A program made the translations under genes and the position numbers. From the IMG/VR virus record IMGVR_UViG_3300032236_001645, positions 1 through 64,000 of that record: a stretch of DNA of 64,000 nt; one strand, given 5' to 3'. This DNA comes from a virus. The notes beneath the pieces were generated by a model that ran no database searches, was not told the DNA's origin, and worked only from the letters and a program-made list of their open reading frames with translations. This document shows, in pieces, positions 1-64,000 of the stretch. The stretch's first letter is position 1, and every line of letters starts with the position of its first letter.

Positions 1-1503
1 AAAACCTTGTGATTGTTCCAACAATAAATCATATTGTAGTTGGTTTACTTTAATGTCATTTTCAATATCTTCAATTTCCTTTTTAATCTTCTCAATTTCA
101 TCTGTATGATCAACCTCATCTAATGCTCTATTACAAGTTGGACAAACCGTTCCCTCTTCTAATTGTTTTATTAATTTTTCCCTTTGTGTTTTTTCATATC
201 TCAAGGCAACATCTATACCTTGTATATCACCCATTTGTCCTTTTAATTCTTTATGTTGTTGTTCATTATAGAATTGTGAAGGTTCAACAACGTTAACTCC
301 ATCTGCATTTGTTTGACTGGTATTTCTTTGAACTGTTAAGTCATCAATCTCTCTTTGTAATAAAGTTGGATTAGTATTAATAAGTTCCTTATCAACATCA
401 TTATTTCTTTTTAAGAATACCTCATCTCTCTTTTTCTCTAATTTTGTTAAATCTTTTTTAAACTTTTCTAATTGAATGGTAAGTTTTTCAATTTCACTTT
501 CTGAATTAGTTATACTTTCTTTATATGCCTCGTTATCAGATTCTAAACTTACTTTGTTAAATGTATTGGAGACTAATTTTTTACTCCAGTCATTAAACAT
601 CTCTTTAGCAATTTCTTCTTTTGCTTTAAGACTTTCTAATCCCATGAACTTAGTTAATATCTGTCCACGTGCTGTTGGTTTGGATTCAATTAACTCTTCT
701 AAGTTATAACCTGTTGTTAAAATTGTTGATAAAAAATCTTCTTGTGTACCAATTGCTGAAGATATAAATGCTTCAGTTTCTCTTCTTTGTTCACCAGATA
801 AATTTACAATAGTTCCATCTTCACTCTTTTTATAGAATTCTAATTCATTCTTAACTGTATAATCACCTGACTTACCCATCTTACGAGAAGTCTTTCTTTC
901 AATTACATAATCGTCCCCATCAATTGTTATTTCACCACGAACACTTACTTCATTCTTATCAGTAAACCTGTTAAAGATTTCCCCGTTAGTTTTTGTTTTC
1001 GTTGTTGCATTAAAAAATAAGAACATAAGTAAATCAACTGAAGATGTCGATTTACCTCCAAAGTTTTTAGGTGTGGATTCAATTACCGTAATGCCGTCCA
1101 AATTTGTAAAATCAATAACATTATTATCACCAAATGATAAAAAGTTTGAGAATTCAACTTTCTTGATGTACCATTTGTTATATCTGACTTTATTTTCATT
1201 TAACTTATCTATCTGTGTGTTGACTTTATTATCTAATCTTTCCATCAACTCCTCTTTGATAACTATATTGTTATCTCTTAGAAAATCTTTCATCAGTTTC
1301 TTTTGATACTGATGATCTAAAATATTATCAGACGCTTCTAACGATTCTAAACGTGTTTGATTAACATTACTTAATGTCTTTGTAATTACTTGAACAGTCT
1401 TTGCATTATATTTTTTCTCAAAATAAGATTTCACCCTTCTGATTTTCTCAGGGGTGAAATTCTCGGGAACATCTTCCCATGTTACTTTTATAAATGGGTT
1501 CAT
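1..1503 (-). CDS. sbcC: Recombination nuclease ATPase subunit, SbcC/T4 gp46-like (3' part beyond window)
   Basis: About 500 N-terminal codons are present; the gene runs off the left edge. It is the SMC-like ATPase expected to work with the SbcD/gp47 subunit at 4685-5488 in end resection and recombination. Seen in the translation: the ABC-type N-terminal strand KKVEFSNFLSFG near residue 114, a P-loop ending FGGKST near 148-153, long charged coiled coil from about residue 240, and a zinc hook VCPTC around + strand 135-150. Two oddities: about 110 residues precede the usual first strand, and the P-loop lacks its first Gly (Pro at that place). The ATG at 1503 overlaps the TAA of the preceding gene (TAATG). 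A five-gene cassette separates it from its partner subunit. Confidence 0.88.
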   Translation of the reverse strand, partial: MNPFIKVTWEDVPENFTPEKIRRVKSYFEKKYNAKTVQVITKTLSNVNQTRLESLEASDNILDHQYQKKLMKDFLRDNNIVIKEELMERLDNKVNTQIDKLNENKVRYNKWYIKKVEFSNFLSFGDNNVIDFTNLDGITVIESTPKNFGGKSTSSVDLLMFLFFNATTKTKTNGEIFNRFTDKNEVSVRGEITIDGDDYVIERKTSRKMGKSGDYTVKNELEFYKKSEDGTIVNLSGEQRRETEAFISSAIGTQEDFLSTILTTGYNLEELIESKPTARGQILTKFMGLESLKAKEEIAKEMFNDWSKKLVSNTFNKVSLESDNEAYKESITNSESEIEKLTIQLEKFKKDLTKLEKKRDEVFLKRNNDVDKELINTNPTLLQREIDDLTVQRNTSQTNADGVNVVEPSQFYNEQQHKELKGQMGDIQGIDVALRYEKTQREKLIKQLEEGTVCPTCNRALDEVDHTDEIEKIKKEIEDIENDIKVNQLQYDLLLEQSQGF

Positions 1504-1805
1504 TATTTTCTATTTTCTTCAAACCATTCAATTATACTGTTTGTACCCCACACGATACCAGCGGAAAACATACCATCCATAAATAAACAAACGTACCATG
1601 GAATATTAAAATAATGATTAGTTAAACCACCTAACACAACTGATAGAAAAAATCCTACCCAAGTTGCGGTACATAATGTACAACTTATTAAATTCCCAAA
1701 AAACTTAGAATGTTTTTTTATCCATGTTCTTAGGTTTTCAAAAATGGAACCCCATACCAATATTGATGTCATCCCATAAGAAATCATCCAAAACATTAAA
1801 ATCAT
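1503..1805 (-). CDS. Small membrane protein with a CxxC motif
   Basis: 100 residues with three likely membrane segments: an N-terminal one (residues about 3-22), a central one (about 46-62) and a C-terminal one (about 70-90). A conserved-looking CTLCTATWVG patch precedes the second segment. CxxC followed by Trp-x-Gly occurs in small DUF1360-type membrane proteins of bacteria and phages, but this assignment is only a resemblance. The ATG overlaps the methyltransferase stop (ATGA) and its own TAA overlaps the start of the gp46-like gene, so it is translationally coupled in the operon. A holin-like role is possible but nothing else supports it. Function unknown. Confidence 0.7.
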   Translation of the reverse strand: MILMFWMISYGMTSILVWGSIFENLRTWIKKHSKFFGNLISCTLCTATWVGFFLSVVLGGLTNHYFNIPWYVCLFMDGMFSAGIVWGTNSIIEWFEENRK

Positions 1806-2764
1806 AAATTATTATTTTCTTCTTTATTATTATTTTTTTCTTGTTCAGCTATTTTTTTTAACTCAATATTTTTTAATCTTGTTTCATTTCTACTATCTAA
1901 CATTTGTTGTTGAGTAACAATATACTGATTCTTTGGATTTGGATTCTCTTCAGTATATGGTGAAACATTTTCAATTCTTTTTTTGGACAATTCAACATAT
2001 TCTTCATTTATGTCAATTCCAATATAATTTCTATTATTAACCTTAGACATTTTTAATGTTGTTCCACTTCCACACATTGGATCAAGTACAATATCTCCTT
2101 CATTCGTCCAACTCAAAATATGATCTTCAGCTAAACTCTCAGGGAAGATTGCCGGATGTTGATGTGCAAATTCATCTTTAGATGAAAATCCCGAACCTGT
2201 ATTGATATACCAAACATTATATCTTGTTCCAAATTCACCTATTTTAAATTTATCAACCTTTACTAATTCACCTTCTTTAGTTCTTTTAGATGGATCACCA
2301 AAATTTGTATAACCCGCCCAACGATTAGGTTTATCTTTAATAAGATTTATTGTTTTAGGTTTTCCTTTAGAAAACACAAACATATATTCAAATACTTGTG
2401 AATATCTTCCTGACTCAGGAAATGGTGGTCCGTTCTTATGATAAATCATTGTATCATAAAGTGTAAAACCAATGTCCATGAATTTTAACGCTTGTCTAAA
2501 TGATGAACCAGTTTCACCACCTTTCTTAACCTGATCATTAACAACCCATACTACAACACCACCAACTTTAGTTACACGAAATAATTCTGTCGCCATCTCA
2601 ACAAATGGAAAACTAAATCCACCTTCATAAGAAACACCATCTTTAATCTTGTCATTATACGTCCTTAGATTATCATAAGGTGGTGATGTAACTGTTAAAT
2701 CAATTGTTTTGTCTTCAATTGTTTTTAATACGTCAATTGAATTTCCTAAATGTATACTATTCAT
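1802..2764 (-). CDS. DNA methyltransferase, beta-class (N4-cytosine or N6-adenine)
   Basis: 320 residues with the two hallmark motifs of the N6/N4 amino-methyltransferase family in beta-class order: the catalytic TSPPY at residues 26-30 and the S-adenosylmethionine-binding DPMCGSGTT at 228-236. The SPPY form is commoner in N4-cytosine enzymes, though N6-adenine enzymes also use it. The region between (about 90-220) would hold the target-recognition part. The Glu/Lys/Asn-rich C-terminal tail (about 285-320) is low complexity. The ATG lies 8 nt inside the 3' end of the putative nuclease gene at 2757-3449, so the two are probably co-translated. This suggests a modification enzyme paired with a nuclease, or protection against host restriction. 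Confidence 0.9.
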   Translation of the reverse strand: MNSIHLGNSIDVLKTIEDKTIDLTVTSPPYDNLRTYNDKIKDGVSYEGGFSFPFVEMATELFRVTKVGGVVVWVVNDQVKKGGETGSSFRQALKFMDIGFTLYDTMIYHKNGPPFPESGRYSQVFEYMFVFSKGKPKTINLIKDKPNRWAGYTNFGDPSKRTKEGELVKVDKFKIGEFGTRYNVWYINTGSGFSSKDEFAHQHPAIFPESLAEDHILSWTNEGDIVLDPMCGSGTTLKMSKVNNRNYIGIDINEEYVELSKKRIENVSPYTEENPNPKNQYIVTQQQMLDSRNETRLKNIELKKIAEQEKNNNKEENNNL

Positions 2765-3449
2765 AAATTATTTCTTCATATTTAAAACTTCCTCCGTAGT
2801 TAATATCTCCACAAATTAAATTTTCATTATCGTTTAATCTTAAAGAAGATCTACTATTATTGTCTTTTGGAGTTCCTCTCCATGCGTCAGGTGAAAATGA
2901 TTTCATTGCAACCATCATACCTTTCAAATAATTTTTTCCAATTTCTATTGGAGTTTCTCTATCAACATTTAATGCTATGAATATATAGTTATCTACTTTA
3001 TTTGGTGAATGAGTACTACCCATAAATTGATCTTTACTTTGAGTTACTTTTATTTCAATTGCTATAATTTCACCATCAATTTCAAAAACAACATCAAATG
3101 CTAAATTTTGAAAATCGTAATCTTTAATTTCTTTATAAGATAAAATTCTAATCTTAGCCTCTTTATAATTTTCTAAAAATTTATTTGCGTCATATGAAAA
3201 ATAAGATTTAACTCCTTCATATGATAATCTTACAGTAGATACAACTGTTTGTTGTGAACTAGCATCTTCAATAGTCTTTACCCATTCATTAATTGATATT
3301 TTTTCTCTTTCTGCTCTTGGGAAAATAGTTAATGGTATTTCACGATTGACTGACTTAGCCATGTCATAAAATATCTTAGAGTTCTTTAAATGATATCTTA
3401 ATTTATCAAATAAATTATCAAATTCTAATATGTCAATCTCGTTAACCAT
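2757..3449 (-). CDS. Putative PD-(D/E)XK nuclease, restriction-endonuclease candidate
   Basis: 230 residues, not recognised as a named family. Residues 116-136 read as a PD-(D/E)XK active-site hairpin: Asp119 in a strand, then 12 residues, then Glu132-Ile-Lys134 in a second hydrophobic strand. A Lys/Gln-rich stretch and a predicted strand (DNYIFIAL) follow, as in many type II restriction enzymes. The gene overlaps the start of the methyltransferase by 8 nt, the usual layout of restriction-modification pairs. It has its own promoter-like box 5 nt before the ATG (3455-3464), behind a 28-nt repeat at 3479-3506. Other options are a Cas4/RecB-like phage nuclease or a degraded enzyme. The fold call is an inference from motif spacing. 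Confidence 0.62.
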   Translation of the reverse strand: MVNEIDILEFDNLFDKLRYHLKNSKIFYDMAKSVNREIPLTIFPRAEREKISINEWVKTIEDASSQQTVVSTVRLSYEGVKSYFSYDANKFLENYKEAKIRILSYKEIKDYDFQNLAFDVVFEIDGEIIAIEIKVTQSKDQFMGSTHSPNKVDNYIFIALNVDRETPIEIGKNYLKGMMVAMKSFSPDAWRGTPKDNNSRSSLRLNDNENLICGDINYGGSFKYEEIIYE

Positions 3450-3454
3450 TAAAA

Positions 3455-3464
3455 TAAAATATAC
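3455..3464 (-). promoter_or_regulatory. T-rich promoter-like box before the first nuclease gene
   Basis: The coding strand reads GTATATTTTA, ending 5 nt before the ATG at 3449. The same ten bases occur before the SSB gene (42083-42092), and a one-base variant occurs before the second nuclease gene (4130-4139). It resembles the Bacteroidetes -7 element TAnnTTTG. A start of transcription about 6 nt downstream would give a leaderless mRNA. Confidence 0.4.
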
Positions 3465-3478
3465 CTAAAAGAAACTGT

Positions 3479-3506
3479 AAAAAGAAATATGTTGCCGGAA
3501 ATTATT
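3479..3506 (-). repeat. 28-nt direct repeat, copy 1 (upstream of nuclease gene)
   Basis: Exactly identical to 4154-4181 over 28 nt; the core on the coding strand is TTTCCGGCAACATATTTC. It begins at the stop codon of the preceding gene and lies 27 nt before a T-rich promoter-like box, the same distance as in copy 2. The sequence between repeat and box is not conserved, so the repeat looks like an operator or activator site and not just a recent duplication of the whole leader. Confidence 0.75.
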
Positions 3507-4125
3507 AGGATTTAGAATCTTTTTTTGTCTTTAAAAACTTATACAATTTTTTAGAAATAAAAGATGAGAACTTTTCAATATCATCTCTAATAAAAGTAAC
3601 TTTTACATTAGGAGAATTACTATCAATACAACTAAAACTAAAGTCGGCAGTTCTAACATATTTTGATGGTTGATCACCATTAGGTAAATGTTTATTAAGT
3701 AACTTTTCAAAACGAGAACTTAATTCAGAATATGAAATACTAATTATGTAAAGTAATTGTCCATCAACAAACCCCGCACTATGAATGATTGGATTATCTT
3801 TAACGTATTTGTTATGTCTTACATATGTCAAATCAGAATAATTACCAGTACAATTAAGGGTTTTATTATTTGATGAATCTACGTTTTTAGGTTTTACTTC
3901 ATCTGAAGAACCTTCAGAATCGTATCCTCTTTTTTTGGAACTAATATTCAAACCTAACACATTACAAGTTATGTATTCTCTTAATGTTGATGAATTTTTA
4001 TCTGTTAGATATGAAACTAATAAATCCCAATAGTTATCACTTTCATTTAATGGAAATGATTCTCTATTAAGAGTACCTTTTGAATATTCGGTGATTAAAT
4101 TAATATGTTCCTTAGTTAAATTCAA
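3505..4125 (-). CDS. Putative nuclease-like protein of unknown family, TTG start
   Basis: 206 residues with no internal methionine. The frame is open from a TAA just upstream, and the only usable start is TTG at 4123-4125. A promoter-like box ends 4 nt before this TTG, which supports it. The stretch GYD(69)SEGSSDE(76)VK(78) has Asp-x6-Glu-x-Lys spacing seen in some PD-(D/E)XK enzymes, with Lys and Pro following as in several type II restriction endonucleases. The protein is hydrophilic with Ser/Asn-rich segments. The stop lies within the 28-nt repeat that precedes the next nuclease gene. The position between gp47 and the nuclease/methyltransferase pair suggests a shared cassette. It could equally be a specificity or accessory factor; the nuclease call is tentative. 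Confidence 0.5.
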   Translation of the reverse strand: MNLTKEHINLITEYSKGTLNRESFPLNESDNYWDLLVSYLTDKNSSTLREYITCNVLGLNISSKKRGYDSEGSSDEVKPKNVDSSNNKTLNCTGNYSDLTYVRHNKYVKDNPIIHSAGFVDGQLLYIISISYSELSSRFEKLLNKHLPNGDQPSKYVRTADFSFSCIDSNSPNVKVTFIRDDIEKFSSFISKKLYKFLKTKKDSKS

Positions 4126-4129
4126 TAAT

Positions 4130-4139
4130 TAAAATATAA
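4130..4139 (-). promoter_or_regulatory. T-rich promoter-like box before the TTG-start gene
   Basis: The coding strand reads TTATATTTTA, ending 4 nt before the TTG start at 4125. It sits 27 nt downstream of the CCGGCAAC core of repeat copy 2, the same spacing as at copy 1. Confidence 0.4.
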
Positions 4140-4153
4140 CTAAGGGATATGAC

Positions 4154-4181
4154 AAAAAGAAATATGTTGCCGGAAATTATT
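4154..4181 (-). repeat. 28-nt direct repeat, copy 2
   Basis: Identical to 3479-3506. It overlaps the TAA stop (4177-4179) of the repeat-rich gene and heads the leader of the TTG-start gene. A looser third relative containing TCCGGCAAC and a T-rich box 29 nt later is found at 7389-7438, where it overlaps the end of the resolvase gene. Confidence 0.75.
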
Positions 4182-4716
4182 CGTCGTATAGTGAACCCAT
4201 ATCACTATTTTTCATAAGTCTTCCCTTACCTAATTTATCTAATGATGTTGTAATTTTATTCAAATCATTAGATAGTCTTTCGTTTTCTTTTGTTAGTCTT
4301 TCAATTTCATCATTATTCACAACTTCTTTAACAACCTCAACTATTCTTTCTACAGGTACTTCTTTAATAACTTCCTTTGTAATAGTTTTATTTTTACCCT
4401 TTTTTTCAACTATTACTTCTTTAATAACTTCCACCGGCACTTCCACTTTAACCTCCTTAATAATTTCCCTAATCACTTCTACAGGTACTTCTACAATACG
4501 TTCCACAACCTTTTCCACCATAACTTCTTTAATGATTTCTTTAGGGACTTCAACATATTCAATAATTTTATTACCTGTTGGAGTTTCACCATATTTTAAA
4601 ATTGTAAAACCTCTATTGAAAGTTTCTTGTGCCTTTTTTTCAATATTTGTGATATTATTCATTTCACAAAATTGTGTGAATTCATTATCCAAGGTTAACG
4701 TGTACTTCTTGTTCAT
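4177..4716 (-). CDS. Repeat-rich protein with Val-Glu/Pro-Val-Glu periodicity
   Basis: 179 residues from the ATG at 4716 (a TTG two codons upstream gives 181). Residues 1-55 look globular. Residues about 56-145 are a quasi-repeat built from units such as EVPVEVIKEV, with alternating hydrophobic and charged residues and almost no other amino acids. Residues about 150-170 form a short coiled coil, followed by an acidic end. Similar Val/Glu/Pro/Lys repeats occur in extended or fibrous segments of surface and cytoskeletal-like proteins; the function here is unknown. The gene overlaps the 3' end of the gp47-like gene by 32 nt, so it is in the same operon. Confidence 0.7.
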   Translation of the reverse strand: MNKKYTLTLDNEFTQFCEMNNITNIEKKAQETFNRGFTILKYGETPTGNKIIEYVEVPKEIIKEVMVEKVVERIVEVPVEVIREIIKEVKVEVPVEVIKEVIVEKKGKNKTITKEVIKEVPVERIVEVVKEVVNNDEIERLTKENERLSNDLNKITTSLDKLGKGRLMKNSDMGSLYDE

Positions 4717-5488
4717 TTTCAATGTCTTTAATGTCGTTTATTGAGAAATGAAGGAATGGTTGTTCATTTGGTAAATCATGAAATTCATAATTATCAGTTT
4801 CAACATCATATATTCCATAACCATGATGTTTAACCGTCTCACCAAAATTCTGTTGAATCATACTACCTACCATTATTGCATGTCCTCCATTAGGTAATGT
4901 GAATTGTTGTCTCTTATGTATATCGCCACATAGTAATAAATCTAAATCTACGAAATTAAGTTGATCATAAGCATCTTCAAACTCATAACCCAAGTCTGTT
5001 GATAACCCCATTATGGGTCCGTGAAATAATCCAACTGTTAATTTGGTTTCATCTTTAGTAAATTCAGGACGAGCATTATGTTGATATAAGGAATAAACAA
5101 TCCATTGGATATTGTCATCCATATATTCACCACTATCTTTATAATATTGAATATTACTATTGTCTAATAAATCTACAACTGGACTAATACTATCTAATCG
5201 TTGTGTATTGTTCTCTAAGAAATCATGATTGCCGGGTATAATAACAACCTGTCCAAGTTCAGTTAATGATTTAATGAACCAACTTGTTAACATTAATTGT
5301 TCGTTAGAAATATTAATTTTTTGATGTGCAATATCACCCGCAATTACTATTCTAGTTTCATCATAATTAGTATCTCCCAATTCAACAGTTAAATCTATTA
5401 ATAACTTTTCAAATTGTGTTTTATACAAATCGTGCATTTGAATTGTACGGATATGTAAATCTGCAATGTGTACTATTTTTTTGACCAT
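4685..5488 (-). CDS. sbcD: Recombination nuclease subunit, SbcD/T4 gp47-like metallophosphoesterase
   Basis: 267 residues with the ordered calcineurin-like phosphoesterase motifs: HIADLH near residue 7, GDIAH near 51, PGNHD near 86, a GLFHG motif near 153, and CGDIHKRQ near 188. These residues bind the two metal ions of Mre11/SbcD/gp47 nucleases, which process DNA ends together with the gp46/SbcC ATPase. It is shorter than T4 gp47 (339 residues), mainly at the C-terminus where the partner-binding part lies. The ATG is inside the 3' end of the RecB-like nuclease gene (16-nt overlap). Its ATPase partner is 3.2 kb further on instead of adjacent. Confidence 0.93.
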   Translation of the reverse strand: MVKKIVHIADLHIRTIQMHDLYKTQFEKLLIDLTVELGDTNYDETRIVIAGDIAHQKINISNEQLMLTSWFIKSLTELGQVVIIPGNHDFLENNTQRLDSISPVVDLLDNSNIQYYKDSGEYMDDNIQWIVYSLYQHNARPEFTKDETKLTVGLFHGPIMGLSTDLGYEFEDAYDQLNFVDLDLLLCGDIHKRQQFTLPNGGHAIMVGSMIQQNFGETVKHHGYGIYDVETDNYEFHDLPNEQPFLHFSINDIKDIENEQEVHVNLG

Positions 5489-6342
5489 CTTGAAATATAT
5501 TTTGATAAATCCATGTTAAGGATTGCATTATTAATTTGATGTGGAACTTTGTATTCCATAAATGTTCCGTCTTCTTTCAATAAAACAATAACATTACCCA
5601 ATAATTTTGTATCACTGTATTTTGTTCCTTCTAACATTTTACGCAACAATCTTCCATATAATGGCAACTGTAAATAATAATGTCCTAACGCATTGTCATG
5701 GTAATTGTTAAATGGTGGATATAACTTACCAGTGTAATGATGTACTTCAAAGTTTTTTGGTTGATTTGTTTTCCAATCTGTTATAACAAATCCAAAATTA
5801 TCTTTTTCTTTATTCATCATTAACCACACTTTATCAGGTTGTCCTGTGTATTGTTCTGTAGGATCACCTAATACAATTTCAGTATCTAACAAAACACCTC
5901 CTCGTTCCAACATTAAATCAAGAAATTCTTTTCCCGCTTTAATCATGTTGTCACTCTTACGTTGTTGTTCTTCATTGATAGTGAATATGGGTTGTCTAAC
6001 TTCTTTATAGTTATCAAATCTTCCTATCAATTCACTTTCTAATTCAAAGTGAACACGACTACCCATGTTTGTAGATAAGTCACCAGCTTTCTTCCATTCA
6101 GCAAGTAATTGTGCTTGTCCTTCAGGATCACCATTAGACATCTTAAGTGCCATACCTTCGGCATCAAATGGTTTATGAAATTTCTTAACGATTTTAGATA
6201 CAGATGGAAAATTCTTTTTTATTTCACCATCAACATCTTTCATATAATAGATATGTTCTTCTTCTATGAATGTTAATTCTAATTCTTTTCTTCTTTTTTC
6301 TAATAAGTCATTTATCTCTAACGAGATATCTTTTAAATTCAT
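5473..6342 (-). CDS. RecB/Cas4-family PD-(D/E)XK exonuclease
   Basis: 289 residues with the RecB-type nuclease signature. GSRVHFELE has His98, Asp170 lies in TGQPDKVW, and the catalytic Asp189-Trp-Lys191 is in the strand VITDWKTN, followed by a Gln/Tyr-rich helix (HYYLQLPLYGRLL) matching the QxxxY motif. Family members degrade or trim DNA ends in recombination and repair. No cysteine cluster of the Fe-S type is visible, so it is not a typical Cas4. The ATG is 2 nt from the primase stop, and the gp47-like gene starts inside its 3' end, so it belongs to a replication-recombination operon. Confidence 0.85.
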   Translation of the reverse strand: MNLKDISLEINDLLEKRRKELELTFIEEEHIYYMKDVDGEIKKNFPSVSKIVKKFHKPFDAEGMALKMSNGDPEGQAQLLAEWKKAGDLSTNMGSRVHFELESELIGRFDNYKEVRQPIFTINEEQQRKSDNMIKAGKEFLDLMLERGGVLLDTEIVLGDPTEQYTGQPDKVWLMMNKEKDNFGFVITDWKTNQPKNFEVHHYTGKLYPPFNNYHDNALGHYYLQLPLYGRLLRKMLEGTKYSDTKLLGNVIVLLKEDGTFMEYKVPHQINNAILNMDLSKYISRWSKK

Positions 6343-6343
6343 T

Positions 6344-7285
6344 TTAATCTAATTGTTTCATTTTATATTCACTTAAGTTCCCTTGTAAATCAGCAATATC
6401 TTTGTTTCCCTCCAGTTTAATACTCCAAACTTTTCCCATTAACTTACCACAATTCAACCTATGAAATAATCTTTCTTGATCCGTCCACGCATCCGAATCT
6501 AACACTATAATAATTTTTTTTGCATTGTTGTAAAGTTTATCAAACAAATATTCACTCATAAATTTTCCTAACATTGGAATAGCGTTAGGAATGAATATAC
6601 TATCAAATGCACCTTCAACTATGTAAATTGGTTCATCCCAATTAATTAATTTTTCATTAAAAATAATTGTCTCCTTTTGTGCTTCGGGATTCATATATTT
6701 TCTTTTAGTTTTCACCAAATATGAACGGGCAACAAAATAATTTAATCTATTATTTTCATCATACGATGGTATGATAATTCTATTTTCATATAAACCAGTG
6801 TAACAAAATCCAATACTATAAATTTGTAACATCAAATCTGTGATGTTTCTTTTTTTAATGTAATTGTATGCCTGTTTATATTGTGGTGTCATTTTAAGCC
6901 CCATACTTGCATCTTTAAATGCAATGAATTCTTTTGGTAATTTGACAGGTTTGTAAACTCTTTTATTACCATCTTCGTCTTCTTCGGGTTTTAATAAAAG
7001 ATATTTTTTAAGTTGTTTTGGGTTACCAAATTTTTTAATCAATTTATAAATTGAACCATGTGTATCGTGTGATTCGGCACACACCCAACATTTATAAACA
7101 CCGTATTTGTAATTGATTTCTAAATTACCTTTACCATCACCTTTATCCAATCCTTTAATTTCATGTGAGCAAACAGGGCAGTCGAATGATACTTGATGAC
7201 GATAATCATTATGATTTTTATATTCACCAAAAATATCTTCTAATATTTCAAATACTGCAGAATAATCAACTTCTTGGGTGCTCAT
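6344..7285 (-). CDS. DNA primase (zinc finger plus TOPRIM)
   Basis: 313 residues from the ATG at 7285. A longer frame reaches 7354, but its first 23 codons would be the terminator hairpin and its U tract, so the MSTQEVDY start is preferred. The zinc-binding domain has CPVC (Cys36, Cys39) and CWVC (Cys66, Cys69). The TOPRIM part has IYIVEGAFDS near residue 225 and IIIVLDSDAW near 267, carrying the metal-binding Glu and Asp. The size is close to T4 gp61 (342). It would make the RNA primers for lagging-strand synthesis with the DnaB-like helicase at 37285-38661, although the two genes are 30 kb apart here. Confidence 0.92.
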   Translation of the reverse strand: MSTQEVDYSAVFEILEDIFGEYKNHNDYRHQVSFDCPVCSHEIKGLDKGDGKGNLEINYKYGVYKCWVCAESHDTHGSIYKLIKKFGNPKQLKKYLLLKPEEDEDGNKRVYKPVKLPKEFIAFKDASMGLKMTPQYKQAYNYIKKRNITDLMLQIYSIGFCYTGLYENRIIIPSYDENNRLNYFVARSYLVKTKRKYMNPEAQKETIIFNEKLINWDEPIYIVEGAFDSIFIPNAIPMLGKFMSEYLFDKLYNNAKKIIIVLDSDAWTDQERLFHRLNCGKLMGKVWSIKLEGNKDIADLQGNLSEYKMKQLD

Positions 7286-7312
7286 GATTATAATATAATA
7301 AATAATTGTGAT

Positions 7313-7348
7313 AAAAAAAAATGGGAGCCAGACACCACCCTGACTCCC
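7313..7348 (-). terminator. Rho-independent terminator after the resolvase unit
   Basis: On the minus strand GGGAGTCAG, an eight-base loop and CTGGCTCCC form a nine-base stem with one mismatch or wobble at its centre, followed by ATTTTTTTTT. It lies between the resolvase stop (7426) and the primase ATG (7285), so the primase needs a new promoter or read-through. Confidence 0.85.
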
Positions 7349-7388
7349 TACCAACTAAACGAGGATTTTAACCCCCGTCCCGTCCTAT
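7313..7388 (-). ncRNA. Candidate small RNA between a late-type box and a terminator
   Basis: A late-type box (7389-7398) is followed after about 40 nt by the strong terminator above, with no open reading frame between. Transcription from the box would give a G-rich RNA of about 70 nt ending in the terminator. The 5' part holds a small stem formed by GGGG and CCTC around an A-rich loop. The alternative is that the box is a chance match and the segment is only the 3' leader of the resolvase mRNA. Confidence 0.3.
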
Positions 7389-7398
7389 TAATAAATAT
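7389..7398 (-). promoter_or_regulatory. Late-type box with no gene directly after it
   Basis: The coding strand reads ATATTTATTA. The next start codon (primase, 7285) is over 100 nt away and behind a terminator. Upstream is a TCCGGCAAC stretch similar to the repeats at 3479 and 4154. Confidence 0.4.
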
Positions 7399-7425
7399 AA
7401 CCTATTATATTTCTAAAGTAAAATA

Positions 7426-8034
7426 TTAGTTGCCGGATTTATTCATGTTAATATATCCTATTACACATGTAACCGCATCCGCCATATCAAAATTTTCTTT
7501 TTTTAAATTTCCTGTCTTACCATATAACCATTGTATATCAGAACAAACATCATTCACATGATCCCAAATCACTTGTTTCTTATCAATATCTTTTGGATAT
7601 CCACCAAATAAAACATTACGTCCTTTATCATTCGGACCTACTAAATCAGGAAAGGCAAATTTTCTTGCATTATATGTTGAAATAAATGTTGGTACTATTC
7701 CAAATACATCGTATATGTTTTTACAAATCATTGTATTATATCTCAATAAAGTTCCAACAGTATAAACATTGTTTGAATTTAATAAAGGTTCTTCAATGAT
7801 AACACGAACAATACCCATATCTTTATATCCTTCCAAATGTTTTTTGAAAGCGTCGGCTTTCTTCATAAGTTCTTCTAACTTATCTTCAGGTTGTGGTTTA
7901 ATCTTAGGAGAAAAATGTGTTAACTCCAGTAATTTTGAACCTGTTAAATCAAATAAAGCAAAACCAATAGTTTTAGTGGATATATCTAATCCTAAAATCT
8001 TTGGTTTGTTCTTAAATTTTACATCTATACTCAT
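7426..8034 (-). CDS. RuvC-like Holliday-junction resolvase / RNase H-fold nuclease
   Basis: 202 residues. The first strand, ILGLDISTKTIG, carries Asp17. A second acidic site is in VIIEEPL near residue 79, and the last helix, NFDMADAVTCV near 184-194, carries the final acidic pair. These are in the order expected of RuvC-type RNase H-fold nucleases. Such phage enzymes cut branched DNA made during recombination-dependent replication and packaging. The ATG at 8034 has an A/T-rich leader without the late box. It is the first gene of the second DNA-metabolism block and is followed by a terminator. Confidence 0.82.
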   Translation of the reverse strand: MSIDVKFKNKPKILGLDISTKTIGFALFDLTGSKLLELTHFSPKIKPQPEDKLEELMKKADAFKKHLEGYKDMGIVRVIIEEPLLNSNNVYTVGTLLRYNTMICKNIYDVFGIVPTFISTYNARKFAFPDLVGPNDKGRNVLFGGYPKDIDKKQVIWDHVNDVCSDIQWLYGKTGNLKKENFDMADAVTCVIGYINMNKSGN

Positions 8035-8073
8035 AAAGTATAATATAATATAAACAAATTGAAATGTAAATGA

Positions 8074-10053
8074 TTAGAAATCAAGTTTAACTGCAAATAC
8101 TTGATCTCCTGTTCTTGTAATAGGTGTTGCAGTTTTACCCATAACTAAAACTTCTTTGTTTGAATCAAGTAATGCAACTTCAGTAACAACAGGATTTCCA
8201 CTAGCAAACGTAGGATTTTGTGATACATTAAACTTACCGCTCGGTAAATTAACTAAGAATTTCATTTCTTCAATTGTACTTTCTCTTGTAACTTTTACTG
8301 AACCTGCAAACGGTTGTCTTTCACCAAATTGTCCTGTATAACCAGTATATGAAAAACTTGTGTGTCCTGATAATGTAAATATTGAACTTGCTGCAGTGTC
8401 ATATTCTGCTCTTGTTATTGTAGCGACAAATCCATTCATACTTGCTGGTGTAATAAAACCACTATTAACAGGAGTTTTTTCAATCATTCTCCATGCTGTT
8501 GGAGATGGTTGTGTATTATTATCAGTAACCTGTACTAAAATATATAGTTTATCTGCAACCGTTCCACTTTTTAAATTTTCACCAGCAGATGTTTTTAAAA
8601 AATTAAAAGCCGTACTACCTGTAAATTTAATTGCAACATTTGTTGCTGTATTACTTTTTACTTTATTAATATAGTTACAAGGTAATGCATTTAATTTATT
8701 ATCACCACTATAATACAAAGCATAAGTAATATAAATTGTTTTACCTGAAGAACCATCATGAAGATAAGTTCCATCATTTGTATGTGTACTTTCTAATTTT
8801 GGTGATGGTAATGTATATTTTCTATTTGATTTATTATCTAATATTGCAACAATTTCTGGATCATCAAAAACCACAATTTTATTTTGTGGGAATACTTTAC
8901 CTACTGTATTATTTTGTTCGTCTAATAAATCATTGTAAAATATAGATGATTTCGTTGGATTTTTAGTTGAGACAATATGTTTAATAGCGGTTACCCCTGT
9001 TCCCATATGAAATTTAGCACCAATTGTAGTACCTGTATTTCTATGATAATACATAAATGGATTATAAATTTCAAAATATGTATCACCCGTTGTTAAATAA
9101 TCGTCATATTTAAAAAATCTATCAGGATCATTTATAATATCACCATTTTCAGTGTAATGTAAAATTGCAATTGCATTTTGTTCGTTTGGTAATACTTCTA
9201 TTTTTTCATTAAATGAATTTAAAAAATAACTACCTGTAATAGTGCCTCCTGTTACATCAGTAAATATTTGTCCACTATTTGAATTGTAACCTAAAAGTTC
9301 TTTAGTTCCTAATTTATTACCTCCATTAAATGATGTGTAACCTGTATAAGAATAACCTATTGGATTTTTACCCCATACGATACTAACTTTCCAAGGATCA
9401 TGTTGTGCAGTATGTAATGGCATCAATGGATAACAATCTGGATTAGGATCGTTTGGAAATTCATTTCTCCAATTGTTTGACACTACTAAAAAATTACCAG
9501 TTAATCCACTTAATACCGGCGTTTCTCTATCTAATGTCATAATTTCAGTAGTTGTATTACCACTATTACTTACAATTTTATACGTAAGATTATTACCATA
9601 TGAATTTATAGTATTACCAGTAATACCTGTTAAAACTAATGTAATATATTCTGAAAAATCAAATGATGTTCCACTTGGTTTTGTAACCGTAATGACATTT
9701 GTTCCCGTTAATGCTGAAAATGAACCCGTACCTATTACAGACGTAATTGTATTACCTGAAATAACACCAGCAGCACCCATTTGGTTTTGAATAACTTCAA
9801 ATGTTGATCCTGTCACAGCAATTCCATAAGATGTAGTACTTGTACTACTATCGTATTTAATTGGATATTTGATATTACTATCAACATCCATTGGTGCTAA
9901 AACATTTTGATATGAGTTACCACTATAATCGTATTCAGAATCGCCTATTGCAAAATAAGAAATATTGAAATTCCCATTGGCAATCGCCCTTCTTCCCCTT
10001 TGGGTTAATCTAGCTGAAATGTATTCTGAATTATTTTTATCTAAGAAACTCAT
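8074..10053 (-). CDS. Virion structural protein, probable tail fibre or baseplate-associated
   Basis: 659 residues. It begins MSFLDKNNSEYISARLTQRG, an N-terminal region (to about residue 60) typical of structural proteins in T4-like phages of Bacteroidetes. The rest is rich in Thr, Ser, Gly and Asn with many short strands, and ends in a compact beta-rich part (about 540-659). No enzymatic motif was seen. A late-type box ends 4 nt before the ATG. It follows the gene at 10080-10982 and is the last gene of the long structural block before the resolvase. The host-contact role is inferred from composition and position. Confidence 0.6.
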   Translation of the reverse strand: MSFLDKNNSEYISARLTQRGRRAIANGNFNISYFAIGDSEYDYSGNSYQNVLAPMDVDSNIKYPIKYDSSTSTTSYGIAVTGSTFEVIQNQMGAAGVISGNTITSVIGTGSFSALTGTNVITVTKPSGTSFDFSEYITLVLTGITGNTINSYGNNLTYKIVSNSGNTTTEIMTLDRETPVLSGLTGNFLVVSNNWRNEFPNDPNPDCYPLMPLHTAQHDPWKVSIVWGKNPIGYSYTGYTSFNGGNKLGTKELLGYNSNSGQIFTDVTGGTITGSYFLNSFNEKIEVLPNEQNAIAILHYTENGDIINDPDRFFKYDDYLTTGDTYFEIYNPFMYYHRNTGTTIGAKFHMGTGVTAIKHIVSTKNPTKSSIFYNDLLDEQNNTVGKVFPQNKIVVFDDPEIVAILDNKSNRKYTLPSPKLESTHTNDGTYLHDGSSGKTIYITYALYYSGDNKLNALPCNYINKVKSNTATNVAIKFTGSTAFNFLKTSAGENLKSGTVADKLYILVQVTDNNTQPSPTAWRMIEKTPVNSGFITPASMNGFVATITRAEYDTAASSIFTLSGHTSFSYTGYTGQFGERQPFAGSVKVTRESTIEEMKFLVNLPSGKFNVSQNPTFASGNPVVTEVALLDSNKEVLVMGKTATPITRTGDQVFAVKLDF

Positions 10054-10057
10054 ATGT

Positions 10058-10066
10058 TATAAATAT
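10058..10066 (-). promoter_or_regulatory. Late-type box before the 659-residue structural gene
   Basis: The coding strand reads ATATTTATA, ending 4 nt before the ATG at 10053. Confidence 0.5.
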
Positions 10067-10079
10067 TGTTTTTTTATTT

Positions 10080-10982
10080 TTATAATGGACATGCTGTGGC
10101 TACTCCTGATGAATTTGCAACTACACTTGGGCTTGGTGTTCCGTCTAAGATAAATTTTTTCCAATAGAATCCACCACCACCTCCGACTCTAGCTTTAACC
10201 CAAAATTGTTGGTTATCACTAAAATATGAAAGTAATTCAGATGGTAAGTTAATAATTGCAGAAGCATTTTGTATGTTACTACCGTAAATTATTAATGTAT
10301 AAAATTGTGATAAATCAACATCTCCACCATTACATGCATCATCTCCACTTACTGTACTAACAATTGCATTCACAACAGTACCAGTCAATGGTGTTGGTGT
10401 TGGACATATTGTGTGAGCGTCGTATTTTCTTCCTTCACTATCACTAACATAATAAACAGTATTATAATCAGATGAATAATAATAAATTATATGTGAATTA
10501 GAACCAGGTGCTGGTGTTAATAAAGTTGAATCCGTATAAATTTGTTTTCCATCATATCCAAAACTAGGTATTGTAGGTGGATTAGGAGTTTGATAATAGT
10601 ATGTTTGTGTGGCACCAGTACATGCATTTCCAACTGTGGTACCACTTGATAATAATATTGAACTTACTCCCGCAGCACCACTCGGTGTTGGTGTCATAGT
10701 TGGTGTTACAGTTGGTGTTTGTGTTAGTGCTGGTACACCTTGGAATTGTACTATTTTATAAGTTCCGTTGCAAGCTCCTGTATTTGCGTTTATTTTAATA
10801 TATTGAGTACCATCAGGTATGATATTAGTTTGATATCCTGAAACTAAACTATCTTTAGTAACATTTGTTTCAAAGGCAGTACCACTACATGAACTATTAC
10901 TTGACGTACTACAAGAATACAAATCAAAAGTTGTCATATTTGATGCTACCGATGTTAATGTTATTGTTCCTGATAAAGACAT
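10080..10982 (-). CDS. Modular adhesin-like protein, short paralogue of the C-terminal part of the 1539-residue protein
   Basis: 300 residues. The N-terminal 85 are a Cys/Ser/Thr-rich domain, then a short Pro/Thr linker (about 88-100), then two domains that match, in the same order, the last two of the preceding gene. One carries APGSNSHIIYYYS and ends CPTPTP; the other holds IIYGSNIQNAS and a Lys-Phe-x-Leu-Asp-Gly-Thr-Pro strand. In the neighbour the corresponding segments are APGSNSYGIYYYY and VTVYGSSLKDA. The protein therefore looks like a duplicated, shortened tail adhesin. Cysteines are frequent, suggesting disulphides or metal binding. T-rich sequence precedes the ATG; no late box was seen, so it is probably co-transcribed with its neighbour. 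Confidence 0.6.
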   Translation of the reverse strand: MSLSGTITLTSVASNMTTFDLYSCSTSSNSSCSGTAFETNVTKDSLVSGYQTNIIPDGTQYIKINANTGACNGTYKIVQFQGVPALTQTPTVTPTMTPTPSGAAGVSSILLSSGTTVGNACTGATQTYYYQTPNPPTIPSFGYDGKQIYTDSTLLTPAPGSNSHIIYYYSSDYNTVYYVSDSEGRKYDAHTICPTPTPLTGTVVNAIVSTVSGDDACNGGDVDLSQFYTLIIYGSNIQNASAIINLPSELLSYFSDNQQFWVKARVGGGGGFYWKKFILDGTPSPSVVANSSGVATACPL

Positions 10983-11014
10983 ATTTTTTTATTTTTTTAT
11001 TTTTTAATTTTTAA

Positions 11015-14000
11015 TTAGCAAGTACCACAATTTTGATAATCAATTAATGGTGATGCTGTCTGTCCTGTACCTGGCGTTCCATCTAATTGGAATTTTCTCC
11101 ATATTATTCCTGTTTGTTTAGTACCTTGTCTAACATAAAATACTTCATTATCACTCAAATTTGACATCACAGTTGTTGGTATGTCAAATAAACTTGTTGC
11201 GTCTTTTAAAGATGAACCATAAACAGTTACTTGTTGTCCTGTGTATTCTGGATTACAACATACTGTATCTCCTGAGTCATCTATAGTTAAATCTATCGCA
11301 ACAGTTATTGATGCTGTTGCTGGTGTTGGTGTTGGACATACATAAGAAGATTGATGATATAGACGTCCATCGCTACCATTTATATAATAGATTGTATTTC
11401 CATCCACATAATAATAGTAAATTCCATAACTATTTGAACCTGGAGCTTCATTTTGTAATCCATTATCCGCCCATAATATTGTTCCATTTGTTAAACTTCC
11501 TTGATAATAGAATGGATGAGTGTCTCCATTATCACCATTCGTACATGCAATAGGTATTGTATGTCCTGTTGCCATATAAATCGTTGTAAAGTTGAGTGTA
11601 ACCGAAGGTGTTGGTGTAACTGTTTGAGTTTGTGTCGGTAAAGGTGGAGGTACCGCATTACAATCTGCCCATTCAGACAAGTAACCTGTTGAATCAATAT
11701 ATGCAACATATAATACTGTAGAACCTGAACCATTTATTATAATAGCGCAATATTTTCCAGGTCCTGTTACTTTAGTGTTATCACCTAAAGTATGTGTAGT
11801 ATATAATTGATATGATGTGTTAAAATCAAAAGACGAGTCATCAATCCAACCACCATTAGATGTATATCCTGAAGTACTAAGTTCTGAAGGATCTTTCCCA
11901 CACGCTTGTGCAATAACTTGAGATGACGTCATACTACTACCTGATGGTATCCAAAAACTGATTGATTTTGTTCTATAAGTTGGTGGTGTATACTGTCCTG
12001 CCGGAGTATCCGCACAACTATTGTATCCTCTTGTGTTTTTATTACCTGGTATTGTTCCTCCTTGATCTGTTATACTATAGTTTATAACTTGATAAAAACC
12101 AGTTAATTCGCCTGAGCCTGAATCAAATATATCACCGACTTTACATTCTGATTGTAAATATCTATTCATTGTCCATCCTGTATTTGTACCAGGAGGTGTT
12201 GCGGTACCACACATTTGTAATTGCAAATAATATTTGGGTAAAGGTGTTGGTGTTTGGGTTTGTGTTGATGTAACTGTAGTTGTAGGTGTAGGTGTACTAC
12301 CATTTGTACTATCAGGAGTACTCGCTGGTGTTCCTGTTACTGTTGGGGTTGGGGTTTGTGTAACAAATGGTACTGCACTATAAACCGCATTACCATCTAA
12401 TGAACATGCATATGTTGGTGTTGGTGTAGTGGTAGGTGTAACCGTGGTTGTTGGTGTAAGTGTAGGTGTTTGACTTGGTGTTTGGGTTTGTGTTTGAGTT
12501 TGAGTTGGTGTTTGAGTTTGAGTTTGAGTTGGTGTCACAGTAGTTGTAGGTGTAGGTGTTGGAGTTGCGTCAAGAGCAATTGCGCCATATCCAACTTTAA
12601 ATTCAAAAGACTCCATAACACTACAACTATGTAAACTATATTTGTAAGATTTAAATCTAACATATTCATTGTTATCAGTATTACCTGTAAATGGTAAAAA
12701 TTCACAAGAAAGTCTTGGTAAACTTATTGTGGTTGTAGTTGTACTACCTGATGTTGAATAACCAACATAATTTGTATTACCTGTATAAGGAAAATAATGA
12801 TTTATATAATTTACTGTATCAATAATTGCTCTTTTCCATAATTTTCTTAATTCTGTATAATCAGGATTAAAATTATTATTTGTTCCATTACCATCATATA
12901 ATTTTGCACTTATATTTGGGTTTGTTGTTTTACCACTTAACAATGCATAAGTAATACCTGTATAACCTTGAAATGCTTCGTAGTTTTCAGGATCGAATAA
13001 TTTATTTTGTGATAACGTTGGTGTTGGAACCGGATTATTATAGAATGATATTAAATTTGTTACATTTGTTGAATTAGCAAAATAAGGAGCATTATATCCG
13101 TATTCAGTATTAACTGGTATAGGTATAAAAATAGGATCAGTCGATCCCGAATATGTTACACCATCAATTACAAATACAGGAAAAAATTGTAAATAACCAT
13201 CATAATTTAAATCATTGTCACTATTAAAATAATCTTGGAATTGAAAAATTTCTTCTTGAAAATGATGATTTCCTTCATGTGGTGTTGGGAAAGCCGGTTC
13301 TAAAATATCAAAAACTTGACATTGTTTTCTATATCTATATTTTGATCTATGAAATAAACCATTTTCAATCAAATTACCACCTGTCCATAAAGTTGTTGCA
13401 GGAATGAATTGCTCAATTACTTTAACCCAATAAGGACTCATTTTTTCTATGAATTCATTTACTTTTAAAAAATCATATGGTGTTGCAACGTTAGAAACAT
13501 AATCTTGATAAACTTTTTCTAAATCAATATATGTGTTTTTATATTTTACTAAATTAGATTGTTTAATTGATTCACTTAATGCTACATCCAAATATTCCGC
13601 AAAAGTGTATCCTGTTTGTGGAATTAATGTTCCGAAAGATAAACTTAAATTTCTTGATTGTCTGTATATATCATAATCTATTGCTCTTGAAGCTGAAAGA
13701 TATATACTAATATTTTTTCTATTTAATGTTAATTTTTCTAAACCTTCATTAGTTGTAACACTAACTTTTTCATTATCTATTCTAGATGATAAATCAAATC
13801 CATAATCTAATCCAGATAATTTTCTAAAACTATCAAAATATTCTTCTCCGTATGTAAATGTTTTTGGTTTAGTTTTGATTGTTTTTGTTTTACCTGTAAG
13901 TACTGAATTTTCAGTGTCAATTATATCAGAAGATCTATGATCGGTTGTCATTTCATACCAACCAGCACCTTTTTGAAAATAAATGTCATCTTTTGTATTG

Positions 14001-15634
14001 GTTACTTTTCTTGGTAAACCGTTACTATCTATCGGATATTCTGCTCTTGATAAATTTGTTGTACTTGTAGTTGTACCACTTGTATATGTAATTCCTGATG
14101 AACTAAATGTATAACCTGTGATTACAACATCTTTTTTTGTACCTTGTATTACATTAAAAATATCTAATTCAAAATTACCTTCAGGTAATGACACTACATC
14201 ATAAACATATTCATCAATTTTAATTAATGGCTCAGGAGCACCTAAAAATCTTAAAAAGAATTCAATTGATTTTCTTGTTCCTTTTGATTTAAATAAATGT
14301 GCAAGATTTACCAATAATCTTCTGTAAAATTCATATTCAGCTTCAATCAAATTCATTCCATGATCTAAACCAGTATATGAATTTGGTTGTCTTGTGTATA
14401 AAATATCTTGAATACTTTTTTCATCAAATAAATTAACAGTTGATAAACCTAATGTTTGTGAAAGATTTTTTAACAACAAATCAGGAATATTATTAATTCC
14501 ATCATAACTTACGTTTCTCATAAACGCAATGTTGTCAATATATTTTTTTACACTATCAAAAGCCTGTCCATATAATTGGAAAACTGATTGTGCTTTTTGA
14601 TCTATCGTATCAAATTCATATAATTGTGGTGCAGTCATAAATCTAACAACTAAGTTAGATTTATAATCATCAATTTCAGTTGCTAATGAACTTAATTTAT
14701 TTATGTAATTACTGTAATCTAATCCAACGATTTGTAAATTCCATCCATCTCTTGATATCGGCCAATTTACATTAACAGATATAACTTCAGTTTTTGACGT
14801 ATCTAAACTTTCTCTTGGTACTTTAAAACTTGCTTGATATTTTGGATTAGTTTCTCTGTTTAATAATAAACTTTCCAAATCATCTGTACTACCAAAAAAT
14901 TCTTCAACCATACCATCGTTAGGTCTAATTAAAATATTATCCGAAGATGTTGTACCTGAAAATGGTTTTCCTTTAATTTTTAATTTTATAAAATTATTAA
15001 CATCAGGTTTAGTAAATGTCAATATATCATATGTTACTTTGTTGTAATCAATAACATATTTTTTATAATTTGTATAAAAATTTCTTAAATCATTATTTGT
15101 TTGTGGTGGTGTATTACTAACAAGTGGAACAATTGTAATGTCAAATGGATTGTATATTATTGACTTATTAAAAGTTACATCAGTTGTATCTGTATTTTTA
15201 TTATATGTAATATTCGTTAAAGAATATGAAGTAAGGTTTGATGGACTTTTAGTATCAATATAAAATCCCGCAGGAAATTTTGTGATAATATTAGTAATTG
15301 CAACTTCTAATCTTAAGTTCAACGAACCAAATAAAGATCTACCAGCATCATCGGTACCACCTTTAAATCTAATTTTTTCTTTTTTTTGTATACTACCATC
15401 TTGTGTAGATGGTGCTGTTGTTTCTTCTTTTAAACTATCTAAATTTAAAAAATCAGAAAAAGGAGCGGTACTAAAATTCTTATTATCTTTATCAGGAATA
15501 ACTTTATCAAAGGCAAAGTTTGCATTAGTCAATTGACTAGTACCGTCAGTAATTTGATTACCAACCACATTGTCGGCGAAGGTTTGTGCACCACTCGCAG
15601 CCTGACTTGGTATCTTGTATTTAACTACTGTCAT
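11015..15634 (-). CDS. Large baseplate wedge/tail protein with C-terminal Pro/Thr-linked adhesin domains
   Basis: 1539 residues. The N-terminal 1000 or so look like a baseplate structural protein. A stretch near residues 435-470 (LLVNLAHLFKSKGTRKSIEF and following) resembles the KGT motif of P2 gpI-type tail proteins, which link fibres to the baseplate. From about residue 1030 the composition changes to Pro/Thr linkers separating at least three small domains. The first (about 1132-1345, starting YYLQLQMCG) has a homologue at the C-terminus of the 544-residue protein at 24885-26519. The last two (about 1350-1539) have homologues in the next gene. The start ATG overlaps the stop of the gene at 15634-16566. 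A fusion of baseplate body and receptor-binding modules is the simplest reading. Confidence 0.65.
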   Translation of the reverse strand: MTVVKYKIPSQAASGAQTFADNVVGNQITDGTSQLTNANFAFDKVIPDKDNKNFSTAPFSDFLNLDSLKEETTAPSTQDGSIQKKEKIRFKGGTDDAGRSLFGSLNLRLEVAITNIITKFPAGFYIDTKSPSNLTSYSLTNITYNKNTDTTDVTFNKSIIYNPFDITIVPLVSNTPPQTNNDLRNFYTNYKKYVIDYNKVTYDILTFTKPDVNNFIKLKIKGKPFSGTTSSDNILIRPNDGMVEEFFGSTDDLESLLLNRETNPKYQASFKVPRESLDTSKTEVISVNVNWPISRDGWNLQIVGLDYSNYINKLSSLATEIDDYKSNLVVRFMTAPQLYEFDTIDQKAQSVFQLYGQAFDSVKKYIDNIAFMRNVSYDGINNIPDLLLKNLSQTLGLSTVNLFDEKSIQDILYTRQPNSYTGLDHGMNLIEAEYEFYRRLLVNLAHLFKSKGTRKSIEFFLRFLGAPEPLIKIDEYVYDVVSLPEGNFELDIFNVIQGTKKDVVITGYTFSSSGITYTSGTTTSTTNLSRAEYPIDSNGLPRKVTNTKDDIYFQKGAGWYEMTTDHRSSDIIDTENSVLTGKTKTIKTKPKTFTYGEEYFDSFRKLSGLDYGFDLSSRIDNEKVSVTTNEGLEKLTLNRKNISIYLSASRAIDYDIYRQSRNLSLSFGTLIPQTGYTFAEYLDVALSESIKQSNLVKYKNTYIDLEKVYQDYVSNVATPYDFLKVNEFIEKMSPYWVKVIEQFIPATTLWTGGNLIENGLFHRSKYRYRKQCQVFDILEPAFPTPHEGNHHFQEEIFQFQDYFNSDNDLNYDGYLQFFPVFVIDGVTYSGSTDPIFIPIPVNTEYGYNAPYFANSTNVTNLISFYNNPVPTPTLSQNKLFDPENYEAFQGYTGITYALLSGKTTNPNISAKLYDGNGTNNNFNPDYTELRKLWKRAIIDTVNYINHYFPYTGNTNYVGYSTSGSTTTTTISLPRLSCEFLPFTGNTDNNEYVRFKSYKYSLHSCSVMESFEFKVGYGAIALDATPTPTPTTTVTPTQTQTQTPTQTQTQTQTPSQTPTLTPTTTVTPTTTPTPTYACSLDGNAVYSAVPFVTQTPTPTVTGTPASTPDSTNGSTPTPTTTVTSTQTQTPTPLPKYYLQLQMCGTATPPGTNTGWTMNRYLQSECKVGDIFDSGSGELTGFYQVINYSITDQGGTIPGNKNTRGYNSCADTPAGQYTPPTYRTKSISFWIPSGSSMTSSQVIAQACGKDPSELSTSGYTSNGGWIDDSSFDFNTSYQLYTTHTLGDNTKVTGPGKYCAIIINGSGSTVLYVAYIDSTGYLSEWADCNAVPPPLPTQTQTVTPTPSVTLNFTTIYMATGHTIPIACTNGDNGDTHPFYYQGSLTNGTILWADNGLQNEAPGSNSYGIYYYYVDGNTIYYINGSDGRLYHQSSYVCPTPTPATASITVAIDLTIDDSGDTVCCNPEYTGQQVTVYGSSLKDATSLFDIPTTVMSNLSDNEVFYVRQGTKQTGIIWRKFQLDGTPGTGQTASPLIDYQNCGTC

Positions 15635-16566
15635 TATCCTGTTATGTTAGTAAGATTTAAAGTTTCATCAATAGTTTTTCTTTCTTCACGAACTTCATAT
15701 AATGTATCATTATATTGATCTTTAATTTCGTAAAGATTGTATTGTTTATAGATGTTATTGTTACTATCGTAAATTGTGTATATACCTGGAGAAACCGCCT
15801 TAGTTTGATTACCGTAAAGTGCGTGTGCCAATGTAGAAGAATCATGTTCAACCATTTCAATTTCAACTGTTGTTGGATTAAAATAAGTGTTTGTTAATAT
15901 AATACTTTGTCCAGGTTCGCCAATAAATGGAACCACATTAGCACGACTTGATGGTGCGGATGATGGTGTTACAGTTAAGAACATAAAACTTGTTGCAGCA
16001 TCCGAATATTGATATCTAATTGATTTATCTGTTGTATTAGATAAATTTGATAAAATTGGTGTACAATAAAAAGATGATGTTACCAATCTATAAAAGTTTG
16101 GTACTTTTTGATTATTAGCTGTGTTTAAATATTCAATTCTATATCCTACTAATCCTTGTGGTGTAAATTTTGCTTGATCTTCTGCTGGTACGTTATTTAA
16201 ATCAATAACTAATCCTCTAACTGAAGATAAAGAAGCTAAGATTCCACAATCTGTAATTGATGTTACAATTTGTTTAGGTCTAATATGTAAAGTGTATATT
16301 CCTAATTCAGAAAATTGACTTGCAGATAATTTTAAATTATATAAACCACCCAACATCTCATTACTTGGGTTTGATTTATTTGGTGATTTTACTGCTGTTA
16401 ATGTATCCGCATTATGATATATCGGTGTTAATACCGCAGTTGAATCTAATTTAGTTAATGTTACTGTAGCCGCAGTAGTTCTATTTGGTGTATAGTGATA
16501 AAGTATCTCAGCATCTGCTGGTGATACGTCTGCGGGTCTTGTTATGCCATATGCTCCTACTGCCAT
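15634..16566 (-). CDS. Virion structural protein of unknown type
   Basis: 310 residues starting MAVGAYGITRPADVSPADAE. No recognised family. It has mixed strands with a possible Ig-like core (about 40-240), a Val-Pro-Phe-Ile-Gly-Glu-Pro-Gly loop near 210, and a charged C-terminal helix (about 270-300). The ATG is 10 nt from a late-type box and the stop overlaps the start of the 1539-residue gene, so the two are co-expressed. By position it is a baseplate or tail connector component; this is inferred only from neighbours. Confidence 0.55.
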   Translation of the reverse strand: MAVGAYGITRPADVSPADAEILYHYTPNRTTAATVTLTKLDSTAVLTPIYHNADTLTAVKSPNKSNPSNEMLGGLYNLKLSASQFSELGIYTLHIRPKQIVTSITDCGILASLSSVRGLVIDLNNVPAEDQAKFTPQGLVGYRIEYLNTANNQKVPNFYRLVTSSFYCTPILSNLSNTTDKSIRYQYSDAATSFMFLTVTPSSAPSSRANVVPFIGEPGQSIILTNTYFNPTTVEIEMVEHDSSTLAHALYGNQTKAVSPGIYTIYDSNNNIYKQYNLYEIKDQYNDTLYEVREERKTIDETLNLTNITG

Positions 16567-16576
16567 TTTCTTTTAT

Positions 16577-16586
16577 TAATAAATAT
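16577..16586 (-). promoter_or_regulatory. Late-type box before the 310-residue gene
   Basis: The coding strand reads ATATTTATTA, 10 nt before the ATG, followed by an A-rich leader. Confidence 0.5.
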
Positions 16587-16591
16587 AAATC

Positions 16592-17128
16592 TTATTGTTT
16601 TTTAACTTTAAAATATCCATTTCCATATATATCCAATTCTCCCGTATTTTCAATCTCACCCAATTTAAAGTTTCTTTCCATAACCCCTAATTTTCCTCTG
16701 TTTACAAAAACATCTGAATATATTTGTGGTTGTTCTACAAATCCTAAAAAATGTTCATTTCTTGTTAACATATAATTTATTACTTCTTCCTTAGTAAAAC
16801 CTGTTGTAGAACCACTTATAATTGTTGTTCCATCGGATAAATCATAATATTGTAAAACAGTAGAACCTGTAGTATTGTGTGTATATGTGAATGTATAACC
16901 TGTTGTATTTAAACCCTCAATAACAGGATGTGTTAAGGTTTGTGTATATCCAGTGGAACCGTACTTTTTTAATTCCGACAATCTACTACTTCCTAATCCT
17001 CTATAATTTAAAGATGTGTAACCCGTTGGTGGATTATATTCATAATCATTCAAATAACTTTGATTACCAGTTGTGTTGGTATAGGGTATAGTAAATCCTG
17101 AAATTGTTCCAAAGTAATGGGTTGACAT
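16592..17128 (-). CDS. Small Gly/Thr/Tyr-rich structural protein
   Basis: 178 residues rich in Thr, Gly, Tyr and Asn, with repeated NTTG or TGYT pieces (NTTGNQSYLND, NTTGYTFTYT, STTGFTKEE). The C-terminal 60 residues are more charged and contain YGNGYFKVKK at the very end. This composition is shared with the other tail proteins in this block. The ATG is placed directly behind a run of eight T that closes a hairpin (17129-17194). No enzymatic motif was seen and the function is unknown. Confidence 0.5.
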   Translation of the reverse strand: MSTHYFGTISGFTIPYTNTTGNQSYLNDYEYNPPTGYTSLNYRGLGSSRLSELKKYGSTGYTQTLTHPVIEGLNTTGYTFTYTHNTTGSTVLQYYDLSDGTTIISGSTTGFTKEEVINYMLTRNEHFLGFVEQPQIYSDVFVNRGKLGVMERNFKLGEIENTGELDIYGNGYFKVKKQ

Positions 17129-17194
17129 AAAAAAAATTACACTTATAAATATCTTTACAAGAGTTTATCTAATATAAAGAATCTATAAGTGTAA
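17129..17194 (-). terminator. AT-rich hairpin with U tract, overlapping a late box and abutting a start codon
   Basis: TTACACTTATA (minus strand 17194-17184) pairs perfectly with TATAAGTGTAA (17147-17137); an inner TCTTTA/TAAAGA pair extends the stem. Eight T follow, then immediately ATG. The hairpin includes the late-type box at 17144-17152, so in one orientation the same bases may be promoter and in the read-through transcript a terminator or attenuator. Confidence 0.6.
17144..17152 (-). promoter_or_regulatory. Late-type box inside the hairpin before the 178-residue gene
   Basis: The coding strand reads ATATTTATA, 15 nt before the ATG at 17128. Confidence 0.5.
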
Positions 17195-17217
17195 ATAAAG
17201 ATTAAGATTTTATATTC

Positions 17218-18105
17218 TTAACTATTATTTATGAAATATGCCCTTACGTATTTATTTGCGGTATTTGAAACATTACTTGTTGAAACCGATAATTTCAGTG
17301 TCCATAATCCTCGATGAATACCTATTGAATTATTTGGTAAATAATCAAATATTTTTGTATAATGTTGATTAGATGGATTTGATGGTGTACCATCTACTCC
17401 TGAGAAATTACCCGAATTACTTCTATCAAATGTGATCTGCATTTGATCGGTATATGTTGTTGTTGTACCTGTACCTCCCGTTACATAAGTAACACCTGTT
17501 AAACTTAATGTTGCGGTTACTGTATCTCCTGAAGCAGAATTAAGAAAATTAGTGTTAAATGCTCTTAATACAATTGCTGGTGGCATAAAATAACCTTGAG
17601 AATCAATTGAACTAACTTGACTAATATCTTGGTGAGTATATGCAGTGTAATTTAAACCTGAACCGGTATAACCTGATGCCACAGATGTAAATGAACCATC
17701 TCCATTTATAACTGCAACTTGTGAAGGTATAACTGATGTTACTTCACCGTATACTTCAGTTGTACACATTCCTGATGTTGTAATTTGAATAGCACCAACA
17801 CCATTTACCGCTGACACTGGATAATTTTGTCCATTAAAATTAGAATAACTTAAATTGTTAGTATAATTTTGAGAATACAAATTATCATATAATCCATATG
17901 TCCATGTTATGTAATTATCATTTCCCGCACCACCATAAATTACATCATATCCAGTACTATCCCAAACTGAATATGAAGTATTACCTGTATATATTAAATT
18001 TTTTCCTGAAGAATTGTATGATAGTAAGTTTACCTTAAATGCACTTGTGTTTAAGTTTGTCATTAATGTATTATTACTAAAATTCAAGTATAAATCTCTA
18101 GCCAT
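17218..18105 (-). CDS. Structural protein of the tail/adhesin block, unknown function
   Basis: 295 residues starting MARDLYLNFSNNTLMTNLNT. Rich in Asn, Ser, Thr, Gly and Tyr, with aromatic strand-like segments throughout. A Gly/Thr segment (TYVTGGTGTTTTYTDQ, near residue 205) separates two halves. No signal peptide, membrane segment or catalytic motif was seen. It lies directly downstream of the 2228-residue fibre gene and upstream of the hairpin at 17129-17194, which would end its transcript. A late-type box precedes it at 18121-18130, 15 nt from the ATG. Possibly a cap or accessory of the giant fibre, from position only. Confidence 0.5.
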   Translation of the reverse strand: MARDLYLNFSNNTLMTNLNTSAFKVNLLSYNSSGKNLIYTGNTSYSVWDSTGYDVIYGGAGNDNYITWTYGLYDNLYSQNYTNNLSYSNFNGQNYPVSAVNGVGAIQITTSGMCTTEVYGEVTSVIPSQVAVINGDGSFTSVASGYTGSGLNYTAYTHQDISQVSSIDSQGYFMPPAIVLRAFNTNFLNSASGDTVTATLSLTGVTYVTGGTGTTTTYTDQMQITFDRSNSGNFSGVDGTPSNPSNQHYTKIFDYLPNNSIGIHRGLWTLKLSVSTSNVSNTANKYVRAYFINNS

Positions 18106-18120
18106 GTTTTGTTGTTTTTA

Positions 18121-18130
18121 TATAAATATA
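18121..18130 (-). promoter_or_regulatory. Late-type box before the 295-residue gene
   Basis: The coding strand reads TATATTTATA within GATATATTTATA, 15 nt before the ATG. Confidence 0.5.
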
Positions 18131-18166
18131 TCGTTTATTGTTTATTTTTTATAGTGTTAATCATTC

Positions 18167-21100
18167 TTAACAATGTGCTATTAGTGTAAATAATCCATTT
18201 GAATCAAATGTACCATAGTTTGTTTTATCTGACCACCTTGCAGCGGCAGGACCTGTGAACGGTGTCACACCATCAGATTGATAATAGTTTTTACCGTTTA
18301 TTAATGTATTCACTCCAAGATATGCATAAACTACACTGTATGCAGTTGGGTTATTACTACATGCAATTGTACTTGTAGAACCACCTTGAATTGTGAAGCT
18401 GGTTAAAGGACATACTATTTGATATTCTATTGTTTGTGCTGTACAACCATTACTATCAATTACATATAACCAATAGTAACCACAACTTAATCCTGTTACT
18501 GTTACATAGTTATTACTAGCAAGGTTACTAGTTACACCTGTTGTGAATACTTGATTATCAGTTGGGTAATCATTATATGGTGTTGCATTATCCTTATACA
18601 ACTTCATAGTTCTTGTACCTGAACCACCAGAACATGTAATTCTTAATGAACCATTTCCACCCGCACCTGTTTCGTTAACAACTTGATCTATGTAACCATA
18701 TAATGCGTCAGGTGATGTAATTGTTTGTGAGTATGATTGAACACAACCTGAACTATCTTTAATATAGATTGTGTAATTACCCATAGATAAACTACTAAAT
18801 GTCTTAGGTAAAGCATAGTAAGTTGAATTATCTGTAGATGCACTATATCCTGAACCTGAACCACCTGAACCACCACTTACTGCGATACTACCATTATTAC
18901 TTGTAGCACAAGTTATATTTGTAACTGATATTGTTGCATTTGGTGCTGTTACCGCAAATGTAGTTGAAGAAGATGTTGCAGTACAACCATTACTATCTTT
19001 AACTGTAACACTATAAGTACCATTACCTAAACCTGTAAATGAATTACTTGATTGGTATGTTCCACCATTTAATGAATATGTATAACCACCAGTTCCGCCA
19101 CCCGCAGTTGCTGTAACACTACCATTAGTACCGTTATAACATGTAGGTGCCGTTCCTGAAATTGAACTTGTAACCTGTGTTCTTGCAAGGTTTCCAACTG
19201 AAACTGACACAACAGTTCCATTTCTACCACTATTTCTTACATAACCTGTATATGTTCCACCTGCTAATGAACTGAACGTTGCACTTGACTGCCAGTTTAC
19301 ATTATCTTTAGAATATTCATATGCCGCACCATTACCACCACTTGCACTTAATGTAAATGCTGCAGTTGTATCACCATAACATGTTTGTATTGTTGAACTT
19401 GCTACTGACAATGATAATGCAGGTAACGAAGGTGTTTGTGTCTGTGTTGCCGTTTGTGACGGTGTAATATTTGGTGTTGGTGTTTGAGTCGTTGTTTGAG
19501 TTGGGGTAGGTGTTTGTGTAACACAAGGAGTACATAAACCATTTAATGTTGCGGTAGTTCCTGATACCGATTTTGTTGCACTTCTATAACTTCCGTTTAG
19601 AGCAATATAAAAATTACCAATTGGTACTGTTACAATATTTGTTGAAGATATTGACGTCGCATCACATAAACTAATGCCACCCGTTAAAGTTACTTTACCT
19701 AATTGTATACCATTATAACAAGCACTGTACGCATCTGCACCCCAAGTATATGGAGGTTGTGTTGGTGTCGGCGTTTGTGTCATAGTTGGTGTAACACTTG
19801 GTGTTTGAGTTTGTGTTGGCGTTTGAGTTTGCGTACCCGTTTGAGTTTGAGTTTGAGTTGGTGTAATAGTATTTGTTGGTGTTACTGTTTGTGTTTGAGT
19901 TGGTGTAATAGTATTTGTTGGTGTTACTGATGGTGTTGATGTAACAGTTTGTGTGATAGTTGTGGTTGGTGTAATAGTATTTGTTGGCGTAACAGTATTT
20001 GTTGGTGTTACTGTTTGAGTCGGAGTTTGAGTTTGAGTTGCAGTCACCGATGGAGTAATTGTATTTGTTGGTGTAACTGTTTGTGTTGGCGTTGGACTTG
20101 GAGCTAACACGCTTACATTGATTCCAAAGAAACACTGGATTGTTGGGGTTGGTGTTTGTGTTGTGGTAGGAGTTACTGTAGTAGTTGGTGTAATTGTATT
20201 CGTAGGTGTAACTGTTGGTGTAACAGTCTTTGTCGGTGTTTGCGTTTGTGTTGATGTTGGCGTTTGGGTAGTTGTTGGTGTGATAGTGTTTGTAGCGGTA
20301 ATTGTTTGTGTAATAGTTGTGGTAGGTGTAATAGTATTTGTTGGTGTAACAGTATTTGTTGGTGTTTGTGTATTTGTAGGTGTAATAGTATTTGTTGGTG
20401 TAACTGATGGAGTTATAGTGTTTGTTGCTGTAACTGTTTGTGTTGGTGTTGGGCTTGGTGCCAATACAGATACGTTGATTCCGAAGAAACATTGGATCGT
20501 AGGAGTAGGTGTTTGCGTTGTTGTCGGTGTAACCGTTGTTGTAGGTGTAACTGTTTGAGTTGGTGTTACAGTAGGTGTACTTGTTCTTGTTTGTGTATTT
20601 GTTGGTGTAACTGTTGTCGTTGGTGTAACAGTTTGTGTAATAGTTGTTGTAGGTGTAATAGTATTTGTTGGCGTTATTGTATTTGTAGGCGTTTGAGTAG
20701 TTGTTGGTGTAATAGTCTGTGTCGCTGTTACTGATGGAGTAATTGTATTTGTTGGAGTAATAGTTTGTGTTGGAGTTGGTGATGGGGCAAGTACCGAAAC
20801 GTTTATACCAAAGAAACATTGAATTGTTGGAGTTGGTGTTTGCGTCGTTGTTGGTGTAACGGTAGTCGTAGGTGTTATAGTATTTGTTGGTGTAACAGTT
20901 GGTGTAATTGTGGTAGTAGGTGTGATTGTATTTGTCGGAGTAACGCTTGGTGTTGACGTATTTGTTGCAGTAATTGTTTGTGTTGGAGTAATAGTAGTTG
21001 TTGGTGTAATAGTTTGTGTTGCTGTTACTGATGGTGTAATAGTATTTGTTGGGGTTATAGTTTGAGTTGGTGTCGGACTTGGAGCAAGTACTGAAACATT

Positions 21101-24100
21101 AATACCAAAGAAGCACTGTATAGTCGGAGTCGGCGTTTGTGTCGTAGTAGGTGTAACAGTTGTAGTTGGTGTAATAGTATTTGTTGGGGTGACAGTTGGC
21201 GTATGAGTCGTAGTTGGTGTAACCGTTGTTGTAGGTGTAACTGTTTGTGTTGGTGTCACAGTTGTAGTTGGCGTAACAGTACTTGTTGGTGTAATTGTTT
21301 GTGATGCTGTTACTGATGGTGTAATAGTATTTGTTGGCGTAACCGTATTTGTTGGCGTAGGTGATGGTGCGAGAACAGAAACATTTATTCCAAAGAAACA
21401 CTGAATTGTTGGTGTTGGCGTTTGTGTTGCAGTTGAAGTAACCGTGGTTGTCGGTGTGATAGTTGTAGTTGGAGTAACAGTCTGTGTATGTGTTGTAGTA
21501 GGTGTAACCGTAGTTGTTGGTGTTACAGTTTGGGTGGAAGTTACTGTTGTTGTTGGGGTAACTGTTGTAGTTGGAGTAATAGTGTTCGTTGGAGTTACAG
21601 TTGGGGTAACTGTGGTTGTCGGTGTAATAGTTGTAGTTGGAGTAGGGCTTGGTGCCAACACACTCACATTGATTCCGAAGAAACATTGGATAGTAGGTGT
21701 TGGTGTTTGCGTGGTAGTTGGTGTAACAGTCGTTGTTGGTGTAATTGTATATGTTGGGGTTACAGTAGGTGTAATAGTATTTGTTGGTGTAACCGTATTT
21801 GTTGGTGTAGGTGAAGGTGCCAATACGCTTACATCTATACCAAAGAAACACTGTATGGTTGGTGTAGGTGTTTGGGTAGTCGTTGGTGTAACAGTTGTAG
21901 TTGGTGTAATTGTTGTTGTCGGTGTAACTGTTTGTGTTTGAGTTGTAGTTGGCGTAACTGTTTGTGTTTGAGTAACAGTTGGTGTTTGAGTTGGAGTTTC
22001 TGTGTTTGATGGTGTAACAGTTTGGGTAGGTGTTGGTGAAGGTGCAAGAACAGATACATTGATTCCGAAGAAACATTGGATTGTAGGTGTAGGTGTTTGC
22101 GTCGTTGTTGGAGTAACGGTAGTGGTTGGTGTAATAGTAGTAGTAGGAGTAACTGTAGTAGTTGGTGTAACTGTTGGGGTTACTGTTGGTGTTAAAGTTG
22201 TAGTTGGAGTTTGTGTAGGTGTTTCCGTATTTGATGGTGTTATCGTTTGCGTTGGTGTAGGGCTTGGAGCTAGTACACTTACATCTATACCAAAGTAACA
22301 CTGAATAGTCGGAGTTGGCGTTTGTGTGGTAGTTGGCGTAACGGTAGTAGTTGGTGTAATAGTAGTGGTTGGAGTAACTGTTGGAGTTTGTGTAACAGTC
22401 GGCGTTTGAGTTGGTGTCTCCGTATTTGAAGGTGTAATAGTTTGTGTTGGAGTAGGTGATGGGGCAAGTACTGATACGTCAATACCAAAGAAACATTGAA
22501 TTGTTGGTGTTGGCGTTTGAGTCGTGGTAGTTGTTGGTGTTATTGTATTCGTAGGCGTCACAGTTGGGGTAACCGGTGGTGTGGATGTTACTGTTTGAGT
22601 CGGAGTTGGTGACGGAGCAAGAACCGATACATTTATACCAAAGAAACATTGAATTGTTGGTGTTGGTGTCTGTGTTGCAGTTGTAGTTGGTGTAATAGTT
22701 GTAGTAGGTGTTACACTTGGAGTAACCGGTGGAGTGGATGTTGTGGTTGTTGTAGGTGTTGGTGATGGTGCAAGTACTGATACGTCAATACCAAAATAAC
22801 ATTGAACTGTTGGTGTTGGCGTTTGAGTTGAAGTTACTGTTGGTGTAATCGTAGTAGTAGGTGTTACCGTAGGTGTTGGTGGCATAGTACTAGTGACAGT
22901 TGGCGTTGGAGTTGAAGTAGGTGCCAATACACTTACATTGATTCCGAAGAAGCATTGAATTGTAGGTGTAGGTGTTTGAGTAGCGGTAGGAGATGGTGTT
23001 GGTGGCATAGTACCGGTAACAGTAGGTGTTGGGGTAGTTGTTGGTGCCAAAACACTTACATCAATACCAAAGAAACATTGAATTGTTGGAGTTGGTGTCT
23101 GTGTAGTGGTTGATGTAACACTAGGGGTTACTGTTGTTGTTGATGTAACACTCGGAGTAACTGTTTGTGTATTTGTATTTGTTGGTGTATTTGTATTTGT
23201 TGGTGTAACAGTCGTTGTTGGTGTAACTGTGGGTGTTTCAGTCGGATTTGGAGTACCTGTATTAGTTGATGTAACACTTGGAGTAATTGTATTGGTAGGT
23301 GTTAAAGTTGGTGTTGATGTATTTGTTACCGTAGCAGTTTGAGTTGTAGTTGGCGTTTGTGTAACAGTTGGAGTGATAGTTGTAGTTGCTGTAACTGTTT
23401 GTGTCAGTGTTTGAGTTTGCGTATTAGTAGGTGTAACTGTTGTTGTTGATGTAACAGTTGGTGTTTGTGTAAGAGTTTGGGTAGGTGTTACTGTAGCAGT
23501 AACTGTATTTGTTGGTGTTACAGTTGTGGTAGAAGTTGGTGTTTGTGTTGGTGGTAATGTTTGTGTTGGTGTGGTAGTTGGTGTTTGAGATATAACAAAA
23601 ACATCATCAATATCATCATACCATATAATTTCATAAGAATTACCAGATGCTGCAGGTGTTGGTAAATTAAATGTAAATGACTCATTTAAATAATCAACTA
23701 CATTTCCACCATAAGGTATTAATCTTGTGGTGTTGTTATATTTTGTATCAATAAGTGAACCATTTTTCCATAATTCAACTCTAGTTGTATGTACATAAAC
23801 AGAATATAAATTATCATTATGATACATTATTCTTTGTGCACTTATTGTTGTTTGTCCAACACACACATCACTATTAACATAGTCTGATGTAAAATACCAT
23901 GGTGCTGGTGGTTCATTACTATCATTTGTAACTAAATCTGAAAGTAATGCCGATGGACACGTAGAGTCCAAATATGATTTAACAGTTGGTACATAAACAT
24001 TAATACCACCAGATTTTACATTATTAAGTTGTTCATATGTAATCTTAACTTCAAGTGAAGTTTTAGTTGTTGTAGGTGTAACTGTAGCGGTAACAGTTGG

Positions 24101-24853
24101 TGTTGGTGTATATGATGCGGTATTTGATGGTGTTAAAGGTATATACGTTGACGTTGGTGTTGTTGTAATAGTAGTGGTTGGTGTTACAGTAGGTGTAACC
24201 GTAACAGTCGGTGTGATAGAAGGTGTAACTGTTGGTTGTACTCCACATAAATTAACAACTTTTAAAACTTGATTACTTATGTATGGTGAATCTAATAATA
24301 TGTTGATTATTTTTTCACCAGGTGTTGAATAATATTTAGTTGTTGAACCATTAAGTGTTATTCCTGACGATGTACCATCTCCCCAATTAATAGTAAAGAC
24401 AGGTGATATATCAGGATTTGCATTAATTTTATCAACGACTTGATACGTTGTTGTATTATAAATTGTAATTGTATCACACGTGGCAGTATACATGAAGTTT
24501 GCTGTGATGTAATTGTGTTCAATTTTACCATCAAAATCAACCATTATACCTTGTTCATCAACTTTTGATTCTAAATAAACTGGTATTTGATAATCGCCAT
24601 AAACTTTTTGTTTTACATCTCCTGAAATTTGTTCCCAAAAATCACCAGTATATTTGTAATAACCTTCAACTAAACTTCCTGTAACATTTGTATTATATAT
24701 AATTGAACCTGTATCAGGTGCACATAAATTTACCGAACCTGAAAACCATGGAACTAAACTACCTGATGAATCTAACCAAGAATGGGCATTAGTTGATACT
24801 AACGAACCCGTCAGTATATTTTTCTGCCTAATTGAATATCTTGTTTTTTTCAC
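18167..24853 (-). CDS. Giant Pro/Thr-rich tail adhesin with 14 internal repeats and SprB-like domains
   Basis: 2228 residues with a GTG start that lies 4 nt behind a late-type box. Residues 1-200 hold a virion-attachment-like region and a PKD-like segment (FTINWGDGTSSG near 150). A first Pro/Thr linker is followed by a globular domain (about 265-420). Residues about 425-1810 are almost only Thr, Pro, Val, Ile, Gln, Asn and Ser, interrupted by 14 copies of a 12-residue core reading QCFFGI(N/D)VSVLAP. A Cys-rich domain and then SprB-like beta repeats (about 1815-2130, units ending NGTYSVTVKDSNGC) follow, then a small Cys-containing C-terminal domain. SprB repeats belong to Flavobacterium gliding adhesins. 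It is probably an extended, flexible host-binding fibre. Confidence 0.8.
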   Translation of the reverse strand: MKKTRYSIRQKNILTGSLVSTNAHSWLDSSGSLVPWFSGSVNLCAPDTGSIIYNTNVTGSLVEGYYKYTGDFWEQISGDVKQKVYGDYQIPVYLESKVDEQGIMVDFDGKIEHNYITANFMYTATCDTITIYNTTTYQVVDKINANPDISPVFTINWGDGTSSGITLNGSTTKYYSTPGEKIINILLDSPYISNQVLKVVNLCGVQPTVTPSITPTVTVTPTVTPTTTITTTPTSTYIPLTPSNTASYTPTPTVTATVTPTTTKTSLEVKITYEQLNNVKSGGINVYVPTVKSYLDSTCPSALLSDLVTNDSNEPPAPWYFTSDYVNSDVCVGQTTISAQRIMYHNDNLYSVYVHTTRVELWKNGSLIDTKYNNTTRLIPYGGNVVDYLNESFTFNLPTPAASGNSYEIIWYDDIDDVFVISQTPTTTPTQTLPPTQTPTSTTTVTPTNTVTATVTPTQTLTQTPTVTSTTTVTPTNTQTQTLTQTVTATTTITPTVTQTPTTTQTATVTNTSTPTLTPTNTITPSVTSTNTGTPNPTETPTVTPTTTVTPTNTNTPTNTNTQTVTPSVTSTTTVTPSVTSTTTQTPTPTIQCFFGIDVSVLAPTTTPTPTVTGTMPPTPSPTATQTPTPTIQCFFGINVSVLAPTSTPTPTVTSTMPPTPTVTPTTTITPTVTSTQTPTPTVQCYFGIDVSVLAPSPTPTTTTTSTPPVTPSVTPTTTITPTTTATQTPTPTIQCFFGINVSVLAPSPTPTQTVTSTPPVTPTVTPTNTITPTTTTTQTPTPTIQCFFGIDVSVLAPSPTPTQTITPSNTETPTQTPTVTQTPTVTPTTTITPTTTVTPTTTQTPTPTIQCYFGIDVSVLAPSPTPTQTITPSNTETPTQTPTTTLTPTVTPTVTPTTTVTPTTTITPTTTVTPTTTQTPTPTIQCFFGINVSVLAPSPTPTQTVTPSNTETPTQTPTVTQTQTVTPTTTQTQTVTPTTTITPTTTVTPTTTQTPTPTIQCFFGIDVSVLAPSPTPTNTVTPTNTITPTVTPTYTITPTTTVTPTTTQTPTPTIQCFFGINVSVLAPSPTPTTTITPTTTVTPTVTPTNTITPTTTVTPTTTVTSTQTVTPTTTVTPTTTHTQTVTPTTTITPTTTVTSTATQTPTPTIQCFFGINVSVLAPSPTPTNTVTPTNTITPSVTASQTITPTSTVTPTTTVTPTQTVTPTTTVTPTTTHTPTVTPTNTITPTTTVTPTTTQTPTPTIQCFFGINVSVLAPSPTPTQTITPTNTITPSVTATQTITPTTTITPTQTITATNTSTPSVTPTNTITPTTTITPTVTPTNTITPTTTVTPTTTQTPTPTIQCFFGINVSVLAPSPTPTQTITPTNTITPSVTATQTITPTTTQTPTNTITPTNTITPTTTITQTVTPTTTVTPTNTQTRTSTPTVTPTQTVTPTTTVTPTTTQTPTPTIQCFFGINVSVLAPSPTPTQTVTATNTITPSVTPTNTITPTNTQTPTNTVTPTNTITPTTTITQTITATNTITPTTTQTPTSTQTQTPTKTVTPTVTPTNTITPTTTVTPTTTQTPTPTIQCFFGINVSVLAPSPTPTQTVTPTNTITPSVTATQTQTPTQTVTPTNTVTPTNTITPTTTITQTVTSTPSVTPTNTITPTQTQTVTPTNTITPTQTQTQTGTQTQTPTQTQTPSVTPTMTQTPTPTQPPYTWGADAYSACYNGIQLGKVTLTGGISLCDATSISSTNIVTVPIGNFYIALNGSYRSATKSVSGTTATLNGLCTPCVTQTPTPTQTTTQTPTPNITPSQTATQTQTPSLPALSLSVASSTIQTCYGDTTAAFTLSASGGNGAAYEYSKDNVNWQSSATFSSLAGGTYTGYVRNSGRNGTVVSVSVGNLARTQVTSSISGTAPTCYNGTNGSVTATAGGGTGGYTYSLNGGTYQSSNSFTGLGNGTYSVTVKDSNGCTATSSSTTFAVTAPNATISVTNITCATSNNGSIAVSGGSGGSGSGYSASTDNSTYYALPKTFSSLSMGNYTIYIKDSSGCVQSYSQTITSPDALYGYIDQVVNETGAGGNGSLRITCSGGSGTRTMKLYKDNATPYNDYPTDNQVFTTGVTSNLASNNYVTVTGLSCGYYWLYVIDSNGCTAQTIEYQIVCPLTSFTIQGGSTSTIACSNNPTAYSVVYAYLGVNTLINGKNYYQSDGVTPFTGPAAARWSDKTNYGTFDSNGLFTLIAHC
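20105..23095 (-). repeat. Fourteen tandem core units with growing Pro/Thr linkers
   Basis: The unit encoding TPTPTIQCFFGINVSVLAP recurs 14 times (cores near 23075, 22945, 22790, 22640, 22485, 22290, 22065, 21840, 21675, 21390, 21105, 20808, 20480 and 20118). Core-to-core distance rises from about 130-155 nt at the N-terminal side to about 330-360 nt at the C-terminal side. Linkers are made of 6-12 nt pieces such as ACTGTTACACCA-type codon pairs, which would allow in-frame gain and loss by recombination or slippage. Confidence 0.9.
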
Positions 24854-24857
24854 TTAC

Positions 24858-24866
24858 TATAAATAA
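24858..24866 (-). promoter_or_regulatory. Late-type box before the giant adhesin
   Basis: The coding strand reads TTATTTATA, ending 4 nt before the GTG start at 24853. It supports the GTG choice. Confidence 0.5.
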
Positions 24867-24884
24867 CTTACTTTAATTTTTATG

Positions 24885-26519
24885 TTAAGGATAATGTATT
24901 AAATTACCTGTGGCACAATCATACCATCCCCCAATTAAACCATGATCAATATATACGATATGTGTAAATACGTTACTTGTTCCAAGTGCCGCCGCCCAAT
25001 AGTGACCCTCATTTGCAATTATTGGTAAAGAAGTAACCGGTGTACCATCTGTACTTCCACTATATAATGCGTTGTATGCAACACCTGGTGTTGGTGTTGT
25101 ACCTGTAACACTAACATCAAAATAAACACCATAGACTGTGTTTCCCGTATATGAATATGCTTGGTAAATGTTTTTGTTACACAAATTAGTTTTATAATCA
25201 TTTACGGAAGTAAATCCGGTAACATTCGCAATTGTCATATGTGCGGTACGATAAGTTGCTCCCCTATAATGTGTCGGATCTTGTCCACAGTTTAATGCAT
25301 ATGGAGCTACACTCTTACTACCTTCAATAGTTCCGTTAGGATCAGTTAATAATAAATCAATAACTGTATAATAGAAAAATCCTGCAGGTGGAGATCCAGG
25401 TAAACCATTTGAACCACCTCTAAACAAATCACCTCTTTGTATTGAATTGTTTAAAAATGCATTCTTTGAATAGTGATAAATATTAAGTGAAGGATCTTCA
25501 TCACATCTAGTCATTTTTAACCAATAATATACGGTTGTTGGTGTTGGTGTTGGTGTCGGAGTTGGAGTTTGAGTTGTTAGAATAGTTGCTCGTGTTGGTG
25601 TAGGTGTAGGTGTTTGAGGGCAATTTAAATTTGGTATAGATGGTGGTGCCATAGCACCTCCTCTTTCAAAAAAAACAACAGGATTATTTATTGTTCCAAC
25701 TTTTTTACCTTTAGTTCCCTTATATAAATAAACTTTATATGTGTGATATATTTTATCAATATCAATTTGATAATACATATCATTACTCTCATTAATACCT
25801 ATTGTATTTGTATAAACACTTGTATATGATGTATTTGTAAAATCTGTTATACTTCCATCTTCAGCGTTGTAAAATTTAGCAGTCATGAAGAAAGTATTAC
25901 CAGTTGTTGTTCCACTTAAATTACTATTTTCTAAAACACTTTCATCTTCAAACCAATAGAAATACATATTTTCTTTTTTCTCGTAATTTGAACCTTTGAA
26001 AATTGGTAAATGTATGTATCCATTTAATGGTTGATAAAAATATTTTTCTCCATTGGGTAATGATAAATTTTTTGCAAAAATTAATTTTCTATTTGTTCTT
26101 GTAGGTGGTTGGTATCCTATTACATTACCATTTATATCTGTTATATTTGGTGTTTTAAAAAATTCTAATCTAAAGAAACTTTTAGTTACTTGTTTTAACA
26201 TATGTTCATTTTCCGTGTAACTTAATCCAGTAGGATTATAATCCGTAACATATGTTCCTCCTGTGCTAATAAAATAAAAATAAAACCATATGTCTGTTTG
26301 TGATAAATTTTCACTTTCTAATATGTTACAATCAACAAACATAGAGTAAGGTTCATGAATATACCTTATTGTTTCATAATTAATAATTGGATTAATGATA
26401 TCAATTAACGCTTCTTCTTCATATTGAACCAAATTTTCTTCCCAACCAAGATTAGTTTGGAAATCAGTTTCAGCATTTAATATTAAATTAATATCTTGAT
26501 TTGTTCTTATGATTTCCAT
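24885..26519 (-). CDS. Tail protein with a C-terminal Pro/Thr-linked domain
   Basis: 544 residues. Residues 1-290 look like a baseplate or fibre-attachment body rich in aromatic residues. A Pro/Thr linker (about 300-330) leads to a C-terminal domain (about 333-544, starting YYWLKMTRC) that is homologous to a domain in the 1539-residue protein, where the matching segment starts YYLQLQMCG. Shared landmarks include GDLF/GDIF, a Gly-Thr-Ile-x-Gly turn, the TYRT motif and a C-terminal Ile-Asp-x2-Gly...Trp-x-Asp-Cys. The ATG overlaps the stop of the 609-residue gene by one base. No late box was seen, so it is co-transcribed with that gene. Confidence 0.6.
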   Translation of the reverse strand: MEIIRTNQDINLILNAETDFQTNLGWEENLVQYEEEALIDIINPIINYETIRYIHEPYSMFVDCNILESENLSQTDIWFYFYFISTGGTYVTDYNPTGLSYTENEHMLKQVTKSFFRLEFFKTPNITDINGNVIGYQPPTRTNRKLIFAKNLSLPNGEKYFYQPLNGYIHLPIFKGSNYEKKENMYFYWFEDESVLENSNLSGTTTGNTFFMTAKFYNAEDGSITDFTNTSYTSVYTNTIGINESNDMYYQIDIDKIYHTYKVYLYKGTKGKKVGTINNPVVFFERGGAMAPPSIPNLNCPQTPTPTPTRATILTTQTPTPTPTPTPTTVYYWLKMTRCDEDPSLNIYHYSKNAFLNNSIQRGDLFRGGSNGLPGSPPAGFFYYTVIDLLLTDPNGTIEGSKSVAPYALNCGQDPTHYRGATYRTAHMTIANVTGFTSVNDYKTNLCNKNIYQAYSYTGNTVYGVYFDVSVTGTTPTPGVAYNALYSGSTDGTPVTSLPIIANEGHYWAAALGTSNVFTHIVYIDHGLIGGWYDCATGNLIHYP

Positions 26520-28348
26520 TAACAGTTTAGTAAATTTTTATTTCTATTATTATTTTTATCATTAAAGTCTATTACTCCATCTTGTTTGTTTGTAAAATAC
26601 ATTTCATTTCTTAAATAAAAATTAATATCGGCTTTAACATAATGATTACCATTTACAAACGGAAAATTTGTACCATATCCTTCTGTATCAACAAATCCAT
26701 GATCATATAAATCTCTCCATCTCCAAACATTTTCATCTGTATAATACTTCGCATTTTCAGGTAAATTATAAATGTCTTTAACTTTAGACACTTCAATATA
26801 TGGTGACAATTGTCTTAACATTATTTTATGATGTGCCTTATAATATAATCCAACAGGATTTGTTATACTTGCACCACTAAATAAAGTTCCATCAGGAAAT
26901 GAAATAGGTGAACTTGTTTGTCCATAATCAATTATACCTGTACTTTGTGTTATTTTATGGAAGGTTTCACTAATTGTTCTTTCTTTTAATTCCCTTGGAT
27001 TGTATTCAATGTAATCACCAATTAATGTTGTACCTGTTGTTATACCTGTACCGCCAGTAAATGTTTCAAAACCACTTTCAGGAACATTTGGTGAAAAAGT
27101 GTATGTAAATCCTGTCATGTTTTTTTCTATGGATGTTGAACCATCAAAAACATTATCAATCCACGTATCATGAAAATTAAATTTATATCCTATTTTAGAT
27201 GGATAATTAAATAAACCATTACCGTTTCTAAAAATTGTTGTAACATAAACTTCCGTTGGTGTAATATTAAAATTATTTGTTATTCCACTTAATTGAAATG
27301 GTTTTTTAAAATCATATAAAACCGATTCCATTCTATTTCTTTCAACTAACACATCATTTACTCCTGCACTGTTTTCAAATAATAATTTTTTCTCATCTTC
27401 AAATATTGGATTTTCAAAACCAATGGTATCCATAATATACCCATGACTATCAGTTAATGTTTTATGTTTATGTACATAATATTGTGAAGTTGTTCCACTT
27501 ATATTTGTATAATCTAAACATCTTTTACCAGTTAATAATGTTGAAAATGTTACACCACTTGGTATTTGTGTTTTTAAAATATTAATGACATATTTTTCTG
27601 AATTAAAAACTTCATTACCAACTGACGCAATTTGAAAAGTTCTACCTGATACTGTTGTACTTGTTAATGTACTACCTGATAAAGTAACAAATTCACCTTC
27701 ATTCATTCCGTGTTCTACAGGACTTGTTAATTCATAATATGTTGCACCTGTTTCAACTAAACCAAACGATACTCTAAATGGAATTCCGTCACCAGAAGTG
27801 AATGACATTTGTGTGTTTCCCGTTAAAGTGTATTTCATCGGGTATGTGGCATCGGAACCACTAACGTATGTTAAATATAAATTCCAATTTGTATATGGAG
27901 CTTCTATTGGTGAAATGTTTTTATGTTTACTATAACCAGTTGTAGATGAAGTATATCCATTAAAATCTGTTAAACTACCTGATTGTGGTATAGTAATTTG
28001 TCTATATACATCTTTTCTTAAAAACGCAAATTCATCATATGGAACATAACCATTAAAATTATAATCACTACCATCACCAACTAAAAATAACTTTTCTTCA
28101 AGTGCAGTATAATCTGCTGTACCTTCAAAAAGATTACGAAATATCATTCTTATCTTACCGTATATTTTATAATTGACACTTTCATTTCTTTCTTTGTCAT
28201 ATAACTGATCAATATCAAGAACAATATCTCTATCACCAATTCTCATTAATGATTCAGAAGTGTCCAAACTAAGTGGCATGTTCAAATCAGAATCATTCGC
28301 CTTTGCGTATTCTTTACTTGGTAATAATATTTGTTTGTTTTCTTCCAC
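26519..28348 (-). CDS. Baseplate/tail structural protein of unknown family
   Basis: 609 residues, GTG start at 28348. The N-terminal 150 residues are charged and end in a Tyr/Gly-rich section. The middle (about 160-420) is strand-rich with many Gly-Thr-Tyr turns. The C-terminus is Asn/Lys-rich. No enzymatic or membrane motifs were seen. The gene is tightly packed between the 1366-residue gene (14 nt gap) and the 544-residue gene (one-base overlap), so it is probably part of one transcript starting at the box near 32469. The function is inferred from its place after gp25 and gp6. Confidence 0.55.
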   Translation of the reverse strand: MEENKQILLPSKEYAKANDSDLNMPLSLDTSESLMRIGDRDIVLDIDQLYDKERNESVNYKIYGKIRMIFRNLFEGTADYTALEEKLFLVGDGSDYNFNGYVPYDEFAFLRKDVYRQITIPQSGSLTDFNGYTSSTTGYSKHKNISPIEAPYTNWNLYLTYVSGSDATYPMKYTLTGNTQMSFTSGDGIPFRVSFGLVETGATYYELTSPVEHGMNEGEFVTLSGSTLTSTTVSGRTFQIASVGNEVFNSEKYVINILKTQIPSGVTFSTLLTGKRCLDYTNISGTTSQYYVHKHKTLTDSHGYIMDTIGFENPIFEDEKKLLFENSAGVNDVLVERNRMESVLYDFKKPFQLSGITNNFNITPTEVYVTTIFRNGNGLFNYPSKIGYKFNFHDTWIDNVFDGSTSIEKNMTGFTYTFSPNVPESGFETFTGGTGITTGTTLIGDYIEYNPRELKERTISETFHKITQSTGIIDYGQTSSPISFPDGTLFSGASITNPVGLYYKAHHKIMLRQLSPYIEVSKVKDIYNLPENAKYYTDENVWRWRDLYDHGFVDTEGYGTNFPFVNGNHYVKADINFYLRNEMYFTNKQDGVIDFNDKNNNRNKNLLNC

Positions 28349-28362
28349 TTTTTATATTTTTA

Positions 28363-31300
28363 TTAAGTAGTTGTTGGTGATGGTGTATTAGTTGGTGTTG
28401 GTGTTACATTTGGCGTTGGTGTTGGTGTTGTTGTTCCTTGCATGGTTGGTGTTGGTGTTGGTGAAACTCCTATAGAACTATATTCCAAATATGTATAAAC
28501 TTCAGTTGGTTCAACAAACGCACCCTTAGGTCCGAACGCATCAATAAATTTATCCAAACCAGTTTTACCATGTCTTAAACCAAAATAAAATTGGAATGGT
28601 GTTGATAATATTTGTTTAGTAACTCCACTATAATAATCCATTCTTTGTGGTAAAATAAAATCAACATTATTATCCCAATAGATTGATTGCCAACCTGTCG
28701 CACCTGACATAGGATCTGATGTATCATTACCTGCGGGACCGACTCTTATAAACAATCTACCTGAGGTTGGTGAGGTTTGTGTTCCACCAGTAACATACAA
28801 ATATGTAAATCCAGGGTATTCTGAATTATGTGCAGTATATCCACTACTTATTGATATAACATCAAATTCAAGCACATCGGTTAAATTAAGATTATTAATT
28901 GTAATACCACTAAAATCATCTGTAAATGGTAATAACAAATATTTGTCACTATCATCATCATACATTCCATTATAAGTATACCCATAAGTTGTGCCTGATA
29001 TATATGTTGTCATACCTTGTAATGGTTGTACTCTTATTGTACTAAAATCCCAAGATTGATCATCGGATGTTGCTGCGGATGTTCCACCAAACCCAGTACC
29101 TTTTTTATCCCAATAAAAAAATGGTACAGGTTGTGATGATTCTGTTAATCTACCTTGAACAAGGTTTCCATAATAATCATAATGTGTTGGTTCATTTAAA
29201 CAAGATCTAACTCTATCACCGTCATGACTTAATTCAAATGTTACAGGTAAAGGACCCCAATAACCTGAAGTGCCACCTGAATAATTCTTTTTGAAAAATT
29301 GGGGATAAAATGTTGGATCTAAATATTCAAAATCATAACCAACATATTTTGGACTTTGTAAATCAAATTCTTCAATACCAGTTTCACAGTTAATTGAAAT
29401 TGATTGTAATAAATCACCATCAAAAACATTTTCAAATCCGGCAGATTTAAAACTACCACCATTTGTAAAAAAGTCATCTAAACCAAAACTAAGATCAGAT
29501 TGCATTCTATAATTAATTGCTAATCCCAATAATTCACCAAAATTTTGATGTGATGTTGGTCCAATTGATCGAGATACTGAACAGTTCGGATCTAAAGATT
29601 CGTCAATACAAATTTCTTTAATGAATTCATCTCTCGGTCCTAAGTCGACAAATGTTGTTGGATGTGTAATACCAAGAAAAGTATTTGTTGTTGCATTGAA
29701 TGGTGCCGATCTATAATAAAATCTACTTTGTCCATCAACATATCTAACAAGATCTCTACAGTATTTAATTAAATTTTCAGCTCCTTTAGTTATTCTTCTA
29801 ACTTTAAATTGGAAAAAATATAATGAACCTGAAAGCCAGTTATCTATAAATCCATAATTAACAATACCACCACAAAACATTTTACCAACTCTTTTTCTTC
29901 TATAATATTCTAATAAAATTCCATTTAATCTTCCGCTACTTTGAGTACCTGGTACAATATAGTAAACACCATTTCTAAATTCACTCATAGGATTACCATT
30001 CGGCAAACCAAATTTGTATTGAGAACAGTTAATTTTTCTAACGTCTTTCATATCCGTAAATGCGGTATTTGTTCCACTACCATAAATTGCGGTTGAAATT
30101 AATTTACCATCAATATTAGGGTCATATGTTGCTACGTATCTTCTAAAAGGTTGTCCACGTTCGGTTATTACAGTTTGATATACATCCGTTGTATGACAAC
30201 TAACTGGTGGATATACACCAGTTGCTGATTCAACATAATATCCATGAATAAGACTTGTATCGTAAACTTTATCATACATATCACAACCTGATTCTGTATT
30301 AGTGGTACTACCAGTATTACTACTATTAATAGAATTAGGATCAATTATTTTAACAGTATAAGTTGTATTAGTATCAGTAAAATATTTCTGTCCATCAAGA
30401 AAATAATAATTACCACTATAATTAAAAACCGCAACTGATTGATCATCATACGCACCATTGTTAAGATACATAAATGAATTATTAAGATTTACAACGGCAT
30501 ATACATCCTGTCTAGCAATTAAATCGTGTATATCAGTAATAGTTGTACCAGTTGCACCACAATCTGTATCGTTATATATAGTGAAATTACTTATCTGTTT
30601 TAATGAATTGGTACTTCCCGTAATCTGAAAAGTTGCCATAATACAACTTATACCTCCACCACTTATACCTACCGGTTGACTTTCCGATGAACATTCGCTA
30701 CAATCTGGATAATTTATTAAACTTAGTTTTGTTGTATTTTCTCTTTGTACTGAACTTAACCAGTTTTGTAATTGATGTCCCATTTGATTTGCCCAACCAA
30801 TATTTGTACCTTCTAAAAAATCACCAATACCACCCAAAAGAAAAATCATTGTATTTAAAAACATTAATGTAAGCCATTTAAATACAAAATCTAAAATCAA
30901 TAAAAAATCAGCAATTAATAATGTAAATGTATAATTTTTTGTTGCAAAATTTACCGGTGGAATTAAATTATCACAATCTTCTTCTTCAGGTGGAACCAAT
31001 TCTTTTAACCCAACATATTGATTTTTACCAAATAATGTTGCTCCGATTGCTGCACCTGCGGGACCACCAACCGCACCACCTATAAGTGCACCTGTGTAAT
31101 CTTGTTTAATGTAATGACTTTGAAATGAAGAAAGAGTATATACTTTATTATAATTAAATCTATAGAAATAATCTTTAGGATAATATTCTCCATTTTCAGA
31201 ATATAAAATACCTTTACTTGAATCATTACTTACTGCCGGTATTGGATAATCATTCCAATCAGTAGAAAAGGCATAAGATTTGTCATCTATTGTTGAACCT

Positions 31301-32463
31301 GAAATGTATTCTCTAATATTTGGAATTAAGTAATCAGCATTAGCACGAACTCTTGATAAACCATTATCATCAATATTAATTCTAATACGATAACACGCAG
31401 ATGTTGCAATACCTTTATTCGGATCATTTGTAATTACAATGTCACCAAACTCATCGGTATAAACATAATCCATGTTCATAGGTAATGGCATCATAAAACC
31501 ACCATCTTCTGATATATCTTCATGTAAATCATATTCTTCTAAATAAGGTCTGTGGTTTTCATCTTTTTGTGGGGTAAATCTTATCGCCTCAATCTTTGCG
31601 GATTTTGTTACTAAATCACATTTTCTACCCATTTTCTTTCTTGGTGTACAGTTTTTATTAACTGAATTTTTACCATTATCAGTAAAAACACCACCAATCA
31701 AATATGCTTTAGGTTCTATTTTAACACCTTTATCAGATAAGTCAAAGTCTGCTCTACTAATACCAATTTCACAATAATCTTCACTTCCCCAAAATGGATA
31801 AACTTCAATTGATTTATCAAATGTAACAATTTGAGGTAACGAAGTTAAATCTTCAGATGCTTTAAATTTATATTTGTTTTTAAAATTATCAACTCCTTTA
31901 CCTTGTCTTATAAAATCGTAAGGTCTTAATGAAAAACAACCAATATCAGATAAGTCAACATCTACGTGTAAAGTTTGTGTACCCAATGGAACTCCCCAAA
32001 TCATAAAGTCACCCGCCATATTAGTTTTAACGGTATATGTGTAATAATTTTCATATACTTCTAATATCGCTTCTTGAGTTAAAATATCTTCCTGATCAGG
32101 AAAAGTACCTGTTGGTTGATGTCCACTATGTTGTTGTCTTTTTGGTAATAAATTGTAACGATAATTGTTATCGTCTTTGTCTGAAATTGTCTTATATGGG
32201 TATAAACTTGAAATTACGGGATCATTAATATGTTCCTCCTTTAGGGGTACAAAAATAGAAACCCTTGCATTTGGAACACCAAAACCATTGTTTACTGAAA
32301 TTCTTCCACAAACCACCCCGTAATCCGCACAAAATGATGAATATGTCTGTTGTTGACTAAATTTTAGAGATAAGATTTCTAATAAGTCAAAATCTTGTTT
32401 TAACTCAACTTTAATAAGTTGATCTTTACCAATCTCCGTTGAAATTCTGTGTTTTTGTACCAT
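28363..32463 (-). CDS. Very large structural protein with a hydrophobic hairpin region and a Pro/Thr tail
   Basis: 1366 residues, not recognised as a named family. Residues about 1-440 are globular; residues 50-75 (GRISVNNGFGVPNARVSIF) and a later TVKTNMAGDFMIWGVPLG resemble carboxypeptidase-regulatory-like folds. A Gly/Ala-rich run near 459-480 (IGGAVGGPAGAAIGATLFG) is followed at about 507-545 by a strongly hydrophobic stretch (LLIADFLLILDFVFKWLTL and on), long enough for one or two membrane spans, which is unusual in a virion protein. The rest is strand-rich with few motifs, and the last 30 residues are a Pro/Thr tail. A late-type box ends 5 nt before the ATG. A baseplate-proximal part that inserts into the host envelope is possible. 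Confidence 0.6.
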   Translation of the reverse strand: MVQKHRISTEIGKDQLIKVELKQDFDLLEILSLKFSQQQTYSSFCADYGVVCGRISVNNGFGVPNARVSIFVPLKEEHINDPVISSLYPYKTISDKDDNNYRYNLLPKRQQHSGHQPTGTFPDQEDILTQEAILEVYENYYTYTVKTNMAGDFMIWGVPLGTQTLHVDVDLSDIGCFSLRPYDFIRQGKGVDNFKNKYKFKASEDLTSLPQIVTFDKSIEVYPFWGSEDYCEIGISRADFDLSDKGVKIEPKAYLIGGVFTDNGKNSVNKNCTPRKKMGRKCDLVTKSAKIEAIRFTPQKDENHRPYLEEYDLHEDISEDGGFMMPLPMNMDYVYTDEFGDIVITNDPNKGIATSACYRIRINIDDNGLSRVRANADYLIPNIREYISGSTIDDKSYAFSTDWNDYPIPAVSNDSSKGILYSENGEYYPKDYFYRFNYNKVYTLSSFQSHYIKQDYTGALIGGAVGGPAGAAIGATLFGKNQYVGLKELVPPEEEDCDNLIPPVNFATKNYTFTLLIADFLLILDFVFKWLTLMFLNTMIFLLGGIGDFLEGTNIGWANQMGHQLQNWLSSVQRENTTKLSLINYPDCSECSSESQPVGISGGGISCIMATFQITGSTNSLKQISNFTIYNDTDCGATGTTITDIHDLIARQDVYAVVNLNNSFMYLNNGAYDDQSVAVFNYSGNYYFLDGQKYFTDTNTTYTVKIIDPNSINSSNTGSTTNTESGCDMYDKVYDTSLIHGYYVESATGVYPPVSCHTTDVYQTVITERGQPFRRYVATYDPNIDGKLISTAIYGSGTNTAFTDMKDVRKINCSQYKFGLPNGNPMSEFRNGVYYIVPGTQSSGRLNGILLEYYRRKRVGKMFCGGIVNYGFIDNWLSGSLYFFQFKVRRITKGAENLIKYCRDLVRYVDGQSRFYYRSAPFNATTNTFLGITHPTTFVDLGPRDEFIKEICIDESLDPNCSVSRSIGPTSHQNFGELLGLAINYRMQSDLSFGLDDFFTNGGSFKSAGFENVFDGDLLQSISINCETGIEEFDLQSPKYVGYDFEYLDPTFYPQFFKKNYSGGTSGYWGPLPVTFELSHDGDRVRSCLNEPTHYDYYGNLVQGRLTESSQPVPFFYWDKKGTGFGGTSAATSDDQSWDFSTIRVQPLQGMTTYISGTTYGYTYNGMYDDDSDKYLLLPFTDDFSGITINNLNLTDVLEFDVISISSGYTAHNSEYPGFTYLYVTGGTQTSPTSGRLFIRVGPAGNDTSDPMSGATGWQSIYWDNNVDFILPQRMDYYSGVTKQILSTPFQFYFGLRHGKTGLDKFIDAFGPKGAFVEPTEVYTYLEYSSIGVSPTPTPTMQGTTTPTPTPNVTPTPTNTPSPTTT

Positions 32464-32468
32464 TCTTA

Positions 32469-32478
32469 TAATAAATAG
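32469..32478 (-). promoter_or_regulatory. Late-type box before the 1366-residue gene
   Basis: The coding strand reads CTATTTATTA, 5 nt before the ATG at 32463. Bases 32467-32505 can pair into an imperfect AT hairpin (TATAATAGTAGAAAA with the complement of the box region). Confidence 0.5.
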
Positions 32479-32517
32479 AAAAAATGAAATTTTCTACTAT
32501 TATAAACTAAAAAACTT

Positions 32518-34350
32518 TTAGTATGTAGTCGTTCCTAATGATTTGGTTCTCACTAAAATATCAATATTCGGGAATCTAATTTGAAAAATTTGATTTGACT
32601 TCATATAAATGATATGATCCGATTGTTGTATTTCTTTTGTTGTACTATCAACATATGGCATCACCGTTTCTGCGGACGAATATAATCCACCTATTTTATT
32701 GTAAACTCTAATATCTACCACATTAACGACACCAGGTATTGCTCCAATTGAATGGATTAAATCTCCAATAAACAATGGATCTCCCATTTTTCTTTTTGTC
32801 ACATCAAAAAATTGAGTTGCTCCACTTATTGTTGATTTTATAACATCTGTTGGTTTTTCGTTTTTGTCAATAACCAAATCAATCTGTAATGATAAGTCTA
32901 TTACCTCTCCTGTTGCAATATCAATATAATCATTAATCATTCTAAACTCAGAAAGATATTCTACAATATTACTAGCCAAAGTATTAGAAACCGTATCAGT
33001 TAAATTACCTTGATCGTCATAGGATAAAATTTTAATTCTAACTTTATTATCTTCTTCCATGACGTTAACTTTTGCGGGCGCACCATATGTACCTGGCATT
33101 GTTTCAATTAATGATTTATAATCATTTAAAGTAACCGCTCTATCTTGTGCCGCAAAATTATAAGAAATCATATTTCTTAATTCTTCAATACTAGGTTGAT
33201 CAGAACCACCTATTGCTGGTGTAACATTTACAACTCTTAAAGATTGTATAGTTTGTGTGTTCAAATTACTAACAGGACCGTTAACATTGAACTCAACATT
33301 CTCTACGCTGTTAATCACATTAACACCTAAGTTACTATCTTTACCACCACCAACTCTATATTTTACAAACAATGTTGAATTACTCTTTGGTATTGCACCC
33401 AATGATGTATTATTAAGATAACTTGCCAAATTTACTTTCAAAGAATCTGTCATGTAGTTGTCTAAATTACTCATCGGATCAACATTACCTGAACCAAATG
33501 TTAATGAAATATAACCTTCAGGTGTGTATTCAGTTACAAACTTATTTGTAACATTCATATATGTTCCTGATTTAAAATTATTTCTATCAGATACTGAAGT
33601 TGGATCCGGTACAAAAACTTTATCTTGAATTAATGAATTTACTTCGTACCATTTATTTGTGGAACTCGCAAATTCTGAAGATGTTGGATTCGCACCATAG
33701 TTTGTACCATCTTTATGTATAACAGTTGTAACTCCTAAAACATCTTGTTCAGGTAGATATAATTTTAAAAATGGTTTCTGATCTAAATCTGTAATTACTC
33801 TTCTGTATATTCTTGTAACACCATTAACAACCGCTTCTCTTTTAGTAATTGTATATGATACTAATGTATTTGTTGCATCAAAATTTGGTATTTTTAATCT
33901 ATTTGGTTCACCTTTACTATTAAATGGATTTGAAAAATCAATATCCTCTACTGTTTCAAAAACTTGTCCGCCACCTGAAACTTGTGCTCCCGCTTTTAAT
34001 ATACCCAAATATCTTTCATCTTCCTTATCACCTCTTGGTATTACATTTATTGAAAAATCACATAATGCAACTGAAGGACGATTACCTGGTATTTTCATAC
34101 CATAGGTTTTTGCAATATGAAATAAAGATTGTCTTTGTTGAGCAAAATCTAAAATTGTTTCTTGCCAAACTCTATCAATATGGAAGTGTAAGTTATCCGC
34201 AACCGCAGCATTTAAATCTAACAATACTGAATAAATTGAGGCGTCATTTGTATTCTTGATTAAATCAGGGTAATATTGTGTTGTTAAATTAACTAACTCT
34301 TGTCTAAGTCCCGCAAAGTCTCTTGTTGCGTATGATATTTTTTTACTCAT
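32518..34350 (-). CDS. gp6: Baseplate wedge protein, T4 gp6 / baseplate-J-like
   Basis: 610 residues, close to T4 gp6 (660). It starts MSKKISYATRDFAGLRQELV, and the N-terminal half contains the segment DASIYSVLLDLNAAVADNLHFHIDRV (positions about 37-62), typical of baseplate J/gp6 wedge proteins. The C-terminal half has GDLIHSIGAIPGVVNVVDI near 543. In T4, gp6 forms the inner ring around the hub together with gp25 and gp53. Its ATG is 1 nt from the stop of the gp25-like gene, so the two are coupled and probably share the box at 34809. Confidence 0.85.
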   Translation of the reverse strand: MSKKISYATRDFAGLRQELVNLTTQYYPDLIKNTNDASIYSVLLDLNAAVADNLHFHIDRVWQETILDFAQQRQSLFHIAKTYGMKIPGNRPSVALCDFSINVIPRGDKEDERYLGILKAGAQVSGGGQVFETVEDIDFSNPFNSKGEPNRLKIPNFDATNTLVSYTITKREAVVNGVTRIYRRVITDLDQKPFLKLYLPEQDVLGVTTVIHKDGTNYGANPTSSEFASSTNKWYEVNSLIQDKVFVPDPTSVSDRNNFKSGTYMNVTNKFVTEYTPEGYISLTFGSGNVDPMSNLDNYMTDSLKVNLASYLNNTSLGAIPKSNSTLFVKYRVGGGKDSNLGVNVINSVENVEFNVNGPVSNLNTQTIQSLRVVNVTPAIGGSDQPSIEELRNMISYNFAAQDRAVTLNDYKSLIETMPGTYGAPAKVNVMEEDNKVRIKILSYDDQGNLTDTVSNTLASNIVEYLSEFRMINDYIDIATGEVIDLSLQIDLVIDKNEKPTDVIKSTISGATQFFDVTKRKMGDPLFIGDLIHSIGAIPGVVNVVDIRVYNKIGGLYSSAETVMPYVDSTTKEIQQSDHIIYMKSNQIFQIRFPNIDILVRTKSLGTTTY

Positions 34351-34351
34351 T

Positions 34352-34804
34352 TTAAATGTTTAAGATTACAAAATCCGAAGATGTAAATGCTCCGTTATTG
34401 ACATTATATTCTATTTTTACAACTGCAGTATATGGTTTAGCGGAATTATCTGAAATTCTAAAAAGTCGATTATCCTCATTTTCCGCAGGTGATCTAAATT
34501 GTGACGGATCATCTTCGGCAGACATTATATTAATTGATGTAATATCTAAATTAGGAATGTATTTTTTAACCGATTCTCTAATTTCACTTTCAATTAAACC
34601 ATAGGTTACCGCATCATTCTGATCAAAAATAAATTGATATAATCTAGTTCCAAAATCAGGTAAAAAGTACCTACTTCCTTTTCTTGTTAATAACAAGTGG
34701 ATTAAATTTGCTCTAATCTCTCTTTCGGGAGTTGGAGTCATTTTTAGAAATTTACCTTCTAAACTGTCACTAAACGGAAAATCTACACCGTATGATACTG
34801 CCAT
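34352..34804 (-). CDS. gp25: Baseplate wedge protein, T4 gp25-like
   Basis: 150 residues (T4 gp25 has 132). The core segment LIHLLLTRKGSRYFLPDFG, followed by LYQFIFDQND, is the recognisable gp25/GPW signature: a helix, a Thr-Arg-x-Gly turn and a Pro-x-Phe-Gly-Thr loop. In T4, gp25 binds the first sheath ring and gp6. A late-type box ends 4 nt before the ATG. Confidence 0.92.
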   Translation of the reverse strand: MAVSYGVDFPFSDSLEGKFLKMTPTPEREIRANLIHLLLTRKGSRYFLPDFGTRLYQFIFDQNDAVTYGLIESEIRESVKKYIPNLDITSINIMSAEDDPSQFRSPAENEDNRLFRISDNSAKPYTAVVKIEYNVNNGAFTSSDFVILNI

Positions 34805-34808
34805 ATTG

Positions 34809-34817
34809 TATAAATAT
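34809..34817 (-). promoter_or_regulatory. Late-type box before the gp25-gp6 pair
   Basis: The coding strand reads ATATTTATA, 4 nt before the ATG at 34804. A start about 6 nt downstream would fall at the start codon. Confidence 0.5.
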
Positions 34818-34834
34818 AATCAATAGTAAAATGG

Positions 34835-34954
34835 TTATGTATCTTCTTCTGTATTTGTATTTCCTTTTTGATGTGGGGGTAGATATGGACATTCAGAACA
34901 TTTATTACCACAACAATAACCTCTCTTTAACAAAAAAAGAGAAGTCAGAACCAT
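34835..34954 (-). CDS. 39-residue Cys-rich protein, DUF5522-like
   Basis: A short frame starting MVLTSLFLLKRGYCCGNKCS and ending at a TAA at 34835-34837. The centre, RGYCCGNKCSECPYLPPHQ, carries CC-x3-C-x2-CP, very close to the DUF5522-type pattern RGxCCGxxCxxCPY known from bacterial and eukaryotic small proteins; this suggests metal binding. The ATG lies in the loop of the reductase terminator hairpin and the first Leu/Phe codons are its U tract, so it would be translated only from read-through mRNA, or from the TTG codon eight positions later. It fills the gap between the reductase and gp25 genes. The homology is from memory of the motif. Confidence 0.6.
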   Translation of the reverse strand: MVLTSLFLLKRGYCCGNKCSECPYLPPHQKGNTNTEEDT

Positions 34955-34969
34955 AAGTCCTGACTCCTC
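34932..34969 (-). terminator. Terminator after the ribonucleotide reductase gene
   Basis: On the minus strand GAGGAGTCAGGACTT pairs with TTCTGACTTCTC around an ATGG loop, followed by TTTTTTT. It separates the DNA-metabolism block from the gp25 block. The loop contains the ATG of the small Cys-rich frame. Confidence 0.8.
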
Positions 34970-35001
34970 ATCTATTGTATAATCAACACCCTCTATTAAC
35001 A

Positions 35002-37263
35002 TTAGATACTTGTTACATCACATTGTGCCCCACTACAACTTTGTGCTGCAAAGTCTGAAATGTTCTTGTATTGTGGTTTATCCAAAATTTCACCAAAGTT
35101 TACTTCTTTAAATTGACGAGTAATGGTTTCCCACTTATAAAATAAGTGAACGTCTTTTAAACAATAAACCATTTTCTTTAAATCGTTTTTGAAATAATTC
35201 TTAGCAAATTTCTTCGCTCTTTGTAACCAATATTCTTTTAGTAATACTTGTTCTCTCGTTCCTGTTAAAGGAATACTTCTATCTAATAAAGTATCACAAG
35301 CTAACCATAAATTTTGTCCAAAGTAATGTAATCCATCAATAATTAAACCTGAAGCAAGTATTGAACCTTTACCATATGTTTCAACAATTTCATCAAGATT
35401 CAACACCGATGTAAATGGTGCTTGGTTGAAGTCTTTATCACCATAATCGGAAATAAAACTTACCGCTGTAAAGAAATCTCTTTGTTCCCAAATATAATCA
35501 ACAATCGCATCTTTATTATCAATAATAACGGTACATGATGTATTATGATTAACTGGCATATATGTACACAATTCAGGATTAGTTCCAGCATTTACCCAAT
35601 GTTGTTGTACCAATTTAATCAATTCAAGGTGTTTAATTCCTTTCATATCTTTTTTGAATAAACCGTTCTTTGGATTTTCAACAGGAACAAATACAACATA
35701 ATCACTCTTAGTTGAACTCCATACACTTTCTTCTAATAAGAATGGCATATTTTCAGTCAACCATTTTGCAGTATTACTTTCTTTATTCAACTGCATAATA
35801 CGGAAATATTTCTCAGAATGTTCAGGATGTATACCTGATGCAGTACCTAATACAACTGATGCATTACCCGATGGTTTAACACAAGTAGTTCTTGCCGCTT
35901 GATTAATATTAATAACCGCAGCAACTTCTTTGTTTGTGTCTTTAACCATTTGTGCACCCTCTTCTAACAATTCAGCATTAAATAATTTAGGGTTATTCAT
36001 CCAACCTGTAATACTAACACCTAATAAAGCTTCTCTTTCAAAAATTGCTTTACTAACAGGTCCTAAATAAGGAAACTCAGTGTAACCAGCTTGTAAAGTA
36101 CCTAAAATAGATGCGTCTCTACATGCTCTTAAAAATTTATCTTTTGTTAAACATTTTTCTGCATTAATTTCAGTTAAGTTACAACCTTGTATACCAAATT
36201 TTTCTTTATTATTTTTTACATAATCTTCAACATCATCATAATGTATCTTTCCAAAATCAATATTATCTAATACAGGTATTTTTAAAATTTCAAAACATGG
36301 ATTGAACATATCAAACCAACTATTTGCAAATACAAATCCAATATCGTTTGCTCCATCATTCAATTGTACTAAGTAATTAAATTGTTCTTTTTCAACTTCA
36401 CTTCTTAATAATAAAACTGAGTTATTACTTCTACCTCTTTGTGGGTTTTCCATTCTCCAATTACCAGTCTTAGCGTGAATCATTTCAGTATCGTTAGGAT
36501 CGACAATCATATTTAATGCTGAACGTCTAACACCTCCTGATAACACCGCATCTGCTGAATGACAAATAATATCAAATGCTAAAATTGGACGAATTTTATT
36601 ACCTTCAGTTGTAATCCATTTTTCAATTAATTGTTCAATTTTTTCCAATGATTGTTTTAAACCATCTGCACCTGGTGCTTTAAATCCACCACTAATAAAT
36701 GCACCTTTTTCTCTAATATAAGAATAATCAAATTTAATTTCATAACCAGCATATTCAGGGAATGGTTGATTATCCGCAAAATATGAAGACAATAATACAC
36801 CTAATGAATCTGCCCAACCCTCAATACTATCTTCAATATAAAATGTTTTAGTACCTAAAGTTCTTTTTTGTAATTTACTCAAATTGTTAACGAAAGGAAT
36901 TAACAATCCACCACCAAATCCACAACCAGACAATGCTAAATAGAAAATTTCTTGGAATACTCTATTACGTGCAATATGTCCTGAAGTACAGTTAAACATT
37001 CTCGTATTATGTTTCATGATTTGTTCATGTCTGTACTGTAAATTTCTTTGTGATGCTAACACAGCTTGATCTTTCATACTTTCAACCGCCGATTGTAAAT
37101 AAGGTTCAACCTTATCAGCAAATTTTTTGTATTTGATTCTATGTCCATCAATTATGTTCTCACATGCGTCTTCCCATGTTTCGTACCTTTGTTCGTCTTC
37201 TTTCCATTTAAAATAATCCGAGTGTAACTTCAAGTCACTCAGAAATTTTTTACCTTTCTGCAT
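35002..37263 (-). CDS. nrdJ: Adenosylcobalamin-dependent (class II) ribonucleotide reductase
   Basis: 753 residues, similar in length to the monomeric class II enzyme of Lactobacillus leichmannii (739). It reduces ribonucleotides to deoxyribonucleotides using a B12-generated thiyl radical. Landmarks in order: FNCTSGHIA near residue 90 and SGCGFGGG near 112; SGGVRRSA near 244; NPCFEI near 324 and GCNLTEIN near 359, holding the radical site; KPSGNASVVLG near 464; and the C-terminal CSGAQC (close to the end), the exchangeable redox cysteine pair. No beta-subunit gene is next to it, as expected for class II. It depends on B12 in the host. It directly follows the DnaB-like gene and ends at a terminator. 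Confidence 0.85.
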   Translation of the reverse strand: MQKGKKFLSDLKLHSDYFKWKEDEQRYETWEDACENIIDGHRIKYKKFADKVEPYLQSAVESMKDQAVLASQRNLQYRHEQIMKHNTRMFNCTSGHIARNRVFQEIFYLALSGCGFGGGLLIPFVNNLSKLQKRTLGTKTFYIEDSIEGWADSLGVLLSSYFADNQPFPEYAGYEIKFDYSYIREKGAFISGGFKAPGADGLKQSLEKIEQLIEKWITTEGNKIRPILAFDIICHSADAVLSGGVRRSALNMIVDPNDTEMIHAKTGNWRMENPQRGRSNNSVLLLRSEVEKEQFNYLVQLNDGANDIGFVFANSWFDMFNPCFEILKIPVLDNIDFGKIHYDDVEDYVKNNKEKFGIQGCNLTEINAEKCLTKDKFLRACRDASILGTLQAGYTEFPYLGPVSKAIFEREALLGVSITGWMNNPKLFNAELLEEGAQMVKDTNKEVAAVININQAARTTCVKPSGNASVVLGTASGIHPEHSEKYFRIMQLNKESNTAKWLTENMPFLLEESVWSSTKSDYVVFVPVENPKNGLFKKDMKGIKHLELIKLVQQHWVNAGTNPELCTYMPVNHNTSCTVIIDNKDAIVDYIWEQRDFFTAVSFISDYGDKDFNQAPFTSVLNLDEIVETYGKGSILASGLIIDGLHYFGQNLWLACDTLLDRSIPLTGTREQVLLKEYWLQRAKKFAKNYFKNDLKKMVYCLKDVHLFYKWETITRQFKEVNFGEILDKPQYKNISDFAAQSCSGAQCDVTSI

Positions 37264-37284
37264 TTGTTTCCTAATTTTATGTTT

Positions 37285-38661
37285 TTATTTATTTAATAAT
37301 TCTTGTCTCTTTTTGTAAGCTTCAGCAGCTCTATTCACGTTCTTTTGAGCTTGTTGCTCTTCATGCCCCAATAATGTATTTTGGGATTCGGTATCAATAA
37401 CAAGGAACTCATTATTGAATTTACAGTTTTGGAATACAACACCATCTCTACCTATACGAGATTTTAATAAAGTAAGTGTTGCCAAATTATTGTCTTTTTG
37501 TTCTAAAGTCTTACCGATAGATAATATAACGTGTGCAATTTGTGCCTTTTTGATTGAACCACCCATTTGATCTCCTGTTACAACTTCACTTGAAATAGAT
37601 TCACGATTACCTTGTGTTGCCGTCCATATTGCCATTTCAAATTCACTTGTCATTGATTCTAAACTTCTCATAATTGAACCTTCTCCTTTCCATTCTTCAC
37701 CAAATGTACTTCTTTCAGGTGAAATACAATCCACATAGTCGATTACTAATAAATCAACTTTAGTAGGATTTTCTGAATTCATTTTTCTGATTTTATTTTT
37801 AATTTCAGAAATAGTAACATTATCACTAGCCAATTTTAATAATTTCAAACTTCCTTTAGAACGAGCCTGAGCTTCTTCTACTTTTTGTTTTACTTCATCC
37901 TTAAATTCAGGTTGTGAATCAGGTGCAATTTCAGTCCAAATTGTATAGTGTTTTCTTTTAATATTACCTGGATTATCTTCAAAGAAAATCTGAACGACAT
38001 TGTAACCTAAGTTATATGCTGTATTAGCAAATTTAGTTAATAAGGTTGTTTTACCAGTACCAGTTGGTGCCAATACAACCCCTAATTCTCCGATTCCTAA
38101 TCCACCTTTAAGTAAGTTATCAATTCCCACAATACCTGTCGGTAATGGGTGTCTAAAGTCCTTTTCTAACGCTCCATCTATATCATGAAATACATCCGTT
38201 GCTTCATCACTTGTTATACCAACTTGTAACGCTTTTTGAATGATTTCTTCAATCTTACTATAAGCCTCAAATTCACCACTATCTATAATACTTTGTACAC
38301 TTTTCAATTCTCTTTTTAAATTCTGTTGTTTACAGAAATTCATTGCAGTATCTTTAACATACTCAATTTGTTGTTCGTTATTTTTAATTGCATCAAGTGT
38401 ATCAGTATGTACTTTAGAAGAAGATGTGTTACCATTTTCAGCCATTATTTTCTGTGCAATTGTATTGTAATCGGGAATTTTATTATAATTCTTATATAAC
38501 TCTTTCATGTTTTCCATGATGAATCTAAATGAATTATTTTCAAAATATTTGCTTTCTAATACGTCAATAATTGTCTCACCGTATTTTTTGTCTTCAATGA
38601 TTGCCTTTAGTAATGATTGTTGAAATGAGAAACCTAAGTATCCAAAGTTTTTTTCTTCCAT
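37285..38661 (-). CDS. Replicative DNA helicase, DnaB/T4 gp41-like
   Basis: 458 residues, close to T4 gp41 (475). An N-terminal helical domain (about 1-140) precedes the RecA-type motor. Walker A is APTGTGKT at residues 198-205 and Walker B is DLLVIDYVD near 303-311, with arginine-rich segments after it (RIGRDGVVF near 413). The ring helicase would unwind the fork and recruit the primase. The ATG follows an A/T leader without a late box. The reductase gene follows after 21 nt, so the SSB-to-reductase block reads as one replication operon. Confidence 0.9.
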   Translation of the reverse strand: MEEKNFGYLGFSFQQSLLKAIIEDKKYGETIIDVLESKYFENNSFRFIMENMKELYKNYNKIPDYNTIAQKIMAENGNTSSSKVHTDTLDAIKNNEQQIEYVKDTAMNFCKQQNLKRELKSVQSIIDSGEFEAYSKIEEIIQKALQVGITSDEATDVFHDIDGALEKDFRHPLPTGIVGIDNLLKGGLGIGELGVVLAPTGTGKTTLLTKFANTAYNLGYNVVQIFFEDNPGNIKRKHYTIWTEIAPDSQPEFKDEVKQKVEEAQARSKGSLKLLKLASDNVTISEIKNKIRKMNSENPTKVDLLVIDYVDCISPERSTFGEEWKGEGSIMRSLESMTSEFEMAIWTATQGNRESISSEVVTGDQMGGSIKKAQIAHVILSIGKTLEQKDNNLATLTLLKSRIGRDGVVFQNCKFNNEFLVIDTESQNTLLGHEEQQAQKNVNRAAEAYKKRQELLNK

Positions 38662-38690
38662 AGTAGTATTAATATATAGTTGTTTTTAAA

Positions 38691-39137
38691 TTATAGTTCA
38701 TATTGTAGATAAGATGTTTCCAATTCTTCAGATGATAAAATGTCAGTTAAGTCTGACAAAATACGCTTAAGTCTTGGACGAATATCTACAGTATATCTAA
38801 CCTTTGGATGGTAAAGATATGCTGGGAATATTCTTTGAATAAATACATCTTCTCCTAGCTTAATTTCCAATAAAAAGTGCTCTTTTTGCCCGTCATTTAA
38901 ATCTTCCACATTCTCAGAATTCAGGATATAGTTTTGATTTTCACATAGATAATTGGAACTTTTTATTTTCAAATCGTAAGAAATATCTTCACAAATATTT
39001 TTTACATAATAATGTAAATCCATAGAACGTCTTGCTTGATCTACATGATCTTTTACATTAAAAAATCTTTGACAGATGATGTTACCTTCTAAAGTTAAAA
39101 GGAATTCAAATTTGGTAATGTCTTGTTGATTACTCAT
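38691..39137 (-). CDS. Conserved-looking small protein of the replication operon, unknown function
   Basis: 148 residues, no recognised motif, mixed alpha/beta with hydrophobic strands (KFEFLLTLEGNIICQRFF at 9-26). There is a pair of acidic helices at the C-terminus (residues about 125-148). The ATG is inside the last codons of the RNase H gene (8-nt overlap) and the DnaB-like gene follows after 29 nt, so it is co-expressed with both. T4 has small loader and coactivator genes (59, 33, dsbA) near its SSB gene; one of those roles is possible but no sequence match supports any of them. Confidence 0.6.
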   Translation of the reverse strand: MSNQQDITKFEFLLTLEGNIICQRFFNVKDHVDQARRSMDLHYYVKNICEDISYDLKIKSSNYLCENQNYILNSENVEDLNDGQKEHFLLEIKLGEDVFIQRIFPAYLYHPKVRYTVDIRPRLKRILSDLTDILSSEELETSYLQYEL

Positions 39138-40164
39138 AGGTTTTAATTTTGATTATTTTTTTGTTATTGTTTTTATTATTTTTTTCTATTCTTGTTAACC
39201 GCATAAAAGGATTTAAAAAATTTATCCAAGCGTCTTCTGATTTTGGTAATATGTTGAATAACCCATCTTCCATCATCATTTTCATAGTGTTCTTATAAGA
39301 TCTACCTTCAGGATCTAATGGTTCGTTTATTAGAAGATTAATATTTTCTTTTACTTCATCAGTTAGGAATGGTTCTTCTAAACTAACGATACGACTGTTA
39401 ACCTCGAAGAACTCTTCACCGAATACACCAAATTTGGTGACTCCTGTAAGTAAATTGGCTAGTAACTTATTATGTTTATTCTGTTCAAATAAAACATTAC
39501 ATTTACCTTTGATTTGTTCAACAGAAAGATGTTCTGTTTTAAGTTCAGGAAAAAATGATAAAAATCTTTTTAATCCCATTCCTTTAATACCTGCGATGTT
39601 GTCGGAACTATCACCACATAACATCTTAACCAATTTCACATTTTCAATTAAGATTTCCTCGTGGTCATAAACAATCGTATCGTTTTGTTTATAAAGTTTT
39701 TGATGACTTGGATTATATACTTGCGTGTTTTCTGATAAAAGTTGCAATAAATCTCCATCTGATGAATAAATGATTTTATTTTCATTTGGTGAGTTTTGAA
39801 CATAATAAGCTATGTTATCATCTGTTTCACAAAACTCATATTCACCTTGTCTAACAAATAATTCTTCTAAATACTGTTTAACCCTATCTCTTTGATATGA
39901 ATAAGAATGTAAATCTTCTTCTGTACGTAATCTTGAACGTCGATTTTCCTTGTAGTGAACATAAATTTTTCGTCTATTTTGTGAACCGTTTTCACCGTCC
40001 CAAAAAACAACAATTTTTTCTAAATGATACGTCTCAAATGCTCTTCTAAGAATATTAAGGAAATGATAGATTCCTCCAATATGTGTCCCTTTATGAAAGG
40101 CGTTTTTAACACCATAGTAACCAATCGTAAGTAAATTATCTCCATCAACAAGTAAAACCGACAT
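39130..40164 (-). CDS. rnh: RNase H / 5'-3' flap exonuclease, T4 Rnh-like
   Basis: 344 residues (T4 RNase H has 305). Motifs of the FEN1/T4 RNase H family: LLVDGDNL at 4-11 with the first Asp, VVFWDGENG near 53, ETDDNIAYY near 112, YSSDGDLLQLL near 132, and GDSSDNIAGIKGMG near 183, the helix-three-turn-helix that grips DNA. The enzyme removes RNA primers from lagging-strand fragments. The C-terminal 15 residues are a run of Asn, Lys and Ile. The ATG is 9 nt from the UvsX stop, so it is in the same operon. Confidence 0.9.
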   Translation of the reverse strand: MSVLLVDGDNLLTIGYYGVKNAFHKGTHIGGIYHFLNILRRAFETYHLEKIVVFWDGENGSQNRRKIYVHYKENRRSRLRTEEDLHSYSYQRDRVKQYLEELFVRQGEYEFCETDDNIAYYVQNSPNENKIIYSSDGDLLQLLSENTQVYNPSHQKLYKQNDTIVYDHEEILIENVKLVKMLCGDSSDNIAGIKGMGLKRFLSFFPELKTEHLSVEQIKGKCNVLFEQNKHNKLLANLLTGVTKFGVFGEEFFEVNSRIVSLEEPFLTDEVKENINLLINEPLDPEGRSYKNTMKMMMEDGLFNILPKSEDAWINFLNPFMRLTRIEKNNKNNNKKIIKIKTYE

Positions 40165-40173
40165 TAAAAATTT

Positions 40174-41154
40174 TTATAGATCTGTGTCTTCTGTTACAAC
40201 TTCTAAATCTGTCGCGTCTGTAACATTAACGCCTAACATCTTACTGATGTAATCACCACATTCTTTTTTATAATCCTCAATAGATTTCTTCTCTTCAGAA
40301 TCTTCTCTACCTGGCATAAATCCGTGTGATGTAACCAAGATACGTCCATCTTCATATCCTAAACCATTGATATGGTTTTTCATGATAGAGATTTTTGTTC
40401 TTGTTGCTATTTTAACTTTTCTCTTATCTTTAGTGATGGAGATTTTTGTTGTTCCTGCTCCTTTTTGATTACCAAATAAGAATACAACACTTGAGTTTAA
40501 CCAAATTGCTTCCCCACCTTTTGCTTTAATCTTTGGTTGTCCAAAAGGATTGTCAGGTAATTCTACCCAAGGTTGGTTAACAATGATTAAAGTGTTTGTA
40601 TAAGGTTTATCTGTTCTTCTTGAACCTGAAATACGTTGGTTGATACCCATACCAATTTTGTCAGCTAAAACCGACGCATTGTGTTGTTTACCACCTTTAC
40701 CATCGTATGTCATTTTACATGGAACTGAACCTACAGAATCCCATAAGATTAATAAATCGTGAGGTAAATCTCCTTTCTCTTGTGCGTCCAATAATTCATT
40801 GATATAATCTGTGATTTGTTCTATGTATTCAAAATCACTATTGAAAAGATAATCTCCGTCTTTATTAAATCCCATTAATTCCGCATGTTCCCAACTCCAT
40901 TTTTGTTCTGTAATGATAAACACAGGGATAACTCCTTTCTTTTGTGCATCCACCGCCGATTTCACAAGGGCAGTTGTTTTACCCGTATCACTATGTCCCA
41001 ATAACATATTGATGTGCCCCATTGCAGGACCCGGAATACCACAAGCATCCAAGAAAGCGTCACCCAAATCAAAGAAACGATCTGGTTTATATTCTGCCTC
41101 TTTTGAGAACTTCTTTTTTATTGCTGAAAAATCAGTCTTTTTTATACCTGCCAT
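40174..41154 (-). CDS. uvsX: RecA-like recombinase, T4 UvsX-like
   Basis: 326 residues (T4 UvsX has 391). Walker A is GHSDTGKT at residues 53-60, and the Walker B strand is LLILWDSVGSV near 135-145. Further along are a Gln-containing strand (TLIIVNQPWV) near 197-206 and a Gly-rich DNA-binding loop segment around residues 150-180. It catalyses strand exchange in recombination and recombination-primed replication, with the gp32-like SSB encoded just upstream (55-nt gap). The C-terminal tail is acidic (EDTDL), as in many RecA-like proteins. Confidence 0.93.
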   Translation of the reverse strand: MAGIKKTDFSAIKKKFSKEAEYKPDRFFDLGDAFLDACGIPGPAMGHINMLLGHSDTGKTTALVKSAVDAQKKGVIPVFIITEQKWSWEHAELMGFNKDGDYLFNSDFEYIEQITDYINELLDAQEKGDLPHDLLILWDSVGSVPCKMTYDGKGGKQHNASVLADKIGMGINQRISGSRRTDKPYTNTLIIVNQPWVELPDNPFGQPKIKAKGGEAIWLNSSVVFLFGNQKGAGTTKISITKDKRKVKIATRTKISIMKNHINGLGYEDGRILVTSHGFMPGREDSEEKKSIEDYKKECGDYISKMLGVNVTDATDLEVVTEDTDL

Positions 41155-41209
41155 AGAATTGTTTTTAAAAATGGGGTTTCTGACGTTATCTCCACCCCTC
41201 CATTAATAA

Positions 41210-42052
41210 TTAGAACGGTAAATCAGAATCTGCTTCATCGTCTTCTTGTGGGTCAACTACAGGGGTAGATGACTTTGGTGCTGCGATTGTTTCTTCACTT
41301 GTTGAAGATGATACATATTTTTTCTGTGCATCATCCCAACGTGGTGCCTCTCCTCTTGCAACTAAGTCAAGATAATCTTCACCTTTTTTAGAATAAACAT
41401 CTGACCATGTTAATTCGTCTTCCATCCATTTTTTAGCAACATCTGCATCTGCATGTAATGGACTTGGATCGTCGTTAAGAACTGAATTGATTACTGTGTA
41501 CTCTTTACCTGTTCCCGCTTTTGTTAAAGATAAAGAAAGGATTAAGTCACGTCCTGTTTCAGGATTGGTAACATCTCCTTTGTTACGGAAAATTGGAAAG
41601 ATTTTGTCAATAACACCATCACCTTTGTGATTATGTTTAAATCTCCAAAATTTAGGACCGTCAGCTTCGTGATCACGGTCAATCACTTTTACAATATAAA
41701 ATTTACGAGAACGATAGTTACGAGCTAATTCTTTATCAGAATCAACACCCGTCATCATTAATCCATCATAAACCTCATTTAATGGTGAACGTTTTCCTTC
41801 TTGTGCTGGGTCATATAATTTTACCCATTTACCATCCACTTGAACTTCGTGGAATTTTACTTCTACAAATGGTGATGAACCATCTTTTGTAGGTAAGATA
41901 CGAATACGTCTTTCTTCACCTTTACTACCTTTAGGTAATACAGTTGTAAAATAACGTTTCATTCTGTCTTCTGAAGACATTTTGTTGGAATTGCCACTTG
42001 TGGCGTTTTTGTTTTTTTCGTACTGAGCAAGTACTGCGTCAAATGTAGACAT
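41210..42052 (-). CDS. ssb: Single-stranded DNA-binding protein, T4 gp32-like
   Basis: 280 residues (T4 gp32 has 301). It has a basic N-terminal arm (residues 1-35), an OB-like core (about 35-215) beginning YFTTVLPKGSKGEERRIRILP, and an acidic tail that ends DLPF, the type of C-terminus SSBs use to recruit partners. It lacks an obvious gp32 zinc Cys cluster. It heads the recombination-replication operon; a box GTATATTTTA and a terminator lie before it. Confidence 0.85.
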   Translation of the reverse strand: MSTFDAVLAQYEKNKNATSGNSNKMSSEDRMKRYFTTVLPKGSKGEERRIRILPTKDGSSPFVEVKFHEVQVDGKWVKLYDPAQEGKRSPLNEVYDGLMMTGVDSDKELARNYRSRKFYIVKVIDRDHEADGPKFWRFKHNHKGDGVIDKIFPIFRNKGDVTNPETGRDLILSLSLTKAGTGKEYTVINSVLNDDPSPLHADADVAKKWMEDELTWSDVYSKKGEDYLDLVARGEAPRWDDAQKKYVSSSTSEETIAAPKSSTPVVDPQEDDEADSDLPF

Positions 42053-42082
42053 AATTTAAAATTTTTAATTAATCATTAATAC

Positions 42083-42092
42083 TAAAATATAC
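42083..42092 (-). promoter_or_regulatory. T-rich promoter-like box before SSB
   Basis: The coding strand reads GTATATTTTA, the same ten bases as before the nuclease gene at 3449; it lies 30 nt before the SSB ATG and directly behind the U tract of the terminator at 42093. Confidence 0.4.
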
Positions 42093-42124
42093 AAAAAAAA
42101 AGCCGAATTGTGAAATCCGGCTTT
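42093..42124 (-). terminator. Terminator separating the tail genes from the SSB operon
   Basis: On the minus strand AAAGCCGGAT, a six-base loop and ATTCGGCTTT (one mismatch), followed by a run of T. It ends the unit that includes the Dps-like small gene. Confidence 0.85.
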
Positions 42125-42145
42125 AACTATTTTTATTTATTTTTT

Positions 42146-42517
42146 TTACTCTAACGTAATCAAATATTTTAATTTGTTAAACAATCCTAACATCTCATCT
42201 CTTATGTTTAAGAGATTAGTATCAGTTTCTTCAAATTGATCAGTATACTGAATTAAAGCATCACAAACAGTATCAATCATTCCTTTTACATCTATATCAG
42301 ATAGATTAGAAAGTTTAATTGTTTTGTCTTTATCTTCTAATTCAAATCTACCGTATTTTCCCATTGCTTCTTCAACAAAAGAATCTACTAAATCATATAG
42401 TTCATCTAATGTTTCATCAAAAGCTTTATGTCTAGCATAACCAACAGTTTGCCAGTGCATAATTTTAATTTGAGATTGTAACCCCAAAAAGAAATTTATG
42501 TTAGAACTTATATTCAT
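42146..42517 (-). CDS. Dps/ferritin-like small phage protein (DUF5856-like)
   Basis: 123 residues, all helical by composition. The segment KIMHWQTVGYARHKAFDETLDELYDLVDSF (positions about 18-47) has the His-Trp-x-Thr...Ala-x-His-Lys-Ala pattern of the phage DUF5856 group, which is related to Dps and ferritin-like helix bundles. Iron binding has not been shown for that group and only part of a metal site is visible here. The ATG overlaps the stop of the preceding gene by 17 nt. It is followed by a terminator, so it is the last gene of the late unit. Confidence 0.75.
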   Translation of the reverse strand: MNISSNINFFLGLQSQIKIMHWQTVGYARHKAFDETLDELYDLVDSFVEEAMGKYGRFELEDKDKTIKLSNLSDIDVKGMIDTVCDALIQYTDQFEETDTNLLNIRDEMLGLFNKLKYLITLE

Positions 42518-43157
42518 CTACTTCCTCCTCTCCTTCTGGGTTAAATGTGTTCTTTATATCCACAGGATAGTTTTCAACTTCATCTTTAGTTAGTACATAT
42601 TCGTTCTTACCACTTTTTTGCATTTCACCCATTTTGTGATCAAAAAACTCTTGTGGTTTTTCGTTAAAAGGATATGAATCTAAAGATCTCATTTCTAATT
42701 TTTCAACAGGTGTTTCAGGTTTTAATTGTTCAATTCTTGTTCCTAATTGATCAATCTTAGCAACTAACTGATCCATTTCAGCTAATTTAGTTTCCAATTC
42801 ACCAAGTTTACTAAATACATCATCCATTTTACCAATTACAGCTGAATTATCTTGGGTATGATTTTCTAAATCTTTTTTTATACTTTTTGTCATATCCACT
42901 AAATCCGTAATATCAATTTCTTGTGTGTCTTCCCCACCTGGTGCCGCTCCGCCCATATCTGGTGCTGGTGGTGCATCAATTGGTGCTGCGTCAGTTGGAG
43001 GTGCTCCTGCTGGTGGAACATCAGGAGTTGCAGTTTCATCTCCTGCCGGTGGTGGAGGTGGAGGAGGAGGTGCCGCTTGTTCCATAATCATCGTTTTACC
43101 ATATTTGTTAATGGCTTTGTAACGATTTAATTCTTCTTGTAATTTTTGTTCTAACAT
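42501..43157 (-). CDS. Pro/Ala-rich protein with coiled coil, unknown function
   Basis: 218 residues. Residues 1-25 form a charged helix. Residues about 29-75 are Pro/Ala-rich (a run of eight Pro, then AGAPPTDAAPIDAPPAP). Residues about 80-150 are a coiled coil with heptads (MDDVFSKLGELETKLAEMDQ). A charged C-terminal part ends VDEYKF. The coding strand is noticeably richer in G and C over the Pro/Ala part than the rest of the window. Similar composition is seen in scaffold or prohead-core proteins, but no specific match is claimed. It is 3 nt from the upstream gene and overlaps the downstream one. Confidence 0.6.
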   Translation of the reverse strand: MLEQKLQEELNRYKAINKYGKTMIMEQAAPPPPPPPPAGDETATPDVPPAGAPPTDAAPIDAPPAPDMGGAAPGGEDTQEIDITDLVDMTKSIKKDLENHTQDNSAVIGKMDDVFSKLGELETKLAEMDQLVAKIDQLGTRIEQLKPETPVEKLEMRSLDSYPFNEKPQEFFDHKMGEMQKSGKNEYVLTKDEVENYPVDIKNTFNPEGEEEVDEYKF

Positions 43158-43160
43158 GGC

Positions 43161-43364
43161 TTAATCTTGTAATAGTTGTCTACCGTCATTTGTGACGTAT
43201 TTTTTATTAATTCTTTCTACAATTCCGTCTTTTTCTCTAATTGTGTAACATTCTCCTGTTACTAAATCACATTCTTCTCTTTCCATACCATCATTTGATA
43301 TATTTCTTACCTTTTTAGGGTTCAAAAATTTATCTACGGTATTTTTTAATTTAATCTGTTCCAT
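43161..43364 (-). CDS. Small protein of unknown function (67 residues)
   Basis: 67 charged residues with one Cys pair in EECDLVTGECYTIRE. The ATG is 12 nt behind a late-type box, and the gene is 3 nt upstream of the Pro/Ala-rich gene, so it is real by context. No family was recognised. Confidence 0.6.
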   Translation of the reverse strand: MEQIKLKNTVDKFLNPKKVRNISNDGMEREECDLVTGECYTIREKDGIVERINKKYVTNDGRQLLQD

Positions 43365-43376
43365 ATCGGTTTTTTA

Positions 43377-43385
43377 TATAAATAT
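43377..43385 (-). promoter_or_regulatory. Late-type box before the 67-residue gene
   Basis: The coding strand reads ATATTTATA within GGGATATTTATATA, 12 nt before the ATG. Confidence 0.5.
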
Positions 43386-43404
43386 CCCAAAAAAGTTATT
43401 ATTC

Positions 43405-46400
43405 CTATTTTAACATAAAATACACTACATCACCGTCTTTTAATCCTAAAGATAACATTAATGCTTTGGATAATCCCATACCATAACCAGGTATAACAGG
43501 CCCATAATTAATAGGTCCTTTAATATTGTCTTTAGTCATAGTTGATTCTGAAAAAGGTTCCACATCTACCATAACATTTGTTAATGGATTTTTAAATGTT
43601 GTTTTAGCAGAAATAATTTTATTTGCTGAAGCAACATCTAATTGGAAATGTGTTGAGTAAAAATAATTATCAGTATTACTACTAATTTCACCCCATGTCA
43701 TTGGTAATGGTGTTACTGTAAGTTTATTTAAACCCGAAGTATCCGATGGATTAAAATTGTGGACAGTTACATTGTTTAATAAACTCATAGTAATTGAGTC
43801 TTCAATTTTATATGTACCACCTCCCATCTCTGCAACAATTGCCCTATACCAAGTACCATTATTAACTAACTGTATATTTTCCTCATTGTTATATCCATTA
43901 TATGGTATACCAAATTGATCGACACCTGTTTTTAATGTTATTGATTCATTTGGAATATTTTTATTTGCTGGACCCATATCTACAGTTACTGAACCCGCAT
44001 CAGTTGTTATAACTTTACCATTACCCGTAACTTCACTACCTAATTTCTTTTTAGCTTGTGCCGATTGCATGATAGAATCAAATAAAATTCTATAACTTGT
44101 AAAGAAACTATCTTTAGGATCAGGTAACGCTCTATATGGTATCCTTGAACCTTTAAATGATGTTGTAATTCTATTTTCTCTAATTGAATGACTAACTTCT
44201 GTTATCCAATATGAACCTCTAAATAAAGGGACGTTTTTAAGATAAAAATACATAGTAGGTTGTATCATTACATTACCCATCATTGTAACTTCACAAGTAT
44301 AAGACGCTTGTCTATATATGTCAAATAATCCAATATCGACATTCATTGCACCTGCTCCACTTTCAGAACGCCCCATACCTTCATAAACACTAAATGATTC
44401 AGTTGTATTTCTAATTGATGTCTGATCTAATTGTACACTTTTAAAGATTCCTTGATCTTGATCTCCCACACTAACTTCAAATGAAACTACTTTGTTTGAT
44501 TTTGCTAAATCACCTGTGGCAAACACATCGGGTATTGTTACAAGTAACGGACTATTTTGTCCATTAAACAAATTACCACTATCATTTTTAAATTTATACT
44601 TTTCACTAATATCTGAAACCTCTAAATGATGTGAATTAGGACCAAGATATTGTAATATAATTTTAGGTGAAGCATCTTGATAGTCAACTTCTAAAAATGT
44701 TCCAAATATACTTTTAGCAACTTCTCTAGATGGTAATACTTTTGATTTACCAGAAAAATTTGTACCATAAAAGTTAACATATGCCGGTAATGCTCTCATA
44801 TCAAAATTAGTACCTGCAATTAACATAGAAATTGCGCTATACAAGTTTGATTTATCGTTTCTTGGATCTTCAAATTGTATTAACTTTTTTAAGTCAATGA
44901 AAACTTTATCACCAATATCTCTATTTGCTTTATCTAAAAATAAAAATTCTTCAATTAAATTCCTTTGTCCAATAGAATTACCCGATGTCCATTTATCGTT
45001 GAATGATTTAAAGAAACTATAAGTTTCAAGTTTTAATAATGGATCATTATAACCTGATGTTGGCGTAACCTTATCATTTGACACTCCTTTAGGTTGAAAC
45101 TCGGATGAATTAATCTTGAATATTAATTGATTTAAAAACTTAGATTGTCTATTTTGAGCTGGTAATAATACATTATCGTAAATATATTGTTGGAAAGCCG
45201 GTTTGGTGGTGAATTTATTATCTTTTAAACCTCCCGCAAATAAATAAACTAAAGATCTAAAATTTAATACATTCTCCTCTGTTACATTTATATTATTACT
45301 TTCAAAGAATTGTTGATACAATGATTCAATATCTTCTCCTATGTAAAGTTCAATATATTTTTTATTCGCCAAATAATTAGACGAAGTGAATTCATCATAT
45401 CGGAAATTATTTGTGGTATTAATCTGAGCAAATCCATCCCAAACATTTAGATTAATTTCTTTTGGGTTACCTAATGTAATTTTTATAACATTATCTGTAC
45501 TTAATAATTTAGATGTAATAGTTTTTAAATTTTCAGATTGTAAATTTTTTAAATCTGTGATAATGTTTTTAATTTCTGTTGATGTAACTTTAGTCTTATC
45601 AATTGTTACTATATCTTTTAATAAATCTTGGAAATTACTATATCTTACTTTATGTACCGTTCCATTAGTATCTGTATATGTTGGGAAAGATGAATATGGA
45701 AATTCAACATTTACTCTTTCTGTTGCAAAATCTAAGAAATATGATTCAAACTTATCTAAAATATTTGGATTAAATGTTGCAATTAAATCAATAACTTTTT
45801 TAAAACCTGAATCATTTAAAGTTGTAATATTATTTGTTAATCCTCTATTATATTCTTTATATGTATTGAATGTGTAACCTGTAAATGTATCTTTTACAAC
45901 TTCGTTTTGCCAAATAACTCTATAGTTTGATTGTTGTGTATTTTCAAATCTATTTGTTATGTTAAGGTAGTCTTCAAAATTTGCACCATCACATGGTAAT
46001 AATGTATAATAACTATCTTTTGCAACCATTTTAGAGTTATCAACAAAAGATGTGAAATATATGTTATTATCATAACCATTAATTCTATTTCTTGTATTAA
46101 TAACACCCGAATCAACTTGTGATTTATATGAGTTAGTTCCTCCTGTTATATCATAATGAGAATAACCATTAATAATTTGATGGAATACCGCGTCATAAAA
46201 TGGGTGTATACCTACATCACCTCCACTACCCGGTGTTGTTTCACCATATTTTACTGTGACACCGTTAGTTCCCATAGTAAATCCTGTATAAGTAGAACCA
46301 GTTAAATTATCATTAAAGAATAAATGATTATCAATAACACTACCTAAACCATTTTCAATAAATCCTAAACTATTTCCACCGACATTAGCTAAAATATCAA

Positions 46401-49209
46401 CACCTTCTAAAATGTATTTTTTATATCTATGATATATTGAACCCCATTTCAAAATTAGATGATACGGAACATATTGTGAACCTGACATTTCTCTAAACAA
46501 AGAAGACATTCTAACTGTTGTAGGATTTACAAATAATGAAGAATTTTCATTTAACGTCATGTTGTCTTGTAAATCATAAAATGGTAATGAATTTAATAAA
46601 AGATATGCTGAACCAACGTATTTTCCACTAATTTGTTCTTTATTAAAATCTAAAAATAATTGTTTATGGAAAAAAGGTGTGTTTAAAATATTAACTGATG
46701 AATCACCAAATTGTAAATTTTGTGAAAACATATTACTAACATAATCACTCTTAACCCACCCTTTAATATCATTAGGTGTCCTAATAAATCCTTCAGTTGT
46801 GTCAATTTGGAATGTATTAAGAAATGTTAAACTATTTTCAAAACTTGTTTCATTTATATAATTTAAATAAGTCAACGAATTGAATGGATATATATTTTTT
46901 CTCCAATTTTCAACTGTGTAATTTTTTAAATCGGCAGTGATACTTAAATATTGATTAGTAAAATCAACTTTTTTTGAATTACCATAATATTGAATTATAT
47001 CAAAAGGGAATTCATCCACATTTTTAATATAGTTTGTAGTTGGTATTTTATCATTATAATATGGATATTTCTCAAAAGGAGAAAATGCACTTAAATATTC
47101 AACTAATTTAGTTGTACCTGAAATTGATTTTATTAAATCAAATATATCATAATCCTCTTCAAAAGATTTTAATACATTGTAAAATTCAAAGTTAGCCAAA
47201 TCTTTCATTGAATTTTCTAAATTATCATATAACGAAACTTCAACGGATCTTTCATATATCTCATAAAAAATTGAAGAAATTGATTTATCTACATATGGTA
47301 ATGTTGGTGATAAATTTAAAATATTTGATATAGGTTTAATATCATTTTCAGATATGTCTTTACCAAAAATAAAACTAACGTTACCAACTCCACCTTCTTT
47401 TTCTGCCAAAGTATCTATTCTTTTTGTTGATACACCCACATAGTTCTCAACAAAATCAACTTCGGGCCATAATATCTTATCGTTACTGTTTAATTTATTT
47501 TGTAAATCAGGATCACCAGGATATGCTGCAATTTTTTTCTTATCTGAACCACTCAATTTAAGAACTTGAGGCCAAGGATATATCGCATCATTTTTTGGTG
47601 TTTCGTCAGTGAAACCTTGTAACAAACCTTTTCTAATTAAACCTTGATCAAAAGCTTGTTTATGAACGTCCTTTAATAATCTAACATAAGTTTCTGCGTT
47701 AGCTAAAACTACCGCAAAGATATTTTTTATTGTAGGTTCAAAACCAATACCGAATCCACCAGTTGATGCGTCAGATTTAATAATGGTGTTCATTTTTTCT
47801 TCCACAACTTTTTCTAATTTATCTCTTTCTGCCGCAAATGAACTTTCAATATTATAAATGTCAGTTAATAATGCCTTTTTGGAAACAACATAGTTTCCCC
47901 CTAATGTTGTGTAATATTTTTTAATTTCCTTAATACTATTAACAAAATTTAACGTTTGTTTCTTAAATGAAACATCTCTATCTCCTTTTATTACTTCTTC
48001 GGTGAATAATTGTAAAGATCTTAATTGTTTTGGGTATTCAGTGATTATTTGTTCTAAATTACCGGTGGTTTTATTTCCTTCAATGTTATCCAAAGAATCT
48101 TTCTTTTGTCCACTTAAATAATTGTATTCCACGCCATTTATTGTAACAACCTCATTACTTAAATAATGTGTACACCATGAAGTAACAGCATTTTCAAATG
48201 CTATAGTTTTTTCTTCAAATTCTTTAATACCATTAAAAACTTTAAAGTTTACAACTTCGTTAAATATTTTTCTTTCTAATAATTTGTCTAATGATTTAGC
48301 AATAGCGATAACCTCTCTTAATGTTTTAACAGGAAAATCTTTGGCAATAAAACCTTTCGCCTTATATTCATCATAGATTGTTTTTAGTACTGAATAACCT
48401 TTTGATGATTTTGAAATCTTTTTTTCATATATACCTGTTGACGTATTAAAACTTGTGTTTGCTTCAGATTCAATATAAAACATATAAGGTGCGTTTAAAA
48501 TACCATCTAAAGGGATGTCATTTAAATACGCATATGTAGATCCAACGAAGGCGGTTGTAATGTCAAAATTACCATTGCTTTCATTATACTTAGAACTAAA
48601 TTTTGTCATATGAAGACGATATCTAATCGCCTTACCGTAGTAACCTTTTACAGTTAAATAAAATATCGGCCAAGGTAAATGAAAAAACGCTGCATATGGT
48701 GAATTTTGTTGTCCTTCAAATAACGTCTTACCTCTTACATCTGTAAAATTAATTGAAATTGTAGGTATGTAATTTGTACCTTTAACAATAATATTAATAC
48801 TTTCAATACCAAAAGATTGTCCTGAAGCGTCAAATGAATTTTGACTAGTTAAATTAGGATTTATAGCCTTTAATGATGATTGTGCAAATGGATCTGTTGC
48901 GTTTGGTGTATATGTTTCAGTCCAAGATGTTGTATAATCTTTACCGTCATGATTTTGTAAAAAATTTAAAGTTCCTTTTGCAATTGAAACTAATTGTCCA
49001 GTATTTGATTGATTACCATCTGATGTTAAAATACTTCTTGGAACCAAATCAGCTTCCAAATTTACGTACATGACGAGGTTCTCTTGTTGTATGTTTCTTT
49101 GTTCAACAACAAGTCCGTTTTGAACACTATTAGGGTCGATAAATATTAAATTATTTTCATCAACCTTAACAAGTATATTTTCTGTTCCATTTAAATTATT
49201 GTTCGCCAT
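43405..49209 (-). CDS. Giant baseplate structural protein (1934 residues)
   Basis: 1934 residues, mixed alpha/beta, no enzymatic motif recognised. The N-terminus (about 1-250) reads as a virion protein (LPWPIFYLTVKGYYGKAIRY near 184). The C-terminal quarter includes a segment around residues 1560-1720 (SVGDQDQGIFKSVQLDQTS, then GSYWITEVSHSIRENRI) of the type seen in large tail proteins of T4-like phages of Bacteroidetes. The last 100 residues contain GGGTYKIED and GYGMGLSKA. It starts inside the stop of the gp53-like gene (14-nt overlap). By position among gp53, tape measure and gp25 it is most likely a wedge or hub component. Confidence 0.65.
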   Translation of the reverse strand: MANNNLNGTENILVKVDENNLIFIDPNSVQNGLVVEQRNIQQENLVMYVNLEADLVPRSILTSDGNQSNTGQLVSIAKGTLNFLQNHDGKDYTTSWTETYTPNATDPFAQSSLKAINPNLTSQNSFDASGQSFGIESINIIVKGTNYIPTISINFTDVRGKTLFEGQQNSPYAAFFHLPWPIFYLTVKGYYGKAIRYRLHMTKFSSKYNESNGNFDITTAFVGSTYAYLNDIPLDGILNAPYMFYIESEANTSFNTSTGIYEKKISKSSKGYSVLKTIYDEYKAKGFIAKDFPVKTLREVIAIAKSLDKLLERKIFNEVVNFKVFNGIKEFEEKTIAFENAVTSWCTHYLSNEVVTINGVEYNYLSGQKKDSLDNIEGNKTTGNLEQIITEYPKQLRSLQLFTEEVIKGDRDVSFKKQTLNFVNSIKEIKKYYTTLGGNYVVSKKALLTDIYNIESSFAAERDKLEKVVEEKMNTIIKSDASTGGFGIGFEPTIKNIFAVVLANAETYVRLLKDVHKQAFDQGLIRKGLLQGFTDETPKNDAIYPWPQVLKLSGSDKKKIAAYPGDPDLQNKLNSNDKILWPEVDFVENYVGVSTKRIDTLAEKEGGVGNVSFIFGKDISENDIKPISNILNLSPTLPYVDKSISSIFYEIYERSVEVSLYDNLENSMKDLANFEFYNVLKSFEEDYDIFDLIKSISGTTKLVEYLSAFSPFEKYPYYNDKIPTTNYIKNVDEFPFDIIQYYGNSKKVDFTNQYLSITADLKNYTVENWRKNIYPFNSLTYLNYINETSFENSLTFLNTFQIDTTEGFIRTPNDIKGWVKSDYVSNMFSQNLQFGDSSVNILNTPFFHKQLFLDFNKEQISGKYVGSAYLLLNSLPFYDLQDNMTLNENSSLFVNPTTVRMSSLFREMSGSQYVPYHLILKWGSIYHRYKKYILEGVDILANVGGNSLGFIENGLGSVIDNHLFFNDNLTGSTYTGFTMGTNGVTVKYGETTPGSGGDVGIHPFYDAVFHQIINGYSHYDITGGTNSYKSQVDSGVINTRNRINGYDNNIYFTSFVDNSKMVAKDSYYTLLPCDGANFEDYLNITNRFENTQQSNYRVIWQNEVVKDTFTGYTFNTYKEYNRGLTNNITTLNDSGFKKVIDLIATFNPNILDKFESYFLDFATERVNVEFPYSSFPTYTDTNGTVHKVRYSNFQDLLKDIVTIDKTKVTSTEIKNIITDLKNLQSENLKTITSKLLSTDNVIKITLGNPKEINLNVWDGFAQINTTNNFRYDEFTSSNYLANKKYIELYIGEDIESLYQQFFESNNINVTEENVLNFRSLVYLFAGGLKDNKFTTKPAFQQYIYDNVLLPAQNRQSKFLNQLIFKINSSEFQPKGVSNDKVTPTSGYNDPLLKLETYSFFKSFNDKWTSGNSIGQRNLIEEFLFLDKANRDIGDKVFIDLKKLIQFEDPRNDKSNLYSAISMLIAGTNFDMRALPAYVNFYGTNFSGKSKVLPSREVAKSIFGTFLEVDYQDASPKIILQYLGPNSHHLEVSDISEKYKFKNDSGNLFNGQNSPLLVTIPDVFATGDLAKSNKVVSFEVSVGDQDQGIFKSVQLDQTSIRNTTESFSVYEGMGRSESGAGAMNVDIGLFDIYRQASYTCEVTMMGNVMIQPTMYFYLKNVPLFRGSYWITEVSHSIRENRITTSFKGSRIPYRALPDPKDSFFTSYRILFDSIMQSAQAKKKLGSEVTGNGKVITTDAGSVTVDMGPANKNIPNESITLKTGVDQFGIPYNGYNNEENIQLVNNGTWYRAIVAEMGGGTYKIEDSITMSLLNNVTVHNFNPSDTSGLNKLTVTPLPMTWGEISSNTDNYFYSTHFQLDVASANKIISAKTTFKNPLTNVMVDVEPFSESTMTKDNIKGPINYGPVIPGYGMGLSKALMLSLGLKDGDVVYFMLK

Positions 49210-49522
49210 AGTATAATGTATACAAGTCTACACCAGTTTTATAATCTTGTAAAGAGGTTATTAAAGGAAATGGTATCCTTAAATAGAAATTATCAGGTAT
49301 TGTAAATTCTATACTACCAGCTAAAGGGTTAGCTTGTAATATTAACCAACCAAATAATGGTGTATTATAATATTGTTGTGAAATAACGTCTAATCTATCT
49401 TTACCCTTCTTATATTGAATATATTTGTCAGTAGATTTAATAGGTATTTCAATGCCAGGGACTATTCTAAATTTTCCGTCAGTTAAAAAATATTGATATC
49501 TATCTAAGTACTCTCTACTCAT
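49196..49522 (-). CDS. gp53: Baseplate wedge protein, T4 gp53-like
   Basis: 108 residues (T4 gp53 has 196). The segment KYIQYKKGKDRLDVISQQYY, followed by GWLILQANP, is a LysM-like module characteristic of gp53-type wedge proteins and of small LysM-like baseplate proteins in other contractile systems. The C-terminus has the usual DYKTGVDLYTLYYG. The ATG overlaps the stop of the 1589-residue gene by 4 nt, and its own stop overlaps the start of the 1934-residue gene. Confidence 0.85.
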   Translation of the reverse strand: MSREYLDRYQYFLTDGKFRIVPGIEIPIKSTDKYIQYKKGKDRLDVISQQYYNTPLFGWLILQANPLAGSIEFTIPDNFYLRIPFPLITSLQDYKTGVDLYTLYYGEQ

Positions 49523-52500
49523 GGTTTATAAAAATTTAATTTTGAACCTATATTAATATATTTTGTGGCGTTTATTTTGAATATATCATCAGATTTTGCA
49601 TTATCTTGAGTTATAGTTGTATTGTTATTTGATGCAACATAACTAATTGTATTACTATTAGATCTTATAGGTGTTTTTGGTAAATTGACAGATGTTGTCG
49701 GTAGATTACTTATAAATGTATCAAATATGTTATAAAAATTTTGTGTAATGGGGGATAATAAATCATCTCCATAATTTAAATGAACTAATGGATCAACAAT
49801 ATCTTTTTTGTCATTAACTAAAAGATATTTTAAAACAGATGTCAAATGTTCGGTATCAATTAATCCTCCTGAACCAAAATTATTATAATCAAAATTTGAA
49901 TCGTAACAATCGGTTATTACTGTATGAGTTGCATTTAAAAAATCTAAACCATTTTTATACTCATTTACAAAGTCAGAATTTACAAAAGATGACAATTGGA
50001 TTTTATTTATAGTTGTACCGGTAATTTTAGCGTCATAACCAGAATATATATAATTTAATTTATCTATAGTTGAGATTAATTCGTTTCTTGTTTTTTCAAC
50101 ATCATTAACTGATACTGCAGTTGTCAAATCGGTTATGTGCTTATTTATTAAATCTGTTACTATTGGTTTTAAAGTTTCTTCATATAAATTATTCAAATCA
50201 GAACTACCTAAATCAAAACCAAAAATACTCATTAAATCATTATTGGTTATTGCGTCCTCCATTTCAAATATTAATCTTCTACTATAAGTTGGAATGTCAT
50301 TTAATCCACTATATAACCCTAATAAATTAATTGTTGCATATCCTTGTACGTCAATTTCATTTATTGTTCTATAAGCATCGGAGAAAAACATACCATTAAT
50401 TTCAGGACCATATGTTTTGTAAATGTTCTCATATGATGATTTATATGATGTTGTATAATTTACTACTTTATTGAAAAAATCATCAATAAGAGTTGTATAA
50501 TCTAAACTATTTCCGCTACCTAAACCTATGTAATTACCCTCTACTTGTCCTTGAGCACCATTTGCATTAATAGGACTTTTTTGTTTATCAAAATCTTTTT
50601 GTAATGATTCAAGGAAACTTTTTGTAAATTTATCTTTATTTTGATCGGCAATATTACCATCTGTTGGTATACTTCTTTCATCATACATTTCGGTGTTTGC
50701 AAAGAAATTGGATGATAATGCGTTTTGTAATTTTTCAACAGGTTTATCCAAACCTTGTCCACCAATAAAACTAACTTGTAAAGTCACATTTGCAATCATT
50801 GGTTGTACGCCAATTCCTTCAGGATTTAAATCCCATACTCCATCTTCATAAGTTATATTAACATCTTTAATTATAATTTTTGAGTGATAAAAATCACCAA
50901 TTCTCAACACACAAATAGGTGGAGGACCGAATGATGTATTTCTCGCATTCAAATCATTTACATCATTAATTCCTTTAACAGGAATAGTATCACCAGGTCT
51001 CACACATTGTAATAAGAATGTCAAACGACTATTCAAACCTTCAGGTGTTGTTGAGTGGAAACCAGGGTGAAAATATTTTAATTTTTCAGTTAAACTTTTA
51101 AATTGTACCGGTGATGTTTCTTCAAGTTTCTTAAAATAAAAACATTCAGATAATGTTTTCATAATAATTCTTTTCATAACATCAATGTTAGGTTTTTGAT
51201 TCGTTATTGAAACACTATCTTTTGATATTTGTATTTTCGGTACTTGAATATTTTGAGGATCTTTTTTCTTTTCACCATCAAGGATAGGTGTATAATTAAT
51301 ATTAACTTTTCCTTCTCTACAATAAAATGCTTGTGGAGCGGTTATTTTTAAACTTGGTGTATTAAATTTTTTACTACAATCAACAGTTACCAAATCTCCC
51401 ACATTACTTAATTTAGCATTCTCTCCCCAAGTTGTTAAATTAAAAATAACATTACCATCCATTTCATAACCAAAATCTCTAAATGATGCTTGGTAAGTTC
51501 CTAATTGAAATGCCGTTGATGATTTTACACCATCTAATACTGATTGATCAGTTGGTTTGAACCAAGTAGAATTTGGTGTTTTACCATTAGAAATTTTATC
51601 AATAATATATTTGAATATAGCATGTAATCTTCTAATTCCTAAAAAGAAATTTTTAGATTCATCACCAGCTTCTGAAGTTGTTGTAAAAATAGTTATTGTA
51701 ACATCACCACCTATTGTTTTACCACTAAGATGATTTACAAGTTCATTCAAAGAATCATTAAATGCGGTAAATCCCGTTGATAATTCATTAAAACCATTAT
51801 TAATATTATCTACTAATTGTTGAACACTTTCAGGTACATATGTTAATAATCCTCCAAATAATATTTCAATATCAGACGCATCACTTAAACCGTTGTTTGA
51901 TACTGTATTAGTAAATGTTGACACAAAAGTAGATTGTTGTCCAGAATAATTTGATATTATTGAAAGTAAATCTTCAGTAGCTTCCGTATCAGTTCCAGAT
52001 GGTATATCATTAGGAAAATATATAGTTTCAGTATTATCTATTGGTGGTAATGAATTATTTGCGTCTGATTGATTTTTATTTTCAACTGTTACAGGTGTTG
52101 AAGTGTACTTATAAGTTGTAATTACATCTTTTACAGTACCCGCATTAAGATATTGTTGTATTAATTTAACATCATTAGGATCTAATGTTGTGTATGTTTG
52201 AACTAATGAATAAAAATCTAAATCTTGTACTCCCGCAAAAAATGCATTTATGTAGTTGTCAGCTTCTTCATCTGACATTCCTTTAAAATGTTCTCTAACT
52301 AATAAATTAATTACACTAGGATGATCTACCACCACTTTAAAAGAAACTTGTCCAGTTCTTTCTGTATATTGATAAGTGTAAATTGGTTCAGGTCTTCCAA
52401 TAAATTTATTACCATCCCAACTCGCATTGTTTTGTTCTGAAACTTTTAAATCATATGGAGGAAACCACATAACTCTACCTCCATTATTACCTCTTTCGCA

Positions 52501-54288
52501 AGCCGGTAAATCTGCAACTGTAAAGTTATTGGTGTTGGACGTTTTCCATGCTAAGTTCTCAATTGAAAACATATATTTTTTAGCATAAAAATCACCTTGT
52601 CCTTTATTTTTCTCTTGTATATTTGTTGAAGTATCAAATGATTTTTTACCATCAGACATTGGTGCAATATTCAAATTCCAAGTGTTATCTAATACACTTG
52701 AATTAAACCTTCTGATATTTGAACGACGATATTTTCTTGCGGATGATTTATAAACTTTTCCTTGTTTTGCCTCTTTTGAATTTTCAGCAAGTGGTTGAAC
52801 ATCATTGTAAGTTAAATAAGGACGATCTTTAGTCCACACTCTAGCATATTCAACACCACTTTCTTGTCCTGTGAATTTGTCTGTATATTTAACCGCAGAA
52901 CCTCTTGAAATACTAACATCTCCCTCTCTAAAAACTCTACTTGTCTGATCTATCACATTTGCAACGTGTGAACGTGCAGCACCACCATCATGTGGCATAC
53001 TTTGTAATAATTCTTGAGTTAATCCTAATATTGAATCTCTTCTATATTTTGTATTTGTGGATAATGTTTGATTAAATGTAGATGCATTAGATTGCCAACT
53101 TTGATTATTTGCACCTAATGTATTTCTTGAATTTTTACTAATCCAAGTTAATCCACCTTCATATTTTCCACCATCCGAATAATTCTTATCACTATGAAAA
53201 TACCTTGTTGCATCAGCGTCAAACATTAAACTTAGATAATAACTACTTCTAACTTGTCTATCCCAAAAATCTGATATTGAATATTTTACATCGTCATATT
53301 TGTCATCACCAATATAAACCGAACCAGGTAATTGAATACCTGAATTTAATTGTATTCCATTTTGTAAAAAATTTTGTATCTCATTTCCTAAAGTATAATT
53401 TGGTGAATACTTTGAATAACTTAACAAATCAAATAATCTACTTTTTTGTCCTTGCCCCATATATTGTATTAATATATCTGAAGGTCTTGGGCTTATACTT
53501 GGTTTTCCTTGTAAACCAAACATAGATGATACTACGTTAGTTGCGTCATTTAATAATGTACCAATTTGTAATGGATTTTGAGCATTATAATTTAACGGAT
53601 TTGCTGGATTACTTAAATAATCACCTGGTATAATACTATAAGGAACTGAAGTTCCATTTACCGCAGTTAAAAAATCAGTAGGTATACCACTTGCATTATT
53701 TGGATCTACAGTAATTGAATTATTAGCTTCAACTAAAGGTTCTCTACCTGTAATAATATTTAATGCGGCTGCAGTATTACCATTTAAAGCATCTAACAAC
53801 CTATTTTTACCTAAAGTAGATTTTGCAACGTTTTGTGCAATTCTTGAAAAAACAGGACCTTTATTGTCTGTCTTTATATAGTTTGATGCAAATTTAATTA
53901 ATTCAGATTCGTTATTATAATTTGAATTGTTTATAACACTAACCAAATTATAATCTCTCCAAGAATCTAATACATTATTTGTAAGTCCATAATCGGACGA
54001 TTTAAAATAGGGATATAGACTTAAGTTTGACTTTCTTGGTAATGTATCAATTGTATCATTGATAAAATATTCTTCGGGTTTATATGTATTTTTAGTACTA
54101 GCAACCAATAAATCATTAGTTCTATTACTATCAACATTACCCTGTTTTATATTAGCAAAATTATTTAAATTTTGTTCAGGATATGAAGTACTATTAAAAG
54201 TTTGAGGACCATTAGGTTTTTGTAATGTTTTACCTAATATAAAGTCTCTAAACTTTTTGGTTGAATCAAAATCTAAATTACTCGGCAT
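49519..54288 (-). CDS. Large tail/baseplate structural protein (1589 residues)
   Basis: 1589 residues. The N-terminal 450 residues are Asn/Ser-rich. A central block (about 560-700) has MFSIENLAWKTSNTNNF, GGRVMWFPPYDLKVSE and RTGQVSFKVVVDHPSVINLL, a set seen in large tail proteins of Bacteroidetes T4-like phages. The C-terminal half has a beta-rich region that includes CREGKVNINYTP near 980. It ends with helical charged segments. No enzymatic motif was seen. It directly follows the tape-measure gene, a place held by hub genes in T4-like tails. A late-type box lies 9 nt before the ATG. Confidence 0.65.
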   Translation of the reverse strand: MPSNLDFDSTKKFRDFILGKTLQKPNGPQTFNSTSYPEQNLNNFANIKQGNVDSNRTNDLLVASTKNTYKPEEYFINDTIDTLPRKSNLSLYPYFKSSDYGLTNNVLDSWRDYNLVSVINNSNYNNESELIKFASNYIKTDNKGPVFSRIAQNVAKSTLGKNRLLDALNGNTAAALNIITGREPLVEANNSITVDPNNASGIPTDFLTAVNGTSVPYSIIPGDYLSNPANPLNYNAQNPLQIGTLLNDATNVVSSMFGLQGKPSISPRPSDILIQYMGQGQKSRLFDLLSYSKYSPNYTLGNEIQNFLQNGIQLNSGIQLPGSVYIGDDKYDDVKYSISDFWDRQVRSSYYLSLMFDADATRYFHSDKNYSDGGKYEGGLTWISKNSRNTLGANNQSWQSNASTFNQTLSTNTKYRRDSILGLTQELLQSMPHDGGAARSHVANVIDQTSRVFREGDVSISRGSAVKYTDKFTGQESGVEYARVWTKDRPYLTYNDVQPLAENSKEAKQGKVYKSSARKYRRSNIRRFNSSVLDNTWNLNIAPMSDGKKSFDTSTNIQEKNKGQGDFYAKKYMFSIENLAWKTSNTNNFTVADLPACERGNNGGRVMWFPPYDLKVSEQNNASWDGNKFIGRPEPIYTYQYTERTGQVSFKVVVDHPSVINLLVREHFKGMSDEEADNYINAFFAGVQDLDFYSLVQTYTTLDPNDVKLIQQYLNAGTVKDVITTYKYTSTPVTVENKNQSDANNSLPPIDNTETIYFPNDIPSGTDTEATEDLLSIISNYSGQQSTFVSTFTNTVSNNGLSDASDIEILFGGLLTYVPESVQQLVDNINNGFNELSTGFTAFNDSLNELVNHLSGKTIGGDVTITIFTTTSEAGDESKNFFLGIRRLHAIFKYIIDKISNGKTPNSTWFKPTDQSVLDGVKSSTAFQLGTYQASFRDFGYEMDGNVIFNLTTWGENAKLSNVGDLVTVDCSKKFNTPSLKITAPQAFYCREGKVNINYTPILDGEKKKDPQNIQVPKIQISKDSVSITNQKPNIDVMKRIIMKTLSECFYFKKLEETSPVQFKSLTEKLKYFHPGFHSTTPEGLNSRLTFLLQCVRPGDTIPVKGINDVNDLNARNTSFGPPPICVLRIGDFYHSKIIIKDVNITYEDGVWDLNPEGIGVQPMIANVTLQVSFIGGQGLDKPVEKLQNALSSNFFANTEMYDERSIPTDGNIADQNKDKFTKSFLESLQKDFDKQKSPINANGAQGQVEGNYIGLGSGNSLDYTTLIDDFFNKVVNYTTSYKSSYENIYKTYGPEINGMFFSDAYRTINEIDVQGYATINLLGLYSGLNDIPTYSRRLIFEMEDAITNNDLMSIFGFDLGSSDLNNLYEETLKPIVTDLINKHITDLTTAVSVNDVEKTRNELISTIDKLNYIYSGYDAKITGTTINKIQLSSFVNSDFVNEYKNGLDFLNATHTVITDCYDSNFDYNNFGSGGLIDTEHLTSVLKYLLVNDKKDIVDPLVHLNYGDDLLSPITQNFYNIFDTFISNLPTTSVNLPKTPIRSNSNTISYVASNNNTTITQDNAKSDDIFKINATKYINIGSKLNFYKP

Positions 54289-54297
54289 TTTATTTTA

Positions 54298-54307
54298 TTA
54301 TAAATAG
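54298..54307 (-). promoter_or_regulatory. Late-type box before the 1589-residue gene
   Basis: The coding strand reads CTATTTATAA, 9 nt before the ATG. Confidence 0.5.
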
Positions 54308-54312
54308 TTTTT

Positions 54313-56217
54313 TTATTTTTTTGGTGGACTTGTATATTCACCCAAATTTCTTTCCGCCCATTTATCAAACACATGTGTATTTCTTATTATATCTCTATTT
54401 AATGGTTCCATTACGTTATTTGATGTAAGTTGTATAGTATGGTTAACATTCACTGTTTGAGCCGTTTGATTTGTTGTTTGTGGTTGTTCAACAGGTTTCA
54501 AAGCCTCCATCATTTTTTCAAAATTATCATTAATGAATTTATTATTTGTTAAATCAAAAGGAGTTTTTTCTTTTGTATAATTTAACGCATCATCTTTAAA
54601 TTTTGTTAAAAATTTGGAAACATCACCATTACTTTCTTTAAAAGTATTAAGAAAATAATCTTTTGTACTTTGTGCTGTTTGCTTAACTTCTTTACCTAGA
54701 GAACCTTCTTGTAATCTATTACCGGCCTGTAGATACATTGCGGTTAAAATATCTTTAATTTGTGTAACTTCATTGTATTGTTGTCTAGCAATGTCTTCAG
54801 GTTTTTCATCCGCTAATTCTTGTTCAATTTTTGCCAATTGTTCTAATTGACTTCCGTTTAAACTATCTAACGCAACAAATCCTTGTTTTATACCACCTCC
54901 TAATTTAGCGGCAACATCTTTTGGTAAATCAATCCCAATTTTACCATCTTTCATTGTTGCAATATTTGAAACAAATTCTTTTTGTTCAGGACTAATATTT
55001 GGAAACATGTCAATTTTAGACATCGCTTCAAGTTTGTTTGCTCCTCTAACCGCCATATTTGTCAAGTCACCCACACTTACTCCTAACGCATCCGCCATTG
55101 CTCTTGCCTTTCTTAAATTAACACCAGTAATTTCAAATCTACCTTGTTCTGCATTATATGTTGCCAAACTTCTCGCAGCATCAACTAAACTTGTTTGTAA
55201 TGCCTCCACATTATTAGTCGCATCGTACATCGCTTTTAATGGATTAGCAAAATCACCTACAGCACCGCCAATTACTTGTAAATTAGCCGCCATGTCTATC
55301 GCTTTATCGGGATCAATTAATCTTTCCGCAACATCAAATGCTGATTGCATGTTAATATTTAAAGATTGAGATTCTTGTACCATTTTACCTAAACCATCAA
55401 TACCATTTTTGAATCCATAAAGATTCATTTTATCTAAATTTTTCATTAAGGTTTCACTAGCTTGTCTAGCATTTAAACCTAACGCATATGATCTATTTCC
55501 TATCCTTTCAATTGCAGCTGCGGCATCTCCCAAACCAATACCGACTCTTCTAAAATTTTCAGCATTATCTAATAAATCTCTTGATGTTTTTGTATATGCC
55601 TGTGACGCTTTAAATGCTGAATCTATGGTGTCTTTACTATATAACGCCATTCTACCTGAATCAGTCATTAAAGTTTTAGTAGCGTCTATATAATCATTTA
55701 CTGATACACCTAAGGCAACGGCTTCTGGTAAAGCTTCTCTTAATTCTTTAGCCATAGCACTACCTAAATCTCCTATCATACCTGCTTGTCCTTTAACATT
55801 CAAATTAAATTGATTGTTTAAAGACGCCATGTCCGCAAGAACTTCTGTGGCTTTTGTAACTCCAAAACTAACAAAATTCGTTAATAAAGTAATTGGATTA
55901 AGACTTAAAGTATCTGCTGCGTCTCCCATGAATTTTAATAAATCCGCCCTTATTTGATCGTTTTGTCTTGTATCAATAACAGATTTACTTAAACCACTAA
56001 TTGCATTACTAAAAATTCCTTTTGTACCCGTAGCGGCAGAAGATACCGCACCTGAAGCCATACCTGCAACTTTACTTATTGCGTTGTTTATGGTATTCAA
56101 AGCATTTGTTGCCTCAGTTGAACCCAAACCAAAACCCTTGGTTTTATCTTGGAAAAATCCTAATAATTTGTCACCCTGAGCACCTGTAAATCCACCACTA
56201 CCAAAAATTCCTTGCAT
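54313..56217 (-). CDS. Tail tape-measure / hub protein, T4 gp29-like in role
   Basis: 634 residues (T4 gp29 has 590). Almost entirely helical, rich in Ala, Gly, Leu, Asn and Lys, with a hydrophobic central region around residues 110-150 (TLLTNFVSFGVTKATEVLAD). Low aromatic content and a Thr/Asn/Gln-rich C-terminal part. It lies immediately after the tail-assembly chaperone and tube genes, the standard place for a tape measure. Sequence similarity to gp29 is not claimed; the call rests on composition, size and order. The usual length of about 0.15 nm per residue would give a tail of roughly 95 nm. A late-type box lies 20 nt before the ATG. Confidence 0.75.
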   Translation of the reverse strand: MQGIFGSGGFTGAQGDKLLGFFQDKTKGFGLGSTEATNALNTINNAISKVAGMASGAVSSAATGTKGIFSNAISGLSKSVIDTRQNDQIRADLLKFMGDAADTLSLNPITLLTNFVSFGVTKATEVLADMASLNNQFNLNVKGQAGMIGDLGSAMAKELREALPEAVALGVSVNDYIDATKTLMTDSGRMALYSKDTIDSAFKASQAYTKTSRDLLDNAENFRRVGIGLGDAAAAIERIGNRSYALGLNARQASETLMKNLDKMNLYGFKNGIDGLGKMVQESQSLNINMQSAFDVAERLIDPDKAIDMAANLQVIGGAVGDFANPLKAMYDATNNVEALQTSLVDAARSLATYNAEQGRFEITGVNLRKARAMADALGVSVGDLTNMAVRGANKLEAMSKIDMFPNISPEQKEFVSNIATMKDGKIGIDLPKDVAAKLGGGIKQGFVALDSLNGSQLEQLAKIEQELADEKPEDIARQQYNEVTQIKDILTAMYLQAGNRLQEGSLGKEVKQTAQSTKDYFLNTFKESNGDVSKFLTKFKDDALNYTKEKTPFDLTNNKFINDNFEKMMEALKPVEQPQTTNQTAQTVNVNHTIQLTSNNVMEPLNRDIIRNTHVFDKWAERNLGEYTSPPKK

Positions 56218-56237
56218 TGTGTTATATTACCTTTATG

Positions 56238-56247
56238 TAATAAATAG
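56238..56247 (-). promoter_or_regulatory. Late-type box before the tape-measure gene
   Basis: The coding strand reads CTATTTATTA, 20 nt before the ATG; it starts just after the stop of the chaperone extension frame (56249). Confidence 0.5.
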
Positions 56248-56248
56248 T

Positions 56249-56396
56249 TTATTCCATATTTTCTGTGAGAATGTTAATGATGTTTCTCCTTTCGTGAATA
56301 GGTAATATCAATACGTCTTTATAAGTAAAACCTTTACTTAAAAGAAATAAAATTTCAAATATTTGGGTTCTTTTATATTCCGTAGAAAGGACGAAA
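56249..56396 (-). CDS. Probable +1 frameshift extension of the tail-assembly chaperone
   Basis: A frame in the +1 phase continues past the chaperone stop to a TAA at 56249-56251. It has no ATG or GTG before its last codons and overlaps the chaperone end by over 20 nt. It reads about 48 residues: STEYKRTQIFEILFLLSKG, then FTYKDVLILPIHERRNIINI and a short acidic end. The Asp-Val...Pro-x-x-Glu-Arg pattern matches the C-terminal half of two-part tail-assembly chaperones. A likely shift site is TTT CGT near 56391-56396: tRNA-Phe can slip from TTT to TTC while the CGT codon waits. The upstream gene plus extension would give about 290 residues. The alternative is a separate gene with a TTG start. 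Confidence 0.6.
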
Positions 56397-57119
56397 AAAT
56401 TCAACCCCAAAGTCCACGTAAACTGGGACTACTTCTCCTGATGGGGCTGTTACTTCAACTAATAAATCTAAACCTGGTTTATTTTCACTAACAAATTTTT
56501 TGAATTCTTGTGAATCTTTAATTGGGAGATTTTGAATAAATTGATATATTGCCATCATTTCCCTATTACCGTCAATTTGTTTAATCATCATTTCAAGTCT
56601 TTTAGTCTGAATTGGTACAACGGCACTTGTAGATGATTCTCTAATTTTTTCTAATTCTTTTTCTTGTAAATTGTTTAAAAATTTAAATTTAATTGGTTTT
56701 TTACTAATTGGTAAATAAAATTCATATTCACCATTAGCATCGGCTTTCAAATTAAAATCTTTAACTTTTAAAACTGATAAATCTAAATTAGTTTCAAATT
56801 CTTTATTTGTTGCAGGATCAGTCAATTTAACAGTATAATCTGAACCAAACGCGGTATTTCTTAAAAATATTAAAATCGCTTGTCTATCTTCAATTACTAA
56901 CTCATCTAAATTGAAATCTTTATCTAATATTTTTCTTTTTAATAATTCATCTAATACACTATCACTTTGTATTAAATTTTGTGAGGTAAGAATATTCTCA
57001 TCGGATGCCGTTAAATAAGCAATTCTCAATGATTTTCTATTATTACTATAATGTACTCCTTTACTTGGTAGTTCAACTACGTCGTAGGCAATTGTTGGAT
57101 CTATTCTATTATCTTCCAT
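56373..57119 (-). CDS. Tail-assembly chaperone / T4 baseplate-hub gp26-like (PF12322 type)
   Basis: 248 residues. It starts MEDNRIDPTIAYDVVELPSKG; the Val-Glu-Leu-Pro-Ser-Lys-Gly-x-x-Tyr motif at 16-24, the YLTASDENILTS strand-helix near 34-45 and the repeated charged helices match the T4_baseplate (gp26) family. Located between tube and tape measure, where two-part tail chaperones (lambda gpG/gpGT type) normally lie. They coat the tape measure before tube growth. The C-terminus, FFRPFYGI, overlaps the +1 frame described above. The ATG has an AT-rich leader (TAAACTTATATT) and lies behind the tube terminator. Confidence 0.75.
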   Translation of the reverse strand: MEDNRIDPTIAYDVVELPSKGVHYSNNRKSLRIAYLTASDENILTSQNLIQSDSVLDELLKRKILDKDFNLDELVIEDRQAILIFLRNTAFGSDYTVKLTDPATNKEFETNLDLSVLKVKDFNLKADANGEYEFYLPISKKPIKFKFLNNLQEKELEKIRESSTSAVVPIQTKRLEMMIKQIDGNREMMAIYQFIQNLPIKDSQEFKKFVSENKPGLDLLVEVTAPSGEVVPVYVDFGVEFFRPFYGI

Positions 57120-57162
57120 AATATAAGTTTATACTATAACTATGATAAAGTAAAGATTTAAA

Positions 57163-57196
57163 TAAAAAAACCGACACCCATTACTGGTATGTCGGT
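57163..57196 (-). terminator. Terminator after the tail-tube gene
   Basis: On the minus strand ACCGACATACC pairs with the GGGTGTCGGT side around a short loop, followed by a run of seven T. It reduces read-through from tube to chaperone, as the tube is needed in far larger amounts. Confidence 0.85.
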
Positions 57197-57219
57197 TCAT
57201 ATAGTATTTTATTTTAATA

Positions 57220-57708
57220 TTAGTATACTAAGATACATCTATCAGGTCTCAAAGAACAAGTGATAGTTGCTAACGCATCGTTGTTGTAGTCTAATTCTTG
57301 GAAGTCAAGGTTAGTTAAGAAAGTACCTTGTAAAATCCATTTTTCAACAACCACACCTGTCGGATCTAACATTTCTAATTCAATATCTTTTTTGTAACCA
57401 GCAGCATATCCCATACGTCCTGTAACTGATTCTGCATGTAAACGGAACCATTCCATTAAAGCTTGAGAAGCTGAAGGACCGATTGGATCTTTGAATGTTA
57501 CTCTAATCTCTTCCCATTCAAATCTACCAGCAACATATGTTGAAGTGTTTAAAAACGGAATAGGCACTGAATTGATTTTAGCAGCGGGTCTTTTAGTTGA
57601 AGTCACATACCATTCATTTATACCCAAAGTTGATGGGAATCTTAAGATGAATCGGTTGACTCTTTTCGGTTCGTAAGGAACCGGCATTTTCATTAGTAAA
57701 TCTGCCAT
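57220..57708 (-). CDS. gp19: Tail tube protein, T4 gp19-like
   Basis: 162 residues, one fewer than T4 gp19 (163). It contains NRFILRFPSTLGINEWYV near 18-35, PFLNTSTYVAGRFEWEEIRVTF near 51-72, and the GRMGYAAGYKKDIELEMLDPTG segment near 96-117, all typical of T4-type tube subunits. The beta-barrel forms the inner tail tube. It has its own leader and terminator, consistent with very high expression; a late-type box is 37 nt before the ATG. Confidence 0.95.
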   Translation of the reverse strand: MADLLMKMPVPYEPKRVNRFILRFPSTLGINEWYVTSTKRPAAKINSVPIPFLNTSTYVAGRFEWEEIRVTFKDPIGPSASQALMEWFRLHAESVTGRMGYAAGYKKDIELEMLDPTGVVVEKWILQGTFLTNLDFQELDYNNDALATITCSLRPDRCILVY

Positions 57709-57745
57709 GTTGTATTTGTTAAGTTTTTTAAGTTATTTACTTTCT

Positions 57746-57755
57746 TATAAATATA
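57746..57755 (-). promoter_or_regulatory. Late-type box before the tube gene
   Basis: The coding strand reads ATATTTATAA within GATATATTTATAAG, 37 nt before the ATG. The sheath gene has nearly the same box and leader length (36 nt). Confidence 0.55.
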
Positions 57756-57835
57756 TCAGTATTGGAAAATAATTTTTTTAAAAATTTTTATTCGGAATAC
57801 TTGATAATGTCAAATATTTTTCGTAGTTTTTTACA

Positions 57836-57935
57836 GGCTCCAGTATCTAGTTCCAGAATAAATCACTAATATAAAATATCTAGTTAATAAATATATTAAA
57901 ACTAGTTCTAGAATATACTAGATAATACTGGGCAA
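57836..57935. repeat. Direct and inverted CTAGTT repeats in non-coding DNA
   Basis: CTAGTT occurs at 57847, 57880 and 57902; the first and third continue as CTAGTTCCAGAATA and CTAGTTCTAGAATA. The outer arms, CCAGTATCTAGT near 57840 and ACTAGATAATACTGG near 57917, are inverted copies with a three-base insertion. No reading frame is visible here. This pattern suits binding sites for a protein, a recombination site or a structured RNA. Confidence 0.7.
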
Positions 57936-57957
57936 CATTATAATTTTTTTTAATTTG

Positions 57958-57973
57958 TGTTCCACGTGGAACG
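57958..57973. promoter_or_regulatory. parS-like 14-bp palindrome
   Basis: TGTTCCACGTGGAACG contains the perfect palindrome GTTCCACGTGGAAC and matches the bacterial centromere site TGTTTCACGTGAAACA at most places, including the invariant CACGTG centre. It lies in non-coding DNA about 10 nt from the sheath terminator. It could be bound by host ParB, or be a second hairpin behind the terminator. Confidence 0.55.
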
Positions 57974-57982
57974 TTCTACAAT

Positions 57983-58013
57983 AAAAAAAGGAAGGTATCA
58001 CTTACCCTCCTTT
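57983..58013 (-). terminator. Terminator after the sheath gene
   Basis: On the minus strand GGAGGGTA pairs with TACCTTCC (one wobble) around a short loop, followed by a run of seven or more T. It starts 25 nt after the sheath stop. Confidence 0.8.
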
Positions 58014-58037
58014 TCCTTTTTTATATCTCCTTTTAGA

Positions 58038-60467
58038 TTAGATATTTTCAAATGAAGCTCCTGTTGGAGTAATTACGAACTCTAAGTCAATGAATTCCAA
58101 AGAACGAGTTGGTTTGATGTATATCTTACCTCTTAATGTGTTTGCGTCAATATCCTCAGGATCACTTGAAACACTTACACGGAAGTCATATAAACCTCTT
58201 TCTTTCTTAATTGCTTCTAAAATAGGGTTTACCAATCTTAAGAATTCTTGTCTTACCTGATCGTCATTTTGTTCAAACAACAATCTAACAGCAACCGCAG
58301 AAATCAATTTTCTCGCTCTTAACAATAATCTTCTTACGTTGATTCTGTCCAAAGCGGATTCTCTAACTTGTAATGTTTTATTACCCCAAATGATAGTACC
58401 TGTATCAGAGAATGTAGCGATTGGGTTAATTCTATTTTTGTATAAAGTATCTCTTTCGTCTAAAGTTAATTTCTTTTGAGCTTTGATAGCGTTTACCAAT
58501 CCTCTTGAATAACCCGCAACTGCGAACCAAGGATAAGATACGTTGTCAGTCAAAGCAATATTTCTACAAACCTCACCTGTTGGTGGGATATATAATTGAG
58601 TTGCATTATCGGTATCTCTAATTTGAATCCAAGGCCAATATGTTGCTGAGTAGTTAGAATCAATACCTTGATCTTCTAAGTCACCAACAATTGATGTCAT
58701 ATCTGTTTCATTTGGAGCACCAATAATATATATTGAATCCGCTCTATCATTTTCTATAATGTCAATTGCTTGAGTTGTTAAAGAACTATGATCGTAGAAA
58801 TTAATACCTGGTGTGGCAAATACGTTGATATCTACCGCTTCAGGGTTTGAATATGTGTTAATACCATCTAAGTAAGCGTAATAATCTGAGTTACCTTCAC
58901 TTGTATTAAATAAACCACCATTGTTAGTATTACCTGAAATATATGTAGTTTTTCCAAATATATAACTATCACCATAAGTTCTTACAGTTCTATAGATGTC
59001 CCAACCATCAAAACCACCACATGCTGCAAATGTAAACTTACGATAGTTAATATCTAACATTTTATTTGTACTTGAATCACCACTTTGTCCTTCTAAATCA
59101 TAATTTGTTGTTTGATAAGTTGTACCGGTAATTGTTGATGCATTTGTCGATAAATGGAAACCGTAAGTTGTTCCTAAAGAACCCGCACCTTTATATTTAA
59201 ACAAATCACTATCGTATAAGAAATCTGATTGAGTAGAAAGTCCTAAAGTATTTTTTCTATAAGAATCTCCGTTACTTGTAGTTGTACCATAAATTACATC
59301 TCCTGAATTAAAGAATGAAGTTTTATATAAAACACTACCTAATGTAGTTGAACCTGATAATGAAGAATTTGTAAATCCTTTAAAACCAGCGGGAAAAGCA
59401 TCTGAAGGTGCATTTGAATCCATATTCAACATTATATATTTTGAATTTAAACTATATTCACCATCTGAAGTACCGATTTTTCTTGCAACATAACCAGCAA
59501 CATCTGGATTCATAGAACATCTTGAAAATTTCTCTAAAACTGACATATTATCATCAGTATCATTAAAATCTCTAACTAAAACATCAAATTCACCTGTGTT
59601 TATATTAATATTTTGAATTGTAATTTTTACTTGTTCATTTGATGCATCTCCATCGGATATTGTAATTATTTGGAATAAATCAGAAACCTTACCACCTCTT
59701 ACTTCTGAAACAACCATTGGTGAAGCTGCGGTGTCCCATCCGTTTGCGAAGTTATTACCTTCAGCATTATATACCTCAGTAAGACTTAAACCAGATATAA
59801 GTTGTTGATTATAAAGATTTTTTACCAAATTTGGATACACTTCATGTACATATAATGGAATATCTGTACCGTCTTTATCATAAGGACTTGTACCTAAAAC
59901 TTTTGTAATGTATTTTGGTGATGTTGAATCTAAACTACATGTAAATGTTTTTGCACCATGAGTTAATCCTGTTACGTGAATATCAAATTCAGATAGAGGA
60001 TTTGTAGTTAAAGTATTACCACTAAGAATAAATGCCGAGTTAGATGTAACTTCAAAAACTATAGTTTCACCTGAATAGTGTCCTCTAGATCTCAAAGCCG
60101 CCACAACTACGTTGTTATATTCATCACTTCCGATAGTTTTGATACCGAATGTTTTACCTGCTTTATATCCTGTTTTACCCAAAATTCTTGTTACAAATAA
60201 TTGATTAGATTCTTGAAGATATGATTTTGCAACATAAGGTAATTCATATTTTGGATTATTATTAGCATCTTTTTCAGGAGATGTTCCACCAAAATATGTT
60301 TTAAAATCTGTAAAATTTGAAATTAATATTGGTTCAAAAGCAGGACCTTTTAATGTCTCACCTACTAAACCTAATGTTGTAACACCTACACTTTGTGCTA
60401 CAAATGTTAAATCTACCTCAGAAGTGTAAACACCTGGAGATACGAATACTCTGTTTGAATTTGCCAT
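58038..60467 (-). CDS. gp18: Tail sheath protein, T4 gp18-like
   Basis: 809 residues (T4 gp18 has 659). It starts MANSNRVFVSPGVYTSEVDL, the standard N-terminal of sheath proteins. The conserved C-terminal core (about 630-809) includes YPWFAVAGYSRG near 630 and IWGNKTLQ, followed by the RRLLLRARKLI helix, then the end FIDLEFVITPTG. The middle (about 90-560) is the variable, surface-exposed part and accounts for the extra length. The sheath contracts to drive the tube through the envelope. Late-type box 36 nt upstream; a 7-bp hairpin (60514-60530) abuts that box. Confidence 0.96.
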   Translation of the reverse strand: MANSNRVFVSPGVYTSEVDLTFVAQSVGVTTLGLVGETLKGPAFEPILISNFTDFKTYFGGTSPEKDANNNPKYELPYVAKSYLQESNQLFVTRILGKTGYKAGKTFGIKTIGSDEYNNVVVAALRSRGHYSGETIVFEVTSNSAFILSGNTLTTNPLSEFDIHVTGLTHGAKTFTCSLDSTSPKYITKVLGTSPYDKDGTDIPLYVHEVYPNLVKNLYNQQLISGLSLTEVYNAEGNNFANGWDTAASPMVVSEVRGGKVSDLFQIITISDGDASNEQVKITIQNININTGEFDVLVRDFNDTDDNMSVLEKFSRCSMNPDVAGYVARKIGTSDGEYSLNSKYIMLNMDSNAPSDAFPAGFKGFTNSSLSGSTTLGSVLYKTSFFNSGDVIYGTTTSNGDSYRKNTLGLSTQSDFLYDSDLFKYKGAGSLGTTYGFHLSTNASTITGTTYQTTNYDLEGQSGDSSTNKMLDINYRKFTFAACGGFDGWDIYRTVRTYGDSYIFGKTTYISGNTNNGGLFNTSEGNSDYYAYLDGINTYSNPEAVDINVFATPGINFYDHSSLTTQAIDIIENDRADSIYIIGAPNETDMTSIVGDLEDQGIDSNYSATYWPWIQIRDTDNATQLYIPPTGEVCRNIALTDNVSYPWFAVAGYSRGLVNAIKAQKKLTLDERDTLYKNRINPIATFSDTGTIIWGNKTLQVRESALDRINVRRLLLRARKLISAVAVRLLFEQNDDQVRQEFLRLVNPILEAIKKERGLYDFRVSVSSDPEDIDANTLRGKIYIKPTRSLEFIDLEFVITPTGASFENI

Positions 60468-60503
60468 TGATTGTTATTTGGTTAAATTATTTTATTTCTT
60501 AAC

Positions 60504-60513
60504 TTATAAATAT
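60504..60513 (-). promoter_or_regulatory. Late-type box and hairpin before the sheath gene
   Basis: The coding strand reads ATATTTATAA, 36 nt before the ATG. Directly upstream, CTTTGAT-GAA-ATCAAAG forms a perfect seven-base-pair hairpin. Confidence 0.55.
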
Positions 60514-60558
60514 CTTTGATTTCATCAAAGATTTCCCAACTTTTTTCAAAAAGATAGT

Positions 60559-60565
60559 TATTTAT
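60559..60565 (+). promoter_or_regulatory. Late-type box facing the plus-strand small gene
   Basis: TATTTAT on the plus strand, 17 nt before the ATG at 60583; same box as for the minus-strand genes but in the opposite direction. Confidence 0.4.
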
Positions 60566-60582
60566 CTTTTAATATCTTTTAT

Positions 60583-60741
60583 ATGGAAAACAAACAGAAA
60601 AATGTCAAAATAAGCGAAAAACATCACGAAATGTTAAAAAATTATTGTGATAAAAATGGTTTAAAAATCTATAAAGTTTTAGAAAAACACATAGAAGAAC
60701 TTTGTAAACCTAAAAAAAAGGATATATATGGTGACGATTAG
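60583..60741 (+). CDS. 52-residue ribbon-helix-helix-like regulator
   Basis: Starts MENKQKNVKISEKHHEMLKN. It has a short strand (NVKISE), a helix (KHHEMLKNYCDKNG), a turn, and a second helix (KIYKVLEKHIEEL), the pattern of Arc/MetJ-type ribbon-helix-helix DNA-binding proteins found in many T4-like phages. It is one of only two plus-strand genes. It is divergent from the sheath gene, and its last four bases overlap the stop of the minus-strand gene at 60738. A role in control of the adjacent late genes is possible. Confidence 0.75.
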   Translation: MENKQKNVKISEKHHEMLKNYCDKNGLKIYKVLEKHIEELCKPKKKDIYGDD

Positions 60742-61973
60742 TATAGGTAAGTAATACCAATTTTAGAACCAATAACTGGAGTAGAAGTTAAAGTTACTTC
60801 CTGTGATCCTGTAATTTCATAACCTCTACCTTCATCTTCAACAAGTCCATTTATATCTAAACTAACAATACTATTAATTCCGTTTGAAACTGTAAAAGTC
60901 AAACTATCAGTATATGTAAAGATTTCAGTTGAGTTGTTTAATAATTTACCTGTGTTATCTAAAATAACTGAATTTCTACCCTTATAATATGTTATTGTAA
61001 CAATAGAACCTTCTAATGGTGGAGTATCAAATGAAATTTTAGAAGTATAAGCAACATGAAAATAATGTACATCTTTAGTTTGTACCAAACCATTTACCAT
61101 AACATTGAATAATGTTCCGATACTTTCACCTACGCTAAATGAAGTTTGAATACCGTCTGCTGTAAATGATACAACTGTTATATTAACATTTTTGTTAATG
61201 AATTTCTTAATACCTCCTGTGTTGTCTAATAAAAATTCGTACATAGTAAATAATCTGCTTATTGCTGGTTTAACCTCAAACTCATCACTATCCATTAAAT
61301 ATCCTAACATAGTGAAATTATAATTTTGAACATAAAATCTTCTACCATCTATAGTTTCAATTGGACTACTATCTGCAATTGTATTTAAAACAATTGGAAT
61401 ATAATGTCCTTTTACCATCGTGTAATCCTGTCTTGAAGCATAGTGTTGTAATACCTTTTTGTTAAATTTATTTAAATCTCTAAATTTAGTACAAACAATA
61501 GACACGTCAAATGTAATATCAACAGGGATAGGTTGAGGTATTGTGTAGATGTCCGCACCTAACTCAGAACCATTCCAAGTTGGAACTGAAGCATAATAAA
61601 CTTGAGTTCTATCAGGTATTGTTCTTTGTACAGATGGATTTGTTCCAAATTGAACTTCGGGTTTTCTAATGATGGCTATAAATGGTAATTTCATGTTATT
61701 GTCCTCATCACTAAAAGTCCAATTCTGTGTAAATTCACCCCATCTTTGAATGGTTAGAATTTTATCAATAATCGGAATTTGTTTTCCATCAGATGTAATC
61801 TTAAAGTTTTTAGTAATATATTCTAAAAATCCTTTATCCAAATCATCATGTAAGATTGAATCAGGTAAATTGGTGTCAGATTTAGTTATTGAATCCAATA
61901 ACTCTTGACGTCTTTTTAACCCCGTGGTTTCTTTGTAAATCTGAATATTAGTTTTTCTTTTAGGTATTCCCAT
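60738..61973 (-). CDS. Tail-completion/sheath-stabilising protein, T4 gp15-like by position
   Basis: 411 residues from the ATG at 61973, just after the stop of the preceding gene; a longer frame to 62084 lies inside that gene. Residues 1-270 contain QRWGEFTQNWTFSDEDNN near 95 and IPVDITFDVSIVC near 154, then a Phe/Tyr-rich core (RFYVQNYNFTMLGYLMDSDE near 225-244). The C-terminal 140 residues are a separate beta-rich domain with a repeated pattern (FTADGIQTSFSVGESIGTLF; then TFTVSNGINSIVSLDINGLV), absent from T4 gp15 (272 residues). It sits between the neck-like gene and the sheath gene, where T4 has gp15. Sequence evidence for gp15 is weak. Confidence 0.6.
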   Translation of the reverse strand: MGIPKRKTNIQIYKETTGLKRRQELLDSITKSDTNLPDSILHDDLDKGFLEYITKNFKITSDGKQIPIIDKILTIQRWGEFTQNWTFSDEDNNMKLPFIAIIRKPEVQFGTNPSVQRTIPDRTQVYYASVPTWNGSELGADIYTIPQPIPVDITFDVSIVCTKFRDLNKFNKKVLQHYASRQDYTMVKGHYIPIVLNTIADSSPIETIDGRRFYVQNYNFTMLGYLMDSDEFEVKPAISRLFTMYEFLLDNTGGIKKFINKNVNITVVSFTADGIQTSFSVGESIGTLFNVMVNGLVQTKDVHYFHVAYTSKISFDTPPLEGSIVTITYYKGRNSVILDNTGKLLNNSTEIFTYTDSLTFTVSNGINSIVSLDINGLVEDEGRGYEITGSQEVTLTSTPVIGSKIGITYLY

Positions 61974-61974
61974 A

Positions 61975-62487
61975 TTAAACTCCTCTAAATGTGTTGTCTT
62001 GAGCCGGTGAACACTCAATATTTCTATAATATGGTTTGTAACCAAACATATTATGTTTATTATCAGACACAACTTTACCGTCATTTACCACCGTGTAAAA
62101 TCTGGTTCTTGTTTCAGACTCTGGATAACCAATATAATCTCCGTATTTAATATCAATTCCTAATTCATCCAAATGTTTAATATAAACTGATACCATCATA
62201 TTACCTGGTTCAAGATATCTCAATAAACCTTGTTTATATGAACTGTTCTTAGGCGCATCTATTTTAACTAAACCATTAAACTCTATAGGTGGTAAATATT
62301 TTATCTCATCAGTACCCACCTCAGCGTAAACATCATCAATTTCAGTCTTAGTTCTGTCAACACGATATAATACTAATTTCATATTCAAATCACCATGAAG
62401 ATACTCCTCACCCATTTGAATGTGTAAATCAAAATCGTCTTGTCCGAAGAATTTAGATAATCTTGTGATTGGTAGTTTATTATCCAT
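61975..62487 (-). CDS. Neck protein, T4 gp13/gp14-like
   Basis: 170 residues. The segment DIKYGDYIGYPESETRTRFY, then VVNDGKVVSDNKHNMFGYKP and YYRNIECSP, closely resembles T4-type neck proteins, as far as can be recalled without a search. These seal the head-tail junction. The ATG is 4 nt behind a late-type box, and the following gene starts 1 nt after its stop. It is divergent from the plus-strand SNF2 helicase. Confidence 0.65.
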   Translation of the reverse strand: MDNKLPITRLSKFFGQDDFDLHIQMGEEYLHGDLNMKLVLYRVDRTKTEIDDVYAEVGTDEIKYLPPIEFNGLVKIDAPKNSSYKQGLLRYLEPGNMMVSVYIKHLDELGIDIKYGDYIGYPESETRTRFYTVVNDGKVVSDNKHNMFGYKPYYRNIECSPAQDNTFRGV

Positions 62488-62491
62488 ATCC

Positions 62492-62501
62492 TAATAAATA
62501 G
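62492..62501 (-). promoter_or_regulatory. Late-type box before the neck gene
   Basis: The coding strand reads CTATTTATTA, followed by GGAT and then ATG: 4 nt gap. Confidence 0.5.
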
Positions 62502-62542
62502 TTTAATCTTACATTCTATTTAGTTATATTATATATAATACG

Positions 62543-64000
62543 ATGGAAAAGAAAATACCCGAAATAGAGGCGAGAGATATTTTATCAATTTATGAAGGTT
62601 CCAATAATGTTTTATTGGATTATAAAAGAAAATTTGTTGAAGTTAAAAATTTTAAATTAACTCGTCCTCAAGCGGAATATGTTATAAAATATAAAGACAC
62701 TGTTCCTAAGGTTGCAAAAAAACATATTAATATAGTTTCTACATTTGGTGAAAAAATCATGGAGGATAGATTACTTCCATATCCCCCTGATAAAGTTTGG
62801 TGTGAAAAATTATTATGTGAATCTGATAAGGCGTACCATATTTGGGGTAAGATTATTGATAAGGAACAAAACTACGCAATGTGGTTACCTAAATCAGCCA
62901 TAGTTCAAGAGGAGAAAAAATTAAATCGTGTTATTGATTACTCTCCATATAGTAAACGTCCTCCTATGGAACATCAGAAGGTTGCAATTGAGAAGTTATT
63001 GGCAAATGATAAGTTTATATTAGCCGACGACATGGGACTTGGAAAAACGACGGCAGCGGTGATAGCATCTATGGAAAGTGGAGCAAAAAAAGTTTTAATT
63101 GTATGTCCAGCCTCACTTAAAATAAACTGGAAAAGAGAAATCAGTGAATATACTGATAGAAAAGTTTTAATTGTTGAGGGACGTAAATGGGGTTCTACTT
63201 TTGACTATTATATTATCAATTATGATATTATTAAAAATTATCACACAACTGACAAATCTGAAGATAGTGACGATTATAAATTATTAGTTAATGAAGGATT
63301 TGATTTGGCAATTGTAGATGAGGCACATTATATTTCAAATACCACCGCAAATAGAACACGTTTGTTAAATGATGTGTTAGAAAAAATACCAAAAGTATGG
63401 TTGTTAACGGGAACACCAATGACATCACGTCCGATTAACTATTTTAATTTATTAAAGATTGTTGATTCGCCTTTGACATTAAATTGGCAATCGTATGTTC
63501 GTAGATATTGTAAAGGATATCAATTTAGTGTTGGTAATAGAAAAGTTTGGAATACTAGTGGTGCGAGTAATTTAGACGAACTTCGTGAACGTACTAAATC
63601 ATATGTTCTTCGTAGAATGAAAACTGACATTCTTGATTTACCTGAAAAAATCGTAACTCCAATCTTTGTTGAATTAAATAGTAAGATGTACGAAGAAGAA
63701 ATGGATGATTTTACACGTATCAGTAATGATAATAAAGATCAAGAAACTCTTACAGTTACATTAAATCGTTTAATGAAAGTTAGACAATTAATATCATATG
63801 AAAAAATTCCATATACTTGTGAATTGATTGATAGATGTTTAGAACAAGGAAAGAAAGTAATTGTTTTAACAAACTTTACAATGACACTTGATATGTTACA
63901 TGAAAAATATAAAAAGAATTCTGTAACCCTTGATGGACGTATGTCTAAAGATAAAAGACAAGATGCTGTAGATAGATTTCAAAATGAAGATAAAATAAAA
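62543..64000 (+). CDS. SNF2-family DNA helicase/translocase (3' part beyond window)
   Basis: About 486 codons, cut by the right edge. It starts MEKKIPEIEARDILSIYEGS. SNF2 motifs: a Q-motif-like HQKVAIEKLL near 150, Walker A DDMGLGKT near 162-169, CPASLKINW near 188, DEAH near 259, LLTGTPMTSRP near 287, and SYVLRRMKTD near 352; the second RecA domain begins near 420 (KKVIVLTNFTMTLDM). SMARCAL1-like proteins of this type anneal and remodel forks; phages use such enzymes in place of UvsW. It is divergently oriented from the neck gene and has an AT-rich leader (62500-62542). Confidence 0.9.
   Translation, partial: MEKKIPEIEARDILSIYEGSNNVLLDYKRKFVEVKNFKLTRPQAEYVIKYKDTVPKVAKKHINIVSTFGEKIMEDRLLPYPPDKVWCEKLLCESDKAYHIWGKIIDKEQNYAMWLPKSAIVQEEKKLNRVIDYSPYSKRPPMEHQKVAIEKLLANDKFILADDMGLGKTTAAVIASMESGAKKVLIVCPASLKINWKREISEYTDRKVLIVEGRKWGSTFDYYIINYDIIKNYHTTDKSEDSDDYKLLVNEGFDLAIVDEAHYISNTTANRTRLLNDVLEKIPKVWLLTGTPMTSRPINYFNLLKIVDSPLTLNWQSYVRRYCKGYQFSVGNRKVWNTSGASNLDELRERTKSYVLRRMKTDILDLPEKIVTPIFVELNSKMYEEEMDDFTRISNDNKDQETLTVTLNRLMKVRQLISYEKIPYTCELIDRCLEQGKKVIVLTNFTMTLDMLHEKYKKNSVTLDGRMSKDKRQDAVDRFQNEDKIK

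What the first reader, a model, noticed from the sequence alone, without database searches (positions are those of the whole stretch)
1503..4716. Nuclease/methyltransferase cassette inserted between the two subunits of the gp46/gp47 nuclease
SbcD/gp47 and SbcC/gp46 genes are close together in T4 and SbcCD loci. Here five genes lie between them: a repeat-rich protein, two putative PD-(D/E)XK nucleases, a beta-class DNA methyltransferase and a small membrane protein. One nuclease overlaps the methyltransferase by 8 nt, as in a restriction-modification pair. A phage carrying a complete restriction-modification unit could use it to exclude rival phages or to degrade host DNA while its own genome is methylated.
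Basis: partly seen in the sequence, partly recalled or inferred. Interest (0 to 1): 0.8.

Follow-up and report, generated by a model that had tools for sequence, protein, structure and literature searches.

The report
Phage-borne type II restriction-modification pair
A bacterial virus carries its own restriction enzyme and the matching DNA-methylating enzyme next to its recombination nuclease genes, so it could cut host or rival DNA while sparing its own; the same gene pair recurs in many aquatic phages and its restriction enzyme belongs to a family that the standard libraries do not list.

Summary
On the - strand lie gp47, a repeat-rich protein, a nuclease (3505-4125), a second nuclease (2757-3449), a methyltransferase (1802-2764), a DUF1360 protein and gp46. 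The second nuclease and the methyltransferase overlap by 8 nt and form a type II restriction-modification pair. Homologs of both recur as neighbours in about 20 other loci, in several genome positions. The nuclease keeps D119/E132-x-K134 in all 16 aligned members, has low dN/dS (0.07-0.20), and its model matches EcoRV-branch restriction enzymes (NaeI Z 10.1). No searched family library holds it. The methyltransferase is beta-class with a TSPPY motif, so probably N4-cytosine. The first nuclease is a different family (phrog_3210), PvuII-like by model. It sits between two copies of a 52-nt intergenic element; a close relative has one copy and no gene. Corrections: the repeat-rich and DUF1360 genes are normal residents of the gp47-gp46 interval in relatives, so this is not a five-gene cassette. 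Related methyltransferases often stand alone or beside other nucleases, and one complete phage has the nuclease without a PF01555 methyltransferase. Cutting of host or rival DNA is inferred, and the target site is unknown. Virus-encoded R-M is known; this is a new member with an unlisted nuclease family.

The parts
2757..3449 (-). Predicted type II restriction endonuclease, 230 aa, PD-(D/E)XK fold of the EcoRV/NaeI branch; catalytic candidates D119, E132, K134
   Evidence: invariant D119, E132-I-K134, G144, T146, K151, G192 in 16 relatives; AF2 pLDDT 83.6, pTM 0.84; Foldseek top hits EcoRV, NaeI, SfiI, BglI; VIA Z 10.1 NaeI, 7.7 BglI, 7.2 SfiI/SwaI; no hit over any cut-off in Pfam, PHROGs, NCBIfam or PADLOC
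1802..2764 (-). Beta-class DNA methyltransferase, 320 aa, motif IV TSPPY then motif I DPMCGSGTT; probable N4-cytosine methyltransferase
   Evidence: PF01555 E 8e-42; PADLOC orphan-MTase model PDLC03714 E 3e-93; nearest solved chains are N4-cytosine methyltransferases 8s9m/8s9n, E 3e-16; only PF01555 match in the 79,750-base record
3505..4125 (-). Second predicted nuclease (phrog_3210 family), 206 aa, PvuII-like PD-(D/E)XK; candidates D69, E76, K78; recent gain or loss relative to L002; no cognate methyltransferase recognised in the record
   Evidence: phrog_3210 E 1.5e-16; invariant D69, E76, K78; AF2 pLDDT 71.6, active-site loop under 50; Foldseek ranks 1-10 all PvuII, best E 0.03; VIA Z 8.7 PvuII; homolog in L179 overlaps methyltransferases on both sides
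3452..3506 (-). Copy 1 of a duplicated intergenic element (promoter-like), upstream of the restriction gene
   Evidence: 55 nt, 84% identical to 4127-4181; single copy at the homologous junction in L002
4127..4181 (-). Copy 2 of the intergenic element, upstream of 3505-4125
1503..1805 (-). DUF1360-like small membrane protein; ordinary resident of the gp47-gp46 interval
   Evidence: PF07098 E 6e-5; homologs near gp46 in L004, L010, L012, L093
4177..4722 (-). Repeat-rich coiled-coil-like protein; ordinary companion of gp47
   Evidence: homolog directly after gp47 in L008, L012, L086, L093, 33-39% identity
4685..5488 (-). gp47/SbcD-like nuclease subunit
   Evidence: phrog_100 E 1e-20
1..1503 (-). 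gp46/SbcC-like subunit, truncated at the edge of the record
   Evidence: open frame 1-1503, 45-47% identical to 789-807 aa gp46-like proteins of relatives

Best explanation
2757-3449 and 1802-2764 are a phage-encoded type II restriction-modification pair, translated in coupled fashion, probably from the promoter-like element at 3452-3506 together with the DUF1360 gene and gp46. The methyltransferase (probably N4-cytosine) marks one sequence in the phage genome. The nuclease, an EcoRV-branch enzyme, cuts the same sequence where it is unmarked: in the host chromosome and in any unmarked co-infecting DNA. The ends so made would be substrates for the adjacent gp46/47 exonuclease. Shown: anatomy, recurrent pairing, active-site conservation, predicted fold, purifying selection. 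Inferred: shared target, cleavage activity, N4-cytosine, and the purpose (destruction of host DNA and/or exclusion of rivals).
For: Homologs of both genes are adjacent, nuclease first, overlapping by 4-23 nt (short gap in L010), in 19 of 80 methyltransferase loci and in further loci found from the nuclease side, at several positions: inside gp47-gp46 (window, L002), just after gp46 (L004, L008, L010, L012, L013, L086, L093), after a helicase-like gene (L039, L075, L100). D119/E132/K134 invariant. Model and fold matches to NaeI, EcoRV, BglI, SfiI, SwaI. Nuclease dN/dS 0.07-0.20 in six comparisons; identities of the two proteins covary over 21 loci (Spearman 0.83; relatedness not removed). Methyltransferase closest to N4-cytosine structures. 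L002 carries a second R-M-like pair in the same interval.
Against: 61 of 80 methyltransferase relatives lack the nuclease as neighbour; among the nearest, L006, L007 and L011 have an unrelated 178-aa protein and L016 an IceA-type pair in that place, and PADLOC's best model is an orphan one. Synechococcus phage DSL-LC02, complete, has the nuclease without any PF01555 methyltransferase. Foldseek E-values are marginal (1e-3 at best) and no sequence profile links the nuclease to a characterised enzyme. No target site could be inferred. No activity data.
Confidence: 0.82

Rival explanations
1. The methyltransferase is a counter-defence gene that shields phage DNA from host restriction, and the nuclease beside it is a passenger or a weak remnant without an important role.
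For: Most methyltransferase relatives lack this nuclease; the slot upstream of it is variable in otherwise collinear phages (L008 versus L006, L011, L016); best PADLOC model is an orphan methyltransferase.
Against: The nuclease is intact with low dN/dS and an invariant active site wherever it occurs; overlapping adjacency is kept in distant phages.
Confidence: 0.13
2. The unit serves superinfection exclusion only: it cuts co-infecting phages, while host DNA is spared because the host is methylated at the same site.
For: Marseilleviridae carry a complete R-M system that does not degrade host DNA (PMC7253447); the nuclease slot is variable, as expected of weapons against rivals.
Against: Needs a host carrying the same methylation; host unknown. 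The pair adjoins gp46/47 in one group of phages, which fits host DNA processing equally well.
Confidence: 0.25
3. 3505-4125 is a free-standing homing-type endonuclease that spreads by inserting at the duplicated intergenic element, unrelated to restriction.
For: Gene present or absent between copies of a 52-nt element; no cognate methyltransferase recognised in the record.
Against: Model resembles PvuII and other restriction enzymes; in L179 the homolog is joined by 4-nt overlaps to two methyltransferases; the repeat may be a promoter carried with the gene.
Confidence: 0.25

Closest known systems
EcoRV-branch type II restriction endonucleases (EcoRV, NaeI, BglI, SfiI, SwaI, HincII)
   Same: Predicted fold, D-(x)n-E-x-K active site, methyltransferase neighbour
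   Different: No detectable sequence similarity; target unknown; found here in phage contigs
Complete R-M systems of chloroviruses and Marseilleviridae (PMC7253447)
   Same: Virus-encoded methyltransferase next to a restriction enzyme
   Different: Viruses of eukaryotes; here tailed phages, and the pair adjoins recombination nuclease genes
Orphan beta-class methyltransferases of T4-like phages and cyanophages (phrog_67, PADLOC PDLC03714)
   Same: Methyltransferase of the same family, 46-56% identical
   Different: Here an overlapping nuclease gene is present
PvuII endonuclease and the PvuII-like domains of NhoI/Eco15I
   Same: Predicted fold of 3505-4125
   Different: Different sequence family (phrog_3210); no own methyltransferase recognised in this record
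HHPV4I, modification-dependent restriction enzyme of an archaeal virus (PMC10101028)
   Same: Virus-borne restriction enzyme thought to exclude other viruses
   Different: SRA-wH-HNH enzyme that cuts methylated DNA; here PD-(D/E)XK with a methyltransferase

Membership tests
Type II restriction-modification system | Nuclease and methyltransferase genes adjacent and co-inherited | tested here: met
   8-nt overlap; adjacency in 19 of 80 MTase loci and in further nuclease-found loci; exceptions L099 (unlinked) and L102 (no PF01555 MTase)
Type II restriction-modification system | Nuclease has an intact restriction-enzyme active site | tested here: met
   invariant D119, E132-x-K134 in 16 relatives
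Type II restriction-modification system | Both enzymes act on the same DNA sequence and methylation blocks cleavage | not testable with these tools
   needs enzyme assays; palindrome avoidance gave no site
EcoRV/NaeI branch of PD-(D/E)XK endonucleases | Fold | tested here: met
   model pLDDT 83.6; VIA Z 10.1 NaeI over 156 residues, best Foldseek hits EcoRV and NaeI; predicted model, marginal Foldseek E
EcoRV/NaeI branch of PD-(D/E)XK endonucleases | Sequence homology to a characterised member | tested here: inconclusive
   no hit of the profile in PDB sequences, no Pfam hit over cut-off
N4-cytosine DNA methyltransferases | S-P-P-Y motif IV in beta order with closest relatives N4-cytosine enzymes | tested here: met
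   TSPPYDNLRTY before DPMCGSGTT; best chains 8s9m/8s9n
N4-cytosine DNA methyltransferases | Product is N4-methylcytosine | not testable with these tools
   needs methylome or mass spectrometry
PvuII-like nucleases (3505-4125) | Fold and D-E-x-K motif | tested here: inconclusive
   all ten best Foldseek hits PvuII but best E 0.03, Z 8.7, active-site loop pLDDT under 50; motif residues invariant

The most novel reading that the evidence does not exclude
A phage-specific lineage of R-M systems in which the methyltransferase is the more stable gene and the nuclease slot beside it is exchanged (EcoRV-branch enzyme, 178-aa protein, IceA pair), used to cut unmarked host DNA and feed the breaks to the neighbouring gp46/47 nuclease.
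Probability: 0.25. Interest if true: 0.75.

Novelty: new member of a known kind. Interest (0 to 1): 0.5.

Why it matters
It shows that complete type II R-M units recur in uncultivated aquatic phages related to T4-like phages, including cyanophages, and gives a restriction-enzyme family absent from Pfam, NCBIfam, PADLOC and PHROGs, so annotation pipelines will call it hypothetical and its methyltransferase an orphan. If active it would be a phage route to self/non-self discrimination during host takeover and a source of new enzymes.

Tried and rejected
Five-gene cassette: rejected, because the repeat-rich and DUF1360 genes are in the gp47-gp46 interval of relatives where the R-M pair lies elsewhere. 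Target site from palindrome avoidance in the 80-kb record and in relatives: CATG, GATC and CTAG avoided, nothing specific to nuclease carriers. Relatives of the nuclease in cellular genomes: none by direct scan; the 188-kb Nonlabens xiamenensis contig with a distant relative (L222; profile comparison of A1 with A8, probability 91%, E 1e-6) has helicase-like and oxygenase-like neighbours and is probably a T4-like phage in the assembly. Bacterial relatives of the methyltransferase pair with another nuclease family (PADLOC PDLC03511) that does not match ours. The two nucleases of the window are not detectably related to each other. No near DNA match among phage records. A cytosine-C5 methyltransferase in the record: none. 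Weak mSLOG Pfam hit of the nuclease (E 0.007, below cut-off) taken as chance.

Full report
Setting. The window is bases 1-64,000 of a 79,750-base virus record. No near DNA match exists among phage records. Flanking genes are those of a T4-like phage: gp47/SbcD-like (phrog_100), an exonuclease (phrog_298), a DNA primase (phrog_47) and a RuvC-like resolvase (phrog_159).

Anatomy. All genes of interest are on the - strand. In order of transcription: gp47 5488-4685, repeat-rich protein 4722-4177, nuclease 4125-3505, nuclease 3449-2757, methyltransferase 2764-1802, DUF1360-like protein 1805-1503, gp46 from 1503 to the edge. Neighbouring genes overlap except on either side of 3505-4125, where two copies of a 52-55-nt element stand (84% identical). 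The nuclease stop and methyltransferase start share ATGAATAG.

The restriction pair. The 230-aa protein matches nothing above cut-off in Pfam, PHROGs, NCBIfam or PADLOC. From the methyltransferase (80 relatives fetched) a homologous nuclease was found immediately upstream in 19 of 80 loci, and a scan with the nuclease alignment added more. Overlaps are 4, 8, 17 or 23 nt; L010 has a short gap. Sixteen aligned members share invariant D119, E132, I133, K134, G144, T146, K151 and G192. The AlphaFold2 model (pLDDT 83.6, pTM 0.84) has restriction endonucleases as its best matches: EcoRV and NaeI by Foldseek (E about 1e-3 to 1e-2), and NaeI Z 10.1, BglI 7.7, SfiI and SwaI 7.2, HincII 6.1, EcoRV 5.9 by VIA-align. 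NaeI, BglI, HincII and EcoRV belong to the beta branch of PD-(D/E)XK enzymes (PMC4081073). Nuclease dN/dS is 0.07-0.20 and methyltransferase 0.03-0.19 in six comparisons, before that script stopped on a division by zero. The methyltransferase is PF01555 with TSPPY ahead of DPMCGSGTT; nearest solved chains are N4-cytosine enzymes. That SPPY marks N4-cytosine enzymes is established knowledge, not tested here.

Where the pair sits. Inside gp47-gp46 in the window and L002; directly after gp46 in L004, L008, L010, L012, L013, L086 and L093; after a helicase-like gene in L039, L075 and L100. In L012 and L093 the gp47-gp46 interval holds just the repeat-rich and DUF1360 genes (with one small frame in L093), so these belong to the interval. 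In L006, L007 and L011 the methyltransferase (about 90% identical to that of L008) is preceded by an unrelated 178-aa protein, and in L016 by an IceA-type pair (PF05315 E 2.5e-36). The methyltransferase thus outlives changes of its neighbour. Synechococcus phage DSL-LC02 (complete) has the nuclease without any PF01555 methyltransferase; the L099 record has both, unlinked.

The second nuclease. 3505-4125 belongs to phrog_3210, spread in cyanophages. D69, E76 and K78 are invariant. The model (pLDDT 71.6, weak at the active site) matches PvuII in all ten best Foldseek rows and at VIA Z 8.7, then Eco15I, NhoI and DpnI. In L179 its homolog is joined by 4-nt overlaps to a methyltransferase on each side; in L193-L195 the downstream one follows directly. 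In the window no such methyltransferase is recognised, though the record may be incomplete. L002 lacks the gene and has one copy of the flanking element: a recent gain or loss.

Mechanism. Most likely a working type II system: own DNA methylated, unmarked DNA cut, ends passed to gp46/47. In T4, gp46/47 takes part in host DNA degradation (own knowledge). An enzyme made after infection meets the host chromosome first, so host DNA is the default target unless the host shares the methylation. Viral precedents go both ways: chlorovirus enzymes degrade host DNA, the Marseilleviridae system does not (PMC7253447). None of these functional steps is shown here.

Novelty. Virus-encoded R-M is known, and jumbo phages are noted to encode R-M systems (PMC7824862). 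New here are a nuclease family absent from the libraries searched, its recurrence in aquatic phages, and the variable slot beside the methyltransferase. REBASE and HHpred were not available, so prior listing there cannot be excluded.

Noticed in passing
L002 7985-9751: Second R-M-like pair between DUF1360 and gp46: a phrog_6927 protein (its L075 homolog hits PADLOC REase_II, E 3e-10) and a type II methyltransferase (PDLC03280 E 1e-51).
   Followed up: partly
L075 6798-8059: The same record carries two R-M pairs: the EcoRV-branch pair and a phrog_6927 nuclease overlapping a methyltransferase; phrog_6927, listed as unknown, is probably a restriction enzyme.
   Followed up: partly
window 7435, 4172, 3497 (- strand): TCCGGCAAC followed about 30 nt on by a GGTATATTT-like stretch at three intergenic sites, possibly a phage promoter class.
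   Followed up: partly
L021 and L022: GATC and CATG are wholly absent over 22 kb (0 seen against 61 and 55 expected), strong restriction avoidance.
   Followed up: no
L222 (NZ_RMVE01000006.1, Nonlabens xiamenensis): 188-kb contig with helicase-like and oxygenase-like neighbours resembles a T4-like phage genome inside a bacterial assembly.
   Followed up: partly
L006, L007, L011 5464-6000: 178-aa protein with a KYREIKK stretch occupies the nuclease slot before the methyltransferase; may be another unlisted nuclease.
   Followed up: no
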